From positions 496,001 through 560,000 of the forward strand of contig NZ_CP046452.1 of assembly GCF_009734385.1 (NCBI RefSeq): DNA of 64,000 bases, read 5' to 3'. Under the pieces are notes generated by a model. That model searched no databases. It worked only from the letters and a program-made list of their open reading frames with translations, and had not been told where the DNA came from. The position numbers and the translations under genes were made by a program. Positions 1 through 64,000 of the stretch are shown here, in pieces. Source of the stretch: Corynebacterium kalinowskii. GTDB lineage: Bacteria > Actinomycetota > Actinomycetes > Mycobacteriales > Mycobacteriaceae. The number at the start of each line of letters is the position of its first letter. Positions within the stretch are counted from its first letter, which is position 1.

Positions 1-355
1 GGTTGGTTACGGCGAAGCCCCAGCCCGCCATCGGGATGAGGAAGAGGAGGGAGGTGAAGCCGACCATCTTTCTGGTGCCGATGAGCGGTGGCATGAACAT
101 GTAGATCAGGCGGATGCAGCCGCCTGAGAGGCCTGGAATTGCAGCGAGCCAATAAAGCTGCGAAGCGGAAAGCTGGAATCCAATTTCATTCAGTTTCGGT
201 GCGATGGCAGAAACCAAAAACCACACGCAAAAACCGAGGGTGAGGGAGAAAGTTGAAATGGCGAGAGTGCGCCAGGAAATTGATTTATCCCAACCTTCCT
301 CGACGGAAGTATCCCAGCCTTTAATCACACGTCCAGAGGTATCAAGGGTCGACAT
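1..355 (-). CDS. narK: NarK-type nitrate/nitrite MFS transporter, N-terminal part (cut by window edge)
   Basis: Reading leftward from an ATG at 355, the frame is open to the window edge, giving about 118 residues. It has a roughly 25-residue cytoplasmic head, then hydrophobic spans near residues 30-50, 64-85 and 92-115. The segment AIPGLSGGCIRLIYMF resembles the motif after the second span of the nitrate/nitrite porter family of MFS proteins. Such proteins exchange nitrate and nitrite for respiratory nitrate reduction. The neighbouring molybdenum-cofactor genes fit, because nitrate reductase needs that cofactor; in C. glutamicum narK heads narKGHJI, which would lie outside to the left. A TATACT -10 candidate lies at 431-426 on the minus strand, but I see no good -35. 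Confidence 0.8.
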   Translation of the reverse strand, partial: MSTLDTSGRVIKGWDTSVEEGWDKSISWRTLAISTFSLTLGFCVWFLVSAIAPKLNEIGFQLSASQLYWLAAIPGLSGGCIRLIYMFMPPLIGTRKMVGFTSLLFLIPMAGWGFAVTN

Positions 356-608
356 TTAGTCACCTTTCAGTGGCTCCAAAGTGCTTTGGGCCTGCACCTC
401 GGAGTGGGTATGTAGTGCAAATGCCAGTATAGCGTTAAAGGTGAATATAGAAAGTGTAAAATAGAAAACGGTAAAGACGGTCAAATTATGAAACAAAAGT
501 GTGGCTTAAAAGTTTGTTGATCGGTCACTTATTTAGTGGTTGAGAAACCCAGCTGAAATCCAACTTTGTCGATTGAATTAAAATAAACTAAAGGTCGGAG
601 GATTGTCA

Positions 609-1109
609 GTGGAAAATGGAATTAATGGTGTCGTGATCACAATTTCAGATCGATGCGCACAAGGAATTCGTGAAGATAAGTCCGGCCCGCTCGCCGTTGA
701 ACGCCTGGCAGAATTTAACGTATCCTGCCCACCCCCAATCGTGGTGACCGATGACATCCCCAACATCCAGGCAGCGATCCGTGCGGCGCTCGATGATGGC
801 GCACGTTTCATTTTCACCACGGGTGGCACGGGCGTAACTCCTCGTGACCACACACCGGAAGCAACCAAACCTTTTCTTGAGACTGAGCTGCCTGGGATCG
901 CGGAGCAAATCCGCGCCTATGGCCTGCAGAAGACCCCGCTAGCGGGCCTGTCGCGCGCGCTGGTCGGCATCAGCGGGCGCGGTAGCGAGGGCGCTTTGAT
1001 CGTTAACGCCCCTGGCTCAACAGGGGGAGTGAAAGACTCCATCGCCGTGGTCGGCCCCCTCATCGAGCACGTGTTATCGCAGCTCGTCGGATCCGACCAC
1101 GGGGCCTGA
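609..1109 (+). CDS. mog: MogA/MoaB-family molybdenum cofactor biosynthesis protein
   Basis: This 166-residue protein is a MogA/MoaB-fold molybdopterin adenylyltransferase-type enzyme, which activates molybdopterin with ATP before molybdenum insertion. The family signature TTGGTGVTPRDHTPEAT is present mid-protein, followed by the NAPGSTGGVKDS loop near the C-terminus. The start is placed at GTG 609 because the ribosome-binding site GGAGG at 597-601 is 7 bases away; a TTG at 603 in the same frame would sit only one base from it. The gene is divergent from narK and its 3' end overlaps convergent mobA by 36 bases. Whether it acts as Mog or as a MoaB paralogue cannot be decided here. Confidence 0.9.
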   Translation: MENGINGVVITISDRCAQGIREDKSGPLAVERLAEFNVSCPPPIVVTDDIPNIQAAIRAALDDGARFIFTTGGTGVTPRDHTPEATKPFLETELPGIAEQIRAYGLQKTPLAGLSRALVGISGRGSEGALIVNAPGSTGGVKDSIAVVGPLIEHVLSQLVGSDHGA

Positions 1110-1664
1110 CAACCCCGCCAGCTTCTCCAGATCAGCAGGGGAATCGGCGTCCATCGTCCACTCCGGGACTGCGACGGATTTTAGGTTCAGGCTCCGGTAC
1201 AGAGCCCGAACGGACTTGTCTCGTGGCGTATCCAGCGCCGTGACCGCGCCCAAGAGACTCTCCCGGTGAAATGCCCCGAGGAGCAGCTGATCTCGACCGT
1301 CCGGGGTGCGAGCGAGCACGCCATCGCACGAGGCATCCAGCGCCGCCACCAACTGCGGTAATACCCGTGCTGCGAGCGGAGCGTCTCCGCCCACGACGGC
1401 CACCACGGGCGCGGACGTGAGTGGCAGGGCCGCCGCGATGCCTGCGACGGGGCCGCCGAACGGCGGGTCTTCGAGGGTGCGGTCGATGGCGTCGGCAAGT
1501 TCGAGGCTCGGGCGCGCTACCACGATGGGGCGAGCAGGGAGAGCGGCGGCGTCGGCAAGCAACCAGTCGATCAGGCGCCGACCATGCAGTGAGGCAGCGA
1601 GCTTATCGACGCCCCCCATGCGCCGAGCCTCGCCTCCGCCCAAGATGATCAGGTCGAGGCTCAT
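1074..1664 (-). CDS. mobA: Molybdenum cofactor guanylyltransferase MobA-like
   Basis: This 196-residue nucleotidyltransferase opens with LILGGGEARRMGGVDK, the MobA version of the GTP-binding loop, and has a GGDAPL segment about 80 residues later where the family binds the metal ion. MobA joins GMP to molybdopterin to make the bis-MGD cofactor used by nitrate reductase and related enzymes. I chose ATG 1664, which overlaps the moaC stop as ATGA; the frame is open further upstream to 1721, but that would run 60 bases into moaC and add a sequence unlike the family. It is the last gene of a moeA-moaC-mobA operon. Confidence 0.88.
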   Translation of the reverse strand: MSLDLIILGGGEARRMGGVDKLAASLHGRRLIDWLLADAAALPARPIVVARPSLELADAIDRTLEDPPFGGPVAGIAAALPLTSAPVVAVVGGDAPLAARVLPQLVAALDASCDGVLARTPDGRDQLLLGAFHRESLLGAVTALDTPRDKSVRALYRSLNLKSVAVPEWTMDADSPADLEKLAGLSGPVVGSDELR

Positions 1665-2134
1665 TCGCCGTCGCGCACCCAATCCCCGGAGCGTCCGCCG
1701 GACTTGGCAGTGATCCGGCAATTCTCGATCTTCGCGCTGCGATCGACACCCTTGACCATGTCCACCACTGCGAGGGCGGCGACGGTCACAGCGGTCAGCG
1801 CCTCCATCTCCACGCCAGTGCGGTCCGCGGTGCGCACCGTAGCTTCGATTTCTACGGCGCTGTCACCGAACTCGACCTCCACTGCGCAACCATGAACGCC
1901 AATGATGTGCGCCAGTGGCAGCAGCTCAGGGGTCTTCTTCGCGGCGGCGATACCTGCGATGCGCGCCACGGCTGCGACATCACCCTTAGGCACGGTGCCG
2001 CTCTTCAGAGCCTCCAAAACCTCCGGCGAGCAGGTGACTTCGCCCTTCGCGGTGGCAGTGCGGATGGTGGGAGTCTTTTCGGTGACATCGACCATGTAGG
2101 CGCGGCCGTCGCTGTTTAGGTGGGTGAACTTCAT
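1661..2134 (-). CDS. moaC: Cyclic pyranopterin monophosphate synthase MoaC
   Basis: This is a full-length 157-residue MoaC. With MoaA it turns GTP into cyclic pyranopterin monophosphate, the first stable intermediate of molybdenum-cofactor synthesis. Visible family features are AARIAGIAAAKKTPELLPLAH, shown in part here by LLPLAH with the catalytic-region histidine, GVEMEALTAVTVAAL, and DMVKGVDRSAKI, which carries the conserved Asp and Lys of the active site. The usual Cys before the histidine (PLCH) is Ala here. The start lies 12 bases after the moeA stop and the 3' end overlaps mobA by 4 bases, so the three genes are probably co-transcribed. Confidence 0.95.
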   Translation of the reverse strand: MKFTHLNSDGRAYMVDVTEKTPTIRTATAKGEVTCSPEVLEALKSGTVPKGDVAAVARIAGIAAAKKTPELLPLAHIIGVHGCAVEVEFGDSAVEIEATVRTADRTGVEMEALTAVTVAALAVVDMVKGVDRSAKIENCRITAKSGGRSGDWVRDGE

Positions 2135-2146
2135 TGCAATCCTCTT

Positions 2147-3370
2147 CTAACTCAGTGGGGTGGGAAGAACTAGCGCCGGGCACAGCTCTCCGGGTTGTAG
2201 GTCGATCCCGGTTTCGGGCAGGACGAGCAGCGCATTAGCTCGGTGCAAGCTTGCCACTAGGTGCGAACCGAGACCTCGTGCGTGTACAAACTCCGCGGAG
2301 TCGCCGATCCGAACCGGCACGTACCGGCGCCGACCGCCGCCAAATGTGATGGCATGAGAGACCGGAACTTGCACCATCGGCAGCTGAGCGTTGTCAATGC
2401 CTTGGAGCTTTGCCAGTACGGCGCGCAGATGGATTGTCGCGGAAACGAACACGCTCACGGGGTTTCCTGGAAGCGCCACAAGCTTTGTCGAACCGATCCG
2501 GCCGAAGCCCTGTGGTTTGCCCGGCTGCTGGTTCACCTTCGCAAACTGCAACTCAGCCTGTCCGGAGGCTGCCAGTTCCTTCACCGGATCGTAGGCGCCG
2601 GCAGACACGCCACCCGTGGTGACCACGACATCGGACACCGCCGCGGCTTCCAATAGCACCGACTGGAAGGAATCCGGTGTATCCGTGGCGCGGAAGATTC
2701 CAGACACCTCAGCGCCCCAAGTGGGGAGCAACCCAGCCAGAAGTAAGGAATTGGAATCTGGAATCTGGCCAGGGCCCAGTGGCTGTCCCGGGGCAGTGAG
2801 TTCGGAGCCGGTGGAGACGATGGCGACCCGGGGGCGTCGATAAGCCTGCACCTCGGCGTAACCGATGGAGACCGCCGTCGCCACCGCCGCTGGAGTCAGC
2901 ACAGTGCCTGCCTCGATTCCGACTTCGCCGGCGGTGATGTCCTCGCCAGCTGGTCGGATGTGTGCCAGCCAGCGTGGGGCGCGCTGTACAGTCACCTGCT
3001 CCGGGCATGGGCGAGGTCCTGGATCGGAGTCGGTGTCCTCCACCGGAATCACGCACGTTGCCCCTTCAGGAATCGGCGCACCAGTCATGATCCGTGCGGC
3101 CTTGCCCTCGGGGAGCGGGGCAGGGGCACTGCCAGCGGGAATGTCGGCTACCACGGGGAAGCTGCGGCCCTCACAGCCGCTGAGTTCTTCCTCGGAAAGG
3201 TGGAGGGCGAAACCGTCCATCGCCGAATTCGCGAAAGGGGGCACCGCGAGCTTAGCGACGAGCGGAGCAGCGAGCACCCGTCCGCAAGCCTTCACGAGCG
3301 GAACGACCTCCATCTCGAGCGCGACAACATCAGCCGTCAGGCTTTTCGTATACTCTTCGACAGAAATCAA
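2147..3370 (-). CDS. moeA: Molybdopterin molybdenumtransferase MoeA
   Basis: This 407-residue protein matches MoeA in length and domain order. It has an N-terminal segment with PPFANSAMDGFAL, the GKAARIMTGAPIPEGA segment, then the molybdopterin-binding MogA-like domain with VSTGSEL, TTGGVSAGAYD and LPGNPVSVFVS, and a C-terminal beta domain. MoeA inserts molybdate into adenylylated molybdopterin, the step after Mog. It starts the leftward moeA-moaC-mobA operon and is divergent from moaE, with only 33 bases between the two start codons, so both promoters must lie in or overlap this short gap. Confidence 0.95.
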   Translation of the reverse strand: MISVEEYTKSLTADVVALEMEVVPLVKACGRVLAAPLVAKLAVPPFANSAMDGFALHLSEEELSGCEGRSFPVVADIPAGSAPAPLPEGKAARIMTGAPIPEGATCVIPVEDTDSDPGPRPCPEQVTVQRAPRWLAHIRPAGEDITAGEVGIEAGTVLTPAAVATAVSIGYAEVQAYRRPRVAIVSTGSELTAPGQPLGPGQIPDSNSLLLAGLLPTWGAEVSGIFRATDTPDSFQSVLLEAAAVSDVVVTTGGVSAGAYDPVKELAASGQAELQFAKVNQQPGKPQGFGRIGSTKLVALPGNPVSVFVSATIHLRAVLAKLQGIDNAQLPMVQVPVSHAITFGGGRRRYVPVRIGDSAEFVHARGLGSHLVASLHRANALLVLPETGIDLQPGELCPALVLPTPLS

Positions 3371-3403
3371 ATCCGTCCCCTTCAGTTCAGCGAGGATGCA
3401 CTA

Positions 3404-3826
3404 ATGAATGCGATTGTACAGTTCAGCGTAGGGGAGGACCCTGTTGACCTGGGCCAAATGGTTGAAGCGGTAGGACACCCGCGCGCCGGCGCAACCGCCA
3501 CTTTTATCGGCGTCGTGCGCAATCATGACGGCGGACGCGACGTTGACTATCTCGACTATTCCGCACACCCCATCGCAGAACAAATCCTTGAAAAACTGGC
3601 AGTGGAAATCTCCGAACGAGCGCAAATCCATGGCGTCTTTGTCTCCCACCGGATTGGGAGCTTGCACATCGGCGATATCGCCCTCGCTGCTGCCGTCTCC
3701 GCAGAACACCGCGCCGAAGCATTTGACGCAGTGCGCGACCTAGTCGAGGAAGTAAAAAAGCAGCTCCCAGTGTGGAAGCTGCAGCAGTTCAGCGATGGTG
3801 AGCAGGAGTGGTCGAACCTGCCGTAG
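3404..3826 (+). CDS. moaE: Molybdopterin synthase catalytic subunit MoaE
   Basis: This 140-residue MoaE is the large subunit of molybdopterin synthase, which moves sulfur from the MoaD thiocarboxylate onto cyclic pyranopterin monophosphate. Family segments are TFIGVVRNHDGGRDV, HRIGSLHIGD, the HRAEAF helix, and KKQLPVWKLQ with the C-terminal catalytic lysines. ATG 3404 is chosen: CGAGGA lies 7 bases before it and the encoded start MNAIVQF suits the family. The same frame is open upstream through the antisense of moeA, but that part is not MoaE-like. It ends 3 bases short of convergent moaD. Confidence 0.95.
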   Translation: MNAIVQFSVGEDPVDLGQMVEAVGHPRAGATATFIGVVRNHDGGRDVDYLDYSAHPIAEQILEKLAVEISERAQIHGVFVSHRIGSLHIGDIALAAAVSAEHRAEAFDAVRDLVEEVKKQLPVWKLQQFSDGEQEWSNLP

Positions 3827-3829
3827 ATC

Positions 3830-4075
3830 TTATCCGCCGGCAAACGGAGGCAGCAGCTCGAGCTGGGGCATCGTGGCTGGGACGGAGCGGTCGCGAATGA
3901 AACCATCTGGCCCGAGAACGGCGCAGAACGCTGCCAGCTTACCCAGCTGCTCATTTCCCGCAGTGGCCAGCGCGATGACGTCGGCTACTGATGCGCCTTC
4001 GGGTGCCTGCACCAGGGTTTCCTGCGTGCCAGCGGCCGCCGCAGCAGCAGCGAAAAACTTGACCTTAATATCCAT
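3830..4075 (-). CDS. moaD: Molybdopterin synthase sulfur-carrier subunit MoaD
   Basis: This 81-residue ubiquitin-fold protein ends in PPFAGG. The terminal Gly-Gly is the hallmark of MoaD/ThiS sulfur carriers, whose last glycine is adenylylated and thiocarboxylated. Its N-terminus (IKVKFFAAAA) forms the usual first beta strand, and an unusual run of alanines follows. It lies 24 bases downstream of moaA on the same strand and faces moaE, its partner subunit. An activating MoeB-type enzyme is not in the window. Confidence 0.92.
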   Translation of the reverse strand: MDIKVKFFAAAAAAAGTQETLVQAPEGASVADVIALATAGNEQLGKLAAFCAVLGPDGFIRDRSVPATMPQLELLPPFAGG

Positions 4076-4099
4076 GTGAATGCGGACCTTTCAGTGGAA

Positions 4100-5134
4100 T
4101 TAGCCGCCGATGGCGGACATGCCTCGCTGGGGTTGCAGGAACGAAGGGGAGTCGATGCCATGACCCGGCAGCTTCCGTCCCATTTCCCCAGCCCAGGCTA
4201 GCGCCAACTCTTCGTCACTGGCACCGCCGCGCATGAGGTCGCGCAGGTTGAATTCCCGCCGGGCGAAGAGGCAATTACGGATCTGGCCGTCAGCGGTGAG
4301 TCGGGTGCGATCACAATCCCCGCAAAACGGCTTCGTTACCGAAGCAATAATGCCAACTTGACCGATAATCGCGCCGTCTTGGACGACATCCCACACCTTT
4401 GCCGGGGAAGAGGCGCGCTGGCCAGTTGCCAGGCTGAGCTGGTATTTTTCCTCGATCGTGGCTTTGATGTCCTCGGCCTTAACCATGATGTCCCGGTTCC
4501 ACACCTGTGGTGGGCCGAGTGGCATTTCCTCAATGAAGCGCAGCTGAAAGCCCTGATTGAGGCAGAAATCCAGCAAGGGCAAGATGTCGGCTTCATTGGT
4601 ATTAGGCATCACAACGGTGTTGATTTTGATCGGCCGCAATCCAGCCGCTTTTGCAGCTTCGATGCCCTTCAAGACATCAGCGAGCCGATCCCTGCGGGTG
4701 AGCTTGGCAAAGCGCTCCGGATCTAGCGAATCCACGGAGATATTGATGCGCTTCAGGCCAGCATCCCGTAGCTTTCCGATATGCTTTTCCAGGCCCAACC
4801 CATTGGTGGTCAACGCGATATCCGGGTGCTCCCCGTTGTCACACGTCATCTTCGCCGTCTGCCCAATGAGGTCGGCCAATCCGGGCCGAAGCAATGGCTC
4901 ACCGCCTGTAAACCGCACCGAGCGAATGCCAAGCTTTTCGACGCCGATGCGCACCAATCGCTCGAGCTCCGACAAAGTGAGGATGCGGGAGTCCGCTATC
5001 CACTGCATGCCTTCTTCCGGCATGCAGTAAGTACACCGCAGATTGCATCGATCCGTGACCGATACTCTAAGGTCACGTGCGACGCGTCCGTAAGAGTCAG
5101 TGAGTCGGATCTGCTGTTGTTGCATGCGGTACAT
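4100..5134 (-). CDS. moaA: GTP 3',8-cyclase MoaA (radical SAM)
   Basis: This 344-residue radical SAM enzyme catalyses the first step of molybdenum-cofactor synthesis. The SAM-binding 4Fe-4S motif CNLRCTYC is at residues 30-37, FTGGEPLLRP follows, and the second, substrate-binding cluster is formed by the C-terminal CGDCDRTRL and RNCLF cysteines. The protein ends in Gly-Gly (SAIGG), the tail needed for catalysis in MoaA. A second in-frame ATG at residue 4 (position 5125) is a possible alternative start. It is the first gene of a moaA-moaD pair. Confidence 0.96.
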   Translation of the reverse strand: MYRMQQQQIRLTDSYGRVARDLRVSVTDRCNLRCTYCMPEEGMQWIADSRILTLSELERLVRIGVEKLGIRSVRFTGGEPLLRPGLADLIGQTAKMTCDNGEHPDIALTTNGLGLEKHIGKLRDAGLKRINISVDSLDPERFAKLTRRDRLADVLKGIEAAKAAGLRPIKINTVVMPNTNEADILPLLDFCLNQGFQLRFIEEMPLGPPQVWNRDIMVKAEDIKATIEEKYQLSLATGQRASSPAKVWDVVQDGAIIGQVGIIASVTKPFCGDCDRTRLTADGQIRNCLFARREFNLRDLMRGGASDEELALAWAGEMGRKLPGHGIDSPSFLQPQRGMSAIGG

Positions 5135-5242
5135 CCTACGTGTTCCTGCTGGGCTATTGTGAATCTGTCAGGCGAATATGCATGGTGACCTGCCGATTTG
5201 TAATGGCAAAAGCCTTCAGTGTACTGTCAAGGACAGCTTCAA

Positions 5243-5315
5243 GGGGCTATGGCGCAGCTGGTAGCGCATCACACTGGCAGTGTGGGGGTCAGGGGTTCGA
5301 ATCCCCTTAGCTCCA
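5243..5315 (+). tRNA. tRNA-Ala (anticodon GGC)
   Basis: A complete 73-base cloverleaf is visible. The acceptor arm GGGGCTA pairs with TAGCTCC, the D-stem is GCGC/GCGC, the anticodon stem TCACA/TGTGG holds loop CTGGCAG with anticodon GGC, and the T-arm is AGGGG-TTCGAAT-CCCCT. The discriminator base is A. CCA is not encoded. A hairpin terminator follows within 10 bases. Confidence 0.97.
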
Positions 5316-5324
5316 CTTGAAGGG

Positions 5325-5365
5325 AAACCTCAGTTCTACGCGAACTGGGGTTTCTTTTGTTTTTC
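5325..5365 (+). terminator. Rho-independent terminator after tRNA-Ala
   Basis: A 12-base arm AAACCTCAGTTC is followed by a 5-base loop and a matching arm GAACTGGGGTTT (one G-T pair), then a T-rich tail. It ends the tRNA transcript. Confidence 0.85.
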
Positions 5366-5452
5366 TGCTGAAGTCTAGTGTGATGCAGGCTTCAATACCC
5401 CCACTTTGTAATCTTCAAGTCGCAGTGCTCGCTTTAGTGGAAGAATGAAAGT

Positions 5453-5872
5453 ATGACTGACAATTCTCCCATCCACGTTCTTGACCGCGCTGCTGCTTTG
5501 GAAAAGATGGCTACCGTCCAGCTGGGCCGTCTGGTTGTACACCGCACCGAAGAGTTCGATATTTTCCCAGTGAACTTCGTCGTCGATGGGGAAGATATCT
5601 ACTTCCGCTCGGCTGAGGGATCCAAGTTGTTCACGGTTGCCTTGAACAATGAGGTGCTTTTTGAGGCTGATGAGGTAACCGATGGTCATGCTTGGTCGGT
5701 AGTCGTGCGTGGTGAGGCTAACCTCTTGACCTCCAACAGCGACATTCAGTACGCGGATTCCCTGGGACTTAAGCCATGGATCCCAACCTTAAAGTACAAC
5801 TTCGTCAAGATCACTGCCCGCGAGGTGTCTGGTCGTGAGTTCGATCTCGGCGAAGAGCCAGAGCGCTATTAA
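5453..5872 (+). CDS. Pyridoxamine 5'-phosphate oxidase-family (PPOX) flavin-binding protein
   Basis: This 139-residue cytosolic protein has the split-barrel pattern of the PPOX family: an N-terminal helix with ALEKMATVQLGRLVV, a strand pair around FDIFPVNFVVDGEDIYF, and FRSAEGSKLFTVALNNEVLFEAD. It then has WSVVVRGEANLL, where small Rv-type PPOX proteins have their core strands. Members bind FMN, F420 or heme; which one applies here cannot be told from the sequence. Position 5453 is the first good ATG, with GAATGAAAG before it. It stands alone between the tRNA terminator and a secreted hydrolase gene. Confidence 0.75.
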   Translation: MTDNSPIHVLDRAAALEKMATVQLGRLVVHRTEEFDIFPVNFVVDGEDIYFRSAEGSKLFTVALNNEVLFEADEVTDGHAWSVVVRGEANLLTSNSDIQYADSLGLKPWIPTLKYNFVKITAREVSGREFDLGEEPERY

Positions 5873-5934
5873 TAGGCAAAAACTTAGGGTTTTGCACAGG
5901 CGGTTATTAGGCGTTCGCGATACCATCGGGGATC

Positions 5935-6855
5935 GTGGTTCAATTCAAGCTTGTAGCAGCTAAAGATGTCATGAGGGGGACAGTCGTAGCCGCAGTGGCG
6001 GTCGCGGCTTTGGCGTTCCCGCAGGCCTGTTATGGCGGTTCATCGGGGAGTTCAGATAGACCAGAGGTCAACATGCTCCCGACTCCGAAGCAGGAACCTG
6101 ATGTGCAGTGTTCGTGGTGGGAGAAGGGAGCCGCTTCCGTGGCCTCGCCATTTGGTGCCAACGGAGTAGAGCTCGGGAAGAATTTCACTTCTAACGGGGT
6201 TCGCGGAAACTACCATGTGTTTGCTGAGGGCATTGACTTCTCTCGACCGGTTCGCGTCGTAGTGCGGCTCCATGGTGATGGTGCGCGAGAGTATGACGTA
6301 GCGGATGGTTTGACTGCCTGCCTTGCCGACCAAGCCAATCGACACAACGCTATTAATGTTGTGCCAAAGAGTCCTGACACGGTGGGGAGTGTTACGTGGT
6401 GGGAGGATATTCCACGTAATCGCGAATGGCTCGGGGCATTGTTGCAGCAAGAGATTTACCCACGCTTTGGTCTTAGCGCTCAAGACAGTGTGTGGATGGG
6501 TTATTCCGGCGGTGCTGAGATGATTACGTATGGCATTTTGCCTCGTAATTCGGAGTGGATCGGTCAGAGTGCCACCATGGTTGGTGGTGGCGGTGCCCCA
6601 CATGAAGTTGCAGTTCAGCCAAGTGCTGCTCAGCGAGAGAACCTGGAATTGGCGTGGGTAGTGGGGCTTAACGACGACGGTCGAGACGGCACCTTTAACG
6701 CCCTGGGCAATGCGCGGGCGGGTGCCGAATTCTATCGGAGCATTGGTTTTGCGCGCGTTCAAGAAGCCTATCCAGCGGGTTACGACCATGTGTCAGTTCC
6801 TCAGATCAAGATTCTGGATCAGCGACTTTCGGGAGAAGCTATCAGCCTAGGTTAA
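5935..6855 (+). CDS. Secreted alpha/beta-hydrolase-like protein (putative esterase)
   Basis: This 306-residue protein starts with a signal-peptide-like segment (hydrophobic TVVAAVAVAALAF near residues 16-28). The mature part has VVVRLHGDG (oxyanion-hole type HG), the nucleophile elbow GYSGG with Ser191, and a late GYDHVSVP with His285, so a Ser-Asp-His triad is likely. These are features of PHB-depolymerase or feruloyl-esterase-like hydrolases. The substrate is unknown. GTG 5935 has GGGGAT just upstream; ATG 5971 is an alternative that leaves a shorter signal peptide. A strong terminator follows, so it is probably transcribed alone. Confidence 0.65.
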   Translation: MVQFKLVAAKDVMRGTVVAAVAVAALAFPQACYGGSSGSSDRPEVNMLPTPKQEPDVQCSWWEKGAASVASPFGANGVELGKNFTSNGVRGNYHVFAEGIDFSRPVRVVVRLHGDGAREYDVADGLTACLADQANRHNAINVVPKSPDTVGSVTWWEDIPRNREWLGALLQQEIYPRFGLSAQDSVWMGYSGGAEMITYGILPRNSEWIGQSATMVGGGGAPHEVAVQPSAAQRENLELAWVVGLNDDGRDGTFNALGNARAGAEFYRSIGFARVQEAYPAGYDHVSVPQIKILDQRLSGEAISLG

Positions 6856-6908
6856 CCCCGCTTAATGATAGGTTTTCCCAATTGCGTTAACCTTTAACAT
6901 TGCTTTAT

Positions 6909-6942
6909 CGCCCCTTGGTTTACTGAACCAAGGGGCGTTTTT
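6909..6942 (+). terminator. Rho-independent terminator after the secreted hydrolase
   Basis: A perfect 12-base stem (CGCCCCTTGGTT / AACCAAGGGGCG) with a 5-base loop is followed by TTTTT. Confidence 0.92.
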
Positions 6943-7377
6943 GCTGCTCATATTGGGTTTTGCTGCAAAACTGCAGTAATCAGTCCGTGATGTCTTGTTA
7001 ATGTGAAATTAACCTAATAAAACTGTTGTTGTTTGCATAGCAATTTGTAAGCAAAGCTGGGTAAGGTTTCCTTGGCAATCGAGTGTGCTGCATAAAGGAA
7101 TGGCAACTCCCTATGTAACGAATGGCTGAAGGAGTGGGACAAGAAGAATGTTCACACCAAGATCGTAGCTTTTCTAGCTGCGTAAATAATTGGTTGGATT
7201 ATGAAATTGTTCAATGATGTTGTAGTTTTTCCACTGCTCGAAATGTGGTTACGTGCATGCTTGATGTGACTTATCGGATTATTGGATAATAAGAATACTC
7301 TTAAGCTTGCAATAGTGATTTGTTGCTAAAGGTATTAATTACTCAGCTGAATGGGCTGAGTTGAAGGGACACCGAAA
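6943..7377. other. AT-rich intergenic region upstream of the peptide synthetase gene
   Basis: About 435 bases, clearly richer in A+T than the flanking genes, contain no convincing gene. A 31-codon frame from about 7122 has no ribosome-binding site and no recognisable product. The region presumably holds the promoter and control sites of the synthetase gene, but I see no clear -35/-10 pair. AAGGGA lies 9 bases before the ATG at 7378. Confidence 0.5.
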
Positions 7378-10300
7378 ATGCAGAATGATAGCGCGCCTGT
7401 TCTGTCGCGTGAAGAAGAAGCACAACGGATGCAGGGAATGGATCATCCTGAACTTGCAATCTATGGTGTTGGAAAAGTACCAGCGGAGCGGACTCTGGTA
7501 GACATTGTCGAATTGACCATGGGCCGATACCCCGATGCTGTGGCTATCGAAGGATCAAATGGGGTACTAACCTACGCTGAGCTGCATCAAGAGATTGAAA
7601 AGCAGCGCCAGATTCTCGCCGACGCTGGTATCGGGCTTGGTGACCGTATTGGTATTCGTGTTCCATCTGGAACTACAGATCTCTATGTTGCGATCCTGGC
7701 TACCATCTGTGCTGGTGCCGCCTACGTCCCGGTTGACTGGGATGATCCAGATGAGCGTGCAAAAACTGTCTGGGAGGAAGCGAATGTCGTCGCCGTATAC
7801 GGCGCTAACCTCGCGATCACTAAACTTCACGAAAATGGCACTAACCAGGCACCGGATCGACCGACCCTGGACCACGACGCGTGGATCATTTTCACTTCCG
7901 GTTCCACCGGTAAACCCAAGGGCGTGGCCATTACCCATCGCAGCGCCGCCGCCTTAGTCGATGTCGAAGCGGATTTCTATCTCTCTAAAGACCACCTGCA
8001 CCCAGGGGATCGAGTCATGGCGGGCTTGTCTGTCGCCTTCGATGCGTCCTGTGAAGAGATGTGGCTAGCCTGGCGCTCTGGCGCCACATTGGTCGCGGCA
8101 CCACGTGACATCGTACGTTCCGGCGAAGACCTCGGACGTTGGATCATCAATGAGAACATCACTGCGGTCTCTACCGTTCCCACGCTTGCATCCCTGTGGC
8201 CGGTCGAGGCCCTGGACAAGGTGCGCCTGTTGATTTTCGGTGGCGAAGCTTGCCCGATTGAGCTCATCGAGAAGTACGAACTGCCCGGCCGTGAGGTCTG
8301 GAACACCTACGGGCCTACTGAAGCGACCGTTATCGCCACCGCGGAGCTGCTTACTACGGAGCCTCCAGTTCGAATTGGTCGCCCGATTGAGGGGTGGCAG
8401 CTCGTCGTCGTAGGCACTGAGGGAAACCCAGTGAAGTGGGGGGAGACCGGCGAGCTGATCATTGGTGGTGTCGGTCTCGGCCGATACTTGGATCCAGCAA
8501 AGGACGCCGAGAAGTACGCGCCCCTGCCATCGATGGGTTGGGAGCGCGCGTACCGTTCGGGCGACCTCGTCAAAGCGGAGCAGAAGGGCCTGGTCTTTGC
8601 AGGGCGTATCGACGACCAGATCAAGATCGGCGGAAAGCGCCTCGAACTCGGCGAAGTAGATGGCCATCTCACCGCCATGCCAGGTGTTCGTACTGGTGCT
8701 GCTGCAGTGCACAAGACGAAGGCCGGCACGCCGGTGTTGGTGGGTTACCTTGCGCCCGAGGAAGGCGAAACCATTGACCTTGACGTCATTCGGCCTCTCC
8801 TTGCACAACGCTTGCCTGGTGGCGTCGTTCCGAGCTTGTGCGTCATGGACCAGCTGCCGATGAAGACCTCCGGCAAGGTGGACCGCAAACTCCTGCCATG
8901 GCCGTTGCCGTCAACCGGTGACGAAAAAGAAGACGTACCAGAAGAAATGCAGTGGCTGGCAGACCTCTGGCTCGACCAACTGGGGCCAACTCCGCTGAAC
9001 CCTGAATCCAACTTCTTTGATCTCGGTGGTGGCTCCGTGGCCATCGCTCGTCTGGTAACCGCCTTGCGCGACGATTACCCCGGCGCAGACATCGGCGCGC
9101 TGTATGCCAATGCGACGCTGCAAGATATGTACGAATACACCCAGTCGCTTGGATCCGCAGGGGAGAAGCGACCTGAGCCAAAGCCGATTCCGAAGACTGC
9201 TGGGGTTATCCAGGGTCTGACCATTGCCGGACTCTATGGTTACAACGCCGCTCGTTACATCGTGGGCATCCTTGCCGTGGTTGCTGTGTTGTACACAATC
9301 TTTGACGCTGGCTGGGTACCACAGGTTCCGTTGCTGCCAGTGATCGTCGGCTGGTTCGTGTTGTTCTCTGTTCCTGGCCGTACGCTCATTGCTGCGGGAC
9401 TCATCCGCGCGCTGAATCGGGGGCTCCAACCCGGAGAATACTTGCGTGGCGGCGCCGTTCATATGCGAGTGTGGGCTGCTCAGCGAATTCTCGAACACCT
9501 GAAGTTTGACAAGGTCTACGGCACTCCAATGGCCGTAACTCTTCACCGAGCCCTTGGTACCAAGGTAGGGGAGGAGTGTCTGCTCAGTCACGCGCCAAGC
9601 GTCACCGGTCTCGCTCGCTTCGGTAACCACGTGAGCATCGAGAGCGAAGCTGACATGAACGGCTACTGGGTGGACGGCGACAAGTTTATCCTCGGTTCTG
9701 TCCATGTTGATGATGGTGCACGTATCGGCGAGCGCTGCATCGCTATGCCAAATGCTCACGTTCGAGCAGGTAGCGAAATTATCTCTGGCTCCCGTATTTC
9801 CGGCACCATTCCCGCGAACGAGACATGGGGTGGTTCTCCGATCGTCCGTGAGGGCACGGCCGATCAAACGTGGCCGAACGCTATCCCGGAGCGTATTGAC
9901 ACAGTAGAAACCTGGTCCCCGCTGCGGAACTTCTTGAGCTATCAGCTCGCCCTGGGCTGGCTGACCATCATGCCGGTGTTGGCGTTGCTTCCAGGAACGC
10001 TGTTGGTCACGGCCCCTGTCATCTCCAACCAGTGGTATGACGAGGTGTTCCCGCACTTCGCACTGTGGTTGCCGGTTTTCATCCTGCTTACCATCGCAAC
10101 CTGGCTCACCCTCATCATTTTGACGGTGCGTGTGGCATCCGTGTTTGTCCGACCGGGGTACTTCGCAGAGAAGAGCTCGACCGGCTTGGCGCTGTGGATC
10201 ATCCACGCTGCTCTACAACGCACGCTAATTTCCACTTACTTCATTTATGCGTCCTTCTTCACCCCAACTTTCATGCGTCTGCTCGGCGCAAAGGTGGGCA

Positions 10301-11454
10301 AGAACGTGGAGATTTCCACAGTGGAGACCATTCCACACTTGACGGTATTCAAGGACGGCAGTTTTATGGCCGACCACTCGCTAGTGTCATCCACCCGGCA
10401 CAAGAATGGCTGGGTCCACGTCGGTAGCTCGGTGATCGGTGAAAAGAGCTTCGTTGGCAACTCAGCCATCATCGGGCCAGACCGGGACTTGCCAGCGGAC
10501 TCCCTCGTGGCGGTACTCTCTTCACTTCCGCCAAGGCCTGCTATCGGCACCAGCTGGCTCGGTCGCACCAGCGAGCCGATTCCACGCGCCAAGGTCGAGG
10601 CTGACGACGCAGCAACATACGCGCCACCACTGCACCTACAAATCGGACGCGTCCTCGTCGAGCTGTGCCGACTGATTCCAGCCATTATCGCTGGCTACAT
10701 CGATCTCGCGATCGTCTGGGTTCTTACCTGGGTGTACATCGAATTCGGCATGGGAGTCGATGGCTTGATCGCAGCTGGCCTTGCTGCTTACCCCGTAGTG
10801 CTGTTGGCCGGTGCATTCGCTACCTTGTTCCCAGTAGCACTGAAGTGGGTCTTGATCGGCCGATTCAAGGCCGTCGATAAGCCGCTGTTTTGCGACTTTG
10901 TCTGGCGCGGCGAGCTTTTCGACGTCTTTTGCGAATCCCTCGCAATCCCGAGCTTCATTCGCATGAGCCTGGGCAGCCCATTTTTCAATGCATGGGCACG
11001 CATGATGGGCGTGAAGGTCGGCAAGAACGTGTTCTGCGAAACGTGGTGGCTGCCAGAGTTTGACCTGATCACCCTGGAAGATGGCGTCAGCATCAACCGC
11101 GGAACTGTGCTGCAGACGCACCTGTTCCATGACCGAGTGATGTCCATGGAACGCGTCACTTTCAAGGCCGGATCGACCCTCGGCCCGAATAGTTTCGTGC
11201 TTCCTGGCGCTACCGTCGGCGAGCGCACCACCGTGTTCCCGGGCTCCCTGGTGATGCGCCAAGAGACCCTGCCGGGTGATTCGATTTGGTCCGGCAACCC
11301 TGTCCGCCACATCGCTGAGGTGACGGAGGCCGATAACAGTCTGGCCTTCGCGGAAATGATCAGCGATCCGAAACTTAATGCACCATCCAACGACTCAGTA
11401 TCTGTACTGAACCTGACCGCGGAAGGAGCTCGCTGGGAAACGGCCGATCGATAG
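7378..11454 (+). CDS. Pls/PosA-family membrane nonribosomal peptide synthetase (predicted lysine-type polymer synthetase)
   Basis: This 1358-residue protein has the layout of epsilon-poly-L-lysine synthetase. An adenylation domain (about residues 30-515) has FTSGSTGKPKG, NTYGPTEAT, YRSGDLV and SGKVDRKLLP. A carrier domain follows, with FFDLGGGS and the phosphopantetheine serine at 553. The last 750 residues alternate membrane spans with three soluble, hexapeptide-like domains; there is no ordinary condensation or thioesterase domain. Aligning the pocket by eye to GrsA gives D-A-E-S-I-G-T-V-I-K. The Asp for the alpha-amino group and a Glu at the GrsA-239 position point to a basic amino acid, and the string is close to the lysine code I recall (DAESIGSVCK). 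A homopolymer or short oligomer of lysine, or of another diamino acid, is inferred. A partner acyltransferase and a phosphopantetheinyl transferase lie downstream. Confidence 0.85.
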   Translation: MQNDSAPVLSREEEAQRMQGMDHPELAIYGVGKVPAERTLVDIVELTMGRYPDAVAIEGSNGVLTYAELHQEIEKQRQILADAGIGLGDRIGIRVPSGTTDLYVAILATICAGAAYVPVDWDDPDERAKTVWEEANVVAVYGANLAITKLHENGTNQAPDRPTLDHDAWIIFTSGSTGKPKGVAITHRSAAALVDVEADFYLSKDHLHPGDRVMAGLSVAFDASCEEMWLAWRSGATLVAAPRDIVRSGEDLGRWIINENITAVSTVPTLASLWPVEALDKVRLLIFGGEACPIELIEKYELPGREVWNTYGPTEATVIATAELLTTEPPVRIGRPIEGWQLVVVGTEGNPVKWGETGELIIGGVGLGRYLDPAKDAEKYAPLPSMGWERAYRSGDLVKAEQKGLVFAGRIDDQIKIGGKRLELGEVDGHLTAMPGVRTGAAAVHKTKAGTPVLVGYLAPEEGETIDLDVIRPLLAQRLPGGVVPSLCVMDQLPMKTSGKVDRKLLPWPLPSTGDEKEDVPEEMQWLADLWLDQLGPTPLNPESNFFDLGGGSVAIARLVTALRDDYPGADIGALYANATLQDMYEYTQSLGSAGEKRPEPKPIPKTAGVIQGLTIAGLYGYNAARYIVGILAVVAVLYTIFDAGWVPQVPLLPVIVGWFVLFSVPGRTLIAAGLIRALNRGLQPGEYLRGGAVHMRVWAAQRILEHLKFDKVYGTPMAVTLHRALGTKVGEECLLSHAPSVTGLARFGNHVSIESEADMNGYWVDGDKFILGSVHVDDGARIGERCIAMPNAHVRAGSEIISGSRISGTIPANETWGGSPIVREGTADQTWPNAIPERIDTVETWSPLRNFLSYQLALGWLTIMPVLALLPGTLLVTAPVISNQWYDEVFPHFALWLPVFILLTIATWLTLIILTVRVASVFVRPGYFAEKSSTGLALWIIHAALQRTLISTYFIYASFFTPTFMRLLGAKVGKNVEISTVETIPHLTVFKDGSFMADHSLVSSTRHKNGWVHVGSSVIGEKSFVGNSAIIGPDRDLPADSLVAVLSSLPPRPAIGTSWLGRTSEPIPRAKVEADDAATYAPPLHLQIGRVLVELCRLIPAIIAGYIDLAIVWVLTWVYIEFGMGVDGLIAAGLAAYPVVLLAGAFATLFPVALKWVLIGRFKAVDKPLFCDFVWRGELFDVFCESLAIPSFIRMSLGSPFFNAWARMMGVKVGKNVFCETWWLPEFDLITLEDGVSINRGTVLQTHLFHDRVMSMERVTFKAGSTLGPNSFVLPGATVGERTTVFPGSLVMRQETLPGDSIWSGNPVRHIAEVTEADNSLAFAEMISDPKLNAPSNDSVSVLNLTAEGARWETADR

Positions 11455-11502
11455 GCAGCACGACTGCTTACGAGAATCCGAACTCACAGCGAAGGACAAC
11501 TT

Positions 11503-12903
11503 ATGACTAATAACAACCCAACCACCCACGAACGCCCGGCACCAGGGCCCCGCCCACCGCGGGAAATCTGGACCGGTGTGGCCGAGGACGCTCAGGGCAA
11601 AGAGCACTCCACCGCCACTCCGACCACGCTGGTCGAAGTTGCCGAAGAAAAGCCGCAGCTGGCGGCCCAGAACAAGAAGCGTGTAATCGGCATCGACGTC
11701 GCCCGCGGTTTTGCGGTCATCGGTATGATCGCCGTGCACACCATGCCGAGTTCGCACCCAGACGGCAATGCCACCTGGGCGTGGCTGATGTTCTCCGGAA
11801 AGTCCGCACCACTATTTGCGATGCTCGCCGGAATCAGCCTGGCGTTCATGACCGGCGGCCGCCGACCACACGCTGGCATTAAAGGGAGGCGCTCTCGCGT
11901 CTCCATTGCGGTGCGAGCATTAGTGTTGTTCACCCTGGGTGCCGCCATCAACACGATGACAGATCCCGCGCCAGAGGACATCCTGCCGTACTACGGCCTG
12001 CTGTTTCTCTTTGCCATTCCATTCACCACACTGCGTATTAGGCACCTCATCATGTGTGCGATCGCTTTTGCCACGCTCGGTCCCGTGGTGATGTTCCTCG
12101 CGCTGAAATACATGGGCGCCGCCTACTTATCTAACCCGAGCTTCCTTGACTTCGCCGAAAACCCAGGGCTAGCTTTTGTTACGCTGCTGCTGACCGGTAC
12201 TTACCCGGCCCTGATCTGGATGAGCTACATCTGCCTGGGCATGGCGCTGGGCCGCATGAAACTGGTCGAGAAATCCGTACAGTGGGGCATTCTCGGCGCC
12301 GGCGCGCTACTGATCGCAGGATCCGCGATCCTCTCTGATCTGCTCGTCTGGTGGCTGCCCACCCATGACATTCTCGCGGAAGCAACTAATACCGCAGACA
12401 TAGAAGAAATGCTGCTCAACTACAGCGTCTACGGTGGCGGTATGGGCACCCTGCCTACGGACCACCCACTGTGGCTGGCAGTGAATGGCCCGCACTTGAA
12501 CACGCCACTGTCAGAGGCTTACGGTGCCGGATTCACGCTCGTCGCGGCAGGCGGGCTGTCGCTGCTGGCAGCCAAGGCCGCGAAACTGTTCCAGCCATTG
12601 GCCGTGATGGGCACCATGACCTTGACGCTTTACGTGGCACACTGTGTGGCGCTCGAGCCACTGTTTGCTCAGGACATTGTTCCATTGAATCGAGAGCAAG
12701 CGCTGGTCTTTCAGCTCATCGTTGCGGTGCTATTCGCTGCAATCTGGAAGCACTTCTTCAGCCAGGGACCACTGGAAAAGCCAGTGAGTGTGATCTCCAA
12801 GAATGTGGCGAATTACTTCGTGCGGGGCAAGGACGCTGATCCAGCTGCTGCGCGTAAGGACTACAATCCGCCACAGTTCGCTCCGGAGCTCAATAAGGTC
12901 TAG
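11503..12903 (+). CDS. Multi-pass membrane acyltransferase-like protein (DUF1624/DUF418 type)
   Basis: This 466-residue protein has a polar head of about 60 residues, then ten or so hydrophobic spans. The first span, RVIGIDVARGFAVIGMIAVH, has the RxxxxDxxRGxAxxGM pattern that starts heparan-alpha-glucosaminide N-acetyltransferase-like and DUF418 proteins. The late MGTMTLTLYVAHC matches the DUF418 C-terminal motif. Such proteins are thought to move acyl groups across the membrane. It lies 48 bases behind the synthetase gene on the same strand with AAGGA before the ATG, so co-transcription and modification or export of the synthetase product are plausible, but this is inference. Confidence 0.7.
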   Translation: MTNNNPTTHERPAPGPRPPREIWTGVAEDAQGKEHSTATPTTLVEVAEEKPQLAAQNKKRVIGIDVARGFAVIGMIAVHTMPSSHPDGNATWAWLMFSGKSAPLFAMLAGISLAFMTGGRRPHAGIKGRRSRVSIAVRALVLFTLGAAINTMTDPAPEDILPYYGLLFLFAIPFTTLRIRHLIMCAIAFATLGPVVMFLALKYMGAAYLSNPSFLDFAENPGLAFVTLLLTGTYPALIWMSYICLGMALGRMKLVEKSVQWGILGAGALLIAGSAILSDLLVWWLPTHDILAEATNTADIEEMLLNYSVYGGGMGTLPTDHPLWLAVNGPHLNTPLSEAYGAGFTLVAAGGLSLLAAKAAKLFQPLAVMGTMTLTLYVAHCVALEPLFAQDIVPLNREQALVFQLIVAVLFAAIWKHFFSQGPLEKPVSVISKNVANYFVRGKDADPAAARKDYNPPQFAPELNKV

Positions 12904-13521
12904 CTAGTTTTCCCAGGCTACCGAAGCAACGTGTCCGCGCTTCTTCGGTAGCCGAATGCGCACCAATGACCAGCCCTTCGGAGTCAGTGGTCGCTTGACC
13001 GGGCCGACCTCGTCCAAGGCGGGGTCGCGCACGAGTCCCACTTCGAGGCCCTTGAGTAGGGCCTCTTTGTGTGTCCACGCTTGAGTAATCGCCCTGACCT
13101 TTGGCCGGCGTAGGCGCGCAGACACCAGGCGTGCCTGGTCGGCCGGGTGAAACACCTTGATCAGCTGTTCGGCCTGTTCCAGGGTTTGAATCTGTTCGAT
13201 GTCCGCGCCCACGCGATGGCCCTCAGTGCTGACGATCAAAGCCATTGCTTGCGTTGTGCGGCTCAGCGAGAATCGGCAACCGCCGACGTCGTACGGCGGA
13301 ACTCCCGGCAAAGTCAGCCCATTCGGATCTCGACCGAGAATTCCGGCCAAGATCCGAATGGTGATGGACCGAGATAACCCACGCGCCTTGTGGTAGTCCA
13401 AATTCGCGGTGTCGAGGCTGGAATCTAGGTCCTCAAAGTAGATGACGTAGGTCTGCACATGCTCGGGCGCACCCTTGAACTTGACGCGAAAAGATTCCCA
13501 GAAATCCGTTAGTTCTGCCAC
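12904..13521 (-). CDS. 4'-phosphopantetheinyl transferase
   Basis: This roughly 205-residue protein carries the two Sfp/AcpS superfamily signatures: [10 protein letters not shown] (Mg and CoA binding) and [10 protein letters not shown] (catalytic). Such enzymes attach phosphopantetheine from CoA to carrier-domain serines, here probably Ser553 of the nearby synthetase, though fatty-acid or mycolate synthases are also possible targets. I chose GTG 13521, which has AGGA 6 bases upstream and overlaps nadE by 13 bases; the frame is open to an ATG at 13575. It converges on the acyltransferase gene, abutting it at the stop codons. Confidence 0.87.
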
Positions 13522-14351
13522 CAAGTATCCTGCGGGGTGACTGGGGTGGTGCGCTTGTGTCGACCGATGCGCCACAAATGCTCGATGCGCTGCGTAGCCT
13601 CTGCAGGTACGGGAGCTTCGCCTTCGACATAAGCGTCAATGTCGGCGTACGTCACTCCCAACGCCGCCTCATCGGGCTGCATCGGCTTGTTGTCTTCCAA
13701 ATCCGCGGTCGGCACCTTCCGCCACGTACTATCCGGCGCGCCCAAGTACTGCAGCAGCTGCGCGCCTTGGCGCTTGGACAGCCCGAACAGCGGCAGGATG
13801 TCGGCACCGCCGTCACCAAACTTGGTAAAGAATCCGGTGACGTTTTCAGAAGCGTGGTCGCTGCCAATGACCAGCAGGCCACGCTCGCCGGCGAGGGCGT
13901 ACTGCGCGATCATCCGTTCGCGGGCCTTGACGTTGCCACGATTGAAATCGCCTAGTTTCTCCTGGCCGAGGGCGGCCGCGACTTCTTGCTCGATGGCAGC
14001 AGTCGCTGCCTTAATATTCACGGTCACCTCGTGGTCTGCAGCGATGAAATCCAGTGCGACGTCGGCATCGCTGGCATCAGCTTGGACACCATGGGGGAGC
14101 CGCATTGCCCAGAACTCGGCGGTGTAGCCATCTGCGCGCAGCTTTTCGACGGCCAACTGTGCCAGACGCCCGGCCAGAGTGGAATCCTGTCCGCCGGAAA
14201 TCCCGAGGACATAGCCTTTGAGTCCGGTGGCGCGAAGGTAATCCGCAAGGAAGGTCACGCGCTGCTGTACTTCTTGTGCGGGGTCGATAGCAGGCTTGGT
14301 TTCCAGCGCTGCGACGATCTGAGAACGAAGTGTGCCGTGAGGTTGTGACAT
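13509..14351 (-). CDS. nadE: NH3-dependent NAD+ synthetase NadE
   Basis: This 280-residue protein has the length of the ammonia-dependent E. coli NadE and lacks the N-terminal glutaminase domain of mycobacterial NadE. The PP-loop SGGQDS is at residues 52-57, and GNVKARERM and [10 protein letters not shown] follow as in the family. It amidates nicotinate adenine dinucleotide to NAD. ATG 14351 gives an N-terminus aligning with the E. coli protein; an in-frame ATG four codons upstream is possible. The gene is divergent from the MFS gene with only 26 bases between starts. pncB, also in NAD salvage, is about 30 kb away. Confidence 0.94.
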
Positions 14352-14377
14352 GACACCAAGCATAGTGAAGTGGCAGT

Positions 14378-15745
14378 GTGGATGAGGTGAATCAAAAGAC
14401 GAAAGTTCCGGCGCATGCCCGCCTGGTGGCGGCGGTCGCTGCCTTGGGTGGCGTGCTGTTCGGCTACGACACCGGCGTGATGTCTGGTGCGCTCCTATAT
14501 ATAGGTAACGATTTCCACCTCAGCCCCGTGGCCGAAGGTGCGGTCACCTCCATGCTGTTGGTCGGTGCGGCGCTGGGAGCGCTGCTCGGAGGTAGGGTCG
14601 CCGACGCCCTGGGACGCAAAGCCACACTCATCGGTGGCGGAGTGATCTTTGTGGTGGGGTCGCTAGCTTGTGCCATGGCCGGATCAGCGCTGGCTTTGGG
14701 CGCCGCACGGACCGCACTCGGCGCCGCTGTCGGCCTCGTGTCGATCGTGGTGCCGATGTATATTTCCGAGATGGCTCCACCCGCGGTTCGTGGTGGCCTG
14801 GTGTCGCTTAATACCTTGATGATCGTGGTGGGTCAGCTGCTCGCTTTCCTCACGAACTCCGCGCTGGCCCACACCGGCAACTGGCGGCTCATGCTGGGGC
14901 TGGCCGCTGTGCCGGGTCTCGTGCTTGCCGTCGGTATGTTCTTCATGACGGATTCGCCCGTGTGGCTCATGCGCAAGGGAAAGCAAGAGGAGGCGCTGCA
15001 GGTGGCCCGCAGGGTCGGACTGGATGCGGAGTTGGTGGCGTCGACAAGCGGGGACCGTCGCAGTTCCCGCGAGGTTCGCGCGCAGGAACGGCAGGCTTTG
15101 CGACGCCCCTGGATCCGCCGCGCGGTCCTGATCGCTGTGCTGGTAGGCATTACCCAGCAGATCACGGGCGTGAATGCGATCGTGTACTTTGCGCCGAAGA
15201 TGATGAACTTGGTGGGCATTTCCACGGAGAACGCGGTTTATACCTCGATAATTATTGGAACAGTGAGCGTGATTGCGTGCTGGGTGGGCATGATGCTGGT
15301 TGATCGGATTGGGCGTCGACGGTTGCTGAGCATGGGTCTGGCTGGGACTTCAACCTCGCTGATCCTGCTGGCTATCGCGTATCGCTTTGCCGAGACCGAC
15401 GTGCGCGCGTCCTGGTTGGTACTCGTTTTGATGGCCTTATTCATCGCGTTCCAGCAGGCAGCGGTGTCGCTGACCACCTGGTTGCTGCTCAGTGAGTTGG
15501 TGCCGAGTCAGGTGCGCGGTCTGGGCATGGGAATTGCAGGAATGGGGTTGTGGGTGGCCAACTGGGTCGTGGCTCAGGGCTTCCTTCCGTTGGTCGATGC
15601 CGTAGGCGGTCCGGTGTCCTTCTTGATCTTCGCCGTGTTGGGCGCTGTGGCTTTGGTGTTCATTCGCCGGGCGGTGCCTGAGACGACAGGGCTGCAGCTG
15701 GAAGAGATTTCTGGAGATATGGAGCGTCGATACGCGGGGGAGTAG
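14378..15745 (+). CDS. Sugar-porter family MFS transporter
   Basis: This 455-residue protein has 12 hydrophobic spans and the sugar-porter signatures: [13 protein letters not shown] in span 1, [10 protein letters not shown] in loop 2-3, [10 protein letters not shown] after span 6, [16 protein letters not shown] in span 7, GRRRL in loop 8-9 and VPETTG at the C-terminus. This resembles the XylE/IolT group, which takes up monosaccharides or inositol with protons. Substrate cannot be assigned. The GTG at 14378 is the first start and lies close to divergent nadE. No sugar-catabolic gene adjoins it. Confidence 0.9.
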
Positions 15746-15797
15746 TTGAGTTTTGGAGTTTGAGGACGTTTAGGTTAACATAGTGCTTCGTGTCATG

Positions 15798-15814
15798 GCT
15801 GGCCTATTGCCAGC
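15798..15814 (+). other. Small hairpin between the MFS gene and rpmJ
   Basis: GCTGGC and GCCAGC form a perfect 6-base stem with a 5-base loop. There is no T-tail, so it may be a weak terminator of the MFS gene or part of the rpmJ leader. Confidence 0.35.
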
Positions 15815-15880
15815 TGCTTAGGTCGATGCAATTCCCTGTGTCTGACTGTCTCATTCGCGCAATACAGAAAGGAGCGCCCG

Positions 15881-16003
15881 ATGAAGGTACGTAAATCCCT
15901 TCGGTCGCTGAAGAACAAGCCGGGCGCCCAGGTTGTGCGTCGTCACGGCAAGGTCTTCGTCATCAACAAGAAAGACCCACGCTTCAAGGCTCGTCAGGGC
16001 TAA
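15881..16003 (+). CDS. rpmJ: 50S ribosomal protein L36, zinc-free type
   Basis: A 40-codon gene starts at ATG 15881 after a strong AAAGGAG site and encodes [17 protein letters not shown], continuing to RFKARQG. It is clearly L36, but the zinc-binding Cys/His residues of the classical form are absent, and it carries the extra residues typical of the YkgO-like paralogue. In many actinobacteria such C-minus forms replace the zinc form under zinc limitation and are controlled by Zur. I could not find a convincing Zur site in the 135 bases upstream. A terminator follows directly. Confidence 0.95.
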
Positions 16004-16018
16004 TCCCTCACGGCTTTT

Positions 16019-16057
16019 GTCGCCTGCACCAGTTTTATGGTGTGGGCGACTTTTTTT
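16019..16057 (+). terminator. Rho-independent terminator after rpmJ
   Basis: Arms GTCGCCTGCACC and GGTGTGGGCGAC pair over an 8-base loop with two imperfect positions, followed by seven T residues. Confidence 0.85.
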
Positions 16058-16254
16058 ATTGCCTGCTGTTGCTGGTGGTGCTGTTGGGGAAGTCCGCGAG
16101 CCAGTGTAACAATTTCATAACGGGAAAATGGGGCGAGCTGGGGAAATGTCATCGGTGTAGTTAGGGAGAGGTACATCGATGTAATTTGTTTCGCGCCTCG
16201 GCGCAACATGTAGTGTTGCCGTCTCGGGTTGTCCTGCGAATACTCACGATGTAA

Positions 16255-16270
16255 CTACTATATGTAGTAT
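16255..16270 (+). promoter_or_regulatory. NrdR box 1
   Basis: ctactatatgtagtat matches 12 of 16 positions of the NrdR consensus acactatatatagtgt. It starts exactly 32 bases before box 2, about three helical turns, which is the usual spacing for the NrdR repressor of ribonucleotide reductase genes. Confidence 0.75.
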
Positions 16271-16286
16271 CCTTTGCGCTTTTTCA

Positions 16287-16302
16287 CCACAACGTATAGT
16301 GT
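16287..16302 (+). promoter_or_regulatory. NrdR box 2
   Basis: ccacaacgtatagtgt matches 12 of 16 consensus positions, with its right half (TATAGTGT) perfect. With box 1 it should let NrdR repress the nrdHIE operon when dATP or ATP loads the repressor. Confidence 0.75.
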
Positions 16303-16426
16303 CTTTTCTTGTCACCGAAAAGAACACGGCAACGAGCTGGTTCGCCTCGGCGCAAGACTTTTTAACAGGAATCTGCTCCGCCCACGGCTTAAATCTCGGG
16401 GCGAAAATCTCTAAGGATCGATGAAC

Positions 16427-16660
16427 ATGGCAATTACCGTTTACAGCAAGCCAGCATGTGTACAGTGCACCGCTACCAAGAAGGCACTCGACCGCGCAGG
16501 TCTGGAATACAACCTCGTTGACATCAGCCTGGACGACGAAGCTCGTGACTACGTCATGGCTCTCGGCTACCTGCAAGCTCCAGTGGTAGAAGCCAATGGC
16601 GAGCACTGGTCCGGATTCCGTCCGGAGCGCATCCGCAGCCTCGCTGCTGAAGTCGCTTAG
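16427..16660 (+). CDS. nrdH: Glutaredoxin-like protein NrdH
   Basis: This 77-residue redoxin has the NrdH active site C-V-Q-C at residues 11-14 and the thioredoxin-reductase-interacting WSGFRPERI near its end. It delivers electrons to the class Ib ribonucleotide reductase NrdE. ATG 16427 is preferred, 9 bases after AAGGA; ATG 16421 lies only 3 bases from that site. It leads nrdH-nrdI-nrdE and follows the two NrdR boxes. A 169-base gap with two hairpins separates it from nrdI. Confidence 0.94.
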   Translation: MAITVYSKPACVQCTATKKALDRAGLEYNLVDISLDDEARDYVMALGYLQAPVVEANGEHWSGFRPERIRSLAAEVA

Positions 16661-16691
16661 TTAAACTCCAGTCCCTGTCGATCCATAGAGA

Positions 16692-16711
16692 CACGGCGCA
16701 CCAGCGCCGTG
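16692..16711 (+). other. Hairpin 1 in the nrdH-nrdI gap
   Basis: CACGGCGC and GCGCCGTG form a perfect 8-base stem with an ACCA loop inside the presumed nrdHIE transcript. There is no T-tail, so mRNA processing or stabilisation is more likely than termination. Confidence 0.5.
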
Positions 16712-16736
16712 AAGATTCCGCAGGGACCACCTCATC

Positions 16737-16769
16737 GCCGCCCAATCGAGACGACACCGAACGGGCGGC
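16737..16769 (+). other. Hairpin 2 in the nrdH-nrdI gap
   Basis: GCCGCCC at 16737-16743 pairs with GGGCGGC at 16763-16769 over a 19-base loop and is followed by CTTTGTTAT. It may act as a partial terminator that reduces nrdIE relative to nrdH. Confidence 0.4.
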
Positions 16770-16829
16770 CTTTGTTATGTGAAGCTTCCTGTGTCGCCCC
16801 ACACCGCCCACGTATGCAAGTGAGAGAGC

Positions 16830-17288
16830 ATGCTCATCGTCTATTTTTCTTCTGCCACAGGGAACACTCAGCGGTTCGTCGAAAAGCTTGGCCTGCCAAG
16901 CAAGCGGATCCCACTCCACAAGGCTGATGAACCGCTGATCGTCGATGAGCCCTACGTTCTGATCAGCCCAACATATGGCGGTGGGGTGTCCATCACCGGC
17001 GAGAACTCGCGCCCGGTGCCGGTGCAGGTCATTCGCTTTTTGAACAATGAACACAATCGAGGACTCATCCGAGCCGTCATTGCTGGTGGCAATTCCAATT
17101 TTGGCAGTGATTTCGGGCGAGCAGGTGACGTGATTGCAAAGAAATGTAACGTCCCCTATGTCTACAGATTCGAGCTCATGGGCAACGAAGAAGACGTCCG
17201 CATCGTGCTAGGCGGACTCCAGGAAAACGCGGAGCAGCTGGGGCTATCGCAAGCGCCCGACGCTCTCACCGCAAGCCACGTAGTCTAG
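16830..17288 (+). CDS. nrdI: Class Ib ribonucleotide reductase flavodoxin NrdI
   Basis: This 152-residue protein begins [16 protein letters not shown], the FMN-phosphate loop of NrdI flavodoxins, and has ISPTYGGG and [16 protein letters not shown], the family's flavin-binding loops. NrdI supplies superoxide or peroxide to assemble the dimanganese-tyrosyl radical in NrdF. It lies 36 bases before nrdE in the same direction. The stop of nrdI and the strong AGAGGAAAG site of nrdE fit an operon. Confidence 0.95.
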
Positions 17289-17324
17289 AACACAACCCCA
17301 TTTACCACTTAGAGGAAAGCATTC

Positions 17325-19481
17325 GTGACCACTACAAACGAGTCCATCAAGGATCCAATGGCCGCAGCTGATCAGCTCGACTATCACGCGCTCAACGCGC
17401 TGCTGAATCTTTATGACAATGACGGCAAAATCCAGTTCGATAAGGATCGCGCCGCGGCTCGCCAGTTCTTCCTGCAACACGTCAACCAGAACACGGTGTT
17501 CTTCCACAACCTGCAAGAAAAGCTCGACTACCTGCTGGAGAACAACTATTACGAGAAGGCAGTGCTGGACAGTTACGACTTCGAGTTCATTAAGTCACTT
17601 TTTAAGCGTGCTTACGCTGCTAAGTTCCGCTTCACCACCTTCCTCGGTGCGTACAAGTACTACACCTCTTACACGCTCAAGACCTTCGATGGTAAGCGCT
17701 ACCTTGAGCGCTTTGAAGACCGCGTGTGCATGGTGGCTCTCACCCTGGCTGCCGGCGACAAGCAGATGGCCGAGCACCTCGTGGACGAGATCATCTCCGG
17801 CCGCTTCCAGCCTGCCACCCCAACCTTCCTAAACTCCGGTAAGGCACAGCGCGGCGAGCCAGTATCCTGCTTCCTGCTGCGTATCGAAGACAACATGGAG
17901 TCCATTGGCCGCGCCATCAACTCGGCGCTGCAACTGTCCAAGCGTGGCGGCGGCGTAGCGCTGCTGCTGTCCAACCTGCGTGAAGCTGGCGCTCCGATTA
18001 AGAAGATCCAGAACCAGTCCTCCGGTGTGATCCCAGTGATGAAGCTGCTGGAAGATTCCTTCTCTTACGCTAACCAGTTGGGTGCCCGACAGGGCGCAGG
18101 CGCCGTGTACTTGCACGCTCACCACCCGGACATCATGAAGTTCCTGGACACCAAGCGTGAGAATGCAGATGAGAAGATCCGCATCAAGACTTTGTCTTTG
18201 GGCGTCGTTATTCCAGACATCACGTTCGAGCTGGCTAAGAAGAACGACGATATGTACCTGTTCTCGCCGTATGACGTTGAACGCGTCTACGGTAAGCCAT
18301 TCGCCGATGTGCCGATCTCCGAGAACTACCACGACATGGTCGAGGACGGTCGCATTCACAAGACGAAGATCAATGCCCGTACCTTCTTCCAGACCCTGGC
18401 AGAGATCCAGTTTGAGTCAGGCTACCCGTACATCATGTTCGAGGACACGGTGAATGAAGCGAACCCTATCGCTGGTCGCATTACGCACTCCAACCTGTGT
18501 TCCGAAATTCTCCAGGTGTCCACTCCATCTACTTACAACGACGATCTTTCCTACAAGGAAATCGGCGAGGACATCTCCTGCAACCTGGGCTCGTTGAACA
18601 TCGCTCTGAGCATGGATTCCCCAGATTTCTCTAAGACTATTGAGACTGCGATTCGTGGCTTGACCGCTGTGTCTGAGCAGACCTCGATTGACTCTGTTCC
18701 TTCCATCCGGAAGGGCAACGAGGCCGCGCACGCTATCGGCCTTGGCCAGATGAACCTGCACGGTTTCCTGGGCCGCGAGCGCATCCATTACGGCTCCGAG
18801 GAAGGCCTCGACTTCACCAATGCGTACTTCGCCGCGGTGCTGTATGAAGCACTGAAGGCCTCTAACAAGATTGCCAAGGAGCGTGGCGCAAAGTTCGCTG
18901 GGTTTGAGACCTCGGAATACGCCTCCGGTGCCTATTTCGATCGCTTCGATCCAGCTGACTTCCAGCCGAAGACCAATCGCGTCAAGGAGCTGTTTGCGAA
19001 CTCTTCCGTGCACATCCCGAACGCTGAAGAGTGGGCTGCGCTGAAGGCTGCAGTGATGCAGGATGGCCTGTTCAACCGTAACCTGCAGGCCGTGCCACCA
19101 ACCGGTTCGATTTCCTATATCAACCACTCGACGTCCTCGATTCACCCGATCGCCTCCCGCATCGAGATCCGCAAGGAAGGCAAGATCGGTCGCGTCTACT
19201 ACCCAGCACCGTTCATGACGAACGACAACCTGGAATACTTCGAAGACGCCTACGAAATCGGCTTCGAGAAGATTATCGATACCTACGCCGTTGCCACGAA
19301 GTATGTCGATCAGGGGCTGTCCTTGACGCTGTTCTTCAAGGACACCGCCACGACGCGCGACATCAACCGCGCCCAGATCTACGCGTGGCGCAAGGGCATC
19401 AAGACGATCTACTACATCCGCCTGCGTCAGACCGCCCTTGAGGGTACTGAGGTCGAAGGATGCGTCAGCTGCATGCTGTAA
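17325..19481 (+). CDS. nrdE: Class Ib ribonucleoside-diphosphate reductase alpha subunit NrdE
   Basis: This 718-residue protein is the catalytic subunit that reduces ribonucleoside diphosphates. The N-terminal region is class Ib-like, without a full ATP cone. [29 protein letters not shown] (first active-site Cys), SNLCSEI (second Cys region) and [15 protein letters not shown] are present, and the C-terminus ends in EGCVSCML, the shuttle cysteine pair reduced by NrdH. The start is GTG 17325 after AGAGGAAAG. The partner nrdF is not adjacent: a DUF1801 gene and a GntR regulator on the other strand separate them by nearly 2 kb. Confidence 0.97.
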
Positions 19482-19491
19482 GCAAGGGGAG

Positions 19492-19524
19492 GGGCGTCGA
19501 AAAGCAGCGTGCTTAACGACGCCC
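19492..19524. terminator. Hairpin after nrdE
   Basis: GGGCGTCG and CGACGCCC form a perfect 8-base stem between the convergent nrdE and DUF1801 genes. There is no clear T-tail on either strand, so terminator function is only likely from position. Confidence 0.45.
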
Positions 19525-19529
19525 ACCGG

Positions 19530-19934
19530 CTAGCTTTCGTGGGGGTCAGGCTGCGCCCAAGCGAATTGGATCATTTCCTTTAAGACGGCCACATCGATAC
19601 GGGCAAGACGGGTGACGTAAATACACCCCTTGCCCGTTTTGTGTGGGCCTAACCGTTCCAGGAATGAAGTGAACTGCTCAGCATCGCACGTGAGATAGAG
19701 CGAGAACTGACGGGGCGCCGCGGCGAACCCAATGCGCGCGGCCGTGCCAGAATGCCCGGAAGCATAGGTGTAGTCGTAGGAGCCAAATCCGATGATCTTC
19801 CGGCCCCACACCACGGGCGGTTCCCCTGAGATCTCTTGCATAAGCGAAAGGAGGTATTCGGCGTCCTCCCGCTTCGAATCGGGAAGATCGGCGAATACCT
19901 CCTCTGGGGCGGTGTTCGTCGGCACAGTCTGCAT
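19530..19934 (-). CDS. DUF1801 family protein
   Basis: This 134-residue protein has the YdhG-like DUF1801 pattern: EYLLSLMQEISGEPPVVWG near the N-terminus, then GFGSYDYTYASGHSG, a central IGFAAAPRQFSLYL strand pair, and KTGKGCIYVTRLARIDVAVL at the C-terminus. Members are small cytosolic proteins with no assigned reaction. It converges on nrdE and lies 29 bases downstream of the GntR gene on the same strand, so the two may be co-transcribed. Confidence 0.8.
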   Translation of the reverse strand: MQTVPTNTAPEEVFADLPDSKREDAEYLLSLMQEISGEPPVVWGRKIIGFGSYDYTYASGHSGTAARIGFAAAPRQFSLYLTCDAEQFTSFLERLGPHKTGKGCIYVTRLARIDVAVLKEMIQFAWAQPDPHES

Positions 19935-19963
19935 GGTGCAAGTATGCCAGGGTGCGAGCCGGT

Positions 19964-20677
19964 TTAGGCGACGGTGGACGAACCTTCGAGTTCAATCAGT
20001 TCCTTGCACAGCTGCTCTGCCTTAGCGTCGTCGCGGTCGAAGAGCGCGTCGGCAAGATCGTTGTAGCAAGCGAGGAGCTGGCCAGATGGGGAAGCTTCGA
20101 AGCCATTGATATCGTGTCGCGCCTGGATCACTGCGGTGATGGACGGAATCAGCGCCGTGAACATCTCATTATCAGAGCCGGACAGCAGCAACGAGTGATA
20201 TTCGATGTTGGCTTCCAAGAAATCCTCGGTATCGCCCTTGCCCTGCTCGCCAAGCTCACGCATGGTACTGGCCAGATCACGGAGTCGTTGACCTTCCCGC
20301 TGGCTGGCTGCGATGGCTGCAATGCGAGCAGCACGCGGAGCTACGGCTTCACGCAGAGCGGTAAGAGAATTGAGCTGCTCGTCGCGCTGGGTGGCAACGC
20401 GCAAACGCCAGCGGATGATTGGGCCACTGAATACGGACCACTTCTCAGTAGGGAGGACGGTAATGCCCACGCGACGAGAAGAGGACACCATGCCGAGGTG
20501 CTCGAGTGCACGCATGGTTTCGCGAGCAACTGTGCGCGAGATGGAGAAGGACTCGCACAGCGTTTGCAAGGTGAACTTCTCACCCGGCTGAATCTTGCCG
20601 CTGACGATATCCGAACCGATTTGATCAAGCACAATCTCCAGCAACGGTGCGTGCGAGCGGAGAGGCGTGGATGACAT
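19964..20677 (-). CDS. GntR-family regulator with FCD domain (GntR1-like)
   Basis: This 237-residue protein has a winged-helix domain (about residues 10-78, with LCESFSISRTVARETMRALEHLGMV in the helix-turn-helix part) and a C-terminal helical FCD domain with a conserved Asp/His pattern (EANIEYHSLLL), which usually binds small carboxylates with a metal. Its place between nrdE and nrdF matches that of GntR1 in C. glutamicum, a regulator of gluconate use and ptsG, so orthology is likely but not proven. The ribosome site GGAATG before the start and a short palindrome 290 bases upstream are the only control elements seen. Confidence 0.82.
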   Translation of the reverse strand: MSSTPLRSHAPLLEIVLDQIGSDIVSGKIQPGEKFTLQTLCESFSISRTVARETMRALEHLGMVSSSRRVGITVLPTEKWSVFSGPIIRWRLRVATQRDEQLNSLTALREAVAPRAARIAAIAASQREGQRLRDLASTMRELGEQGKGDTEDFLEANIEYHSLLLSGSDNEMFTALIPSITAVIQARHDINGFEASPSGQLLACYNDLADALFDRDDAKAEQLCKELIELEGSSTVA

Positions 20678-22383
<1,706 letters not shown>

Positions 22384-22386
22384 TCT

Positions 22387-22433
22387 TTGACATGTGAATG
22401 GCGCCGATTGTCTCGGCGCCATTCACATGTCAA
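22387..22433. terminator. Perfect 21-base-stem terminator after nrdF
   Basis: Bases 22387-22407 pair perfectly with 22413-22433 over a 5-base loop. It begins 3 bases after the nrdF stop. The T-tail is weak, but the stem is unusually stable. Confidence 0.8.
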
Positions 22434-22670
22434 AACAATTAATAGGTTGTCTAACTATGGTTCGCGCTTTTCGTAGGTAGGGGAGAGTATCCCAAGGTAT
22501 ACCCCCGGTTTTTGTTAGGAGTTCCCCATTTGGGATGAGAGCGCTAGACTTGGCCGGGTAACCGGTCTGGTAAGGACCGGGTAAGTTCGTTGTGCCTCAA
22601 GCGCCAGTTTGGGACATAATCATGAGGGATTCTGTGAGGGCAGGATCTTTCGCTTAGTCAGGAGGAACTA

Positions 22671-24365
22671 ATGACCGCTGTAGCGCCTAAGGTCGACCAT
22701 TCGGTCGCACCCGCCAGGCCTGCACCAACCGGCAATGCCCGCAAGGGTTCTTTTGCCTGGAAGATGCTGACCACCACCGACCACAAGCAGCTGGGCATCA
22801 TGTACATCATCATGTCTTTCAGCTTCTTCTTCCTCGGTGGCCTGATGGCTTTGCTGATTCGTGCCGAACTGTTCTCCCCGGGATTGCAGTTCTTGTCCAA
22901 CGAGCAGTTCAACCAGCTTTTCACCATGCACGGCACCGTCATGCTGCTGCTGTACGGAACGCCAGTCGTGTGGGGCTTTGCTAACTACGTTCTGCCACTG
23001 CAGATCGGCGCTCCAGACGTTGCTTTCCCACGTCTGAACGCTTTCGGCTTCTGGCTCACCACCATTGGTGGCGTGGCTATGCTGTCCGGCTTCCTGACCC
23101 CAGGCGGCGCAGCAGACTTCGGCTGGACCATGTACTCCCCACTGTCTGACGCAATCCACTCCCCAGGCATTGGCTCTGACATGTGGATCGTCGGTGTCGG
23201 TGCCGGCGGTGTCGGTACCATTCTTTCCGCCGTCAACATGATCACCACGATCCTGTGTCTCCGTGCTCCAGGCATGACCATGTTCCGTATGTCCATCTTC
23301 ACCTGGAACATCTTCGTCACCTCGATCCTGGCACTGCTGATCTTCCCAGTCCTCACTGCAGCCGCTCTGGGCGTGCTGTTCGACCGCAAGCTCGGTGGAC
23401 ACCTTTACGATCCAGGCAACGGTGGCTCCATCATGTGGCAGCACCTGTTCTGGTTCTTCGGTCACCCTGAGGTCTACGTCCTTGCACTGCCATTCTTCGG
23501 CATCATCTCTGAGGTCGTCCCAGTGTTCTCCCGCAAGCCAATGTTCGGCTATGTCGGTCTGATCTTCGCAACCCTGTCGATCGCCGCTCTGTCCATGGCA
23601 GTGTGGGCACACCACATGTTCGTCACTGGTGCAATTCTGCTCCCATTCTTCTCCTTCATGACCTTCCTGATCTCCGTGCCTACCGGCGTGAAGTTCTTCA
23701 ACTGGGTCGGCACCATGTGGAAGGGCCACATTTCTTGGGAAACCCCAATGATCTGGTCCATGGGCTTCCTCGTGACCTTCCTCTTCGGTGGTCTGACCGG
23801 CATCATGCTGGCATCCCCTCCACTGGACTTCCACATCTCTGACACCTACTTCGTGGTTGCTCACTTCCACTACACCCTCTTCGGTACCATCGTGTTCGCA
23901 TCCTGCGCTGGTGTTTACTTCTGGTTCCCAAAGATGACCGGTCGTATGCTGGACGAGAAGCTGGGCAAGGTCCACTTCTGGCTCACCTTCTTCGGTTTCC
24001 ACGGCACCTTCCTGGTTCAGCACTGGCTGGGCAACATGGGTCTGCCACGTCGTTACGCCGACTACCTCGACTCCGACGGCTTCACCCTGCTGAACCAGAT
24101 CTCCACGGTTTCGGCATTCATCCTGGGCCTGTCCGTCATTCCATTCATCTGGAACGTCTTCAAGTCTTGGCGCTACGGTGAGATCGTTACTGTCGATGAC
24201 CCTTGGGGTTACGGTAACTCCCTCGAGTGGGCAACCTCTTGCCCTCCTCCTCGCCACAACTTCACCTCCATGCCTCGCATCCGCTCCGAGCGCCCTGCGT
24301 TCGAGCTGCACTACCCACACATGGTCGAGCGCATGCGTGCCGAGGCACACTCCGGTCGCCATTAA
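22671..24365 (+). CDS. ctaD: Cytochrome aa3 oxidase subunit I CtaD
   Basis: This 564-residue, 12-span membrane protein is the catalytic subunit of the aa3 oxidase that ends the bc1-aa3 respiratory chain. Heme a ligand region MHGTVMLLL, the CuB and cross-linked His-Tyr segment [14 protein letters not shown], the CuB pair WAHHMF and the heme-ligand segment HFHYTLFG are all present. A strong AGGAGGAA precedes the ATG. Codon use is strongly biased to preferred codons, as expected of a highly expressed gene, which also explains a full-length antisense frame. Its place next to serB and nrdF matches C. glutamicum. Confidence 0.97.
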
Positions 24366-24407
24366 GCATCGGGCGTTGATGGTCTCCTAGACTTCACACC
24401 CTCACCA

Positions 24408-24450
24408 ATCACCCTCAGCAGCCAAGCGGTTGCTGGGGGTGATTCATTTG
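24408..24450 (+). terminator. Terminator after ctaD
   Basis: A 15-base stem (24408-24422 with 24429-24443, two G-T pairs) with a 6-base loop is followed by TCATTTG. Confidence 0.75.
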
Positions 24451-24482
24451 TCTACGCAAACCCGCATGAGAGAATAGGTCAC

Positions 24483-25703
24483 ATGACAACAGAACCTTTC
24501 AACGCACTGACCGCAGGGCTCACCCCAGTTTTGATCAAAGTTACTGGTCAAGACAAGTCCGGCGTTTCAGCGGCAGTGTTCCGAGTGTTGGCGGCCCACG
24601 GCGTTCAACTAGTCGATATTGAACAGTCCGTTTTTCGAGGACATCTTTCGCTAGCTGCCTTTGTCGGCATCAACCCGGACCGGATCGACACCGTGACTGA
24701 AGGTTTGAAGAACACCCTGCAGATCCTGGGGCTGCAAGTGCGCGTCGAGGAGCTGAAGGAAGTCCCAGAGCCGCGTCCGCATTCCACCCATGTACTTGCG
24801 CTGCTTGGCTCGGCAATTACTGCGGAACATGTGCACCGAGTAGGCCAGACACTGGCCAACTATGGCGCAAACATCGAGGCGTACCGCGGGTTGACAGATT
24901 ATCCCATCACGGCCATCGAGTTGGATGTGTCAGTGGCGAACCCGAACCCTGGTGGCGGTGTGCCATTGCGTCGCGCGCTCGCAGAGTTGTCACATGAGAT
25001 TGGTATCGACATCGCGATCGATCGTGCAGGTGTTGAACGTCGAGCTAAGCGCCTCATTTGCTTCGACTGCGATTCCACCTTGATTACCCAAGAGGTGATC
25101 GAGATGCTGGCAGCCTATGCCGGTCGCGAGGAAGAGGTCGCTGCAGTGACCGAGCGGGCAATGCGTGGCGAGCTCGACTTCGAGCAGTCGCTGCGCGAAC
25201 GTGTCGCGACGCTTGCTGGGCTTGATGAGTCCGTCATCCATGCGGTAGCCAAGGATCTCCAGCTCACGCCTGGCGTACGTACCACGCTGAAAGCCCTGCA
25301 GAAGATGGGTTTCAAAACTGCAGTTGTTTCCGGTGGTTTCATCCAGGTGCTGGAGGGCCTCGCCGAGGAGTTGGAACTAGACTACGTGCGCGCGAACACT
25401 TTGGAAATTGTGGACGGCAAGCTAACCGGTCGGGTGATTGGCAAGGTCGTCGATAGGCGGGCTAAGGCCGAGTTCCTGGGCGAGTTTGCAGCAGATTCTG
25501 GCTTGGAAATGCGCCACACGGTTGCTGTGGGTGACGGTGCCAACGATATTGACATGATTTCGGCAGCTGGTCTGGGCATCGCGTTCAACGCGAAGCCCGC
25601 ATTGCGCGATGTCGCTGATACCTCAGTGAACTCGCCGTTCATGGACGAAGTGCTCTACATGCTGGGACTGAACAAGATCGATGTCGAACGCGCACTTCGG
25701 TAG
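24483..25703 (+). CDS. serB: Phosphoserine phosphatase SerB with N-terminal ACT domain
   Basis: This 406-residue enzyme makes the last step of L-serine synthesis. The first 170 residues contain ACT-type regulatory sequence (LIKVTGQDKSGVSAAVF), as in actinobacterial SerB2 proteins, and the HAD phosphatase domain follows with CFDCDSTLI (nucleophile Asp), VVSGGFIQ (Ser) and VGDGANDIDM (Mg site). Serine feedback through the ACT domain is known in relatives. The downstream PTH2-like gene starts inside its last 23 bases. Confidence 0.95.
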   Translation: MTTEPFNALTAGLTPVLIKVTGQDKSGVSAAVFRVLAAHGVQLVDIEQSVFRGHLSLAAFVGINPDRIDTVTEGLKNTLQILGLQVRVEELKEVPEPRPHSTHVLALLGSAITAEHVHRVGQTLANYGANIEAYRGLTDYPITAIELDVSVANPNPGGGVPLRRALAELSHEIGIDIAIDRAGVERRAKRLICFDCDSTLITQEVIEMLAAYAGREEEVAAVTERAMRGELDFEQSLRERVATLAGLDESVIHAVAKDLQLTPGVRTTLKALQKMGFKTAVVSGGFIQVLEGLAEELELDYVRANTLEIVDGKLTGRVIGKVVDRRAKAEFLGEFAADSGLEMRHTVAVGDGANDIDMISAAGLGIAFNAKPALRDVADTSVNSPFMDEVLYMLGLNKIDVERALR

Positions 25704-26433
25704 GGACGACGTCTTCGAGCTCGCCTATGCGCGGCTGCGCACCGTCCTTGAACCAGATAGAGAAGGGGAGAACCCCGACGATCCAAGCACGGTCCAGGCG
25801 ATGCCCATCGTGCTCGAGATTCCAAAGCAGAACCCTCCGTCGCACACGGAGCTGCTGGAGGCAGCAGCACGCGCGGTCGTTGCCGTCTGTTTGGATCCAC
25901 GCGCTGGCGAAGATTCTGCCTTCGCTGAGGCGCTGAGCTCGTGGTATGGGGCTCGGATCCGAAAGATTGCTCGTCGGGCACGCAATTCTGCGTGGGAGCG
26001 CGTGCAGGTCCTGCCAGGCGTGACCATTGCACAGGGGAGCGCCCGGGCGCGGGCTTTCGTCCCGAGCCCTGTGCGAGATACAGAGCCTTTGCTTGCGAAG
26101 CTGCAGATTGGCGGGACCGAGTTGCCGATCGATGAGCCGGGCGGGATGCTGGCGGGGACTCCGATGATTGCTGTCGATGCCAGCTTGGGGATGACCGTCG
26201 GCAAGGCTGCTGCCCAGGTGGGGCACGCGTCGATGCTGCTCGCAGCCCATATGCCGCTGGCGTGGACTCGGCGGTGGGCAGAGGCGGGCTTCCCGCTTCA
26301 AGTTCGCTACCTGACGCGAAACGAGTTTTCCCGCGTTGCTGCGCGGAAAGACGCTGTACCGGTGCGGGACGCGGGCTACACGGAAGTCGCCCCAGGTTCC
26401 GTGACAGTTGTTGCCGAGACGAACGGCTTCTAG
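25681..26433 (+). CDS. PTH2-like aminoacyl/peptidyl-tRNA hydrolase family protein
   Basis: This 250-residue protein has a C-terminal half resembling the PTH2 fold: SLGMTVGKAAAQVGHASMLL corresponds in part to the family's MGKGKxAAQxxHA signature, and a later PGSVTVVAE strand fits. The N-terminal half, with a helix-rich AFAEALSSWYGARIRKIARRA segment, is not recognised. The true role may be hydrolysis of peptidyl- or aminoacyl-tRNA but is untested. It overlaps serB by 23 bases and probably depends on it for expression. Confidence 0.65.
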   Translation: MSNAHFGRDDVFELAYARLRTVLEPDREGENPDDPSTVQAMPIVLEIPKQNPPSHTELLEAAARAVVAVCLDPRAGEDSAFAEALSSWYGARIRKIARRARNSAWERVQVLPGVTIAQGSARARAFVPSPVRDTEPLLAKLQIGGTELPIDEPGGMLAGTPMIAVDASLGMTVGKAAAQVGHASMLLAAHMPLAWTRRWAEAGFPLQVRYLTRNEFSRVAARKDAVPVRDAGYTEVAPGSVTVVAETNGF

Positions 26434-26443
26434 AGTCAGGGAT

Positions 26444-27199
26444 ATGGCTAAGAATCGTGGTTGGGTCCCGGATCAGCACGGTGCGTGGGTCATGGTTACC
26501 GTGCCGCTGTTACTGGGCGCCTGGCTTGCTGGGCTGCACTGGATTCATATTCCTCTCGGTATCGCGTGGTACGCGGGCTACTTCGCCTTCTTTGCGCTCA
26601 GTTGGTGGCTCCGCGCCCGAGGTCCGCGCAAGCGTGAGTACATTTCGGCGCTCGCCACGTATGGTGTGGTTTGCGCGCTCGCAGCCGTCGCGATTATCGC
26701 CGTCGTGCCCCAGGTGGTGTGGTGGGCGGCTGTGTTTGGCCCATTGATGTCAGTGGCAATCTACGAAGCTTATCGACGCCGTCCCCGTTCCCTGCTCTCT
26801 GGATTGTCCACAGTGCTCGCCTCAGTGGCGATGATTCCTCTTGCCAGTTTCGTCGTCGGTGCGGAGCTGGGGCTTCGGATCTGGGTGGCAACGCTGCTGG
26901 TGGGACTGTATTTTTGTGGCACTGTGTTCTACGTTAAGTCGTTGATTCGCGAGCGGAAGAACATTCAATTCGGTTGGGTGTCGATTGCTGTGCACGTGCT
27001 TTTCGCGGCTGCTGTCTTATCGATGAACTTTGCCGGGTGGGGACATTTGTCGGCAGCGCTGGTATTTGCCTTGTTAGCTTTCCGCGCGTGGTTAATGCCC
27101 TGGTGGGCGCGTCGTCGAGCTATACCTTGGACCCCGAAATTCGTCGGAATGACTGAAATGGTCTCGACCATCCTTGTTGTCCTGACAGCTGTAATTTAG
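26444..27199 (+). CDS. YwiC-like membrane protein
   Basis: This 251-residue protein has about eight hydrophobic spans and opens with WVPDQHGAWVMVTVPLLLG, the conserved QHGAW motif of YwiC-like proteins. The family is linked in B. subtilis to the nitrate-respiration region, but its function is unknown. ATG 26444 follows CAGGG-type sequence 11 bases after the preceding stop; an earlier in-frame start at 26408 would overlap the previous gene. Charged loops such as RARGPRKRE face the cytosol by the positive-inside rule. Confidence 0.78.
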   Translation: MAKNRGWVPDQHGAWVMVTVPLLLGAWLAGLHWIHIPLGIAWYAGYFAFFALSWWLRARGPRKREYISALATYGVVCALAAVAIIAVVPQVVWWAAVFGPLMSVAIYEAYRRRPRSLLSGLSTVLASVAMIPLASFVVGAELGLRIWVATLLVGLYFCGTVFYVKSLIRERKNIQFGWVSIAVHVLFAAAVLSMNFAGWGHLSAALVFALLAFRAWLMPWWARRRAIPWTPKFVGMTEMVSTILVVLTAVI

Positions 27200-27270
27200 T
27201 TTCTACGCAGATAGAATAGAGATGGTTTATAAATCGAAGCAGAAGTCGAGTAAGAAAGGTGTTGAGGGCA

Positions 27271-28086
27271 ATGACGAACCCATATGGTTCGGTCCCGCAT
27301 CCAGAGGATTCAGGTTCGTTTGAGGCGGGGTACCAGCAAAATTACTCAGTCCCAGCCGGTGGATATGCGCAAGGCTATGCCACGCAGCCACCGCTGCTTC
27401 CTGGTCAGTTCGACTGCATGCGCTCCTTCGAACAGGCTTGGCGCATTTTCAAGGAAAAGCCAGCCGCATGGCTCGTGCCCGGACTAATTTACATCGGCAT
27501 CTTCTTCGTGCTGTACCTGTTCGGATACATCCAATTCATTACCACCTTAGCCTTGAGCACGGATCCGGTAACGGATGAACTTACGGGTAACTTTCCATGG
27601 GCATCGTTGGTGGTATTCATTGTTACCTTTGCGGTCGCAATGGTGTCCATGATGCTGTGGTCGTACGTTTGCTACCGCGAAGCTGTCTATGCGGTCGGTG
27701 GAAAACGCCCGGAGATTAAAGACATGTTCACCTTCCGGCGGGTCGGCATCCTCTTCTTGCTGTCGATAGTCGTTGGGCTGCTTGAATTGGTTGGCCTTCT
27801 GGCGCTCATCATCGGTGTGTTCGTGGTGTCGTTCTTCTTGATGTTTGCGATGCCAGCGATTGTCTTCGAGGACATGAGTATCGGTGACGCGCTGAAGTCT
27901 TCTTATCAGGTGGCTAAGGATAACGTCGGGCAAGCATTGTTGCTGTTCCTGCTCATGGCAGTAGTGAACGGTATCGGTGGGTCCGTAGTGTTCGGCGTGC
28001 TGCTCACCCAGCCGTTGTGCTACTTGGCGGCGGCTCATGCCTACATGACTGCGACGGGGCGGCCGGTTCAAGAGCGTGCGATGTAA
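27271..28086 (+). CDS. Multi-pass membrane protein, first of three related
   Basis: This 271-residue protein has a cytosolic head of about 55 residues rich in Gly, Tyr, Pro and Gln, then about six spans. The motif SFEQAWRIFKEKPAAW before span 1 and YAVGGKRPEIKDMFTFRRVG between spans 3 and 4 recur in the next gene, so they are paralogues. They look like the DUF975-like or glycerophosphoryl-diester-phosphodiesterase-associated membrane proteins with a proline/glutamine-rich head. Function unknown. ATG 27271 gives the MTNPYG start shared with its paralogues. A good terminator follows. Confidence 0.7.
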   Translation: MTNPYGSVPHPEDSGSFEAGYQQNYSVPAGGYAQGYATQPPLLPGQFDCMRSFEQAWRIFKEKPAAWLVPGLIYIGIFFVLYLFGYIQFITTLALSTDPVTDELTGNFPWASLVVFIVTFAVAMVSMMLWSYVCYREAVYAVGGKRPEIKDMFTFRRVGILFLLSIVVGLLELVGLLALIIGVFVVSFFLMFAMPAIVFEDMSIGDALKSSYQVAKDNVGQALLLFLLMAVVNGIGGSVVFGVLLTQPLCYLAAAHAYMTATGRPVQERAM

Positions 28087-28101
28087 CAAAACTCTGATGT
28101 G

Positions 28102-28131
28102 AAAAGGCGGGCATGTAGGTGCCCGCCTTTT
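28102..28131 (+). terminator. Rho-independent terminator
   Basis: A perfect 12-base stem (AAAAGGCGGGCA / TGCCCGCCTTTT) with a 6-base loop follows the first of the three membrane-protein genes. Confidence 0.92.
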
Positions 28132-28270
28132 GTTGATGATAGATAAACAATATGAGTGGGGTTATAAAAGGTACTTATTCGAGTTTCGCGAGTGTGGTTC
28201 CTCGGATACTCTGTGCTAGTCAGCGTGATTGCGGTTTCCGCAATTGAAGTGAAATTTATTGAAAGGGTTT

Positions 28271-29302
28271 ATGAGCGTGACGAATCCATTCGGCGCTTCG
28301 GGTGAAAACCCGAATCAAAATCCATACGGCTCCGCTAATCCGGATCCTCAGACGCCTGAAAATACAAGTGGCAATAGCCCATATGGTCAGGCTGCCCAGG
28401 GGGGAACGCAGCCAGGCTACGGCCAGGGCGCTTATGGTCAGCCAGGCTATGGTCAGCAAAACCAGCAAGGCACTTATGGTCAGCCAGGCTATGGCCAGCA
28501 GCCTCAGGACCCATACGGCCAGCAGGGCTATGCCCAGCAGGGTTACCCTCAACAGGGCTACAACCAATACCAGGGTGCTGCTGCGCAGCCAGGCTCCTTT
28601 GACGCCATGGAATCCTTCCGTCAGGGCTGGAAGATCTTCAAGGAAAAGCCTGCACCTTGGGTAATTGCTAGCCTCGTCTACGGACTGATCGGCCTGGTTC
28701 TCTTCGCCATCGCTTTCATCCCACTGATCACGTGGAGCGTCGAAAACTCCAAAACGTACGACAGTACATATTCCAGCACCTACGGCACGACTTACTCTTC
28801 TTCTGAGGGGCCTCCGATTGCCGCATTGATGACGTTCATCTTTGTCGCCCTGATCATGTCGATTGTTTTGACGCTGCTGCAGTCAATCATGATTCGCAAT
28901 GCAGTGGCAGCGGTCGGTGGCAAGAACCCAGAGATTGGTGACTTGTTCAGTTTCCGCCAGATCGGCTTGATTTTTGGTGTTGCATTGGCCTTGGGCGTGG
29001 CAGTTCAGCTCGGCAGCATTGTTTGGGTCGGCGGTATCATTATCGCTTTCCTTTTTGTGTTTGCCACCGTCGCGGCCGCTGTACCAGGAACGGGCTTCGT
29101 TGACGCTTTCAAAAACTCTTTCACGGTAACTACCTCCAACTTCGTTCCGACCCTGCTGCTCATGCTCCTGGTGTGGGTGGCTTCCATGGTCGGCACGTTG
29201 GCACTCGGTGTTGGTCTCCTGGTGGCTGGCCCTGTGATCATTCTGGCTACTGCGCATGCTTATTTGACCGCCACCAACGGTGCAGTGCAGACCCGCGCCT
29301 AA
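28271..29302 (+). CDS. Multi-pass membrane protein with YGQ-rich head, second of three related
   Basis: This 343-residue protein has a cytosolic head of about 110 residues made mainly of Gly, Tyr and Gln in repeats such as YGQPGYGQQ, then [16 protein letters not shown] and about six spans. The segment [22 protein letters not shown] closely matches the previous protein. An outer loop after span 1 is rich in Tyr, Ser and Thr. Its function is unknown. ATG 28271 has AAAGGG upstream; GTG 28277 is an alternative that would match the MTNPYG start of the paralogue. Confidence 0.7.
28415..28570 (+). repeat. In-frame YGQ-coding low-complexity repeat
   Basis: Imperfect copies of a unit encoding YGQPGYGQQ or QQGYAQQGY run through this stretch, within the gene above. 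DNA copies such as CAGCCAGGCTATGG recur at short distance, so slippage and length variation are possible. Confidence 0.8.
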
Positions 29303-29392
29303 CCCACAGGTAGGGAACAAATTGGGGTGCGGGCTGCATCGAAGAAGTGACAGAGCGTTTTGAGGCGAGGCCACGATGAAAGGCAACCCCGC

Positions 29393-30217
29393 ATGACCAA
29401 CCCTTACCCACACACTCCAGGTGTAGTTCCGCACCCTGCTCCTGTTCCTCAGCAACCGCGCCCGTTTCAGCGGGCAATTGATGCGGTGTCGCAGCATATG
29501 GGAACAGTGGTGGGGGCGACCCTATCCTGGGCTGTGCTGTTTGCACTGCTGGCAGCGAGTTATGTGGCCTGCCTGTATTACTTCGACAAAGTAGCTCAGC
29601 TTCCGCAAGACGATCTCAATCGGGTGGGGTTGGTGGTCGTTCCTGCTTTTGCGGCAGTATTCCTGTCGATCATGGCACTGTTCGTTGCGGTCTCTCATGC
29701 CCGTGCGGTGGATTTCTACTCAGGTCGCAGGCCCACCTACCGTTCGTATTTCAGCCTCCGAGGAGCAGGCAGCCCCCTGCTGGCGTATGTGCTTTCCAAG
29801 ACACTCGTTTTCTTCCCGATTGGCATCTTTGTTGCGGCTATGGCCCGTCAGCAGGCGACGGGCGGAGGCGAGGAACTCACTCCTGGCTTGTTGGCCATTT
29901 GTTTGTTCATCTTGGTGTGGTGTCCCGTGGTTGGCTATCTCACTATGTTTGCCACCGCTGCCGCAACTGAGGTCGGACCGATGCATGCGATCATTCGCTC
30001 CGCCAAACTCACCACGCGTTATCCAGGAGGGGCGTGGGCAACCATCGGTGTCATCTTTCTGGTGCGCTTGCTCGAGAACTTCACGATGAATCTTTCCAGC
30101 CTGGTCACCGCACCCTATTTGTCCTTCGCGATGGTGTCCAAGTATCAGGAGCTACGTTCTCGTGAGCTCCCGCCGCAGAATTTTGCCGGCGGCGGAGCGG
30201 GGTATCCGGTCTACTAG
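29393..30217 (+). CDS. Multi-pass membrane protein, third of three related
   Basis: This 274-residue protein begins MTNPYPHTPG like its two upstream relatives and has a short Pro-rich head and about six spans. The segment AVDFYSGRRPTYRSYFSLRG is at the same place as the paralogues' AVGGKxPEIxDxFxFR motif, so it is a more distant member of the same family. Function unknown. ATG 29393 is used because the family start motif lies there; the frame is open 33 bases further. Its 3' end overlaps the convergent AMP-binding gene by 66 bases. Confidence 0.62.
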   Translation: MTNPYPHTPGVVPHPAPVPQQPRPFQRAIDAVSQHMGTVVGATLSWAVLFALLAASYVACLYYFDKVAQLPQDDLNRVGLVVVPAFAAVFLSIMALFVAVSHARAVDFYSGRRPTYRSYFSLRGAGSPLLAYVLSKTLVFFPIGIFVAAMARQQATGGGEELTPGLLAICLFILVWCPVVGYLTMFATAAATEVGPMHAIIRSAKLTTRYPGGAWATIGVIFLVRLLENFTMNLSSLVTAPYLSFAMVSKYQELRSRELPPQNFAGGGAGYPVY

Positions 30218-31543
30218 GTGCACCGCCCGGATCTTCTCAAAACCTGCCACCCGATCCGCAACAAAAGTCATCACTTCATTCGCGCTGACCGCGCCGACGA
30301 CAAATGCCTCCGGTCGTTCATCCCCCAAGGAATCAAAGCCACGCGCCACCGCGACGTCTGTCACGCCCGGCATCGTTGCAATCAGCTGCTCCAATTTCAC
30401 TGGCGACACCTGAAAACCGTGGTACTTGATCAGGTCTTTCAACCGGTCCACCACGACATAGGACCCATCGTGTTTCCGGCGGACGATATCGCCGGTGCGG
30501 ACCCAGCCGTCGATAAGCGTGCGCGCGGTCGCATCCGGATCGCCGAGGTACCCGGACATCACCTGCGGGCCGCTCACCCACATCTCGCCCTGCTCCGCCG
30601 GCTCTAGGGTGTCAGGGTTGCGCACGCTTATCGACGTCCCCGGCAGCGGATGCCCAATCGAATCCAGCGCGGTTCCCCGCTGCCACGCTAAGTGGGTGAC
30701 CGGGGCGGTTTCGGTGAGCCCGAACCCCTGCATCACTCTAGCTCCGAGCCGATTCTGGACGCGGGCAGCGACTCGAGGGTCGAGGGGAGCGGCTCCGGAA
30801 ACGATGGTGTGTAAGCTGCGGAAATCCTCCGGGGTGAGGTGAGGGGCATCGGCGAGGAGGCGTGCCAGTGGGGGAGCGATGAACGTGAGATTTACCTGGT
30901 GCTTTGGGTGAGCTTTGAGGAAACTGTCGCGCGCAAAATCCTGGGCAATCACGCGAGCCCGCTTGGCCAGCGGCACGTTAAGCAGGGCAGTGAGCCCGTA
31001 AATGTGGCTGAACGGCAGCACGGACAGGCAGGTCTCCCCGGATTGCAGCGGAAGTACCTGGGCAAACTGGGCGATATTGGCTGCTAGGGCCCGGTGGGAG
31101 AGCATCACTGCTTTCGGTGTACCCGTGGTACCGGAGGAAAACGGTAGGCAAGCCAACTGCTCAGGATCAATGTGTGGCGTTGGGGAATCAAGCTGTCCGC
31201 GGGGCTTGATCAGCTGCGGGGCCTCGGCGGCGGTGACGAGCAACCGCGCGTCCACGGCGCGCAGCAGCTGGGAGCGGTCCTGGTGCGACAGGTGCATAGG
31301 CAGGGGAGCAACGATAGCGCCAATTTTGGCGGTCGCGTGTAGGAGCGTTGCGAAGTCAATCCCATTCGGAAGTTGCACGCCCACCACGTGGCGCTCGCCG
31401 ATACCTTGTGCGGATAGATGGGCCGCTGCATCGTCGATCAGCTCGGCAAGCTCCGGGTAGGTGACGGAAGCATCGCCGGTGACCATGGCTGTGGTTTCGG
31501 GGAGATCGTGGCCGAACACGGCCTGATACAGGGATCCGCTCAC
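30152..31543 (-). CDS. AMP-binding acyl-CoA synthetase-like protein
   Basis: This 463-residue protein is an adenylate-forming enzyme of the 4-coumarate/fatty acyl-CoA ligase type. It has LPFSSGTTGTPKAVMLSH (ATP loop), QGFGLTETAP, GWVRTGDIV, DRLKDLIKYHGFQVSP (hinge) and the catalytic lysine in PRSAAGKILRRE. The acid substrate cannot be assigned. It starts at GTG 31543, overlapping the dinG stop by 4 bases, so the pair is co-transcribed. It is somewhat shorter than typical 500-550-residue members, mainly at the N-terminus. Confidence 0.85.
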   Translation of the reverse strand: MSGSLYQAVFGHDLPETTAMVTGDASVTYPELAELIDDAAAHLSAQGIGERHVVGVQLPNGIDFATLLHATAKIGAIVAPLPMHLSHQDRSQLLRAVDARLLVTAAEAPQLIKPRGQLDSPTPHIDPEQLACLPFSSGTTGTPKAVMLSHRALAANIAQFAQVLPLQSGETCLSVLPFSHIYGLTALLNVPLAKRARVIAQDFARDSFLKAHPKHQVNLTFIAPPLARLLADAPHLTPEDFRSLHTIVSGAAPLDPRVAARVQNRLGARVMQGFGLTETAPVTHLAWQRGTALDSIGHPLPGTSISVRNPDTLEPAEQGEMWVSGPQVMSGYLGDPDATARTLIDGWVRTGDIVRRKHDGSYVVVDRLKDLIKYHGFQVSPVKLEQLIATMPGVTDVAVARGFDSLGDERPEAFVVGAVSANEVMTFVADRVAGFEKIRAVHLVDRIPRSAAGKILRRELTRT

Positions 31544-33504
31544 TGAGCGACCAGCCTCTTGAGGGCCGCCTTCGCAGTGTCCGAGTTGGTTGTCTCCCAG
31601 AAAGCCGGCATGGACTTCCGCAGGAATGAGCCATAGCGTTTGGTTACCAAGCGGTTGTCCAGGACCGCCACCACGCCGCGATCGGTGACATGACGCAGCA
31701 AACGTCCGGCCCCCTGCGCCATGAGCAGCGCTGCGTGGGTGGCAGCCACTTCCATAAAACCGTTGCGTCCCTCGGCATCGGCCGCCTCTTTCCGGGCCTG
31801 CAGCAGCGGGTCGTCAGGACGCGGGAAAGGAACGCGGTCGATGATGACCAGCGAGCAAGAGCGGCCGGGAACATCGACGCCCTGCCACAGGGTGAGGGTG
31901 CCGAACAAACACGAATTCTCGTCTGCAGCGAACCTCTCCACCAGCGCGCCGGTGGAATCCTCGCCCTGGCACAGCACATCAAAGGGCAGCCGCTTGCGCA
32001 TCGCCTCAGTCACCTGCTCGGCTGCGCGCCGGGAAGAAAACAGCCCCAAGGTGCGACCGCCGGCAGCCATGATGAGATCGTAAATCTCATCCATCGTCTC
32101 CGGCGAGACCCCATCTCGGCCTGGATCCGGCAGATGCCGGGCCGTGTACAAAATTCCTGACTTTGCTGGATCAAAGGGGGTGCCCGCGTCCAAACTGTCC
32201 CACGTGCCTTTTGGCAAGCCCCAACTTGCCGCCATTGCTTCGAAGTTGCCACCGATGGTGAGAGTGGCCGAGGCCAGCACCACGGTGTTTTGCTCAAACA
32301 GTCGGGTATGTAACAGCCCCGCCACCGACAGCGGCGCCACCCTCAAAATGTTGCCCCGGCGATCCTCTTTCGACAGCCACACCACGTCGGTATGCTTCGC
32401 CGGATCCGACTGCGCGAAGACCTCCAAGATGCGGACGATGGCGTCGTGCAGGTCTGTCAGATGGTTCGCCAAGGATTGTCGCTCTGCGTAACGTTCCGGC
32501 TGATTGGCGGATTCGCCCTCTGGCGCTCGTGAAATAGTTTCCCGCAGGGACCACAACGCATCTTTGAGCGCGATCAAGGTGTGCTGCGCGGTTTCCGGCA
32601 TCGCCTTCCAGCGGCCTTCCGGGGCGCCGACGAAGACGTCGTCAAGCTCTTTGGCAAGTTCGGTGACCTTGTCCTCGCGTCCTTCGGCACCTAGCTTTCC
32701 GGCGCGCTTGGCCGTGAGGTTGAGGGAGGTCACGGAGATCTCGTTGCTGGCTACGGCCGTGATCCGGCCGTCGAGCTCATGAGCCTCATCGATGATTACC
32801 ACGTCGTGCTCGGGCAAGATGTTGATATCTGCCAGGGCGTCGATTGCGAGCAACGCGTGGTTGGTCACGATAATGTCCACGTCTTTCGTCGCCTTACGAG
32901 CCAGCTCAGCGAAGCACTCCTCGCCGTGGGGGCATCGCGCAGCCCCCAAACACTCGCGGGCAGAGACACTCAGTTGACGCCACGCCAAATCCGGTACGCC
33001 CGGCTCTAGATGATCGCGATCACCCGTCTCCGTCTCATTTGCCCAGTCATGCAGTCGAGCGACGTGCTTGCCCAGCCACGACACATCGGCCTCATCAAGG
33101 AGCGCCTCATCGCCATCCTGCTGGGACTGCGCCACCTTGTTCAGACACAAGTAGTTTTGGCGACCCTTCTGGATGGCGAAAGTAGGGCGCTTCTTCAGCA
33201 GCGGTTCCAAGGCATCGGCGAGCCGAGGGAGATCCCGTTCTACCAGCTGACGCTGCAATGCGATGGTTGCGGTCGAGACAATTATCGTCGTGCCGGTTTC
33301 CTGTGCATGCCTAATCGCAGGAACCAAATAGGCCAGCGACTTTCCGGTACCCGTGCCAGCCTGAACCGCCAGATGTCGCTCCGATTCCATCGCCTTTGTC
33401 ACGGCATTGGCCATGGCTTCCTGGCCGGGACGGCGCGCGCCGCCGAGAGCTGCGACAGCTGAAGCGAGCAACTCAGTAGTGGAGGGTACTTCTGACTCTG
33501 ACAT
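31540..33504 (-). CDS. dinG: DinG-family ATP-dependent DNA helicase
   Basis: This 654-residue XPD/DinG-type helicase has the Walker A segment VQAGTGTGKSLAYLVPA, a four-cysteine iron-sulfur pattern (YLCLNK, RECLG, ARCPHG, EECF), the DEAH box IIDEAHELDG, and the late helicase motifs LWQGVDVPG and QGAGRLLRH. Such proteins unwind 5'-3' and can resolve R-loops or G-quadruplexes. In M. tuberculosis dinG (Rv1329c) is directly next to pncB1; here 10.6 kb of other genes lie between. A minus-strand AMP-binding gene is overlapped downstream. Confidence 0.93.
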   Translation of the reverse strand: MSESEVPSTTELLASAVAALGGARRPGQEAMANAVTKAMESERHLAVQAGTGTGKSLAYLVPAIRHAQETGTTIIVSTATIALQRQLVERDLPRLADALEPLLKKRPTFAIQKGRQNYLCLNKVAQSQQDGDEALLDEADVSWLGKHVARLHDWANETETGDRDHLEPGVPDLAWRQLSVSARECLGAARCPHGEECFAELARKATKDVDIIVTNHALLAIDALADINILPEHDVVIIDEAHELDGRITAVASNEISVTSLNLTAKRAGKLGAEGREDKVTELAKELDDVFVGAPEGRWKAMPETAQHTLIALKDALWSLRETISRAPEGESANQPERYAERQSLANHLTDLHDAIVRILEVFAQSDPAKHTDVVWLSKEDRRGNILRVAPLSVAGLLHTRLFEQNTVVLASATLTIGGNFEAMAASWGLPKGTWDSLDAGTPFDPAKSGILYTARHLPDPGRDGVSPETMDEIYDLIMAAGGRTLGLFSSRRAAEQVTEAMRKRLPFDVLCQGEDSTGALVERFAADENSCLFGTLTLWQGVDVPGRSCSLVIIDRVPFPRPDDPLLQARKEAADAEGRNGFMEVAATHAALLMAQGAGRLLRHVTDRGVVAVLDNRLVTKRYGSFLRKSMPAFWETTNSDTAKAALKRLVAQ

Positions 33505-33611
33505 TGTGGCTTTCTTGTCGGCAGGTGAGATATCTGAAGATAACTCTAGCCGTTGCAGTGGGGGAGCCCATGCAGAGTCGGTGGGCCGGGACTGGCGGAG
33601 GAAATTTCAGA

Positions 33612-33650
33612 TATAACAAAGTCGCCCCCGCTGTATTCAGCGAGGGCGAC
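33612..33650 (-). terminator. Terminator after the Asp-rich repeat gene
   Basis: GTCGCCCCCGCTG and CAGCGAGGGCGAC pair (one mismatch) over a 4-base loop at 33621-33650; on the minus strand a TTTGTT tail follows. It ends transcription of the repeat-protein gene before dinG. Confidence 0.8.
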
Positions 33651-33671
33651 CGGTCTGTGAGGAGTTAGCGA

Positions 33672-35189
33672 TTATGCGAGGTCAGTCGCGTCATCGGCAG
33701 AGTTGTTCATGTCGATGTCGATGGTTGGGGCCAGGTCAGAGGTGACGTTCTCGTAGGTGTCGTAGACCAGGTCGTCGTTGTTGTCGAAGCCTCGGACGTC
33801 GGCGTAGCCGTCGTAGTCCTCGTCAACCAGGACGGTGTCGGTCAGGCCGTCGCCATCGGTGTCGGTGTGCTGCTCGTCGACGCGGCCGTCGTAGTTGGAG
33901 TCAACCCAGACAGTGTCGGTCAGGTTGTCGCCATCGGTGTCCAGTTCGACGATGTCAGCCTTGCCGTCAGCGTTGGTGTCCTGGACGAAGCCGTCGGTGT
34001 AGCCGTCGCCGTCGAGGTCAACCTCGACACCGTTTGGAGAAGTTGCAGCTGCAGGGGCGTTCTCGGTGGAAGGTGCAGCTGGAGCTGGGGCTGCAGGTGC
34101 CTCTGGTGCAGGGGCTGCAGCTGCGGCGCCGGCGGCGCCACCTGCGACAGCGTTGATGTCGTCGCCAAGCAGGTCGCCCATCGCTTCCTGAGATGCGGTC
34201 ATGGTGCCGCCGTTGGAGTAGTCAGCGATGCCGTCGGCGTTGGTGTCGGAGATGTGCGCGCCACCGGCGGAGCTGTCAGTGTGGACGTTGTCGATCTTGC
34301 CGTCGCCATCGCGGTCGTAGACGCGCATGTCATCGTCGCCGTCGCCATCGGTGTCGATGAAGACCACGTCGGTGTCGCCGTCCTTGTCCAGGTCCTGTGG
34401 GTCGCGGGAGCCACCAGCTGCAGCTGGAGCCTCAGGAGCGGACTCGGCGCGGGACTCGGAAGCAGAAGCCTCTGGAGCTGCTGCCGCTGCACCAGCTGCG
34501 CCCGCTGCGGCGCCGGCTGCGGAGCCAGCGGTGTCGTCAGCACCAGCGGTTGGTGCTGGGGTGGTTGGCTCTGCGTGGTTGGAAGGAATTCCCTTCTGGA
34601 AGGCCTGATCGCCGAGTGCCTGCTGGGTTGCAGAGACTTCGCCCTGGCCGTTGGTGCTGTCGACCTTTCCGTCTTCATCGTGGTCGTAGTGGGTAACGTC
34701 CATCTTGCCGTCGCCGTCAGTGTCGTAAGCTACTGCGTCGACCTTGCCGTCTTCGTTGAAGTCGCTGACCTTCATGTCGGAGACGCCGTCGGCGTCGGTG
34801 TCGATCTCGACCTTGTTGACGCGACCGTTGTCATCGATGTCCTGGACGTGAGTGTCGATCAGGCCGTCGTTGTTGGAGTCTACGGAGACGCGGTCGAAAG
34901 AGCCGTCCTTGTCGGAGTCAACCACTACGGTGTCGGTGATGGTGTCCTTGTCCAGGTCCAGGTCCATGCGATCTGCCTGGCCGTCTTCGTTAGCGTCGGT
35001 AACGGTGCCGTCTACCTTGCCGTCGCCGTCCAGGTCGATCTGGTAGGTGTCGGTCTTGCCATCGAGGTCCATGTCCTGTGCACCGATGATGTCAGCCTGA
35101 ATCTTGTTGCCAGCAGCGTCGACGGTCTCGAATACACCTGGAACGGTGTTGGTGGTGTTCTCGGAAGCGTTGTTCTTGTAGTCAGACAT
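33672..35189 (-). CDS. Asp-rich protein with DxDxDG calcium-binding-type repeats
   Basis: This 505-residue, very acidic protein has no signal peptide or membrane span. Repeats of about 13 residues with a D-x-D-x-D-G-x-x-D core (for example DLDGDGKVD, DTDGDGKMD, DTDGDGLTD) form three blocks, near residues 35-190, 262-330 and 395-490. Ala/Pro/Glu-rich linkers near 205-260 and 355-393 separate them. The repeats resemble EF-hand loops, dockerin or thrombospondin type-3 repeats, so Ca binding is likely. It starts at ATG 35189 after GAAAGGT, divergent from the dynamin operon by 224 bases. Cytosolic location with Ca repeats is odd. Function not recognised. Confidence 0.8.
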   Translation of the reverse strand: MSDYKNNASENTTNTVPGVFETVDAAGNKIQADIIGAQDMDLDGKTDTYQIDLDGDGKVDGTVTDANEDGQADRMDLDLDKDTITDTVVVDSDKDGSFDRVSVDSNNDGLIDTHVQDIDDNGRVNKVEIDTDADGVSDMKVSDFNEDGKVDAVAYDTDGDGKMDVTHYDHDEDGKVDSTNGQGEVSATQQALGDQAFQKGIPSNHAEPTTPAPTAGADDTAGSAAGAAAGAAGAAAAAPEASASESRAESAPEAPAAAGGSRDPQDLDKDGDTDVVFIDTDGDGDDDMRVYDRDGDGKIDNVHTDSSAGGAHISDTNADGIADYSNGGTMTASQEAMGDLLGDDINAVAGGAAGAAAAAPAPEAPAAPAPAAPSTENAPAAATSPNGVEVDLDGDGYTDGFVQDTNADGKADIVELDTDGDNLTDTVWVDSNYDGRVDEQHTDTDGDGLTDTVLVDEDYDGYADVRGFDNNDDLVYDTYENVTSDLAPTIDIDMNNSADDATDLA

Positions 35190-35274
35190 TGGGTTTACCT
35201 TTCAGTGAAGATGATCTTGGTCATCGTGTTGGGGATAGTATCGTTCAGGACCTCTCTGTTGTCCTGTCGGTTAT

Positions 35275-35300
35275 GGAATGCGCCGACCGCCGGATATGTT
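35275..35300 (+). promoter_or_regulatory. Candidate ECF-type promoter for the dynamin-Hsp70 operon
   Basis: GGAAT at 35275-35279 and GTT at 35298-35300 are 18 bases apart, like SigH/SigE-type promoters (GGAAT/GGAAC then GTT) of corynebacteria and mycobacteria. It would give a leader of about 105 bases. The match is short, so chance occurrence is possible. Confidence 0.35.
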
Positions 35301-35413
35301 CCTCGGGGGTAAAATTCAGCTAGGAATTACCGTGAAGTTTCCCGGATAACATGCGGTCGTGCGACATTCCGGACACAATGGGGAGACCGCCTAAACGGGG
35401 GTAGCTCCGCGAG

Positions 35414-37324
35414 GTGATACCACATTTGATACGTAGCGAAAGTGAACGATTAGTGACTGCACCGTTGAATAGACCAACCCAACGAGGGCCCCGCGAGTCC
35501 GTGGCTAGAGCAGCGGAAATTGCTCGCAAGTACGGGCGTACCGGAGAAACTGAGCATGCTTTAGCCCTTATGGATGCCAATTTTCGCACGGGAACCGTGG
35601 TGGTGGTCGGTGAGATTAAGCGTGGCAAGTCTTCACTGGTGAATGCCTTGGTCGGGCAGCGGGACTTGCTCCCCGTAGACGTGCTTATGTGTACCTCCGC
35701 GCCGATCCGAGTTACCGCTGACCCGCAATGGGATGAGGATCCGAATTGTGTGTTGGTACGCGGCGATCACAAGGATCCGATTGTGCTCACGGATCTGCCG
35801 AAGTGGGTGACTCATCAGGCGGTGCAGCAGATCGATAAGGCTGATTCTTCTGAGGAGGCGGCGCTTTTGCTGCCTAGCGCAGCGGAGATTCGGGTGGGCT
35901 TCGACGAACTCGGCCTCATCACCATCATCGATACCCCGGGTGTTGGTGGTTTGGATGAGCATGCAATTACAGCAGCACTAACCGAAGCGCGCCAAGCCGG
36001 TGTGCTGCTCATGGTCTGTGATGCCTCCACACCCATCACTGCTCCGGAGATGGAAATCTTGCGTCGAGCTCGCGAAACAGTGGGATCCGTCATCGTTGCC
36101 GTGACAAAGACGGACAAGAACATTCGTCGTTGGCGCTCGATCGTCGACGACAACCGCCGCCTTATCTCCCAGCACCTCGGGCTTGAGATCCCGGTCATCG
36201 GAGTCTCGAGTCTGCGCGCCCTGGATGCAATGGCGCAGGCGGATCCAGAGCGCCGCGCGCTTATCGACGCACGTTCCGGCATGGCCGACCTGCGTAAACA
36301 AATCCGGTGGGAGCTTTCTTCTTCTTCGGGCCTTGGCCTGCGCACCGCGGTGGACACGATGCGCATTTCTATGATGGACATTAAGAAGGGCATCGAGGAG
36401 GATATCGAGCTGCACTCTGCGTCTTCCGATGCCGTCGTAAAGCTCGAGGAAGAGCGCGGGCGACTGGAGCAGTTCCGTGATGACACGAGCGAATGGGAGC
36501 AACTGTTCCAGCGCGACATCACGCTGGCACGAAATGAGATTTCGGGGAGCCTTGACCGAAACCTCGAGCAGCTGCGTATCGACTGGACCGACCGTGTCAA
36601 CGCTGATGGCATGCGGGTGCTTCGTAGCAAGCCGCAGGTGTTTACCAGCCAGATCGAGATTGAGCTCAAGCGCATTCTTGAAGATGCGGTGCAGTCGATC
36701 CTGCAGCATGTCGAGCGCAGTTGCCGCGACTTGTTGCAGGACGATCTTTCCACGCGCGAGGTCATGGGCAATATTCTGGCTACCTTGATGCCAGCGGAAA
36801 TCATGAATAGGGAAGTGGATAAGAAGACCAAAGACCTGGTGGATCCGACCGTCGTGACCATGGGCGTGATGGGCGCTGGCGCCCTGGGCGCGCTTGGCAC
36901 TGGCGCGTTGGGTGCGGTGGGAATCGGTTCTGTGGCGCTCGCTGGCCCGCTCGCCCCAGTGGTTGGTGGCGTGTGGATTGGCGTCAACCTGGCGTATCGC
37001 GCAATGCGCAACGGCAAACAACACCTCATCATGTGGATTCGCGAGATGCAAAACACCACCCGGTCTTCCGCGATGCGCATGATTGACCAGATCATTACCA
37101 ACGCGCGCACGGAAATCATGCTTCGGCACCGCTCGAATCTGCGCACGAGACAGCGTGAGATTCAGAACAAGATCGAAGAGGCTCGCCGCATTGCCCAAGA
37201 ATCTGAGACCGAGCGTAAGCAGCGGGTAGCTCGCTTGCAGAAGAATCGCGAGATCGTTGGGGCCATGATTAGGGAGCTTGAGCTGCAGAAACAAGTGGTT
37301 TCTTCGCAGGTGAAGGGGAAGTAA
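35414..37324 (+). CDS. Dynamin-like GTPase (IniA/IniC-like), first of pair
   Basis: This 636-residue GTPase has the G1 loop GEIKRGKSSLVNAL near residue 66, G3 DTPGVGG near 173 and G4 TKTD near 232, followed by long helical regions with coiled-coil character (residues about 330-470). A glycine/alanine-rich hydrophobic stretch lies near 478-530 and a charged helical tail completes it. This is the layout of bacterial dynamin-like proteins such as mycobacterial IniA, which remodel membranes. The hydrophobic stretch may be the membrane-contact tip. GTG 35414 is used; GTG 35453 is possible. The next dynamin gene starts 3 bases after its stop. Confidence 0.82.
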   Translation: MIPHLIRSESERLVTAPLNRPTQRGPRESVARAAEIARKYGRTGETEHALALMDANFRTGTVVVVGEIKRGKSSLVNALVGQRDLLPVDVLMCTSAPIRVTADPQWDEDPNCVLVRGDHKDPIVLTDLPKWVTHQAVQQIDKADSSEEAALLLPSAAEIRVGFDELGLITIIDTPGVGGLDEHAITAALTEARQAGVLLMVCDASTPITAPEMEILRRARETVGSVIVAVTKTDKNIRRWRSIVDDNRRLISQHLGLEIPVIGVSSLRALDAMAQADPERRALIDARSGMADLRKQIRWELSSSSGLGLRTAVDTMRISMMDIKKGIEEDIELHSASSDAVVKLEEERGRLEQFRDDTSEWEQLFQRDITLARNEISGSLDRNLEQLRIDWTDRVNADGMRVLRSKPQVFTSQIEIELKRILEDAVQSILQHVERSCRDLLQDDLSTREVMGNILATLMPAEIMNREVDKKTKDLVDPTVVTMGVMGAGALGALGTGALGAVGIGSVALAGPLAPVVGGVWIGVNLAYRAMRNGKQHLIMWIREMQNTTRSSAMRMIDQIITNARTEIMLRHRSNLRTRQREIQNKIEEARRIAQESETERKQRVARLQKNREIVGAMIRELELQKQVVSSQVKGK

Positions 37325-37327
37325 AAC

Positions 37328-38791
37328 ATGAACATGAACCAGAACGTTGATACGTCACGTGATGCTTCCATCGCCGCGCTGACAACCCTGCTCACCCAAG
37401 CGGCGGATGCTCTCGCCCAAGGCGGCCCAGAGCTCGCGGAACACGCCTCTGAGCTGCGGAAAATGGTCTCGCGTCCGCCGCGCGTCGCAGTGGTCGGCCG
37501 CCTCAAGTCCGGAAAATCCACCCTCGTTAACGCCCTCACCCAGCACGTCATTGCGGCGACGGGCACCCTAGAGTGCACGATGGCCGTGAGCATGTACTTT
37601 GATGGTGCTCCAGCGCGCGCCGAGGTAATCGGCGTGGATGGCCAGGTAGAGCGAATCCCCCTCGGCAATGGTCCGCTCACTGAGCTGGGCATGCCGCTAG
37701 ACAACGTCGATCACATCGAGCAGTTCCTGCCCAATGCGCAGCTTCGTCGTCTTTCGCTCATCGACACACCTGGCACGGCCACCCTCACTGTGGAAAACGA
37801 GGCCCGCACCCGACGCGTGTTGGTTGATGGCCAAAAGGACACCAAGCGCGCCAGCTCGTGGGCTGATTCACTCGTCTTCCTCTCTGACTCTGCTCCGCGA
37901 GAAGACGAAAAGCTCTTCCTATCCCAGCTGGGTATGACACCGCTGACGTCGATAGGCCTGCTTTCGCGTGCCGACTCCTTCGGCGAGGGAGCATTCGGCC
38001 ACCGCGACCCGCTAGATTATGCCCGTGAGCACGCGCAATCGATCGCCGGCGAGTTGAAGAATTCGGTGTCTCAGGTGCTTCCGCTCTCGGGTTTCATGGC
38101 CGAGTCCGCGCTGGTGGGGCGGATTACTGGCGATGTCGCGCGCACCCTGGCTCACCTCGCACCGCTGGGGAGAGAGCAGCTTCTCGACGTCATCGAACTG
38201 CCCGACCCGTCCACGGTCGTCCCTGGTTTCACAGCTCAGATGCGAGACATGTTGCTCGATACGGTGGGTGAATACGGCATTATCGCGGGACGTGAGATCG
38301 CTGCGCGTGACGGTGCGGTGGGACTCATGCAATGGATGGTGGAGCGCTCCGGCATCAATCGACTAACTGAGATCCTCACCGGCGAGATCAGCTACTTTGC
38401 TGTGCTCCAGCGCGCAGTGCGGATGTTGGACGTACTCGACGAGTTGGCCGGTGGCAATGTCAATCGCGAGCATGTCCGCTGGGTGCAGTCGGTGACGCTA
38501 TCCCAGCCTGGCATGCACTTTGTCATGCTGTACCGCAGCTACCGCAATACCTATGCGTCCACTCCGGATTCCACTTTGTTGGGGCCGTTGCGTTCGGCGA
38601 TCGCTGCCCGTACCGCGGCGGAAGTGGTGGACTTGCCTGCGGCCGCTCCGGCTGATCAAGTACGTGCTGAGCTGCAGCGACGCCTCGGTGAGATGCAAAA
38701 TATGGCCATGGGATTGTTGTCTGCTGCTGAGGATGAAGCACGCGAACGGTTGGTTGTTGCCTACCAAGCGGCGCTGAAGGCTATGAGCTGA
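37328..38791 (+). CDS. Dynamin-like GTPase (IniA/IniC-like), second of pair
   Basis: This 487-residue GTPase has GRLKSGKSTLVNAL near residue 57 and DTPGTATL near 145. Its G4 is LSRADS rather than TKxD, and a shorter helical region follows. There is no long hydrophobic stretch, unlike its upstream partner. Tandem dynamin pairs of unequal size (IniA/IniC, and DynA-like pairs) commonly work as hetero-assemblies at the membrane, which I infer here. Its ATG lies 3 bases after the first dynamin gene; the Hsp70-like gene follows after 91 bases. Confidence 0.8.
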   Translation: MNMNQNVDTSRDASIAALTTLLTQAADALAQGGPELAEHASELRKMVSRPPRVAVVGRLKSGKSTLVNALTQHVIAATGTLECTMAVSMYFDGAPARAEVIGVDGQVERIPLGNGPLTELGMPLDNVDHIEQFLPNAQLRRLSLIDTPGTATLTVENEARTRRVLVDGQKDTKRASSWADSLVFLSDSAPREDEKLFLSQLGMTPLTSIGLLSRADSFGEGAFGHRDPLDYAREHAQSIAGELKNSVSQVLPLSGFMAESALVGRITGDVARTLAHLAPLGREQLLDVIELPDPSTVVPGFTAQMRDMLLDTVGEYGIIAGREIAARDGAVGLMQWMVERSGINRLTEILTGEISYFAVLQRAVRMLDVLDELAGGNVNREHVRWVQSVTLSQPGMHFVMLYRSYRNTYASTPDSTLLGPLRSAIAARTAAEVVDLPAAAPADQVRAELQRRLGEMQNMAMGLLSAAEDEARERLVVAYQAALKAMS

Positions 38792-38882
38792 TTATTCAAG
38801 CGTTCAGCCTGCCTGGGGTCTGCAAATGGTTTAATATCTGTTCGTTAGACCGTGCAGCAATGAATAAAAAGGAGAGGTGCGC

Positions 38883-40904
38883 ATGAGCCAGGAATGGCAT
38901 TTTGCTATTGACTTCGGCACCAGCAACACTTCAGCGGCGCACACCGCTCCGCTGAGCGGCGCTGTCGAGACCGTGGCGCTGACACACCGTTCGAATTTGA
39001 TGCCTTCCGCGGTTTATGTTGAGGGTGATAAGGTTTTGGCTGGTGACACCGCACTTCTTCGGGGACGTCGCGATGCCTCCAAGCTGCTGCTTTCCCCGAA
39101 ACGCTACATTGATCACGACCAAGTTCAGCTCGCTGGAAGTGATGCTGATACTCGCTTGCTCGTCGCTTCCGTCATCAAAGCCGCTCTCGAGCGGGCGCGC
39201 ACCCAGCACGCAGGCACTGACCCTGCGACGGTGACCCTGACACACCCCGAGGCGTGGTCCGTTCACTCCGTGGACCAACTCAAGCGCGCTGCAGAAAAGG
39301 CCGGAGTACGGCCGGAACAGATTCGAACGATTTCCGAACCACGCGCAGCGGCCATTCACTACGCTTCCCAGCAGCGTATCGAGGAAGGCCGCCACGTTGC
39401 GGTCTTCGACTTTGGTGGTGGCACCCTGGACATCGCCGTCTTGCAGTCCCAGGCTGACGGTAACTTCAAGGTGGTTTCGGCCAAGGGCGATAACTCGCTC
39501 GGTGGACGCACCGTGGATAACCTCATGTTCCGTTGGGTGATCGCCCAGCTTGAACACGATGACCCCGACTTTGCCGACTACGTGCGCACCGCTCCGGTGT
39601 CCGTCATGCACTCCCTCGAGGAAGCGATCCGCGAGTCTAAAGAGCTACTCTCCGACACTTCTTCCTCCACCATCTCAGTGTCCACGCCACAGGGGGAGCG
39701 CGACGTCCTCATCACCCGCGATGAGTTCAATGGCATCATCCAGGATGCGGTGTCCCGCGCGGTTGAGCTCACCCAGGCTGCGCTGCAGCAAGCAGGCGTC
39801 GATGAGGCCACTACACCGATCTACATGACCGGTGGATCCTCTCGCATCCCTTACGTACAAAATCGCCTTGGGGAAATCGGCACCGTGATGACGCTGGATG
39901 ACCCGAAAACCGTGGTCTCCCGCGGCGCTCTGCGCGCAACGCTCAGTGGTTTCACCGCGGGCAGCGCCGGAACACCGTCGATCGCGCCAGCATCGCCGTT
40001 CGGGGCAGCTGCTAGCGCTCCGCAAACAATGAACCAAGAAGCACCAGCTCCACAAGCCGAGGCAAACCCGTATGGCGCAAATCCATACGCTGCGGGCGCT
40101 CCTCAGGCGGATGTCAATCCGTACAACAATGCTCCGCAGACCACCGGCACCCGCGAGTTTGCGGCAGCGCCTATGGCTGGGCAGCCGATGGCGTCGACAA
40201 GCGCTGCGACCAAGAACGGCAGCGGCAAGACCTTGCTGTTTGCGGTGCTGGGTGTGGTTGTGGCTGGCGCGATTGCGGCTGCTGTGATCGTTAACTTCAT
40301 GGGCGGCAAGGACTCTGGAACCGGGGCGCAAACCGGTGGGGAAACGAGCACCGCGCCGTCTACTTCGTCCGCTCCGAAGACCACTGCGGCTGCTGCGCCG
40401 AAACCGGCGGTGAACGACCCTGGTCAAACCGATCCGACCAAGAGCGAGCGCCACATTTCCAACCGCGAGCCGTCGACGTTTGGAGTTCTACCAGCGGAAT
40501 TCACCGATAAGATCCGCAGTTGCCTGGACAAGCGTTCCGGACAATACGGCACCTCCTGGGTAGAGGGAACATCGGCGCAGCACTACGCCTGCCTGATGGA
40601 GTACTCCGCGCTGGGAGACAAGGAGAAGGAGCTGGCATACAACGGCTCCAAGTACATCTTCGTTGGTGCCGACGCGGAAACGGCGTACAACGACATGAAG
40701 AAGAACGCCAAGGTCAAGGCGGAGAAGATCCAGGATTCCAGCGCGGACAAGCCTGAGATCAACATTGGTCTGGAAGGCGCGCAGGATTCGTCCCCGGATT
40801 GGATGGCGTACTACCCGCACGACAAGATCCTGGTGACCTCTCACACCGGTACCGACTTCCGGGGTAAGGAAAACGAGTACCTGAAGTTCTTCGGCTTCAT
40901 GTAA
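38883..40904 (+). CDS. Membrane-anchored Hsp70-like protein, first of tandem pair
   Basis: This 673-residue protein has an Hsp70/actin-type ATPase domain at residues 1-360: IDFGTSNTSAAH (phosphate 1), VFDFGGGTLDIAVL (phosphate 2) and MTGGSSRIPYV (adenosine). The usual peptide-binding domain is missing. Instead come a Pro/Ala/Asn-rich linker, one hydrophobic span near 450-474 and about 200 outer residues with two cysteines (IRSCLDK and HYACLME). This suggests a cytosolic ATPase coupled to an extracytoplasmic sensor or binding domain. ATG 38883 lies after AAGGAGAGG. It is very similar to the gene at 41228. Confidence 0.85.
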   Translation: MSQEWHFAIDFGTSNTSAAHTAPLSGAVETVALTHRSNLMPSAVYVEGDKVLAGDTALLRGRRDASKLLLSPKRYIDHDQVQLAGSDADTRLLVASVIKAALERARTQHAGTDPATVTLTHPEAWSVHSVDQLKRAAEKAGVRPEQIRTISEPRAAAIHYASQQRIEEGRHVAVFDFGGGTLDIAVLQSQADGNFKVVSAKGDNSLGGRTVDNLMFRWVIAQLEHDDPDFADYVRTAPVSVMHSLEEAIRESKELLSDTSSSTISVSTPQGERDVLITRDEFNGIIQDAVSRAVELTQAALQQAGVDEATTPIYMTGGSSRIPYVQNRLGEIGTVMTLDDPKTVVSRGALRATLSGFTAGSAGTPSIAPASPFGAAASAPQTMNQEAPAPQAEANPYGANPYAAGAPQADVNPYNNAPQTTGTREFAAAPMAGQPMASTSAATKNGSGKTLLFAVLGVVVAGAIAAAVIVNFMGGKDSGTGAQTGGETSTAPSTSSAPKTTAAAAPKPAVNDPGQTDPTKSERHISNREPSTFGVLPAEFTDKIRSCLDKRSGQYGTSWVEGTSAQHYACLMEYSALGDKEKELAYNGSKYIFVGADAETAYNDMKKNAKVKAEKIQDSSADKPEINIGLEGAQDSSPDWMAYYPHDKILVTSHTGTDFRGKENEYLKFFGFM

Positions 40905-40912
40905 GGCAAGCG

Positions 40913-41173
40913 ATGACGTACAACCCGTACCAGGACGACACACAGTTTCCTGCCCCGCCACTAGCTCCGCAGTCGAAGAAGAGCGGCGGGTGCCTTGTCT
41001 TTCTGTTTGTGCTCGCTGGGTTGGCTGCCGCGGGTTATGGTGTGTGGACGTACGTCCTCCACGAGCAATGGCCGGGTGGAGAACCGGAAAAAATCATCAT
41101 TACCGAGTCTCCGGCGGCCACCCCCGAACCAGGGCAGGGCGGACAATCCTGGGGAACAATCCCCACCAAGTAG
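40913..41173 (+). CDS. Small single-span membrane protein
   Basis: This 86-residue protein begins MTYNPYQDDTQF, has one hydrophobic span at about residues 26-49, and ends with a Pro/Thr/Gly-rich outer tail. It lies 8 bases after one Hsp70-like gene and 54 bases before the other, so it is probably part of the same operon and may be an accessory of those proteins. I recognise no family. The Asn-Pro-Tyr head resembles the linkers of the flanking Hsp70-like proteins (NPYGANPYA). Confidence 0.7.
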   Translation: MTYNPYQDDTQFPAPPLAPQSKKSGGCLVFLFVLAGLAAAGYGVWTYVLHEQWPGGEPEKIIITESPAATPEPGQGGQSWGTIPTK

Positions 41174-41227
41174 TGCATCACACCGACGATAACTTTAGTT
41201 TTTAACCAAAAATCAAAGGATGAGACA

Positions 41228-43084
41228 ATGACCGACGCCTGGCACCTTGCAATCGACTTCGGCACCAGCAATACCTCAGCTGCTCACACTTCGCCGCTCT
41301 CGGGTGCCATCGAGACGCTCGCGCTCACACACCGTTCGAACCTGTTGCCATCTGCGGTCTACTGGGCTGGTGACGGCATTGCCTCGGGCGAAAATGCGCT
41401 GATGCAGGGTCGCAAAGACCCGGCTAACCTGATGCTCTCTCCGAAGCGCTACATCGACCATGACGTAGTTCAGCTGGGCGGTCGTGAGGTTCAGGAGCTT
41501 GACCTGGTCGCCGCCGTCCTCCGCAATGCCATTGAGCAGGCCAAGGCGCAGCATTCCGGTGTCGCTCCAGCCACCGTCACCCTGACGCACCCGGAGGCGT
41601 GGTCCGCGCACTCCCTGGGCCAGCTGCTGGCTGCTGGACGCCGGGCGGGGCTTGTCGACGCCCAAATCCGCACCATCTCCGAACCGCGCGCGGCCGCGAT
41701 GCACTACGCAGCCCAGCAGGAGATTCCGTCCGGCAAGCACGTTGCCGTGTTCGACTTTGGTGGCGGCACCCTGGATATTGCGGTGCTGCAGGCGCAGCAA
41801 GACGGCAACTTCCGGGTGGTGGCGGCTAAGGGCGATAACTCGTTGGGCGGCCGTACGGTAGATAACTTGATGTACCGCTGGGTGATCGCGCAGCTGGAAT
41901 TCGACGATCCCGACTTTGCCGATTACGTTAAGACGGCTCCGGTGTCGGTGATGCATGCGCTGGAGTCCAGCGTCCGTGAGGCTAAGGAAGTGCTGTCGGA
42001 CGCATCCTCGGCGACAATTACTGTGTCCACGCCGCAGGGCGAGCGAGACATCCTGTTGACCCGTGATGAGTTCAACAACATTATTGAGGAGTCGGTCACT
42101 CGCGGAGTGGAACTCACGCGCGCTGCACTGGAACAAGCTGGCGTGAATGGTTCCGACACCCCGCTGTACCTCACCGGTGGTTCTTCTCGCATTCCGCACG
42201 TGCAAAACCGCCTCGCGGAAGTCGGCATGGTCGAACGTCTGGATGATCCGAAGACCGTCGTTTCCCGAGGTGCGTTGCGCGCTACTATGCACGGCTTTAG
42301 CGCCGGTTCGGATGGTTCCACCACAGCAGCGCAGCCAGCAGTCAACCCAGCTGCCACCACGACTGAGCAGTTCAGCAAGCCACAGTCGGATCCTTATGCC
42401 AACCCGTATGCGAATCCGCCTCGCGAAGCGACCGCCTCACCAACTTCAGGTCAGCCGAGCGCCAAGAAGGCGAGCATGGTGAATTTCAACTCCGCCACGC
42501 CAAAGTCGGGGTCCGGATTCAAGAAGTGGCTGTACGCCGGTATCGCCGCTGTGGTTGTGCTCGGCGCAGGTGCAATGATCGTTCCGAACATGCTTGGTGG
42601 CCAGGAAACTTTCCAGGTCAGCCCGCAAATGGACGAAAAGCACCTGGCACGTGTGGATTCCAAGACGGCAGAGATCATGCCAGCGGCGTTCCTGGAAAAG
42701 ATCGACTACTGCAACAACCCAAGCAAGTCCTATTCTTCACTCGACTGGGCTAAGGATAAGGAATCCCGCTCCTGCCGCTTTGTCAAGGATTTGCCGGCAG
42801 CGCCAGCCAATACCGGCTATTACACCAACAACTTCGACGTGTTCCAGGGCGCCACTGCCAAGGACGTGTACGAAGCTATGAAGAACAGCGATAGCACCAA
42901 GCGCGAATTTCAGAAGGCCAAAGGCAATCGGCCAGAGGTAGTGGCTGTCGAACAGAACAAGTACACCGCTATCGCAGTGTGGTACGAAAAGGACGAGTAC
43001 CTCGTGTTCTTCGACGAGTATGCCCAGCCAACTGATAACGAAGTGGCCCAGTGGGGCCAGTACTTCGGCTTCCTGAAGAAGTAG
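41228..43084 (+). CDS. Membrane-anchored Hsp70-like protein, second of tandem pair
   Basis: This 618-residue protein has an ATPase domain nearly colinear with the gene at 38883 (IDFGTSNTSAAH, VFDFGGGTLDIAVL, LTGGSSRIPHV). An NPYANP-type linker, a span near 434-458 and an outer domain with paired cysteines (IDYCNN and SRSCRF) follow. The outer domains of the two proteins share length and cysteine layout but differ more than the ATPase domains, as after duplication followed by divergence in what they bind. A ribosome site AAAGGA lies 6 bases before the ATG. It ends 3 bases from the convergent sigma-factor gene. Confidence 0.85.
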   Translation: MTDAWHLAIDFGTSNTSAAHTSPLSGAIETLALTHRSNLLPSAVYWAGDGIASGENALMQGRKDPANLMLSPKRYIDHDVVQLGGREVQELDLVAAVLRNAIEQAKAQHSGVAPATVTLTHPEAWSAHSLGQLLAAGRRAGLVDAQIRTISEPRAAAMHYAAQQEIPSGKHVAVFDFGGGTLDIAVLQAQQDGNFRVVAAKGDNSLGGRTVDNLMYRWVIAQLEFDDPDFADYVKTAPVSVMHALESSVREAKEVLSDASSATITVSTPQGERDILLTRDEFNNIIEESVTRGVELTRAALEQAGVNGSDTPLYLTGGSSRIPHVQNRLAEVGMVERLDDPKTVVSRGALRATMHGFSAGSDGSTTAAQPAVNPAATTTEQFSKPQSDPYANPYANPPREATASPTSGQPSAKKASMVNFNSATPKSGSGFKKWLYAGIAAVVVLGAGAMIVPNMLGGQETFQVSPQMDEKHLARVDSKTAEIMPAAFLEKIDYCNNPSKSYSSLDWAKDKESRSCRFVKDLPAAPANTGYYTNNFDVFQGATAKDVYEAMKNSDSTKREFQKAKGNRPEVVAVEQNKYTAIAVWYEKDEYLVFFDEYAQPTDNEVAQWGQYFGFLKK

Positions 43085-43087
43085 CGC

Positions 43088-43663
43088 TTAGAAGTCCTGG
43101 CCCACGCCGGATTCGCGGAGCGCCTCGAGCAGTTTTGCTCGGGCGCGGTTGATCCGGCTTTTCACCGTCTGGATTGGGATGCCCTGCTGGTCAGCGATGT
43201 CCTGGTAGCTCAGTCCGCCGTATTCACGCAGGACCAAGGCTTCGCGGAACTCGTCGGGAAGCTGGCTCAGCGCTTCGCGCACCACGATCGACGCCGTGAC
43301 CTGCTCATCAACGGATGAGCCGGGGGCAACTTCGTCCATGCCTGCTTCGTCGTCGGGAAGTTCACGGCGCTTGCGCACAATTTGCAGAGCCGCATTGGAA
43401 GCGATCCGGTAGGCCCAGGTTGAGAAACGGGCCTTGCCGTCGAAGCGGTGGAGGTTTTGCCACGCCGCGGTGAGAGCGTTTTGCATGGCATCTTCGGCGT
43501 CGTGCTTGTTGCCGGTGATGGACAAGCAGACGGACCACATGCGCCCCGAGGCTTCCTTGACCAGCGCAGCAAACGCTCGCTCATCGCCTGCCTTGGCGCG
43601 AGCGAGCGTTTCTGCCTCATTATTGGTCGACTCGTCGAATCCGGTCAGATTGATCTCAGACAT
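43088..43663 (-). CDS. ECF-type RNA polymerase sigma factor
   Basis: This 191-residue sigma factor has region 2 (DAEDAMQNALTAAWQNLHRF, then FSTWAYRIASNAAL) and region 4 (LPDEFREALVLREYGGLSY, then QTVKSRINRARAKLL) without region 3, so it is an RpoE-like ECF factor. It follows the small acidic protein gene by 6 bases. No zinc-type anti-sigma gene is adjacent. I know of no ECF factor at this position in C. glutamicum. Its place at the end of the dynamin-Hsp70 cluster suggests it may control that cluster; this is inference. Confidence 0.87.
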   Translation of the reverse strand: MSEINLTGFDESTNNEAETLARAKAGDERAFAALVKEASGRMWSVCLSITGNKHDAEDAMQNALTAAWQNLHRFDGKARFSTWAYRIASNAALQIVRKRRELPDDEAGMDEVAPGSSVDEQVTASIVVREALSQLPDEFREALVLREYGGLSYQDIADQQGIPIQTVKSRINRARAKLLEALRESGVGQDF

Positions 43664-43669
43664 GTGCTG

Positions 43670-44041
43670 TTACACCCCCGGATCGATCTCTTCGATGCCG
43701 GCAGCATCATCCATGGCCGGATCGTCAGCTATGAATGGATCCTCGGTTGGGTCTTCGTGGAAGTCAGGTTCCATGCCTAGATCGGCATGGAGATCATCCA
43801 TTTCAGGTCCTTCCGCGAAGGGGTCAGCATCTTCGAAGCCGGAGTCTTCAGTTTCCGGGACGAGGTCGCCCTCTGGAGCTGGAGTTTCCGGATCCGTAGC
43901 GATGGCAAGCATGGCCTCCAGGTCAAAGTCTGAAGGTAGTGCATCCTCGCCGTAGAGCTGCTCAAGGGGAGGAAGCACGGCTGTGTCCTCGTAGTTAGCC
44001 TCGTCTGCGAACTCTGCAGCGAGATCAATATCGTTACTCAT
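43670..44041 (-). CDS. Small acidic protein upstream of the sigma factor
   Basis: This 123-residue protein is extremely rich in Asp and Glu with Pro and has no membrane span, no signal peptide and no cysteine. It begins MSNDIDLAAEFADE and ends AGIEEIDPGV. GGAGGTGA precedes the ATG, and the sigma-factor gene starts 6 bases after its stop. It is not a recognisable anti-sigma factor. Its acidic, probably disordered character may serve in binding a basic partner. Function unknown. Confidence 0.7.
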   Translation of the reverse strand: MSNDIDLAAEFADEANYEDTAVLPPLEQLYGEDALPSDFDLEAMLAIATDPETPAPEGDLVPETEDSGFEDADPFAEGPEMDDLHADLGMEPDFHEDPTEDPFIADDPAMDDAAGIEEIDPGV

Positions 44042-44188
44042 GTGTCACCTCCATTCCACCAGATGTAGAAGCCTTCAATTACTTCGGTGGAACCATCTGC
44101 CAACAGCTCACCTAACAATGAGATGCGCCATCGGGGGAATTTGTTCCCATGCCGAGGAAGAAGAAGTTCTTCAGTTCTCTGGTGGGGT

Positions 44189-45556
44189 TTAAGGGCGGGT
44201 TTGGAATCCGACGAATCGGGTGGACAGTGCAGGCTCGTCGCGAGATAGCGCCAGGCCTTCCCATGGCAACGACACTAGCTGAGCAGCGAGGTACTCGCGC
44301 GACTGATCGAGCGTCGGCAAATCGGGCACTACGTGTCCGTCGCGCATGAGTGGGACGGTCAGTGGGCGGACACCCAGAGAACCGATGGTCGGGGCGTCGG
44401 CGTCGAAAGGCGTGACAATCTCTTCCACGGCGGTGCCAGACTTGCGACAGGCGCGGAAGCCACGCTTGCCGCCACCTACCGACATCTTGCTGGAAGATCG
44501 CTTGGCCACTGGGTGCCCATCGACCTCGACCACCTTGTACACCATGGAAGCGGTCGGCGCGCCGGAGCCGGTGACCACCGAGGTGCCCACGCCGTAGATA
44601 TCAACTGGGTCGCCGCGCAGGCCAGCGATGGCGAATTCATCCAGGTCGGAGGAAACCACGATCTTGGTGTTGTGCGCGCCAAGATCGTCGAGCTGCTTGC
44701 GCACGCGGCGGGTCAGGATGCCCAGATCGCCGGAGTCAATGCGCACACCACCGAGTTCAGGGCCAGCCACCCGGATGGCAGTCTCCACGCCTTTTTCGAT
44801 ATCGAAGGTGTCGACGAGCAGGATTGTGCCCACGCCCTGCGAAGCAATCTGGTTGCGGAACGCAGCCTCTTCATTCGGCGTCCCATCGTCGTTGACGTGC
44901 ACCAAGGTCCAGGAGTGTGCAGCGGTGCCGGAGACCGGAATGCCATAACGGTGCCCAGCCTCCAAGTTCGAAGTGGCCTCGAAGCCGGCCAGGTAGGCGG
45001 CGCGAGAGGCCGTCACGGCAGCGTACTCGTGGGTGCGGCGGGAGCCCATTTCAATGATTGGACGGCCGTCGGCGGCCGTGACCATGCGGGCTGCGGCAGA
45101 TGCGATCGCGGAGTCTGCATTCATGATGGAGAGAATGACGGTCTCCAGGATGACGCATTCAGCGAAGGTGCCACGGACGGTCAGAATCGGGGAGTTAGGG
45201 AAGTACAGTTCGCCTTCGCGGTAGCCGTCGATATGCCCGCTGAACTTGAAGTTACGCAGGTAGTCGAGGGTTTCTTCGTTGAGAAAGTCGAGGCCTGCAA
45301 GCTGCTCCTCAGTGAAAACGTAGTCTTCAACGGCGTTGAGCACGCGCGCGGTGCCTGCGACGACGCCGTAGCGACGCTCGTTGGGCAACCGACGCGCAAA
45401 CACCTCGAAGGTGCACTGGCGGTGCGCCGTGCCATCCGCGAGCGCGGCTTGCAGCATGGTGAGCTCGTACTTGTCCGTCAAAAGGGACGTCGAGCGCGTC
45501 TTCGGCAATGAGGAAGAAGTGCCGGGAGTGTGGCGAGAAGGTGTTGGAGAGGTCAC
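44189..45556 (-). CDS. pncB: Nicotinate phosphoribosyltransferase PncB
   Basis: This 455-residue enzyme makes nicotinate mononucleotide from nicotinate and PRPP with ATP, in NAD salvage. It has LLTDKYELTMLQAAL at the start, EMGSRRTHEYAAV (region of the phosphorylated His), LVDTFDIEKGVETAI, and GGVRIDSGDLG of the phosphate-binding site. It corresponds to M. tuberculosis PncB1 and, as there, is divergent from clpS, with 115 bases between. The M. tuberculosis neighbour dinG is 10.6 kb away here because of the inserted cluster. Confidence 0.94.
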   Translation of the reverse strand: MTSPTPSRHTPGTSSSLPKTRSTSLLTDKYELTMLQAALADGTAHRQCTFEVFARRLPNERRYGVVAGTARVLNAVEDYVFTEEQLAGLDFLNEETLDYLRNFKFSGHIDGYREGELYFPNSPILTVRGTFAECVILETVILSIMNADSAIASAAARMVTAADGRPIIEMGSRRTHEYAAVTASRAAYLAGFEATSNLEAGHRYGIPVSGTAAHSWTLVHVNDDGTPNEEAAFRNQIASQGVGTILLVDTFDIEKGVETAIRVAGPELGGVRIDSGDLGILTRRVRKQLDDLGAHNTKIVVSSDLDEFAIAGLRGDPVDIYGVGTSVVTGSGAPTASMVYKVVEVDGHPVAKRSSSKMSVGGGKRGFRACRKSGTAVEEIVTPFDADAPTIGSLGVRPLTVPLMRDGHVVPDLPTLDQSREYLAAQLVSLPWEGLALSRDEPALSTRFVGFQTRP

Positions 45557-45671
45557 ATTCGCAAGTCTAGTCGACTGTCGGTGGGGCTGGTTGGGTTCTC
45601 CGGCCCGAAGCCTCGGGTGACCGCAGCGTCAGCTGCTCCGACGGCTACAAGACCTACTAAGCTGGTGAACC

Positions 45672-46001
45672 ATGAACCACCGCGACCTACAGATGAGCAC
45701 GCCTTCGGCTCCCATGGCATCGCCGGAGCTGGACGAGGCCATCAATGTTGATGTAATGACCAGTGAGAACCTGCCCTGGATGTGCATCGTTTGGGACGAT
45801 CCGGTCAACTTGATGAGCTATGTCACCTACGTGTTCCAAACGGTACTCGGCATGAGCCGGAAGAAAGCCACGGAGCTGATGATGCAGGTCCATACAGAGG
45901 GTAAGGCCGTGGTGAGCACAGGCGAGCGCGACAAGGTTGAAGGCGACGTAAAGAAGCTGCACAAGGCTGGCCTGTGGGCCACGATGCAGCAGGCAGGATA
46001 A
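45672..46001 (+). CDS. clpS: ATP-dependent Clp protease adaptor ClpS
   Basis: This 109-residue adaptor brings N-end-rule substrates to ClpCP in actinobacteria. After a disordered head of about 28 residues come [18 protein letters not shown] and [17 protein letters not shown], the family's substrate-pocket and Clp-contact segments. ATG 45672 is first; MSTPSAP (45693) is an alternative start. The next gene begins 4 bases after its stop, as in mycobacteria (Rv1331-Rv1332). Confidence 0.95.
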
Positions 46002-46005
46002 ACAC

Positions 46006-46551
46006 ATGCAGGCGTGGAAGAAGAAAAAGTCGCTCATGCGCGGCCCGAAGTTCTCGACCATTTTGGAACCGATGGAGCGGGAAGTGCTCGGCGATATGGC
46101 TGCGGCCGTTGCCGAAGCCCTCATCAACCGGTGCCAGACCGCACCGAAGGATGAATTGGCCGAGCTCACGGGCATGACTTCAGGGCACAAGGACGCTCCT
46201 ACTGAGCCGTCGCTCGCGCGATTGTTGCCCGACTTTGAGATGCAAGGCGACGAAGAGTACGAGGGCGACAATTCGCTCCTTCGCGCCCTGCATGAAAACG
46301 ACATCTGCCGCGCGAAACTGGAAAACCTGCAGGTCATCACGGATGCCCTTGGCCCGGATGGCGGTGTGGCGGTGGTCGCCACGGAAGAGCAGGCCCACGC
46401 TTGGCTCGCCGGTCTCAACGACATCCGGCTGTACCTGGCCTCCGGGGATCTGCCTCCCAATGAACAAGAGGCCGAGAGCCGCGACATGCTGGTCCAGTGG
46501 CTGGCGTTCAACCAGGAGTCCCTCCTCGAAGCGATGATGGGGGAGCTCTAG
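46006..46551 (+). CDS. DUF2017 family protein
   Basis: This 181-residue soluble, mostly helical protein matches the actinobacterial DUF2017 family that follows clpS. It has LEPMEREVLGDMAAAVAEAL, the central SLARLLPDFE and the C-terminal LAFNQESLLEAM. Its function is unknown, but its constant position next to clpS suggests a role with the Clp system. The following peptidase gene begins 1 base after its stop. Confidence 0.85.
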   Translation: MQAWKKKKSLMRGPKFSTILEPMEREVLGDMAAAVAEALINRCQTAPKDELAELTGMTSGHKDAPTEPSLARLLPDFEMQGDEEYEGDNSLLRALHENDICRAKLENLQVITDALGPDGGVAVVATEEQAHAWLAGLNDIRLYLASGDLPPNEQEAESRDMLVQWLAFNQESLLEAMMGEL

Positions 46552-46552
46552 C

Positions 46553-47476
46553 ATGCTTTGCGACGTCCCCGGCATCCTGCTCGGTCACCAAAGTCTCGGG
46601 GACACCGGGGTGAGCGTAGTCGTGGTCCCGGAGTCTGCAATCGGTGCCGTGGATGTGCGGGGCGGTGGACCGGGAACCCGGGAAACTGACCTGCTGGAGC
46701 CACACAACACCGTCGAACGCGTCCACGCTGTGGTGCTCTCCGGCGGTTCAGCCTTCGGTTTGGCCACCGCGGACGGTGTGATGAAGGCGCTGGAGGAACG
46801 AGGCATTGGGTTTCCCGTCGTCGGAGACATTCGAGTGCCGATCGTCCCAGGTGCAGTGATCTTCGATCTTCTAGTGGGAGATGCGAAGCACCGGCCGACC
46901 GCGGACGATGGCTACGCTGCTACAGTCGCTGCGTTGGAAGGAACTGAGTCAGGTTCTGGTTCCATCGGAGCGGGTTGTGGCGCTACAGCAGGCGTACTGC
47001 GCGGCGGTTTCGGTCAGGCGTCGCGCAAAGTGGGCAATTACACGGTCGCGGCCGGGGTCGTGGCGAATCCGGTGGGGGCGGTGATCGATAAGGAGACCGG
47101 CAGGTTCTGGGGTGATCCGGCGGTCGGGGGCGTCGATAAGGCGCGGTTTGCTGCTCTCAAGGGATTGGAAACCAAGCTGAACACCACCATCGGTGTGATC
47201 GCTACGGACGCGCCGGTGACCAAAGCGCAGGCCAAGCGCCTGGCTATGACCGGGCACGACGGGCTCGCGCGCGCAATCCGGCCGGCGCACTCGCCTTTGG
47301 ACGGTGACACCCTGTTCGCGCTGTCGATCGGGGACGGTTCCGGAGTGTCGCTCGAGGAGATGATTCAGCTGTCTACCGCGGCGGCCGATGTCGTGTGCGC
47401 CGCAATCGTGGATGCCGTGGTGCATGCGACGAGCGGCTATGGGCTGAGCTGCTACCAGGAGCTTGTACTAGCATAA
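46553..47476 (+). CDS. P1-family (DmpA/S58) self-processing peptidase
   Basis: This 307-residue protein belongs to the P1/DmpA aminopeptidase family of N-terminal nucleophile hydrolases. SGGSAFGLATADGV, GSGSIGAGCGATAG and NTTIGVIATDAPV are present. By alignment to DmpA, self-cleavage would precede Thr211 (or Thr212) in the last motif, with Thr as nucleophile where DmpA has Ser. Substrates are probably small peptides or beta-peptides. M. tuberculosis has Rv1333 at this place, but there mec-cysO-cysM follow, while here the rhomboid gene comes next. Confidence 0.88.
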   Translation: MLCDVPGILLGHQSLGDTGVSVVVVPESAIGAVDVRGGGPGTRETDLLEPHNTVERVHAVVLSGGSAFGLATADGVMKALEERGIGFPVVGDIRVPIVPGAVIFDLLVGDAKHRPTADDGYAATVAALEGTESGSGSIGAGCGATAGVLRGGFGQASRKVGNYTVAAGVVANPVGAVIDKETGRFWGDPAVGGVDKARFAALKGLETKLNTTIGVIATDAPVTKAQAKRLAMTGHDGLARAIRPAHSPLDGDTLFALSIGDGSGVSLEEMIQLSTAAADVVCAAIVDAVVHATSGYGLSCYQELVLA

Positions 47477-47515
47477 GGCTCGGTTAGTACTGAAGGAATC
47501 GGGCAGGAGTGCGAG

Positions 47516-48172
47516 ATGAACTATCCTTACGGCAATCCGGCGAACCCGCCCGCGCCGCTGGCGAGGCGTGATTCAGCCTTGCGCCGTGGCTTCAACTGGG
47601 CCTTGATCTATCTGGCGGTGATCTGGATTGTGCACATCATCAGCTTCTTGACCGGCGGAATGCTGCAAGCCTTCGGCGTACATCCCCTTGACCCAAGCTC
47701 CTTGTTCGGCATTTTCACGGGGCCGTTTCTGCACTTGAACTTCGCGCATTTGATTTCCAATAGCATCCCCGGCGCCATGTTCATCTTCCTCATCGGACTA
47801 AGTGGCAACCGGGTGGTAGTGGAGGTCACCTTATTCACAATGATCATCGGTGGGCTGGGAACGTGGCTGACTGGCGGGCTGGGTACCAACCACATTGGCG
47901 CATCTGGGCTGGTGTACGGCTGGCTCGCGTACCTGATCATCCGAGGCATGTTCAACCGGCACTTTGGACAGGTCGCTCTCGGTATCCTGCTGGCGTTTAC
48001 CTACGCCGGTTATATCTGGGGCGTGTTCCCGAACAATCCGGGGATCAGTTGGCAGGGGCACTTGTTCGGTGCGATCGGCGGCTTGGTTGCTGGCGCCGTG
48101 ATCACCTCGGATGATCCGATTGCTCTGATTCAAAAGCGTGAGCAGAAGCGACTCGGCCACCGCCTGATGTAG
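47516..48172 (+). CDS. Rhomboid-family intramembrane serine protease
   Basis: This 218-residue, six-span protein has the rhomboid dyad: GASGLVYG with Ser130 in span 4 and SWQGHLFGAIGG with His182 in span 6. The early HLNFAHLISNS corresponds to the conserved His/Asn region of span 2. It cleaves membrane-spanning helices; the substrate is unknown. GGCAGGAG lies upstream of the ATG at 47516. It corresponds to Rv1337 next to murI. Confidence 0.92.
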   Translation: MNYPYGNPANPPAPLARRDSALRRGFNWALIYLAVIWIVHIISFLTGGMLQAFGVHPLDPSSLFGIFTGPFLHLNFAHLISNSIPGAMFIFLIGLSGNRVVVEVTLFTMIIGGLGTWLTGGLGTNHIGASGLVYGWLAYLIIRGMFNRHFGQVALGILLAFTYAGYIWGVFPNNPGISWQGHLFGAIGGLVAGAVITSDDPIALIQKREQKRLGHRLM

Positions 48173-48193
48173 CGGGCTACTATTGACATCGTT

Positions 48194-49000
48194 ATGACTA
48201 CACTTCCAGGACCTGACGCACCCATTGGCATTTTTGACTCCGGCGTGGGAGGTCTGACGGTCGCGCGTTCGATTATCGATCAGCTCCCGAACGAGTCCAT
48301 TATCTACATCGGCGACACCGCCAATGGCCCTTATGGCCCGCAGCCGATTCAGAAGGTCCGTGAGCACGCCACACGCATTGCCGACGAGCTGGTGGAACGT
48401 GGCTGCAAGATGATCGTCATCGCCTGCAACACTGCCACGGCCGCCTTCCTGCGCGATGCGCGCGAGCGCTATGACATCCCGGTGGTACAGGTCATCTTGC
48501 CTGCGGTACGACGCGCAGTAGCCACGACTCGCAACGGCAAAATCGGCGTGATCGGCACGCAAGGCACCATCACTTCCGGTGTTTACCAGGACATGTTTGC
48601 AGCAGCTCCCCACATCGAGTGCGTTGCGGCCCCGTGCCCACGTTTTGTCGACTTCGTGGAACGCGGCATCACCTCGGGTAGACAGATCCTCGGGGTAGCC
48701 GAGGCGTACTTGGAACCCCTGCAGGCGGCGGGCGTCGATACGCTCGTGCTCGGTTGCACGCACTACCCGCTGCTCTCTGGAGTTATCCAGCTGGCGATGG
48801 GCGATAATGTCACCCTGGTATCCAGCGCAGAGGAAACTGCCAAAGATGTGCTGAAAGTGCTGACGGAGACCGACATGCTGTCGGAAGGGCCTGCCATCAG
48901 GAGTTTTGAGTCCACCGGCAACCCCGACAAGTTCGCGCTGCTTTCGCACCGCTTCCTCGGCCCGGGAATCATTGAAGTCTCGCCACACGAAAAAATCTAA
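48194..49000 (+). CDS. murI: Glutamate racemase MurI
   Basis: This 268-residue enzyme makes D-glutamate for peptidoglycan. The two catalytic cysteines are in [11 protein letters not shown] and [20 protein letters not shown] and [11 protein letters not shown] are family motifs near the start. It follows the rhomboid gene by 21 bases and precedes the cyclic-nucleotide phosphodiesterase gene by 43 bases, the same order as Rv1337-Rv1339. Confidence 0.95.
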
Positions 49001-49043
49001 TGTTGCTTTAGCAAAAATCGCCCGGACGTGAGAAAGTTAGTTT

Positions 49044-49811
49044 ATGAAGCTGACCATTCTTGGCTGCAGTGGAAGTACCGGGGCGCCGCACAATCCGGCG
49101 TCCGGCTACCTCGTCCAGGTGGACAACGCACCTGGCGTGCTGATGGACCTCGGCCCTGGTGCCTTGGCCAAGCTGCAAGAATACGACAACCCGGCGGAGC
49201 AACACCTGGTGCTCAGCCACTTGCACGCTGACCACTGCCTGGATGTCCCTTCGCTCGCGGTGTGGCGCCGCTACCACCCAACTGCGCCTTCCTCGGGTCG
49301 GCATTTTTTGCTTGGACCGGCTGACACAATCTCTCACCTCGGGAACAACACGCTGGAACATCGCGATGGGGGAGATGACCTCTCTGATACCTTCGCCTTC
49401 ACACCGTGGGAGGCAGGCGTGCCACACATTGTGGATCGCGTGCAGATCACGCCGTTCCCGACCATCCACCCAGTGGAAACGTACGCCCTCCGTGTGACCG
49501 AAGCTACTACCGGCAAGACCATCGCTTACTCCGCGGACTCCGCTTACACTGAGTCCCTGGTCGACTGTGCCCGAGACGCCGACATTTTCCTGTGCGAGGC
49601 CACCTGGGGAGACACCTCTTTGGGCAAAGCTCCTGACATGCATATGTCTGGCGCAGAAGCAGGCCTCCTGGCATCCCGCGCCGGGGCGAAGAAGCTGGTA
49701 CTGGTGCACATTCCACCATGGGGTGATCCGGAAGCTGCGCTGCGTTCAGCCCGTGAGAACTTTGACGGCGAGATCGTGATCGGTGATTCCGGGATGGTCT
49801 TCGAGTTCTAA
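49044..49811 (+). CDS. cpdA: MBL-fold 3',5'-cAMP phosphodiesterase
   Basis: This 255-residue metallo-beta-lactamase-fold hydrolase has SHLHADHCLDVP (HxHxDH metal motif), then TIHPVETYALRV, AYSADSAYT and late LVLVHIPPW. It corresponds to Rv1339 of M. tuberculosis and to CpdA of C. glutamicum, both shown to degrade cAMP, by sequence pattern and by position between murI and rph. In corynebacteria cAMP levels control the regulator GlxR. It follows murI and precedes rph. Confidence 0.85.
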   Translation: MKLTILGCSGSTGAPHNPASGYLVQVDNAPGVLMDLGPGALAKLQEYDNPAEQHLVLSHLHADHCLDVPSLAVWRRYHPTAPSSGRHFLLGPADTISHLGNNTLEHRDGGDDLSDTFAFTPWEAGVPHIVDRVQITPFPTIHPVETYALRVTEATTGKTIAYSADSAYTESLVDCARDADIFLCEATWGDTSLGKAPDMHMSGAEAGLLASRAGAKKLVLVHIPPWGDPEAALRSARENFDGEIVIGDSGMVFEF

Positions 49812-49856
49812 GACTCGGCACGTGGTTTTTGACCGGGCGCAGGTACCCTAAAGGAC

Positions 49857-50591
49857 ATGACTTCTTTTACTCGCGCCGATGGTCGCGCCCTCGATGAAAT
49901 GCGTCCCGTCAAGATCACCCGAGGCTTTACCAGCAATCCGGCGGGTTCCGTGCTCATCGAGTTCGGCAACACCCGCGTCATGTGCACCGCCTCCGTTGAA
50001 GTGGGCGTGCCTCGCTTCAAGAAGGACTCCGGCGAAGGCTGGCTCACTGCCGAGTACTCCATGCTGCCAGCGGCAACGCATGACCGCATGCCTCGCGAAT
50101 CCATGAAGGGCAAGGTCAAGGGCCGCACCCACGAGATCTCTCGCCTGATCGGCCGTTCCCTGCGCGCCGCGATTGACCTTTCCGAGCTTGGCGAAAACAC
50201 CATCAACATCGACTGTGATGTCCTCCAGGCCGACGGCGGCACCCGCACCGCCTCCATCACCGGCGCTTACGTCGCCCTCGCCGATGCCATCGAGGTTCTC
50301 AAGGCACGTGGCGTGGTGCCGGGCAACCCGCTGCTACCACCAGTTGCTGCTGTCTCTGTGGGCCTTATCGACGGCCACGTCTGCCTCGACCTTCCGTATG
50401 AAGAAGACTCCCGCGCTGAAGTCGACATGAACGTCGTGATGACTGAGTCTGGCGAGTTCGTTGAGATTCAGGGCACCGCCGAACACGGCACCTTCACCCG
50501 CGCGCAGATGAACGCCTTCCTGGACACCGCGGAAAAGGGTTTGCACTCCCTAATCGCTGCGCAGAAGGCTGCCCTGGAGCTGCCGCTCTAA
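49857..50591 (+). CDS. rph: Ribonuclease PH
   Basis: This 244-residue phosphorolytic exoribonuclease trims tRNA 3' ends. It starts with [18 protein letters not shown], and [20 protein letters not shown] and [14 protein letters not shown] carry the phosphate and active-site residues. Length is normal. Its TAA stop shares a base with the ATG of the next gene (TAATG), so the two are translationally coupled, as in mycobacteria (Rv1340-Rv1341). Confidence 0.96.
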
Positions 50592-51193
50592 TGGATCTGT
50601 TGCTTGCCTCAAACAACAAGAAGAAGGCCGCGGAGCTGCAGCGGGTGCTCGATCGCGCCGGGATTTCCGGGGTCAACATCTTGCTGCTTTCCGACGTCGA
50701 CCCCTACGACGAACCCGTCGAAGACGGCCGTACCTTCGAAGACAACGCCTTCATCAAGGCGCGGGCCGGTATGAAGGCAACTGGTTTGCCGACGCTGGCT
50801 GATGATTCGGGATTGGCCGTCGATGAGCTAGCAGGCATGCCGGGCGTGCTGTCCGCACGCTGGTCTGGCGGACATGGGGACGACGAAGCAAACAACGATT
50901 TGCTGCTGGGTCAGATGGCGCACGTGCCAGATGAGCGTCGTGGCTGCGCCTTCGTGTCAGTGTGCGCCCTCGTGCTGCCGTCGGGCGAAGAACACATTGC
51001 CCGCGGCGAATGGCGGGGCATGCTCCTGCGGGAACGTCGTGGCGAGGGGGGCTTCGGCTACGATCCGCTCTTCCTGCCCGATGATGCCGAGGGGCGTTCT
51101 TCTGCAGAGTTATCACCAGAGGAAAAAGACGCACGCTCGCATCGTGGCAAGGCCTTGGCCCAGTTGGTGCCGGTAATCTCCCAGTTCGCCTAA
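50591..51193 (+). CDS. rdgB: XTP/dITP diphosphatase (Ham1/RdgB)
   Basis: This 200-residue enzyme removes non-canonical purine nucleoside triphosphates such as XTP and dITP. LLASNNKKKAAELQRVL at the start, ADDSGLAVDEL (catalytic region) and GGFGYDPLFLPDD are family motifs. It ends the rightward conserved block; just after it a hairpin separates it from the leftward sialic-acid genes. Confidence 0.94.
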   Translation: MDLLLASNNKKKAAELQRVLDRAGISGVNILLLSDVDPYDEPVEDGRTFEDNAFIKARAGMKATGLPTLADDSGLAVDELAGMPGVLSARWSGGHGDDEANNDLLLGQMAHVPDERRGCAFVSVCALVLPSGEEHIARGEWRGMLLRERRGEGGFGYDPLFLPDDAEGRSSAELSPEEKDARSHRGKALAQLVPVISQFA

Positions 51194-51233
51194 AAAACTG
51201 TGCCCTGCGAGGAAGAGGGTCGCAGGGCACAGT
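51192..51233 (-). terminator. Terminator of the leftward sia-nanA operon
   Basis: A perfect 14-base stem (51197-51210 with 51220-51233) has a run of six A at 51192-51197, which reads as a T-tail on the minus strand. It therefore fits the end of the nanA transcript; for rdgB it has a stem but no T-tail. Confidence 0.88.
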
Positions 51234-51251
51234 GAGTAAGGCACGTGTTGG

Positions 51252-52175
51252 TTAGTCGATGAGGCCCACCTCCCGCACGATCTTCTCGATGGCCTCACGC
51301 GATGCGGAATCAGAGATTGGGGTCATCGGTACGCTCATGGTGTTGGTCTTGATGACGCCGATGAGTTCCAAAGCAGTCTTGAATGCGCCGACACCGGCGG
51401 CTGGGCCGACCTTGCCCACTGGGGTGAAGACGATTTCAAAGAGTCGTGCCAACCGATCTTGCTCTTCCTTCATCTGGCGTAGGTCGCCGGATTGGAAAGC
51501 TTGCCACATGCGAACATAGCCACTTGGGTCAACGTTGCCGAGCCCTGGGACGCAGCCGTCTCCTCCTGCAAGATAGGAGCCATCGACAACTACTTCGTGT
51601 CCGGTGAGCACCTTCATAGGGGATCCAGCTGCCTTGTTGAGCATGCAGAGTCGTCGGAAGGAGACGTCGTCACCGGAGGAGTCCTTTACTCCCTGAAGAA
51701 CTCCTTCGGCGCCGAGTTGCACCAATAGCGCCGGTGCAAGTTTGCTGTGGACACAAACTGGAATGTCGTAGGCAATGATCGGCAGAGTAGTGGCCGTGCG
51801 GAGGGCACGGAAGTGTGCTTCGATCTCGGCTGGACCCGTGATGGCATAGAACGGGGCGGTGGCGACTACTGCCTGCACGCCGAGCTTTTCTGCCCGTTGG
51901 ATGTGCTCGATGACGCGGTTGGTCTGGGTGTCGATGACGCCGGCGTAGACTGGGCAACGGCCGTCGACAAGCTCAAGGACCTTGGCGATCACCTGGTCGC
52001 GCACGGCATCGGTCAGGAAAGCGACTTCACCGGAGGAACCGAGTACGAAGATGCCGTCTACGCCCGCTCCGACGAGTCGTTCCACGAGGTTGCCAAGGGA
52101 CTCGTAGTCCACCTCCCCGGTTTCAGTCAATGGGGTGAGTAGCGGAGGGATGATGCCGGAAACAATTCCGTTCAT
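51252..52175 (-). CDS. nanA: N-acetylneuraminate lyase (DapA/NanA family)
   Basis: This 307-residue class I aldolase has FVLGSSGEVAFL (carboxylate loop), a YDIPVCVHSK segment with the catalytic-region Tyr, and the Schiff-base lysine K164 in LQGVKDSSGDD. The family also includes DapA; the sialic-acid context decides for the lyase, which splits Neu5Ac into ManNAc and pyruvate. ATG 52175 is used, 16 bases after the transporter ATPase gene with AAGGAAG upstream; the frame open to 52280 overlaps that gene. A terminator follows. Confidence 0.85.
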   Translation of the reverse strand: MNGIVSGIIPPLLTPLTETGEVDYESLGNLVERLVGAGVDGIFVLGSSGEVAFLTDAVRDQVIAKVLELVDGRCPVYAGVIDTQTNRVIEHIQRAEKLGVQAVVATAPFYAITGPAEIEAHFRALRTATTLPIIAYDIPVCVHSKLAPALLVQLGAEGVLQGVKDSSGDDVSFRRLCMLNKAAGSPMKVLTGHEVVVDGSYLAGGDGCVPGLGNVDPSGYVRMWQAFQSGDLRQMKEEQDRLARLFEIVFTPVGKVGPAAGVGAFKTALELIGVIKTNTMSVPMTPISDSASREAIEKIVREVGLID

Positions 52176-52191
52176 GATGATTGTTACTTCC

Positions 52192-52989
<798 letters not shown>

Positions 52990-52991
52990 GA

Positions 52992-55004
52992 TCACTTCTC
53001 CTTCTCAGCGATGCGAACAGAACCAGTGCCGTTACGAGCCGCATACGCATCGTCCGTGGCCGCGTATGTGTGCGTGGTGGACCCAGCAACGGCGCGTGGC
53101 TTCGGCTTCTGCCCGATGCCCAGCTCTGGTCGGCGGGAGCGTGGTGCGAAGCGATCGCCGTCGATGAAGTCCCGTGGGCTCGGCACCGTTCCCGGTACCT
53201 GGTAGAGGCGATTAGCACCAGCCTCGATGGACAGCACGGCTCCCAGCAAGCCGCGGGTGTACTCGTGGTGCGGGTCGGTGAGCAGCTCACGAGTATTACC
53301 GCGTTCGACCACCTGGCCGGCGTACATCACAGTGATCTTGTGTGCCAGCTTGGCCACCAGGGCGAGGTCATGGCTGACAAAGATCATGGAGAAGCCCAGC
53401 TTTTCTCGCAGTTCGTTGAGCAGGTCCACCACCTGGTGCTGGACGGTAACATCCAATGCGGTGGTCGGCTCGTCGGCGATGAGCAGCCGCGGGTTGCGGG
53501 TCAGCGCCATGGCGATGAGCACACGTTGCCGCTGACCGCCCGAAAGCTCGTGCGGGTAGGACTTGAGCGTACGGACCGGATCCAGTCCGACCAGTTCCAT
53601 GAGCTCTTCCGCGGTGCGCTTGCCGCCACGGCGGATCAGTTGCTGGAGCTGGGTGCGGATCAGCATGGAGGGGTTCAGGGAGCTGAGGGCATCCTGGTAG
53701 ATCATGGCCATGTCATGCCCGCGGAGCGCGTTGCGCTCTTCTGGAGTCATCTCTAGAAGGTTCTTGCCGTCGTAGGTGATCTCACCGGTGATGCGCGCAG
53801 TTGGTGGCAGCAATCCCATGATGCACATGGCGATCAGTGACTTGCCGCAGCCGGATTCGCCCACCAACCCCATAGTTTCACCGGGGGAAACTTCGAAGCT
53901 GACGTGGTCAACGATGTTGACGTCACCGTGTGCCTCCGGGAAAGCGATGCAGAGGTCCTTGACCTGGATCAGTGGCGCTTCTGCACGGGTATATACCAGG
54001 CGACGGTTCTCGGCGGTCTCGGCGTCGTGCAGCTTGCCGAGGGATACGTCGAGCGCAACGCGAGCTTCTTCGTCGGAAACTGCGCCCAGCGACTTCGCGG
54101 TGTTGATGGTGGGGTCGTCGTCAGTGACGCGGATGGTGCGCTTGATGCGTGGCGACGCCATTGCATCGGTCAGTCCCTCGGACAGGATGTTCAGCGCCAG
54201 CACCGTGATGAGGATCATCAGGCCGGGGAAGAAGGTTGGCCACCATGCGCCGGTGAGCAGGAGTTGCTTGCCATCGGCGAGGATGTTGCCCCACGACGGC
54301 AGCGGCGGCTTCACACCAGCGTTGATGAAGGACAGCGAGGCTTCAAAGACGATGGCATCGGCAACCAGCACCGTGGCAAACACAGCGATCGGTGCGATGG
54401 TGTTGCGCGCGACGTGTTTGAACAGAATGTGCGGAATACTTGCACCCATCACCTTTGCTGCGGAGACGTAGTCCTCACCGAACTCGGAAAGAACGTTGGC
54501 GCGCACCACGCGGGACAACTGCGGAATGTAGAGGAAGCCGATGGCAAAGACTAGGACAGGTAGGGAATTGCCGAATACGGCAACGAACACGGCAGCCAGC
54601 GCAATGCCCGGGAAGGACATGATGATGTCCAAGATGCGCATCAGTACTTCGGATACCACTTTGCCAGCGGTCGCTGCGATTGAGCCGAGTACTGCGGCGA
54701 TGGCGAGGGCCGAAACGGTAGCGCACATGCCGATGACCAGGGAAGCGCGGGAACCGTACACCACGCGGGAGAAGATGTCTCGCCCGATGGCATCAGTGCC
54801 AAACCAGTGCTGGGCACTTGGTGGTTGTACCGGAACGTTGGACTCTAATGGGCTGTAGCTAGAGAGCAGCGGCGCGAAGATCGCCATCAACGCCACCAGC
54901 GTCAGGAAACCGAGTGCGATTTTGGATGCGATAGGCAGAGCCTTGATTCCTTGGAAACGCTGCCCGGCCTGGGACTCTAGTTGTTCAGTGAGTTTTCTAC
55001 GCAT
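52992..55004 (-). CDS. siaG: ABC transporter permease-ATPase fusion SiaG
   Basis: This 670-residue protein joins an OppC/DppC-type permease (residues 1-290, about six spans, with the FGTDAIGRDIFSRVVYG segment) to an OppD-type ATPase (about 345-660, Walker A GESGCGKSLIAMC, signature [15 protein letters not shown], Walker B LIADEPTTALD). Most organisms encode these separately. The join is in one frame and occurs in the C. glutamicum system too, so it is a real fusion rather than an assembly error. Its start overlaps the siaF stop as TAATG. Confidence 0.85.
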   Translation of the reverse strand: MRRKLTEQLESQAGQRFQGIKALPIASKIALGFLTLVALMAIFAPLLSSYSPLESNVPVQPPSAQHWFGTDAIGRDIFSRVVYGSRASLVIGMCATVSALAIAAVLGSIAATAGKVVSEVLMRILDIIMSFPGIALAAVFVAVFGNSLPVLVFAIGFLYIPQLSRVVRANVLSEFGEDYVSAAKVMGASIPHILFKHVARNTIAPIAVFATVLVADAIVFEASLSFINAGVKPPLPSWGNILADGKQLLLTGAWWPTFFPGLMILITVLALNILSEGLTDAMASPRIKRTIRVTDDDPTINTAKSLGAVSDEEARVALDVSLGKLHDAETAENRRLVYTRAEAPLIQVKDLCIAFPEAHGDVNIVDHVSFEVSPGETMGLVGESGCGKSLIAMCIMGLLPPTARITGEITYDGKNLLEMTPEERNALRGHDMAMIYQDALSSLNPSMLIRTQLQQLIRRGGKRTAEELMELVGLDPVRTLKSYPHELSGGQRQRVLIAMALTRNPRLLIADEPTTALDVTVQHQVVDLLNELREKLGFSMIFVSHDLALVAKLAHKITVMYAGQVVERGNTRELLTDPHHEYTRGLLGAVLSIEAGANRLYQVPGTVPSPRDFIDGDRFAPRSRRPELGIGQKPKPRAVAGSTTHTYAATDDAYAARNGTGSVRIAEKEK

Positions 55005-55969
55005 TAGATGCTCCTGATGCGTGGGTTAACGAGGACGTACAGCATGTCCACGATGATGTTGATGATGATGAATGCGATGGCCACCGTGAGGGTGACACCC
55101 TGGACGAGGTAGACGTCATTGCGGGTAACACCATCGAGGATGAGCTGGCCCATTGCTTGGATATTGAAGATGATCTCAATGATCACCGCGCCACCCATGA
55201 GGTAACCCACGCGCAGACCAAGAACGGTAATCGGCGTGATCAGCGCGTTGCGCAAAACGTTGCGAGAAATCACTTCCGACTTCGGGATACCCGAGCCGAT
55301 CGCGGTGCGCACGTAATCCTTGTCGAGTTCTTCCACCATCGCGGTACGCACCACGCGGGTAAGCGAGCCTGCGACGGGAACTGCGAGTGCGAACGACGGC
55401 AAGAACATATTGTTCATGTACACCGAAGGGTTCTCCGCAAACGGAACCCAAGCAGTGATGAGGGCGGGGAACATTCCCATGCCGCCAGGGATGGTGCCAA
55501 GCCACTGGATGAGCAGGATTGCTAGCCAGAAGGAGGGGGTTGCCAGCGATGCGATCGAGATGACTCGGATGATCTGGTCCGGCCACTTATCACGGTAAAG
55601 CGCAGCGATTACGCCCAAGACCAGGGCGATCACGGCGGCAATGATGAGGCCGAGGAAAGTAAGTTGCAAGGTGATGGGGAATGCTTTTGCGACGACATCG
55701 GTCACCGAAGCGTTGCCGGTAGTAGTTCCTAGATCACCGCGCAGCATGCCCATCAAGAAATCCCAATAGCGCACCAATAATGGGTCATTGAGCCCATGGA
55801 CTTCGCGGTATTCTGCGAGCGCTTCCAAGGAGGCAGATTCACCCAGGGCTAGGCGCGCCGGGTCCGCGGGGCTGAAGGACATGATGAAGAAGACTAGGAA
55901 AGTCACTCCGAGGATCATGATCGGGAGAGCTACCAGCCGTCTTCCGATGAGGCGGACGAGGTTTGACAT
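55004..55969 (-). CDS. siaF: ABC transporter permease SiaF
   Basis: This 321-residue OppB/DppB-type permease has six spans, the N-terminal RRLVALPIMILGVTFLVFF segment and the cytoplasmic EAA-like loop VRTAIGSGIPKSEVISRNVLRNAL. With the SiaG permease half it forms the membrane channel for sialic acid. It overlaps siaG by one base. A 163-base gap containing a strong hairpin separates it from siaE, the binding protein. Confidence 0.85.
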   Translation of the reverse strand: MSNLVRLIGRRLVALPIMILGVTFLVFFIMSFSPADPARLALGESASLEALAEYREVHGLNDPLLVRYWDFLMGMLRGDLGTTTGNASVTDVVAKAFPITLQLTFLGLIIAAVIALVLGVIAALYRDKWPDQIIRVISIASLATPSFWLAILLIQWLGTIPGGMGMFPALITAWVPFAENPSVYMNNMFLPSFALAVPVAGSLTRVVRTAMVEELDKDYVRTAIGSGIPKSEVISRNVLRNALITPITVLGLRVGYLMGGAVIIEIIFNIQAMGQLILDGVTRNDVYLVQGVTLTVAIAFIIINIIVDMLYVLVNPRIRSI

Positions 55970-56051
55970 ATGCTGTCCTTAATTCCGGTTGAGTTCTCGC
56001 CCAGCTTCGTACGAAGGGCAGCGCTCAACGTCAAAGTTCGTGTGTCACGGT

Positions 56052-56109
56052 CCGGCCGGCCCAGAAAGGTCGCCTTGGTAGTGGAAGACTCCGCTAGCGG
56101 GCCGGCCGG
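56052..56109 (-). other. Hairpin between siaE and siaF
   Basis: CCGGCCGGCCC at 56052-56062 and GGGCCGGCCGG at 56099-56109 form a perfect 11-base GC stem with a 36-base loop, in the gap after siaE. There is no T-tail. Such elements often protect binding-protein mRNA and lower expression of downstream permease genes. Confidence 0.6.
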
Positions 56110-56132
56110 TAAATTGACTGCTGGAGTAGGGG

Positions 56133-57743
56133 CTACTTGGTGGTAGCGACATCCAGGAAGGAAAGGCCGGTCAGGGAGATCGGCTTGAAATCAATCAACG
56201 TGGACTTGTCCCATGCTGTGGTGCTCTTGCGGTGGAACAATGGGTAGAGCGGGATGTACTCCGAGAGCTTGTCAAACAGTTCGGCCCACTTTTGATCTTG
56301 GACAGAGGAGTCGGTGGACTTGAGTCCCTCGTCGAGCAGCTGCTGGACTTCGGTGTAGCTTTCGCTGCCCTTCCAGTGCATGCGGCTATCGGTCCAGGTG
56401 TCTCCTGCGTACCACCAGCGCATGAGTAGGTCGGGGTCGGTGCCGAAGACTGATGGGTCACCTGGGGCGATGACAACATCGTATGCTTCTGGCTTGCCAT
56501 CGATGGTGTTGTAGACGTCCGAGGACTTCTTCTCGATGAACTCCACCTTGATGCCTACGCCAGTGAGGGACTGCTCGATGAGCGGGGTGCACTTCTTGAC
56601 CCAGTCGTGGTCCGTGCATAGCAGCCGCATTTCCGTCAATCCGGTTTCGGCAAACAGCTCGCGTGCCTTTTCCGGCTTGAAGGAGTAGACGTTCTTGGCT
56701 TCCTTGTAGTTCGGGTGTTCCTTATGTAGGAAGCTGGTGGCGGCGGTAGCCTGGCCGAGCATGCCGGTCTCGATGATCTTGTTCATATCGAGGGCGTACA
56801 TGAATGCTTGCCGGTTCTTTACGTCATTGAACTTGCTGGTTGGTGCGCAGTTAAACATTGCGAACAACAGGCCGAAACCTTGGACTGATTCCACGGTGGA
56901 AACTGCCTTGAGCTGCTCAACGGAAAGGTACGGCACTGAGTCGATGGCCTGGACAGTCTTGGACTGGATGGCATTAGTGCGGGTGGAGGCATCAGGGATG
57001 ATCTGCCACGTCATCTTCTTAGCCAATGCTGGGCGTGGGCCGTTGTAGGCATCGAAACGCTCGAACTGGATGGTCTTGGAAGTGCCGCCGTTATCCGTCA
57101 TCTTGTACGGGCCAGAACCGATTGGTTTAGCGGCGAATGCATCTGCACCGGCTTCAACGGCCTTCTTTGGCACGATCTTGACCACGGCTAGGCGGTCGGC
57201 AAAAACACCAGTTTCGTGCTTGAGGGTGAACTCGACGGTCTTGTCATCCTTGGCAGTTACCTTCTCGATGAATGGAATGAAGGATGCGTAGAGAGACTTG
57301 TTTGCCTTGTCCAGGACACGTTCGAAGGAGAATACGACGTCGTCGGCAGTGACTGGGCTGCCGTCATGGAACTGCGCACCGTCGCGGAGGGTGACCTCAG
57401 TGGTGGTTCCGGAGGCCTTTGGCAGTTCCTTGGCCAGAGCGGCGTAGACCTTGCCCGTGGCTGGATCCATCTCGGTCAGACCTTCGAGGGTGTGCCAGTT
57501 GGCGGCCACGGTGAGGGCTGCGGTGGTGTTCATTGGGTCGTAGCCGTTGGTGCCGAGCTCGTAGGAGATGGCTGCGGTGAGGGTGCCGTCATCCTTCTTG
57601 GCGCTTGGGTCTGCGGCTGGAGCATCGCTGCCGCCGTTCTGTGCTGGGCTGCCACAGGCTGCAAGGGTGGCGGAGAGGCCGGCGGCGGCGCTGATGGCTC
57701 CGGTGATCTTCATGAAATCGCGGCGGGAGTATGCGCGGGTCAT
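56133..57743 (-). CDS. siaE: Sialic-acid ABC transporter substrate-binding lipoprotein SiaE
   Basis: This 536-residue family-5 (oligopeptide-type) binding protein starts MTRAYSRRDFMKITG, a twin-arginine motif, followed by a hydrophobic stretch and the lipobox LAAC, so it is likely exported folded by Tat and lipid-anchored. The mature part has FEFRV-type strands and IQFERFDAYNGPRP as in SBP-bac-5 proteins. ATG 57743 is chosen with AAAGGAAG before it. It is first in the leftward operon and divergent from nanR. Confidence 0.85.
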   Translation of the reverse strand: MTRAYSRRDFMKITGAISAAAGLSATLAACGSPAQNGGSDAPAADPSAKKDDGTLTAAISYELGTNGYDPMNTTAALTVAANWHTLEGLTEMDPATGKVYAALAKELPKASGTTTEVTLRDGAQFHDGSPVTADDVVFSFERVLDKANKSLYASFIPFIEKVTAKDDKTVEFTLKHETGVFADRLAVVKIVPKKAVEAGADAFAAKPIGSGPYKMTDNGGTSKTIQFERFDAYNGPRPALAKKMTWQIIPDASTRTNAIQSKTVQAIDSVPYLSVEQLKAVSTVESVQGFGLLFAMFNCAPTSKFNDVKNRQAFMYALDMNKIIETGMLGQATAATSFLHKEHPNYKEAKNVYSFKPEKARELFAETGLTEMRLLCTDHDWVKKCTPLIEQSLTGVGIKVEFIEKKSSDVYNTIDGKPEAYDVVIAPGDPSVFGTDPDLLMRWWYAGDTWTDSRMHWKGSESYTEVQQLLDEGLKSTDSSVQDQKWAELFDKLSEYIPLYPLFHRKSTTAWDKSTLIDFKPISLTGLSFLDVATTK

Positions 57744-57871
57744 GGTTCTTCCTTTCGTGGAGTTTTCCATCTTCAGGGGTGGAGGTGGAAAACGAATTCT
57801 GCCGATATGCGGTTATGGGGTCGTGGATTGTGGCGAACTCGTTGCTGTTCACCAGCTGTTAAGAACAGCAT

Positions 57872-57889
57872 ACGTCAGACGTCTGATGT
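57872..57889. promoter_or_regulatory. Candidate NanR operator
   Basis: acgTCAGACGTCTGAtgt is an 18-base inverted repeat with a perfect 12-base core, in the 273-base gap between divergent siaE and nanR. Its position allows one GntR-type repressor to control both operons. The name NanR operator is inference from position. Confidence 0.6.
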
Positions 57890-58016
57890 TGTACAGGATT
57901 TCTGCTAAAGTCGGTTGGGAAAGCACAATCCTGCGAGTTCGTCTCTCAGAGGCCGTCGATAAGCTGCAGGAATCGCCGAATAAACACGGCCCTTCCGATG
58001 ATCAAAAGGAACAGCA

Positions 58017-58724
58017 ATGTCAAAGTTGCGTGGAAAACACAAGCTCAATCCCACAGTCACGGCGATTGAGAACTACATTCGTGATAATTCTCTCAAGCCC
58101 GGAGATATGCTCCCCTCAGAAGCCGCACTGTGCGAGCTGCTAGAAGTTTCCCGAAGCTCAGTTCGTGAAGCCATGCGTACCCTTGCTTCGCTCGATGTAG
58201 TGGAGATCCGCCACGGGCACGGCACTTATGTTGGGCAGATGTCGCTCGCCCCCTTGGTGGATGGGCTCACACTGCGACTGACCATTGATCGAGACAGTGC
58301 CCTGCGCAACCTCAAACAAGTGGTGGATACCCGTATCGCGTTCGATCAATTCAACGCCTCGAAGCTCATCATCGCGTATCAAGAGCATTCCACGGATCGA
58401 TTGCGTGAGATTGTGGCCGAAATGCAGGAGTGCTTTGAACAAGGCAAGTCGATCACTGAAGCGGACGGCAAGTTCCATGAGGAACTCAACAGTAAGTTGT
58501 CCAATCAATTGATCCAAGAGCTGTATATGGCGCTGTGGAAGGTGCATACTCAGGCGGTGCCACAGCTTAAGTTGGATCGCAAGCGTGATCTCAAAGACAC
58601 CGTCGATGCCCACCTCAGTATGGTCGAGGCACTCGAAGCCGGGGACGAAGCAGAGCTGCTCCGAACCCTCGAAGTACACTACGGTCCGCTCAAGCGCATG
58701 ATCGATGAGAAGATCCATGTCTAA
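58017..58724 (+). CDS. nanR: GntR-family regulator of sialic-acid genes NanR
   Basis: This 235-residue protein has a winged-helix DNA-binding domain (residues 15-75, SEAALCELLEVSRSSVREAM) and a C-terminal FCD-type helical domain. It lies at the start of the rightward operon and nanK begins inside its last 8 bases. The C. glutamicum counterpart represses sia/nan/nag genes and is released by amino-sugar phosphates; this is assumed here. The palindrome at 57872-57889 is the likely target. Confidence 0.87.
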   Translation: MSKLRGKHKLNPTVTAIENYIRDNSLKPGDMLPSEAALCELLEVSRSSVREAMRTLASLDVVEIRHGHGTYVGQMSLAPLVDGLTLRLTIDRDSALRNLKQVVDTRIAFDQFNASKLIIAYQEHSTDRLREIVAEMQECFEQGKSITEADGKFHEELNSKLSNQLIQELYMALWKVHTQAVPQLKLDRKRDLKDTVDAHLSMVEALEAGDEAELLRTLEVHYGPLKRMIDEKIHV

Positions 58725-59622
58725 CCTTTGCGCTTGTGTAGACATCGGCGGCACCAAAATCGCCTACGGGCTTATCGACGACGCTAGCCCGACCACCGTT
58801 ACTGCTGTCGGGCGCACTCCGACCCCTACGCATGACGTTATGAGCGCAGTGTTGGGCGTAATCCGTGAACTCGTCGAATCTGCACGCCAGCAGGGGCGCA
58901 CGATCGATGCCATCGGCGTGGGCGCGCCGGGAGTCATCGATCCTGTGGCAGGCCGAGTGGTATCTGCAGGACCAACCATGCCGGGCTGGGCCGGCACAAA
59001 CATCGCAGATGCCATCCGAAATGAGTTCGATGTCCCGCTTGCCGTCCACAACGATGTCCGCATCATGGGACTCGGTGAATCCGTCTTTGGTGCTGCGCAG
59101 GGCGTTGCTAATACGCTGTTCGTCAGTCTGGGCACCGGGGTTGGGGGTGCACTCGTCCGAGGCGCACGACTCGTTGACTCGCCACACCACACGGCAGGGG
59201 AGCTTCGTGCGCTGCTCGGACGGCTGCCTGACGGCCACGCAGCGCCGGTGGAGGACTTTGCCGCTGGGCCGGGCTTGGCGCGTAGTTACAACGAGTTGAC
59301 CGGCAGCAACATCCAACTTCCCGAAATCATGCAGCGCTACCATGCTGGAGAAGCTACCGCCCACACGGTGATCAGCGGCAATATGGCTGCCCTCGGTGAG
59401 GCGCTCGCTGGCTTTGCCTCGGCAATCGATATCGATGCGCTCATCATTGGCGGCGGTGTCGGTGCCATCGGGGATCCGATCTTAGAGCCACTGATTCAGG
59501 GCTTTCGGCAACACGCACTACATCCGATAGATACCATCCCAATTCTGCCTGCCCAGCTGGGCACCAATGCGCCACTCGTTGGCGCGGGGTACTTGGCCAG
59601 CTTGGCGTGCAAAGGAGAATAA
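58717..59622 (+). CDS. nanK: N-acetylmannosamine kinase NanK (ROK family)
   Basis: This 301-residue sugar kinase has VDIGGTKIAYGLID (ATP), GVGAPGVID and VSLGTGVGGALV. It phosphorylates ManNAc from the lyase. The zinc-binding CxCGxxGCxE signature of most ROK kinases is absent: the corresponding stretch after PHHTAGEL reads LPDGHAAPVEDF without cysteines. The final VEDFAAGPGLA still fits the family. ATG 58717 overlaps nanR by 8 bases; the frame is open 12 bases earlier. Confidence 0.85.
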   Translation: MSNLCACVDIGGTKIAYGLIDDASPTTVTAVGRTPTPTHDVMSAVLGVIRELVESARQQGRTIDAIGVGAPGVIDPVAGRVVSAGPTMPGWAGTNIADAIRNEFDVPLAVHNDVRIMGLGESVFGAAQGVANTLFVSLGTGVGGALVRGARLVDSPHHTAGELRALLGRLPDGHAAPVEDFAAGPGLARSYNELTGSNIQLPEIMQRYHAGEATAHTVISGNMAALGEALAGFASAIDIDALIIGGGVGAIGDPILEPLIQGFRQHALHPIDTIPILPAQLGTNAPLVGAGYLASLACKGE

Positions 59623-59625
59623 CTA

Positions 59626-60318
59626 GTGAATAGCACCACGTTCTTCGATACCGTTCGCGGCAGCCTCATCGTGTCTGTGCAAGCCCCCGATGGGCATCCG
59701 CTTCGCGATACGCGCACCATGGCGTTCCTTGCGAAAGCCGCCGAGGCAGGAGGAAGCACCGCAATCCGTTGTGGTGGCTACGGCGGGCTCGCAGACATCG
59801 AGGCGATCGCAGCGGCAGTAAGCCTTCCGGTGATCGGGTTGACTAAGGAAGGCGAAACCGGCGTGTACATCACTCCTTCCGTGGCCTCGGCAGTGGCCGT
59901 CGCCAAGGCGGGCGCCACTGTGGTCGCCATTGATGCCACTTCTCGTCCTCGCCAGGATCGCTCTACTTTCGCCGACCAAGTCCACGCCGTGCACGAGGCG
60001 GGAGCGCTAGCAATGGCAGACATCGCAACGGCAGAGGAAGCCGTGGCCGCACATGAAGCTGGTGCCGATCTGATCTCCACCACCCTGGCCGGGTACACGG
60101 AGCACCGTGCGAAGTCCGACGGGCCAGACTTGGAGCTGATTAAGGAGATCCGCAGCCGTCTCGGTGACCAAGTGTTCCTTATCGGTGAAGGACGATTCCA
60201 CAGCCCAGGCCACGTCCGGCTCGGCCGGCAAGCGGGTGCAGACGCCATCATCGTGGGCACGGCAATCACTGATGTTGCCTGGATTACCAATGAATTTGCG
60301 GTGGCTGCTCATGACTGA
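59626..60318 (+). CDS. nanE: N-acetylmannosamine-6-phosphate 2-epimerase NanE
   Basis: This 230-residue TIM-barrel epimerase converts ManNAc-6-P to GlcNAc-6-P. QAPDGHPLRD, IRCGGYGGLADI, GLTKEGETGVYITP with the catalytic-region Lys, and LIGEGRFHSP follow the family order. The start GTG 59626 lies 3 bases after nanK. The nagA gene begins within its last 8 bases. Confidence 0.92.
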   Translation: MNSTTFFDTVRGSLIVSVQAPDGHPLRDTRTMAFLAKAAEAGGSTAIRCGGYGGLADIEAIAAAVSLPVIGLTKEGETGVYITPSVASAVAVAKAGATVVAIDATSRPRQDRSTFADQVHAVHEAGALAMADIATAEEAVAAHEAGADLISTTLAGYTEHRAKSDGPDLELIKEIRSRLGDQVFLIGEGRFHSPGHVRLGRQAGADAIIVGTAITDVAWITNEFAVAAHD

Positions 60319-61447
60319 GTCGTTCCTCGCTACCGTGGTGCTGCCAGGGGCCAACCTGGGCACGCACAGCATCACCATCTCCGACGGTGTCATCGTGGGG
60401 CTGGAGCCCATCGAAGGGTCCGCGGACCTGATCGCCTTTCCGGGCTTGGCAGACATCCACACCCATGGGGCGGCGGGGGAGTCCTTCCCGAGTTCAGACC
60501 TCCCTGGCTGCTTGGCCGCCGCGCGTCATCACCGCAGCAACGGCTCAACGACGCTGCTTGCCTCCACGGTCTCCCTGCCTGCCGAGCGGTTGTTGCCACA
60601 GCTGAGATTGCTTGCCGACGCCGTAGATCTCGAAGCCATCGATGGAATCCATGCGGAAGGTCCGTTCATTAATTCCTGCCGCTGCGGTGCCCAGGATCCT
60701 GCAGCGATAATCCCCGGCGACCCAGACTTGCTCCAACGCATGATCGAAGCAGCACGCGGCAACCTGCGCTCCATTACCTTCGCCCCAGAGACGGCTCATG
60801 TCCACGAGCTCATCGATATCTGCGCGGACAACAACGTCATCGTGTCCTTGGGGCACACTGATGCCGCAGCTGCCGAAACCGCAGCTACCATCGCCTACGC
60901 CGTCAAACGAGGCGCCAGCGTCACCGCAACGCACCTTTTCAACGCAATGCCTCCACTGCACCATCGCAGCCCCGGCGCCGTGGCCGCGCTGTTGGAAGCT
61001 GCTGCCGCAGGGGAGGCCACAGTAGAACTCATCGCCGACGGCGTACATCTCGACGACGCGACAGTAGCTATGGTGCTCAGCCTCGTTGGAGCAGAGCACG
61101 TTACCTTCGTCTCCGATGCCATGGCTGCAGCGGGCAAAGCGGATGGTCAGTACACCCTGGGTGCGCTCGACGTGACAGTAGCGGACGGAGTTGCTCGACT
61201 GACCACTAGCGATGGCTCGGAAGGGGCGATTGCTGGCGGCACGTCGCGAGTGATTGATCAGCTTCGTCGACAAGCACGCGCGGGCCATCCTTTGGCAGAA
61301 ATCCTTCAGGCCTGCACCAGCGGGCATCGCCTCGTAGGACGGCCGCACCGTGCGACTATCGAGCTGAACTCACCAGCAAACTTCATCCTGTGCGACTCAA
61401 ACTTGCAGATCACCCGGGTGTTCCGGGAAGCAAAAGAAGTAGGTTAA
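60311..61447 (+). CDS. nagA: N-acetylglucosamine-6-phosphate deacetylase NagA
   Basis: This 378-residue amidohydrolase removes acetate from GlcNAc-6-P. Metal and catalytic motifs are [49 protein letters not shown] and the catalytic Asp in [13 protein letters not shown] 60311 gives the normal length; the open frame upstream to 60164 lies within nanE and is not family-like. It feeds NagB, which starts 2 bases after its stop. Confidence 0.93.
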
Positions 61448-61449
61448 CC

Positions 61450-62220
61450 GTGGAAATCGTTATCACTGATCGTCCCGAAGTGATCGCGGCGGACATCATC
61501 GAGTCTTATGCACGCGCGGGCAAAACCCTCGGGCTGGCCACTGGCTCCACCCCGGTAAAGACGTATCAGGAATTGATCCGGCGCCACCGCGAAGAAGGCT
61601 TGAGCTTCGCGGAGTGTCGAGCGTTCCTGCTAGATGAATATGTGGGCTTGCCCCGCGAACACGAGCAAAGTTACTACCGCACGATTCGACGTGAATTCAC
61701 CGACGCCGTTGATATCGATGATGCACTGGTTGCGAGCCCTGACGGCACCAGTACTGATCCACTGACAGCGGGTGCGAGCTACGATGCTGCTATCAGGAAT
61801 GCTGGCGGAATAGACCTCCAACTCCTGGGAATCGGTTCCGACGGTCATATCGGGTTTAATGAGCCAGGGTCATCGCTGGCGTCGCGAACTCGATTGAAAA
61901 CGCTGCATCCGCAAACGATCCGGGACAACGCGCGCTTTTTCGACGGCGACGAAGACCAAGTGCCGCGTCACGTGCTTACCCAGGGGCTGGGGACGATTCT
62001 TGAAGCCGGTCATTTGTTGCTCATCGCCACTGGGGCTGGAAAGCAGGAAGCGGTGACTGCGCTGGTGGAAGGTCCGGTAGCGGCTTGGTGCCCAGCTTCT
62101 GTACTGCAGCTGCACCCGCATGCCACCGTTGTGCTGGATGCGGCTGCGGCTGCTGGGCTAAAGAATCGGGAGTACTACCGGTTCGCTTTGGCTAACAAAC
62201 CAGCTAGACAAGGCTTCTAG
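61450..62220 (+). CDS. nagB: Glucosamine-6-phosphate deaminase NagB
   Basis: This 256-residue enzyme turns GlcN-6-P into fructose-6-P and ammonia, the last step from sialic acid to glycolysis. [22 protein letters not shown] (catalytic Asp), [16 protein letters not shown] (Asp, His, Glu) and [11 protein letters not shown] are present. The start GTG 61450 has AGG 6 bases before it; the longer frame overlapping nagA is not NagB-like. A GC-rich terminator follows. Confidence 0.93.
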
Positions 62221-62239
62221 CGCGCCCGCACAGAAACGT

Positions 62240-62299
62240 GCGACCCGAACTCTCCCGCGGCAGTCACGGGGGGGGGAGGGGTCGGGTCGCTTCATTTTT
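62240..62299 (+). terminator. Terminator of the nan-nag operon, with a G tract
   Basis: GCGACCCGA at 62240-62248 pairs with TCGGGTCGC at 62282-62290; inner CTCTCCC can pair with part of the GGGGAGGGG stretch. TTCATTTTT follows. A run of nine G lies at 62268-62276 inside the loop side. Confidence 0.75.
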
Positions 62300-62300
62300 G

Positions 62301-62657
62301 CTACAGCTGGAACTGAGCGGTTACTTCCTTGCGACGCTTATGCTCTGCAACGAAGGAAAGGAAAGGAATCGTGCCCGCGAGTGCAGTGGTGATCCACTTC
62401 AGCGGTTCCCAGCGTGCATTGATGCCCAGGTTCACGGTGGTGATCAGATAAATCATGTAGAACACACCGTGTGCTTGGGCCACGTAGAAGAACCAGCCCG
62501 GGGCATCGCTTGGTGACGGCAAGATGAGGTACTTGTAAATCATCTCGGCAACCAAGATGAGCAGCCAAATGCCAGTCACAAAGGCGGCGGTGGAGAAGAA
62601 CTTCAGTGCTTTGCGCACACGAGCTTGGCGTTCTGGGTGGATTTGGGGCTGGGTCAT
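62301..62657 (-). CDS. DUF3817 membrane protein
   Basis: This 118-residue protein has three spans and the DUF3817 features VTGIWLLILVAEMIYKYL, then WFFYVAQAHGVFYMIYL and a final PFLSFVAEHKRR. The family is widespread in actinobacteria with no assigned role. Its ATG overlaps the stop of the next upstream gene by 4 bases, so they form a pair. Confidence 0.85.
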   Translation of the reverse strand: MTQPQIHPERQARVRKALKFFSTAAFVTGIWLLILVAEMIYKYLILPSPSDAPGWFFYVAQAHGVFYMIYLITTVNLGINARWEPLKWITTALAGTIPFLSFVAEHKRRKEVTAQFQL

Positions 62658-63037
62658 TGCTCTTTCCTTCTTCTGCGTGGCTCGTTGTGTGCGTTGAATT
62701 CTTCAACATCCATGGTGGGGCGTTCCGGGAGGAAGTCTTCCGAGATCTCCGTGACCTCGCCTTGCGCCTGGCGTTGCTGCTTTTCCAGTTCGACGGGAGC
62801 TACGCCAGTTTCGGCATATTCATTTTCCAGCTGGATGTAGCGTCGGTAGGCGTAGACGATGAATGCTCCAAATGCGGGCCACTGAATAGCGTATCCCAAG
62901 TTCTGGAAGGTGCCAGATCCGGCGCGGAAGCGGGTCCACTGCCAGTATGCAAGGCCAAGCGTGGCGGCCACCGCGAGCGTGAGGAAAATCAAATGCGAGA
63001 TCCGCACGCGTTTCTTGGGTCGGTTTTCTTCACTCAC
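62654..63037 (-). CDS. Small membrane protein
   Basis: This 127-residue protein has a basic head, a span near residues 13-32, a second hydrophobic segment near 45-65 and an acidic, charged cytosolic tail ending RRRRKEQ. I recognise it as the conserved partner upstream of the DUF3817 gene in corynebacteria but not by function. The start is a GTG at 63037. It is divergent from tRNA-Leu. Confidence 0.7.
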   Translation of the reverse strand: MSEENRPKKRVRISHLIFLTLAVAATLGLAYWQWTRFRAGSGTFQNLGYAIQWPAFGAFIVYAYRRYIQLENEYAETGVAPVELEKQQRQAQGEVTEISEDFLPERPTMDVEEFNAHNEPRRRRKEQ

Positions 63038-63101
63038 AAAGCACTAGTGTACTCATGATTTTTTGTGAGCTGGCCTGGGCGTGTACTATATGAAAAACCA
63101 C

Positions 63102-63183
<82 letters not shown>

Positions 63184-63189
63184 CTATTT

Positions 63190-63226
63190 CCCCGTTCAGC
63201 ACACCTGCTGAGCGGGGTTTTCTTTT
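63190..63226 (+). terminator. Rho-independent terminator after tRNA-Leu
   Basis: CCCCGTTCAGCA and TGCTGAGCGGGG form a 12-base stem (one G-T pair) with a 4-base loop, followed by TTTTCTTTT. Confidence 0.92.
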
Positions 63227-63506
63227 GCCTACCAGTGGAAACGCTAAAATTGGGGTCACGACATAGGCGACACAAACGCCACGAAATGACAGAGATACTG
63301 CACGACTGTTGCACGAAATGAGCGAAACAATGGCACGCAGAAGCTTTGGAAGATTCCGCTCATTGCCTTGCGGTAAATGGCAGGCAAACTGCGTTACCTG
63401 TCGGTTTAGTTACAACTAGCAATCAACCGAAATCGAACACATGCCAATTGGCTCCCTGAATGAATCGCGCAGAAGGTCAGCCGATCGCGGCGGGCAGGTG
63501 GCTGGA

Positions 63507-64000
63507 TTAGACCGTGGTTGAGAAACGTCGAATCAATCTACTTGCAACGCTCAGAAGCGCTAGGGTGCCAATACTGAGGAGGACGAGCGTGAAAACCGGA
63601 GAATAGTGCCACAGCATTCCCCAGCTTGCCTGGCGTTTCATCAGTAGCGCTACAGTTTGCGGAGCCAAGAAACATCCAGTGGTGATCGCTGTCAATGACA
63701 TAGTCAGCAGCCAAAAACGGAGTCGCGATGCTGACAGTGGTGTACCGGCACTCCGCAGCACGGCCAGCGCGAATACGAAACTGAATAGCACTGCACAGAC
63801 ATCGGGCCAAGCTGGTGGAGCCAGTTGTACGTTAGTGGGGTCGTTGCCCACCAGTAACCCGTGAATATCAGCTGCTACGCGGTCTGCTTGTGGACCAGTG
63901 GCGTCGATAAGCGCCCCGATAGCGATGTTGTCCGGAAAGAGTCCGGCATAAGTACTTACGCCCGGTCCGCTGCCACTGTGAGAGACACGCGGGATGCCGC
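63507..64000 (-). CDS. Serine hydrolase (beta-lactamase-like), C-terminal part, cut by window edge
   Basis: The frame is open from the right edge to a stop at 63507, about 164 residues. The first part contains VSHSGSGPGVSTYAGLFPDN, where HSGSGPG resembles the H/K-x-G strand motif of class C-type serine hydrolases. About three hydrophobic spans follow near the C-terminus. It is therefore likely the end of a membrane-anchored beta-lactamase-family hydrolase or esterase. The internal GTG at 63851 is not the true start. The 280 bases between tRNA-Leu and this gene hold no gene; CACGAAATGA occurs there twice. Confidence 0.65.
   Translation of the reverse strand, partial: GIPRVSHSGSGPGVSTYAGLFPDNIAIGALIDATGPQADRVAADIHGLLVGNDPTNVQLAPPAWPDVCAVLFSFVFALAVLRSAGTPLSASRLRFWLLTMSLTAITTGCFLAPQTVALLMKRQASWGMLWHYSPVFTLVLLSIGTLALLSVASRLIRRFSTTV

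What the first reader, a model, noticed from the sequence alone, without database searches (positions are those of the whole stretch)
33612..44041. A dynamin / Hsp70 / calcium-repeat / ECF-sigma cluster inserted between dinG and pncB
Between dinG and pncB, adjacent in M. tuberculosis as Rv1329c and Rv1330c, lie eight genes. They are an Asp-rich DxDxDG-repeat protein, two dynamin-like GTPases, two membrane-anchored Hsp70-like ATPases, a small membrane protein, an ECF sigma factor and a small acidic protein. The outer boundaries fall exactly on the ends of the conserved block. Dynamins remodel membranes (mycobacterial IniA/IniC protect against cell-wall drugs), and the Hsp70-like proteins look like ATPases coupled to outer domains. 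Together they suggest an envelope-stress or membrane-maintenance machine not described as a unit.
Basis: partly seen in the sequence, partly recalled or inferred. Interest (0 to 1): 0.85.

Follow-up and report, generated by a model that had tools for sequence, protein, structure and literature searches.

The report
Conserved dynamin–Hsp70 envelope gene cluster
Two membrane-reshaping dynamin enzymes travel with membrane-anchored Hsp70-like ATPases, an acidic repeat protein and their own gene switch as one unit in a minority of corynebacteria, and the better-known drug-response locus of mycobacteria has a similar make-up, which points to an overlooked partner of those dynamins.

Summary
The eight genes are there as described, and the block is a real unit. 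In 151 same-genus genomes, strong DynA and membrane-Hsp70 matches fall in the same 21. DxDxDG matches lie in 19 of these and in no other genome. The ECF factor is in all 21 plus six: five with dynamin-like genes within about 5 kb, one a decayed relic beside dinG. Order is conserved in two arrangements. In 26 of 30 dinG loci examined pncB is adjacent, so the window block is an insertion there; elsewhere it sits at other sites.

DynA and DynB are homologues of mycobacterial IniA and IniC. All 22 mycobacterial ini loci examined have a TM-bearing Hsp70-like gene nearby; one 'dnaK-like' gene there is noted in print (PMC5760070).

GGAAC-N15..17-GCAT precedes DxDxDG (14/17) and acid-ECF (12/15) but 1/188 other genes (motif found on the same loci). 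Five tandem copies mark a distant locus of small membrane proteins.

Best reading: an ini-like envelope-maintenance module under its own ECF factor. The working mechanism is inferred.

The parts
33620..33651 (-). terminator-like hairpin (14 pairs) behind the DxDxDG gene, before dinG
   Evidence: 10 terminator-like sites found in the region, shuffles mean 8.0; this is the longest stem listed
33672..35189 (-). DxDxDG-repeat acidic protein, 505 aa, 19 repeats, mostly on a 13-residue period, no signal peptide or TM
   Evidence: relatives aligned
35278..35302 (-). ECF-type promoter element GGAAC-N16-GCAT, ending 89 bp before the DxDxDG start
   Evidence: in 14 of 17 DxDxDG upstream regions
35414..37324 (+). 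DynA: dynamin-like GTPase, IniA homologue, hydrophobic stretch around residues 491-525 (likely membrane paddle)
   Evidence: (PDB 6j72 IniA, E 2.3e-14)
37328..38791 (+). DynB: dynamin-like GTPase, IniC homologue, no hydrophobic segment; starts 3 bp after DynA
38877..40904 (+). HspA: Hsp70 ATPase domain, TM about 448-475, exported domain with 2 conserved Cys
40913..41173 (+). small one-TM protein, 86 aa
   Evidence: a possible counterpart (153 aa, one TM) at the same place in L028
41153..41178 (+). possible weak ECF element (N17 spacer) 50 bp before hspB, overlapping the end of the small TM gene
   Evidence: the single match among 188 other genes
41228..43084 (+). HspB: paralogue of HspA (52% identity), same architecture
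43088..43663 (-). ECF sigma factor
   Evidence: type I relatives 56-72% identical
43670..44041 (-). small acidic protein, conserved N-terminal motif LPPLExLxG..; first gene of the acid-ECF pair
44123..44147 (-). ECF-type promoter element GGAAC-N16-GCAT before acid-ECF (fits autoregulation)
   Evidence: in 12 of 15 acid upstream regions

Best explanation
The block is a corynebacterial relative of the mycobacterial iniBAC locus: a cytoplasmic-membrane maintenance module with its own ECF sigma factor. Shown by sequence: a conserved gene set; an IniA-type plus an IniC-type dynamin; Hsp70 ATPase domains on a single TM anchor with a confidently predicted, two-cysteine domain outside the membrane; an ECF-type promoter element before the ECF operon itself and before the DxDxDG gene. 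Inferred: envelope or membrane damage frees the ECF factor (the adjacent acidic protein is the candidate anti-sigma), which raises itself, the acidic repeat protein and a few membrane or exported proteins. DynA (with paddle) and DynB assemble as a hetero-oligomer on the inner leaflet and pinch or seal damaged membrane; the membrane Hsp70s couple the state of the outer side to an ATP-driven switch that recruits or disassembles the dynamins; the DxDxDG protein, which has no export signal, acts in the cytosol, perhaps folding on cations that leak in.
For: Co-occurrence of DynA and Hsp70 in the same 21 of 151 genomes, DxDxDG only there, ECF with dynamin-like genes or as a relic. Conserved order in 16 type I loci and a rearranged type II with DUF7373 lipoproteins. 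Pairwise identities of the parts rise and fall together: DynA-DynB rho 0.88, DynB-Hsp 0.82, DynB-ECF 0.80. DynA groups with IniA, DynB with IniC, SH-aLRT 100. TM-bearing Hsp70-like gene at 22 of 22 mycobacterial ini loci examined, and an Hsp70-like gene near 10 of 20 dynamin pairs fetched from other families of the order. ECF, dynamins and DxDxDG together also in two other genera of the family (L080, L082). Promoter element counts (14/17 and 12/15 against 1/188). In print: IniA fissions membranes and this activity is reported as involved in drug resistance (PMC6715688, passages); iniBAC answers cell-wall drugs through IniR (PMC5760070, passages and section 10).
Against: No expression, interaction or phenotype data for any member. 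No ECF or DxDxDG match was found at the mycobacterial ini loci, and type II loci have no element within 150 bp of DxDxDG or acid, so regulation differs. The Hsp70 is not obligatory: none near ECF-dynamin genes in G034 and G101, in L080 (short contig) and L082, nor at 10 of 20 loci of other families. Hsp70-like proteins of three type III loci and 26 of 26 mycobacterial copies lack my phosphate-2 pattern. In G013 and G024 the dynamin matches are weak (38-74 bits). The anti-sigma role of the acidic protein rests on position alone (no PDB match). The promoter motif was discovered in and counted on the same, partly near-identical loci. Co-occurrence values ignore shared ancestry, and the 1e-80 threshold was chosen after seeing the first search.
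Confidence: 0.6

Rival explanations
1. Phage defence: the dynamins and membrane ATPases limit phage-caused lysis or entry, and the patchy spread reflects a mobile defence island.
For: Patchy presence (21 of 151), several sites, PADLOC matches of DynA to LeoA (E 1.2e-19) and LeoBC (9.5e-14).
Against: PADLOC matches are partial dynamin similarity, and none of the eight proteins matched another defence family convincingly; neighbouring genes of the relatives were not scanned for defence or mobility genes. Own ECF, divergence correlated with dinG (rho 0.74 for DynB, 11 loci) and a decayed relic beside dinG-pncB suggest old residence with losses; mycobacterial counterparts answer cell-wall drugs in print.
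Confidence: 0.12
2. Secretion or vesicle accessory: the module remodels the membrane around an export machine, such as a type VII secretion system, or makes vesicles.
For: In G148 the type II genes are interleaved with eccC, eccD, a mycosin-like protease and eccB (Pfam FtsK_SpoIIIE, EccD, Peptidase_S8, EccB); type II adds DUF7373 lipoproteins; some candidate sites of the motif precede exported or membrane proteins.
Against: The same four proteins have no match in 66 of 69 other or same loci searched: besides the two overlapping G148 loci only a weak mycosin match (28%, 66 bits) near a lone Hsp70 in L092. One locus is one case.
Confidence: 0.12
3. The Hsp70-like proteins are mainly cytoskeletal or division ATPases (MreB or FtsA kin), and the dynamins serve septation, as DynA/DynB of Streptomyces are said to do.
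For: Pfam MreB_Mbl is the second match of both Hsp70s; NBD-only form; Streptomyces DynA/DynB in division (recalled; papers only listed).
Against: HSP70 scores far higher than MreB (109-114 against 30-32 bits); 124 of 151 genomes lack even the ECF and must divide without the module; the ECF link fits an induced rather than a constitutive function.
Confidence: 0.1
4. Chance neighbours: independent genes that share a permissive site.
For: Most relatives lack the block.
Against: Conserved content at different sites in 16 type I loci, the same families in rearranged type II, shared promoter element.
Confidence: 0.02

Closest known systems
iniB-iniA-iniC locus of mycobacteria with regulator IniR
   Same: Adjacent IniA-type and IniC-type dynamins (tree); a low-complexity protein gene before the dynamins; a TM-bearing Hsp70-like gene close by in 22 of 22 loci examined; in print an envelope-stress response.
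   Different: Here the regulator is an ECF sigma factor with an acidic partner, not IniR; the repeat protein is DxDxDG, not IniB, and is divergently transcribed; the Hsp70s keep their phosphate motifs and carry a two-cysteine exported domain; two of them are in tandem.
Bacterial dynamin-like pairs (Campylobacter DLP1/2, Streptomyces DynA/DynB)
   Same: Two unlike dynamins side by side; the abstract of PMC6104087, as listed, says most bacterial dynamin genes are paired within operons.
   Different: Here the pair is tied to membrane-anchored Hsp70s, a DxDxDG protein and an ECF factor.
Hsp70 chaperones (DnaK, HscA)
   Same: ATPase domain with phosphate and adenosine motifs; best NCBIfam match HscA, far below cut-off.
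   Different: No substrate-binding domain matched; TM anchor and exported domain instead; the DnaK copies seen near ini loci have no TM (three whole, one 62-residue piece).
Sigma E/H-type ECF promoters of C. glutamicum
   Same: -35 GGAAC and 16-base spacer as printed in PMC10012870 (passages).
   Different: -10 is GCAT here, CGTT there; the ECF is only 33% identical to its nearest paralogue in the same genome.

Membership tests
iniBAC locus | IniA and IniC dynamins in tandem | tested here: met
   all 27 DynA/IniA rows on one side, all 28 DynB/IniC rows on the other, SH-aLRT 100; IniA 6j72 best PDB match of DynA
iniBAC locus | IniB before iniA | tested here: not met
   the gene there is a divergently transcribed DxDxDG protein; an IniB-like N-terminus is seen before IniA in the 10 of 22 mycobacterial loci read
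iniBAC locus | IniR regulator next to it | tested here: not met
   the eight genes and flanking dinG and pncB include no such protein; an ECF factor instead
iniBAC locus | induction by isoniazid, ethambutol | not testable with these tools
   no expression data
Hsp70 chaperone | Hsp70 ATPase domain with phosphate motifs | tested here: met
   both phosphate motifs in 21 of 21 type I/II relatives, adenosine pattern in 17 of 21
Hsp70 chaperone | substrate-binding domain | tested here: not met
   match ends at about residue 334; proline/alanine-rich linker, TM and another domain follow
ECF sigma factor | sigma regions 2 and 4 | tested here: met
   PF04542 1.4e-17, PF08281 4.9e-17
ECF sigma factor | autoregulated -35/-10 element | tested here: inconclusive
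   element before acid-ECF in 12 of 15; recognition by this factor not shown
ECF sigma factor | cognate anti-sigma factor | tested here: inconclusive
   acidic protein in conserved position, no match in Pfam or PDB
bacterial dynamin-like protein | GTPase domain with Dynamin_N | tested here: met
   P-loop and G3/G4 residues invariant
secreted calcium-repeat proteins | DxDxDG repeats | tested here: met
secreted calcium-repeat proteins | export signal | tested here: not met
   hydropathy only: 20 of 20 relatives have at most 1.04 in the first 60 residues, the window protein 0.41; no signal-peptide predictor was available
PsbP/Mog1-like fold (Hsp70 exported domain) | fold match in PDB | tested here: inconclusive
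PH domain (distant regulon proteins) | fold match in PDB | tested here: inconclusive

The most novel reading that the evidence does not exclude
A bacterial membrane-repair machine in which membrane-anchored, substrate-domain-less Hsp70 ATPases read the envelope through an exported domain and drive assembly or disassembly of a dynamin pair on the inner face (in the manner of Hsc70 taking coats apart), while a cytosolic cation-folding repeat protein reports the breach, all under a self-amplifying ECF switch; the same Hsp70 partner, partly degenerate, has been sitting unstudied at the mycobacterial ini locus.
Probability: 0.22. Interest if true: 0.92.

Novelty: new variant of a known kind. Interest (0 to 1): 0.72.

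Why it matters
IniA and IniC have been studied as drug-response dynamins whose partners are unclear. A membrane-anchored Hsp70-like neighbour, present in the corynebacterial block and at all 22 mycobacterial ini loci looked at, gives a concrete candidate for what works with them. The corynebacterial version comes with its own sigma factor and a short promoter element, so its regulon and trigger can be sought with simple reporters in a harmless host.

Tried and rejected
The exported Hsp70 domain shows no relation to the DUF7373 lipoproteins of type II by profile comparison (probability 3.6), and its profile has no credible PDB sequence match. Rfam finds only two tRNAs in the window. The sigma-70-like promoter scan is at chance level (2 against 2.5). 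The element is not enriched genome-wide (31 against 32 reversed controls); only the tandem group stands out. The tandem-group protein family occurs in 2 of 151 genomes (G000, G089), and no element was found beside the G089 copy, so that part of the regulon is not conserved. An order-wide search for the Hsp70 failed and used the last search, so linkage outside the genus rests on fetched loci.

Misses behind the 14/17 and 12/15: DxDxDG of L038 and L041 and the second copy of L029 (element lies inside its over-long gene call, L029:15035); acid of L038, L039 and L029 (same reason, L029:4689). L037 has no recognised acid gene. In type II the nearest match is 250 bp before DxDxDG in L046. The 30 dinG loci are the best-scoring 30 of 150, not a random draw. 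At least ten genomes of the mycobacterium-like genus g2 had no DynB match.
Full report
1. The observation. The eight ORFs at 33672-44041 are real and of the kinds named. Layout: DxDxDG (-), then dynA, dynB, hspA, small TM, hspB (+), then ECF and acidic protein (-). The plus-strand genes are tightly spaced (3, 85, 8 and 54 bp), so they probably form one operon; DxDxDG and acid-ECF are separate units. dinG and pncB flank the block. GC content does not differ from the surroundings.

2. Is it a unit? I searched 151 genomes of the same genus. DynA with E <= 1e-80 is in 21 of 151; four more (G013, G034, G039, G101) have weaker matches (7.5e-12 to 1.5e-44). The membrane Hsp70 with E <= 1e-80 is in exactly the same 21. 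The DxDxDG profile (E <= 1e-20) is in 19 of 151, all inside the 21; the misses are G114 and G149, and G149 shows a weaker copy. The ECF profile (E <= 1e-40) is in 27: the 21 plus G010, G013, G024, G034, G039, G101. Of these six, G034 and G101 have ECF-DynA-DynB with no Hsp70 seen; G039 has ECF-DynA-DynB and an Hsp70-like gene; G013 and G024 have weak dynamin-like matches (38-74 bits) and an Hsp70-like gene within about 5 kb of the ECF; G010 has only an acidic-protein gene and a broken ECF gene behind an intact promoter element, next to dinG-pncB: a relic. Caveats: the thresholds were set after the first search, and the hypergeometric value (3.8e-26) ignores common descent.

3. Arrangement. Of 20 neighbourhoods fetched, 15 are type I (same layout as the window) and 5 type II. 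In the 16 type I loci including the window, DxDxDG, DynA, DynB, Hsp70 and ECF are present in 16 of 16; the acidic gene in 15 of 16 (ten by similarity search including the window's own, five by position and motif). Five lie between dinG and pncB (window, L028, L029, L036, L040), six beside an intact dinG-pncB pair (L030-L035), five elsewhere (L037, L038, L039, L041, L042). Of the 30 best-scoring dinG loci (of 150 genomes with a match), 26 have pncB directly adjacent, three have the block between, and one (G144) has two unrelated ORFs between. So the empty site is the usual state among them. Type II (dynamins 31-39% identical to the window's) has DynB-DynA facing DUF7373 lipoprotein(s)-Hsp70-DxDxDG-acid-ECF where the stretch was long enough to see it. 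In G148 its genes are interleaved with eccC, eccD, a mycosin-like protease and eccB of a type VII secretion locus; in 69 fetched loci no other convincing match to these four proteins was found. Identities of the parts correlate across type I loci (DynA-DynB rho 0.88 over 16 loci; DynB-dinG 0.74 over 11), which fits joint and largely vertical descent with many losses.

4. Relation to iniBAC. A tree of 55 dynamins puts all DynA with IniA and all DynB with IniC (SH-aLRT 100; quick method, long branches flagged). The order-wide DynB search found 155 of 298 genomes. I fetched 22 of the 24 listed loci of the mycobacterium-like genus g2; all 22 have a Hsp70-like gene with a TM segment behind the ATPase region within the fetched 18-20 kb (two copies show a second hydrophobic segment; three loci have only weakly similar ones, 61-67 bits): abutting the 3' end of iniC in nine (six on the same strand), otherwise mostly about 4 kb from iniC, beyond iniA. 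DnaK itself, seen whole in three loci and as a piece in a fourth, has no TM. In these mycobacterial proteins the second phosphate motif is gone by my pattern in 26 of 26 copies, and likewise in three type III copies, whereas 21 of 21 type I/II ones keep both phosphate motifs. In two other genera of the family ECF, dynamins and DxDxDG occur together without a visible Hsp70 (L080, L082; L080 is a 6-kb contig), and in L081 an ECF lies beside DynB. Outside the family, of 20 loci chosen to spread over families, 10 have an Hsp70-like gene in the fetched stretch (9 with a TM) and 3 have a DxDxDG protein; of six others, three have an Hsp70-like gene (L086, L098, L099). Some of these Hsp70s are merely tail-anchored. 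In print, PMC5760070 section 10 (read) states that M. [quoted passage not shown] PMC6715688 (passages) reports fission by IniA and suggests IniC as a partner.

7. How it may work. Established by sequence: the set, the architectures, the promoter element. Inferred: release of the ECF factor on envelope damage with the acidic protein as anti-sigma; dynamin hetero-oligomer on the inner leaflet; the Hsp70 as ATP switch between an outer domain and the dynamins; DxDxDG as cytosolic cation-dependent element. The envelope role is carried over from iniBAC and from ECF control; no experiment was available.

8. Known or new. No paper on the dynamin-Hsp70-ECF set was seen in the listings of searches (12 of 13 papers shown; 20 of 1,022; 15 of 41; none; 8 of 37; 8 of 19) of the held library, which lacks most subscription journals. 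The block fails two iniBAC features (IniB, IniR), so I do not call it an iniBAC operon, but a new variant of that kind of locus.

Noticed in passing
G000:C1:2303100-2308600 (L180:7108-12532): Tandem array of about six short genes for 2-TM proteins with a possibly PH-like domain, five with the same ECF-type element in front; likely distant regulon of the window's sigma factor.
   Followed up: partly
L045 and L095 (G148): Type II dynamin/lipoprotein/Hsp70 genes interleaved with eccC, eccD, a mycosin-like protease and eccB of a type VII secretion locus.
   Followed up: partly
L245:8686-9460 (G010): Relic of the block next to dinG-pncB: promoter element and acidic gene kept, ECF gene broken, the rest not seen.
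   Followed up: yes
L089, L090, L100-L119: Mycobacterial ini-locus Hsp70-like proteins keep the TM but lack the usual phosphate-2 pattern; perhaps pseudo-ATPases.
   Followed up: partly
window 33672-35189 (-) and relatives; window 43670-44041 (-) and relatives: Many DxDxDG proteins share a C-terminal end such as -TDLA, -TDFA, -GTELA, and several acidic proteins end in DDPLADF-like sequence; could be a degradation or docking tail.
   Followed up: no
L091-L094 (G089, G055, G148): Extra membrane-Hsp70 copies with no dynamin match in the fetched 20 kb; L092 has a weak mycosin-like match nearby.
   Followed up: no
G054:C1:255477 (L195) and G126:C18:11134: Almost the same copy of the element is found in two genomes; in G054 it lies about 108 bp before a small lipoprotein gene (resembles DUF4333, recalled, not tested).
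   Followed up: no
L219, L220, L227: DxDxDG proteins next to dynamin pairs in other families of the order, with no ECF match in the fetched stretch.
   Followed up: no
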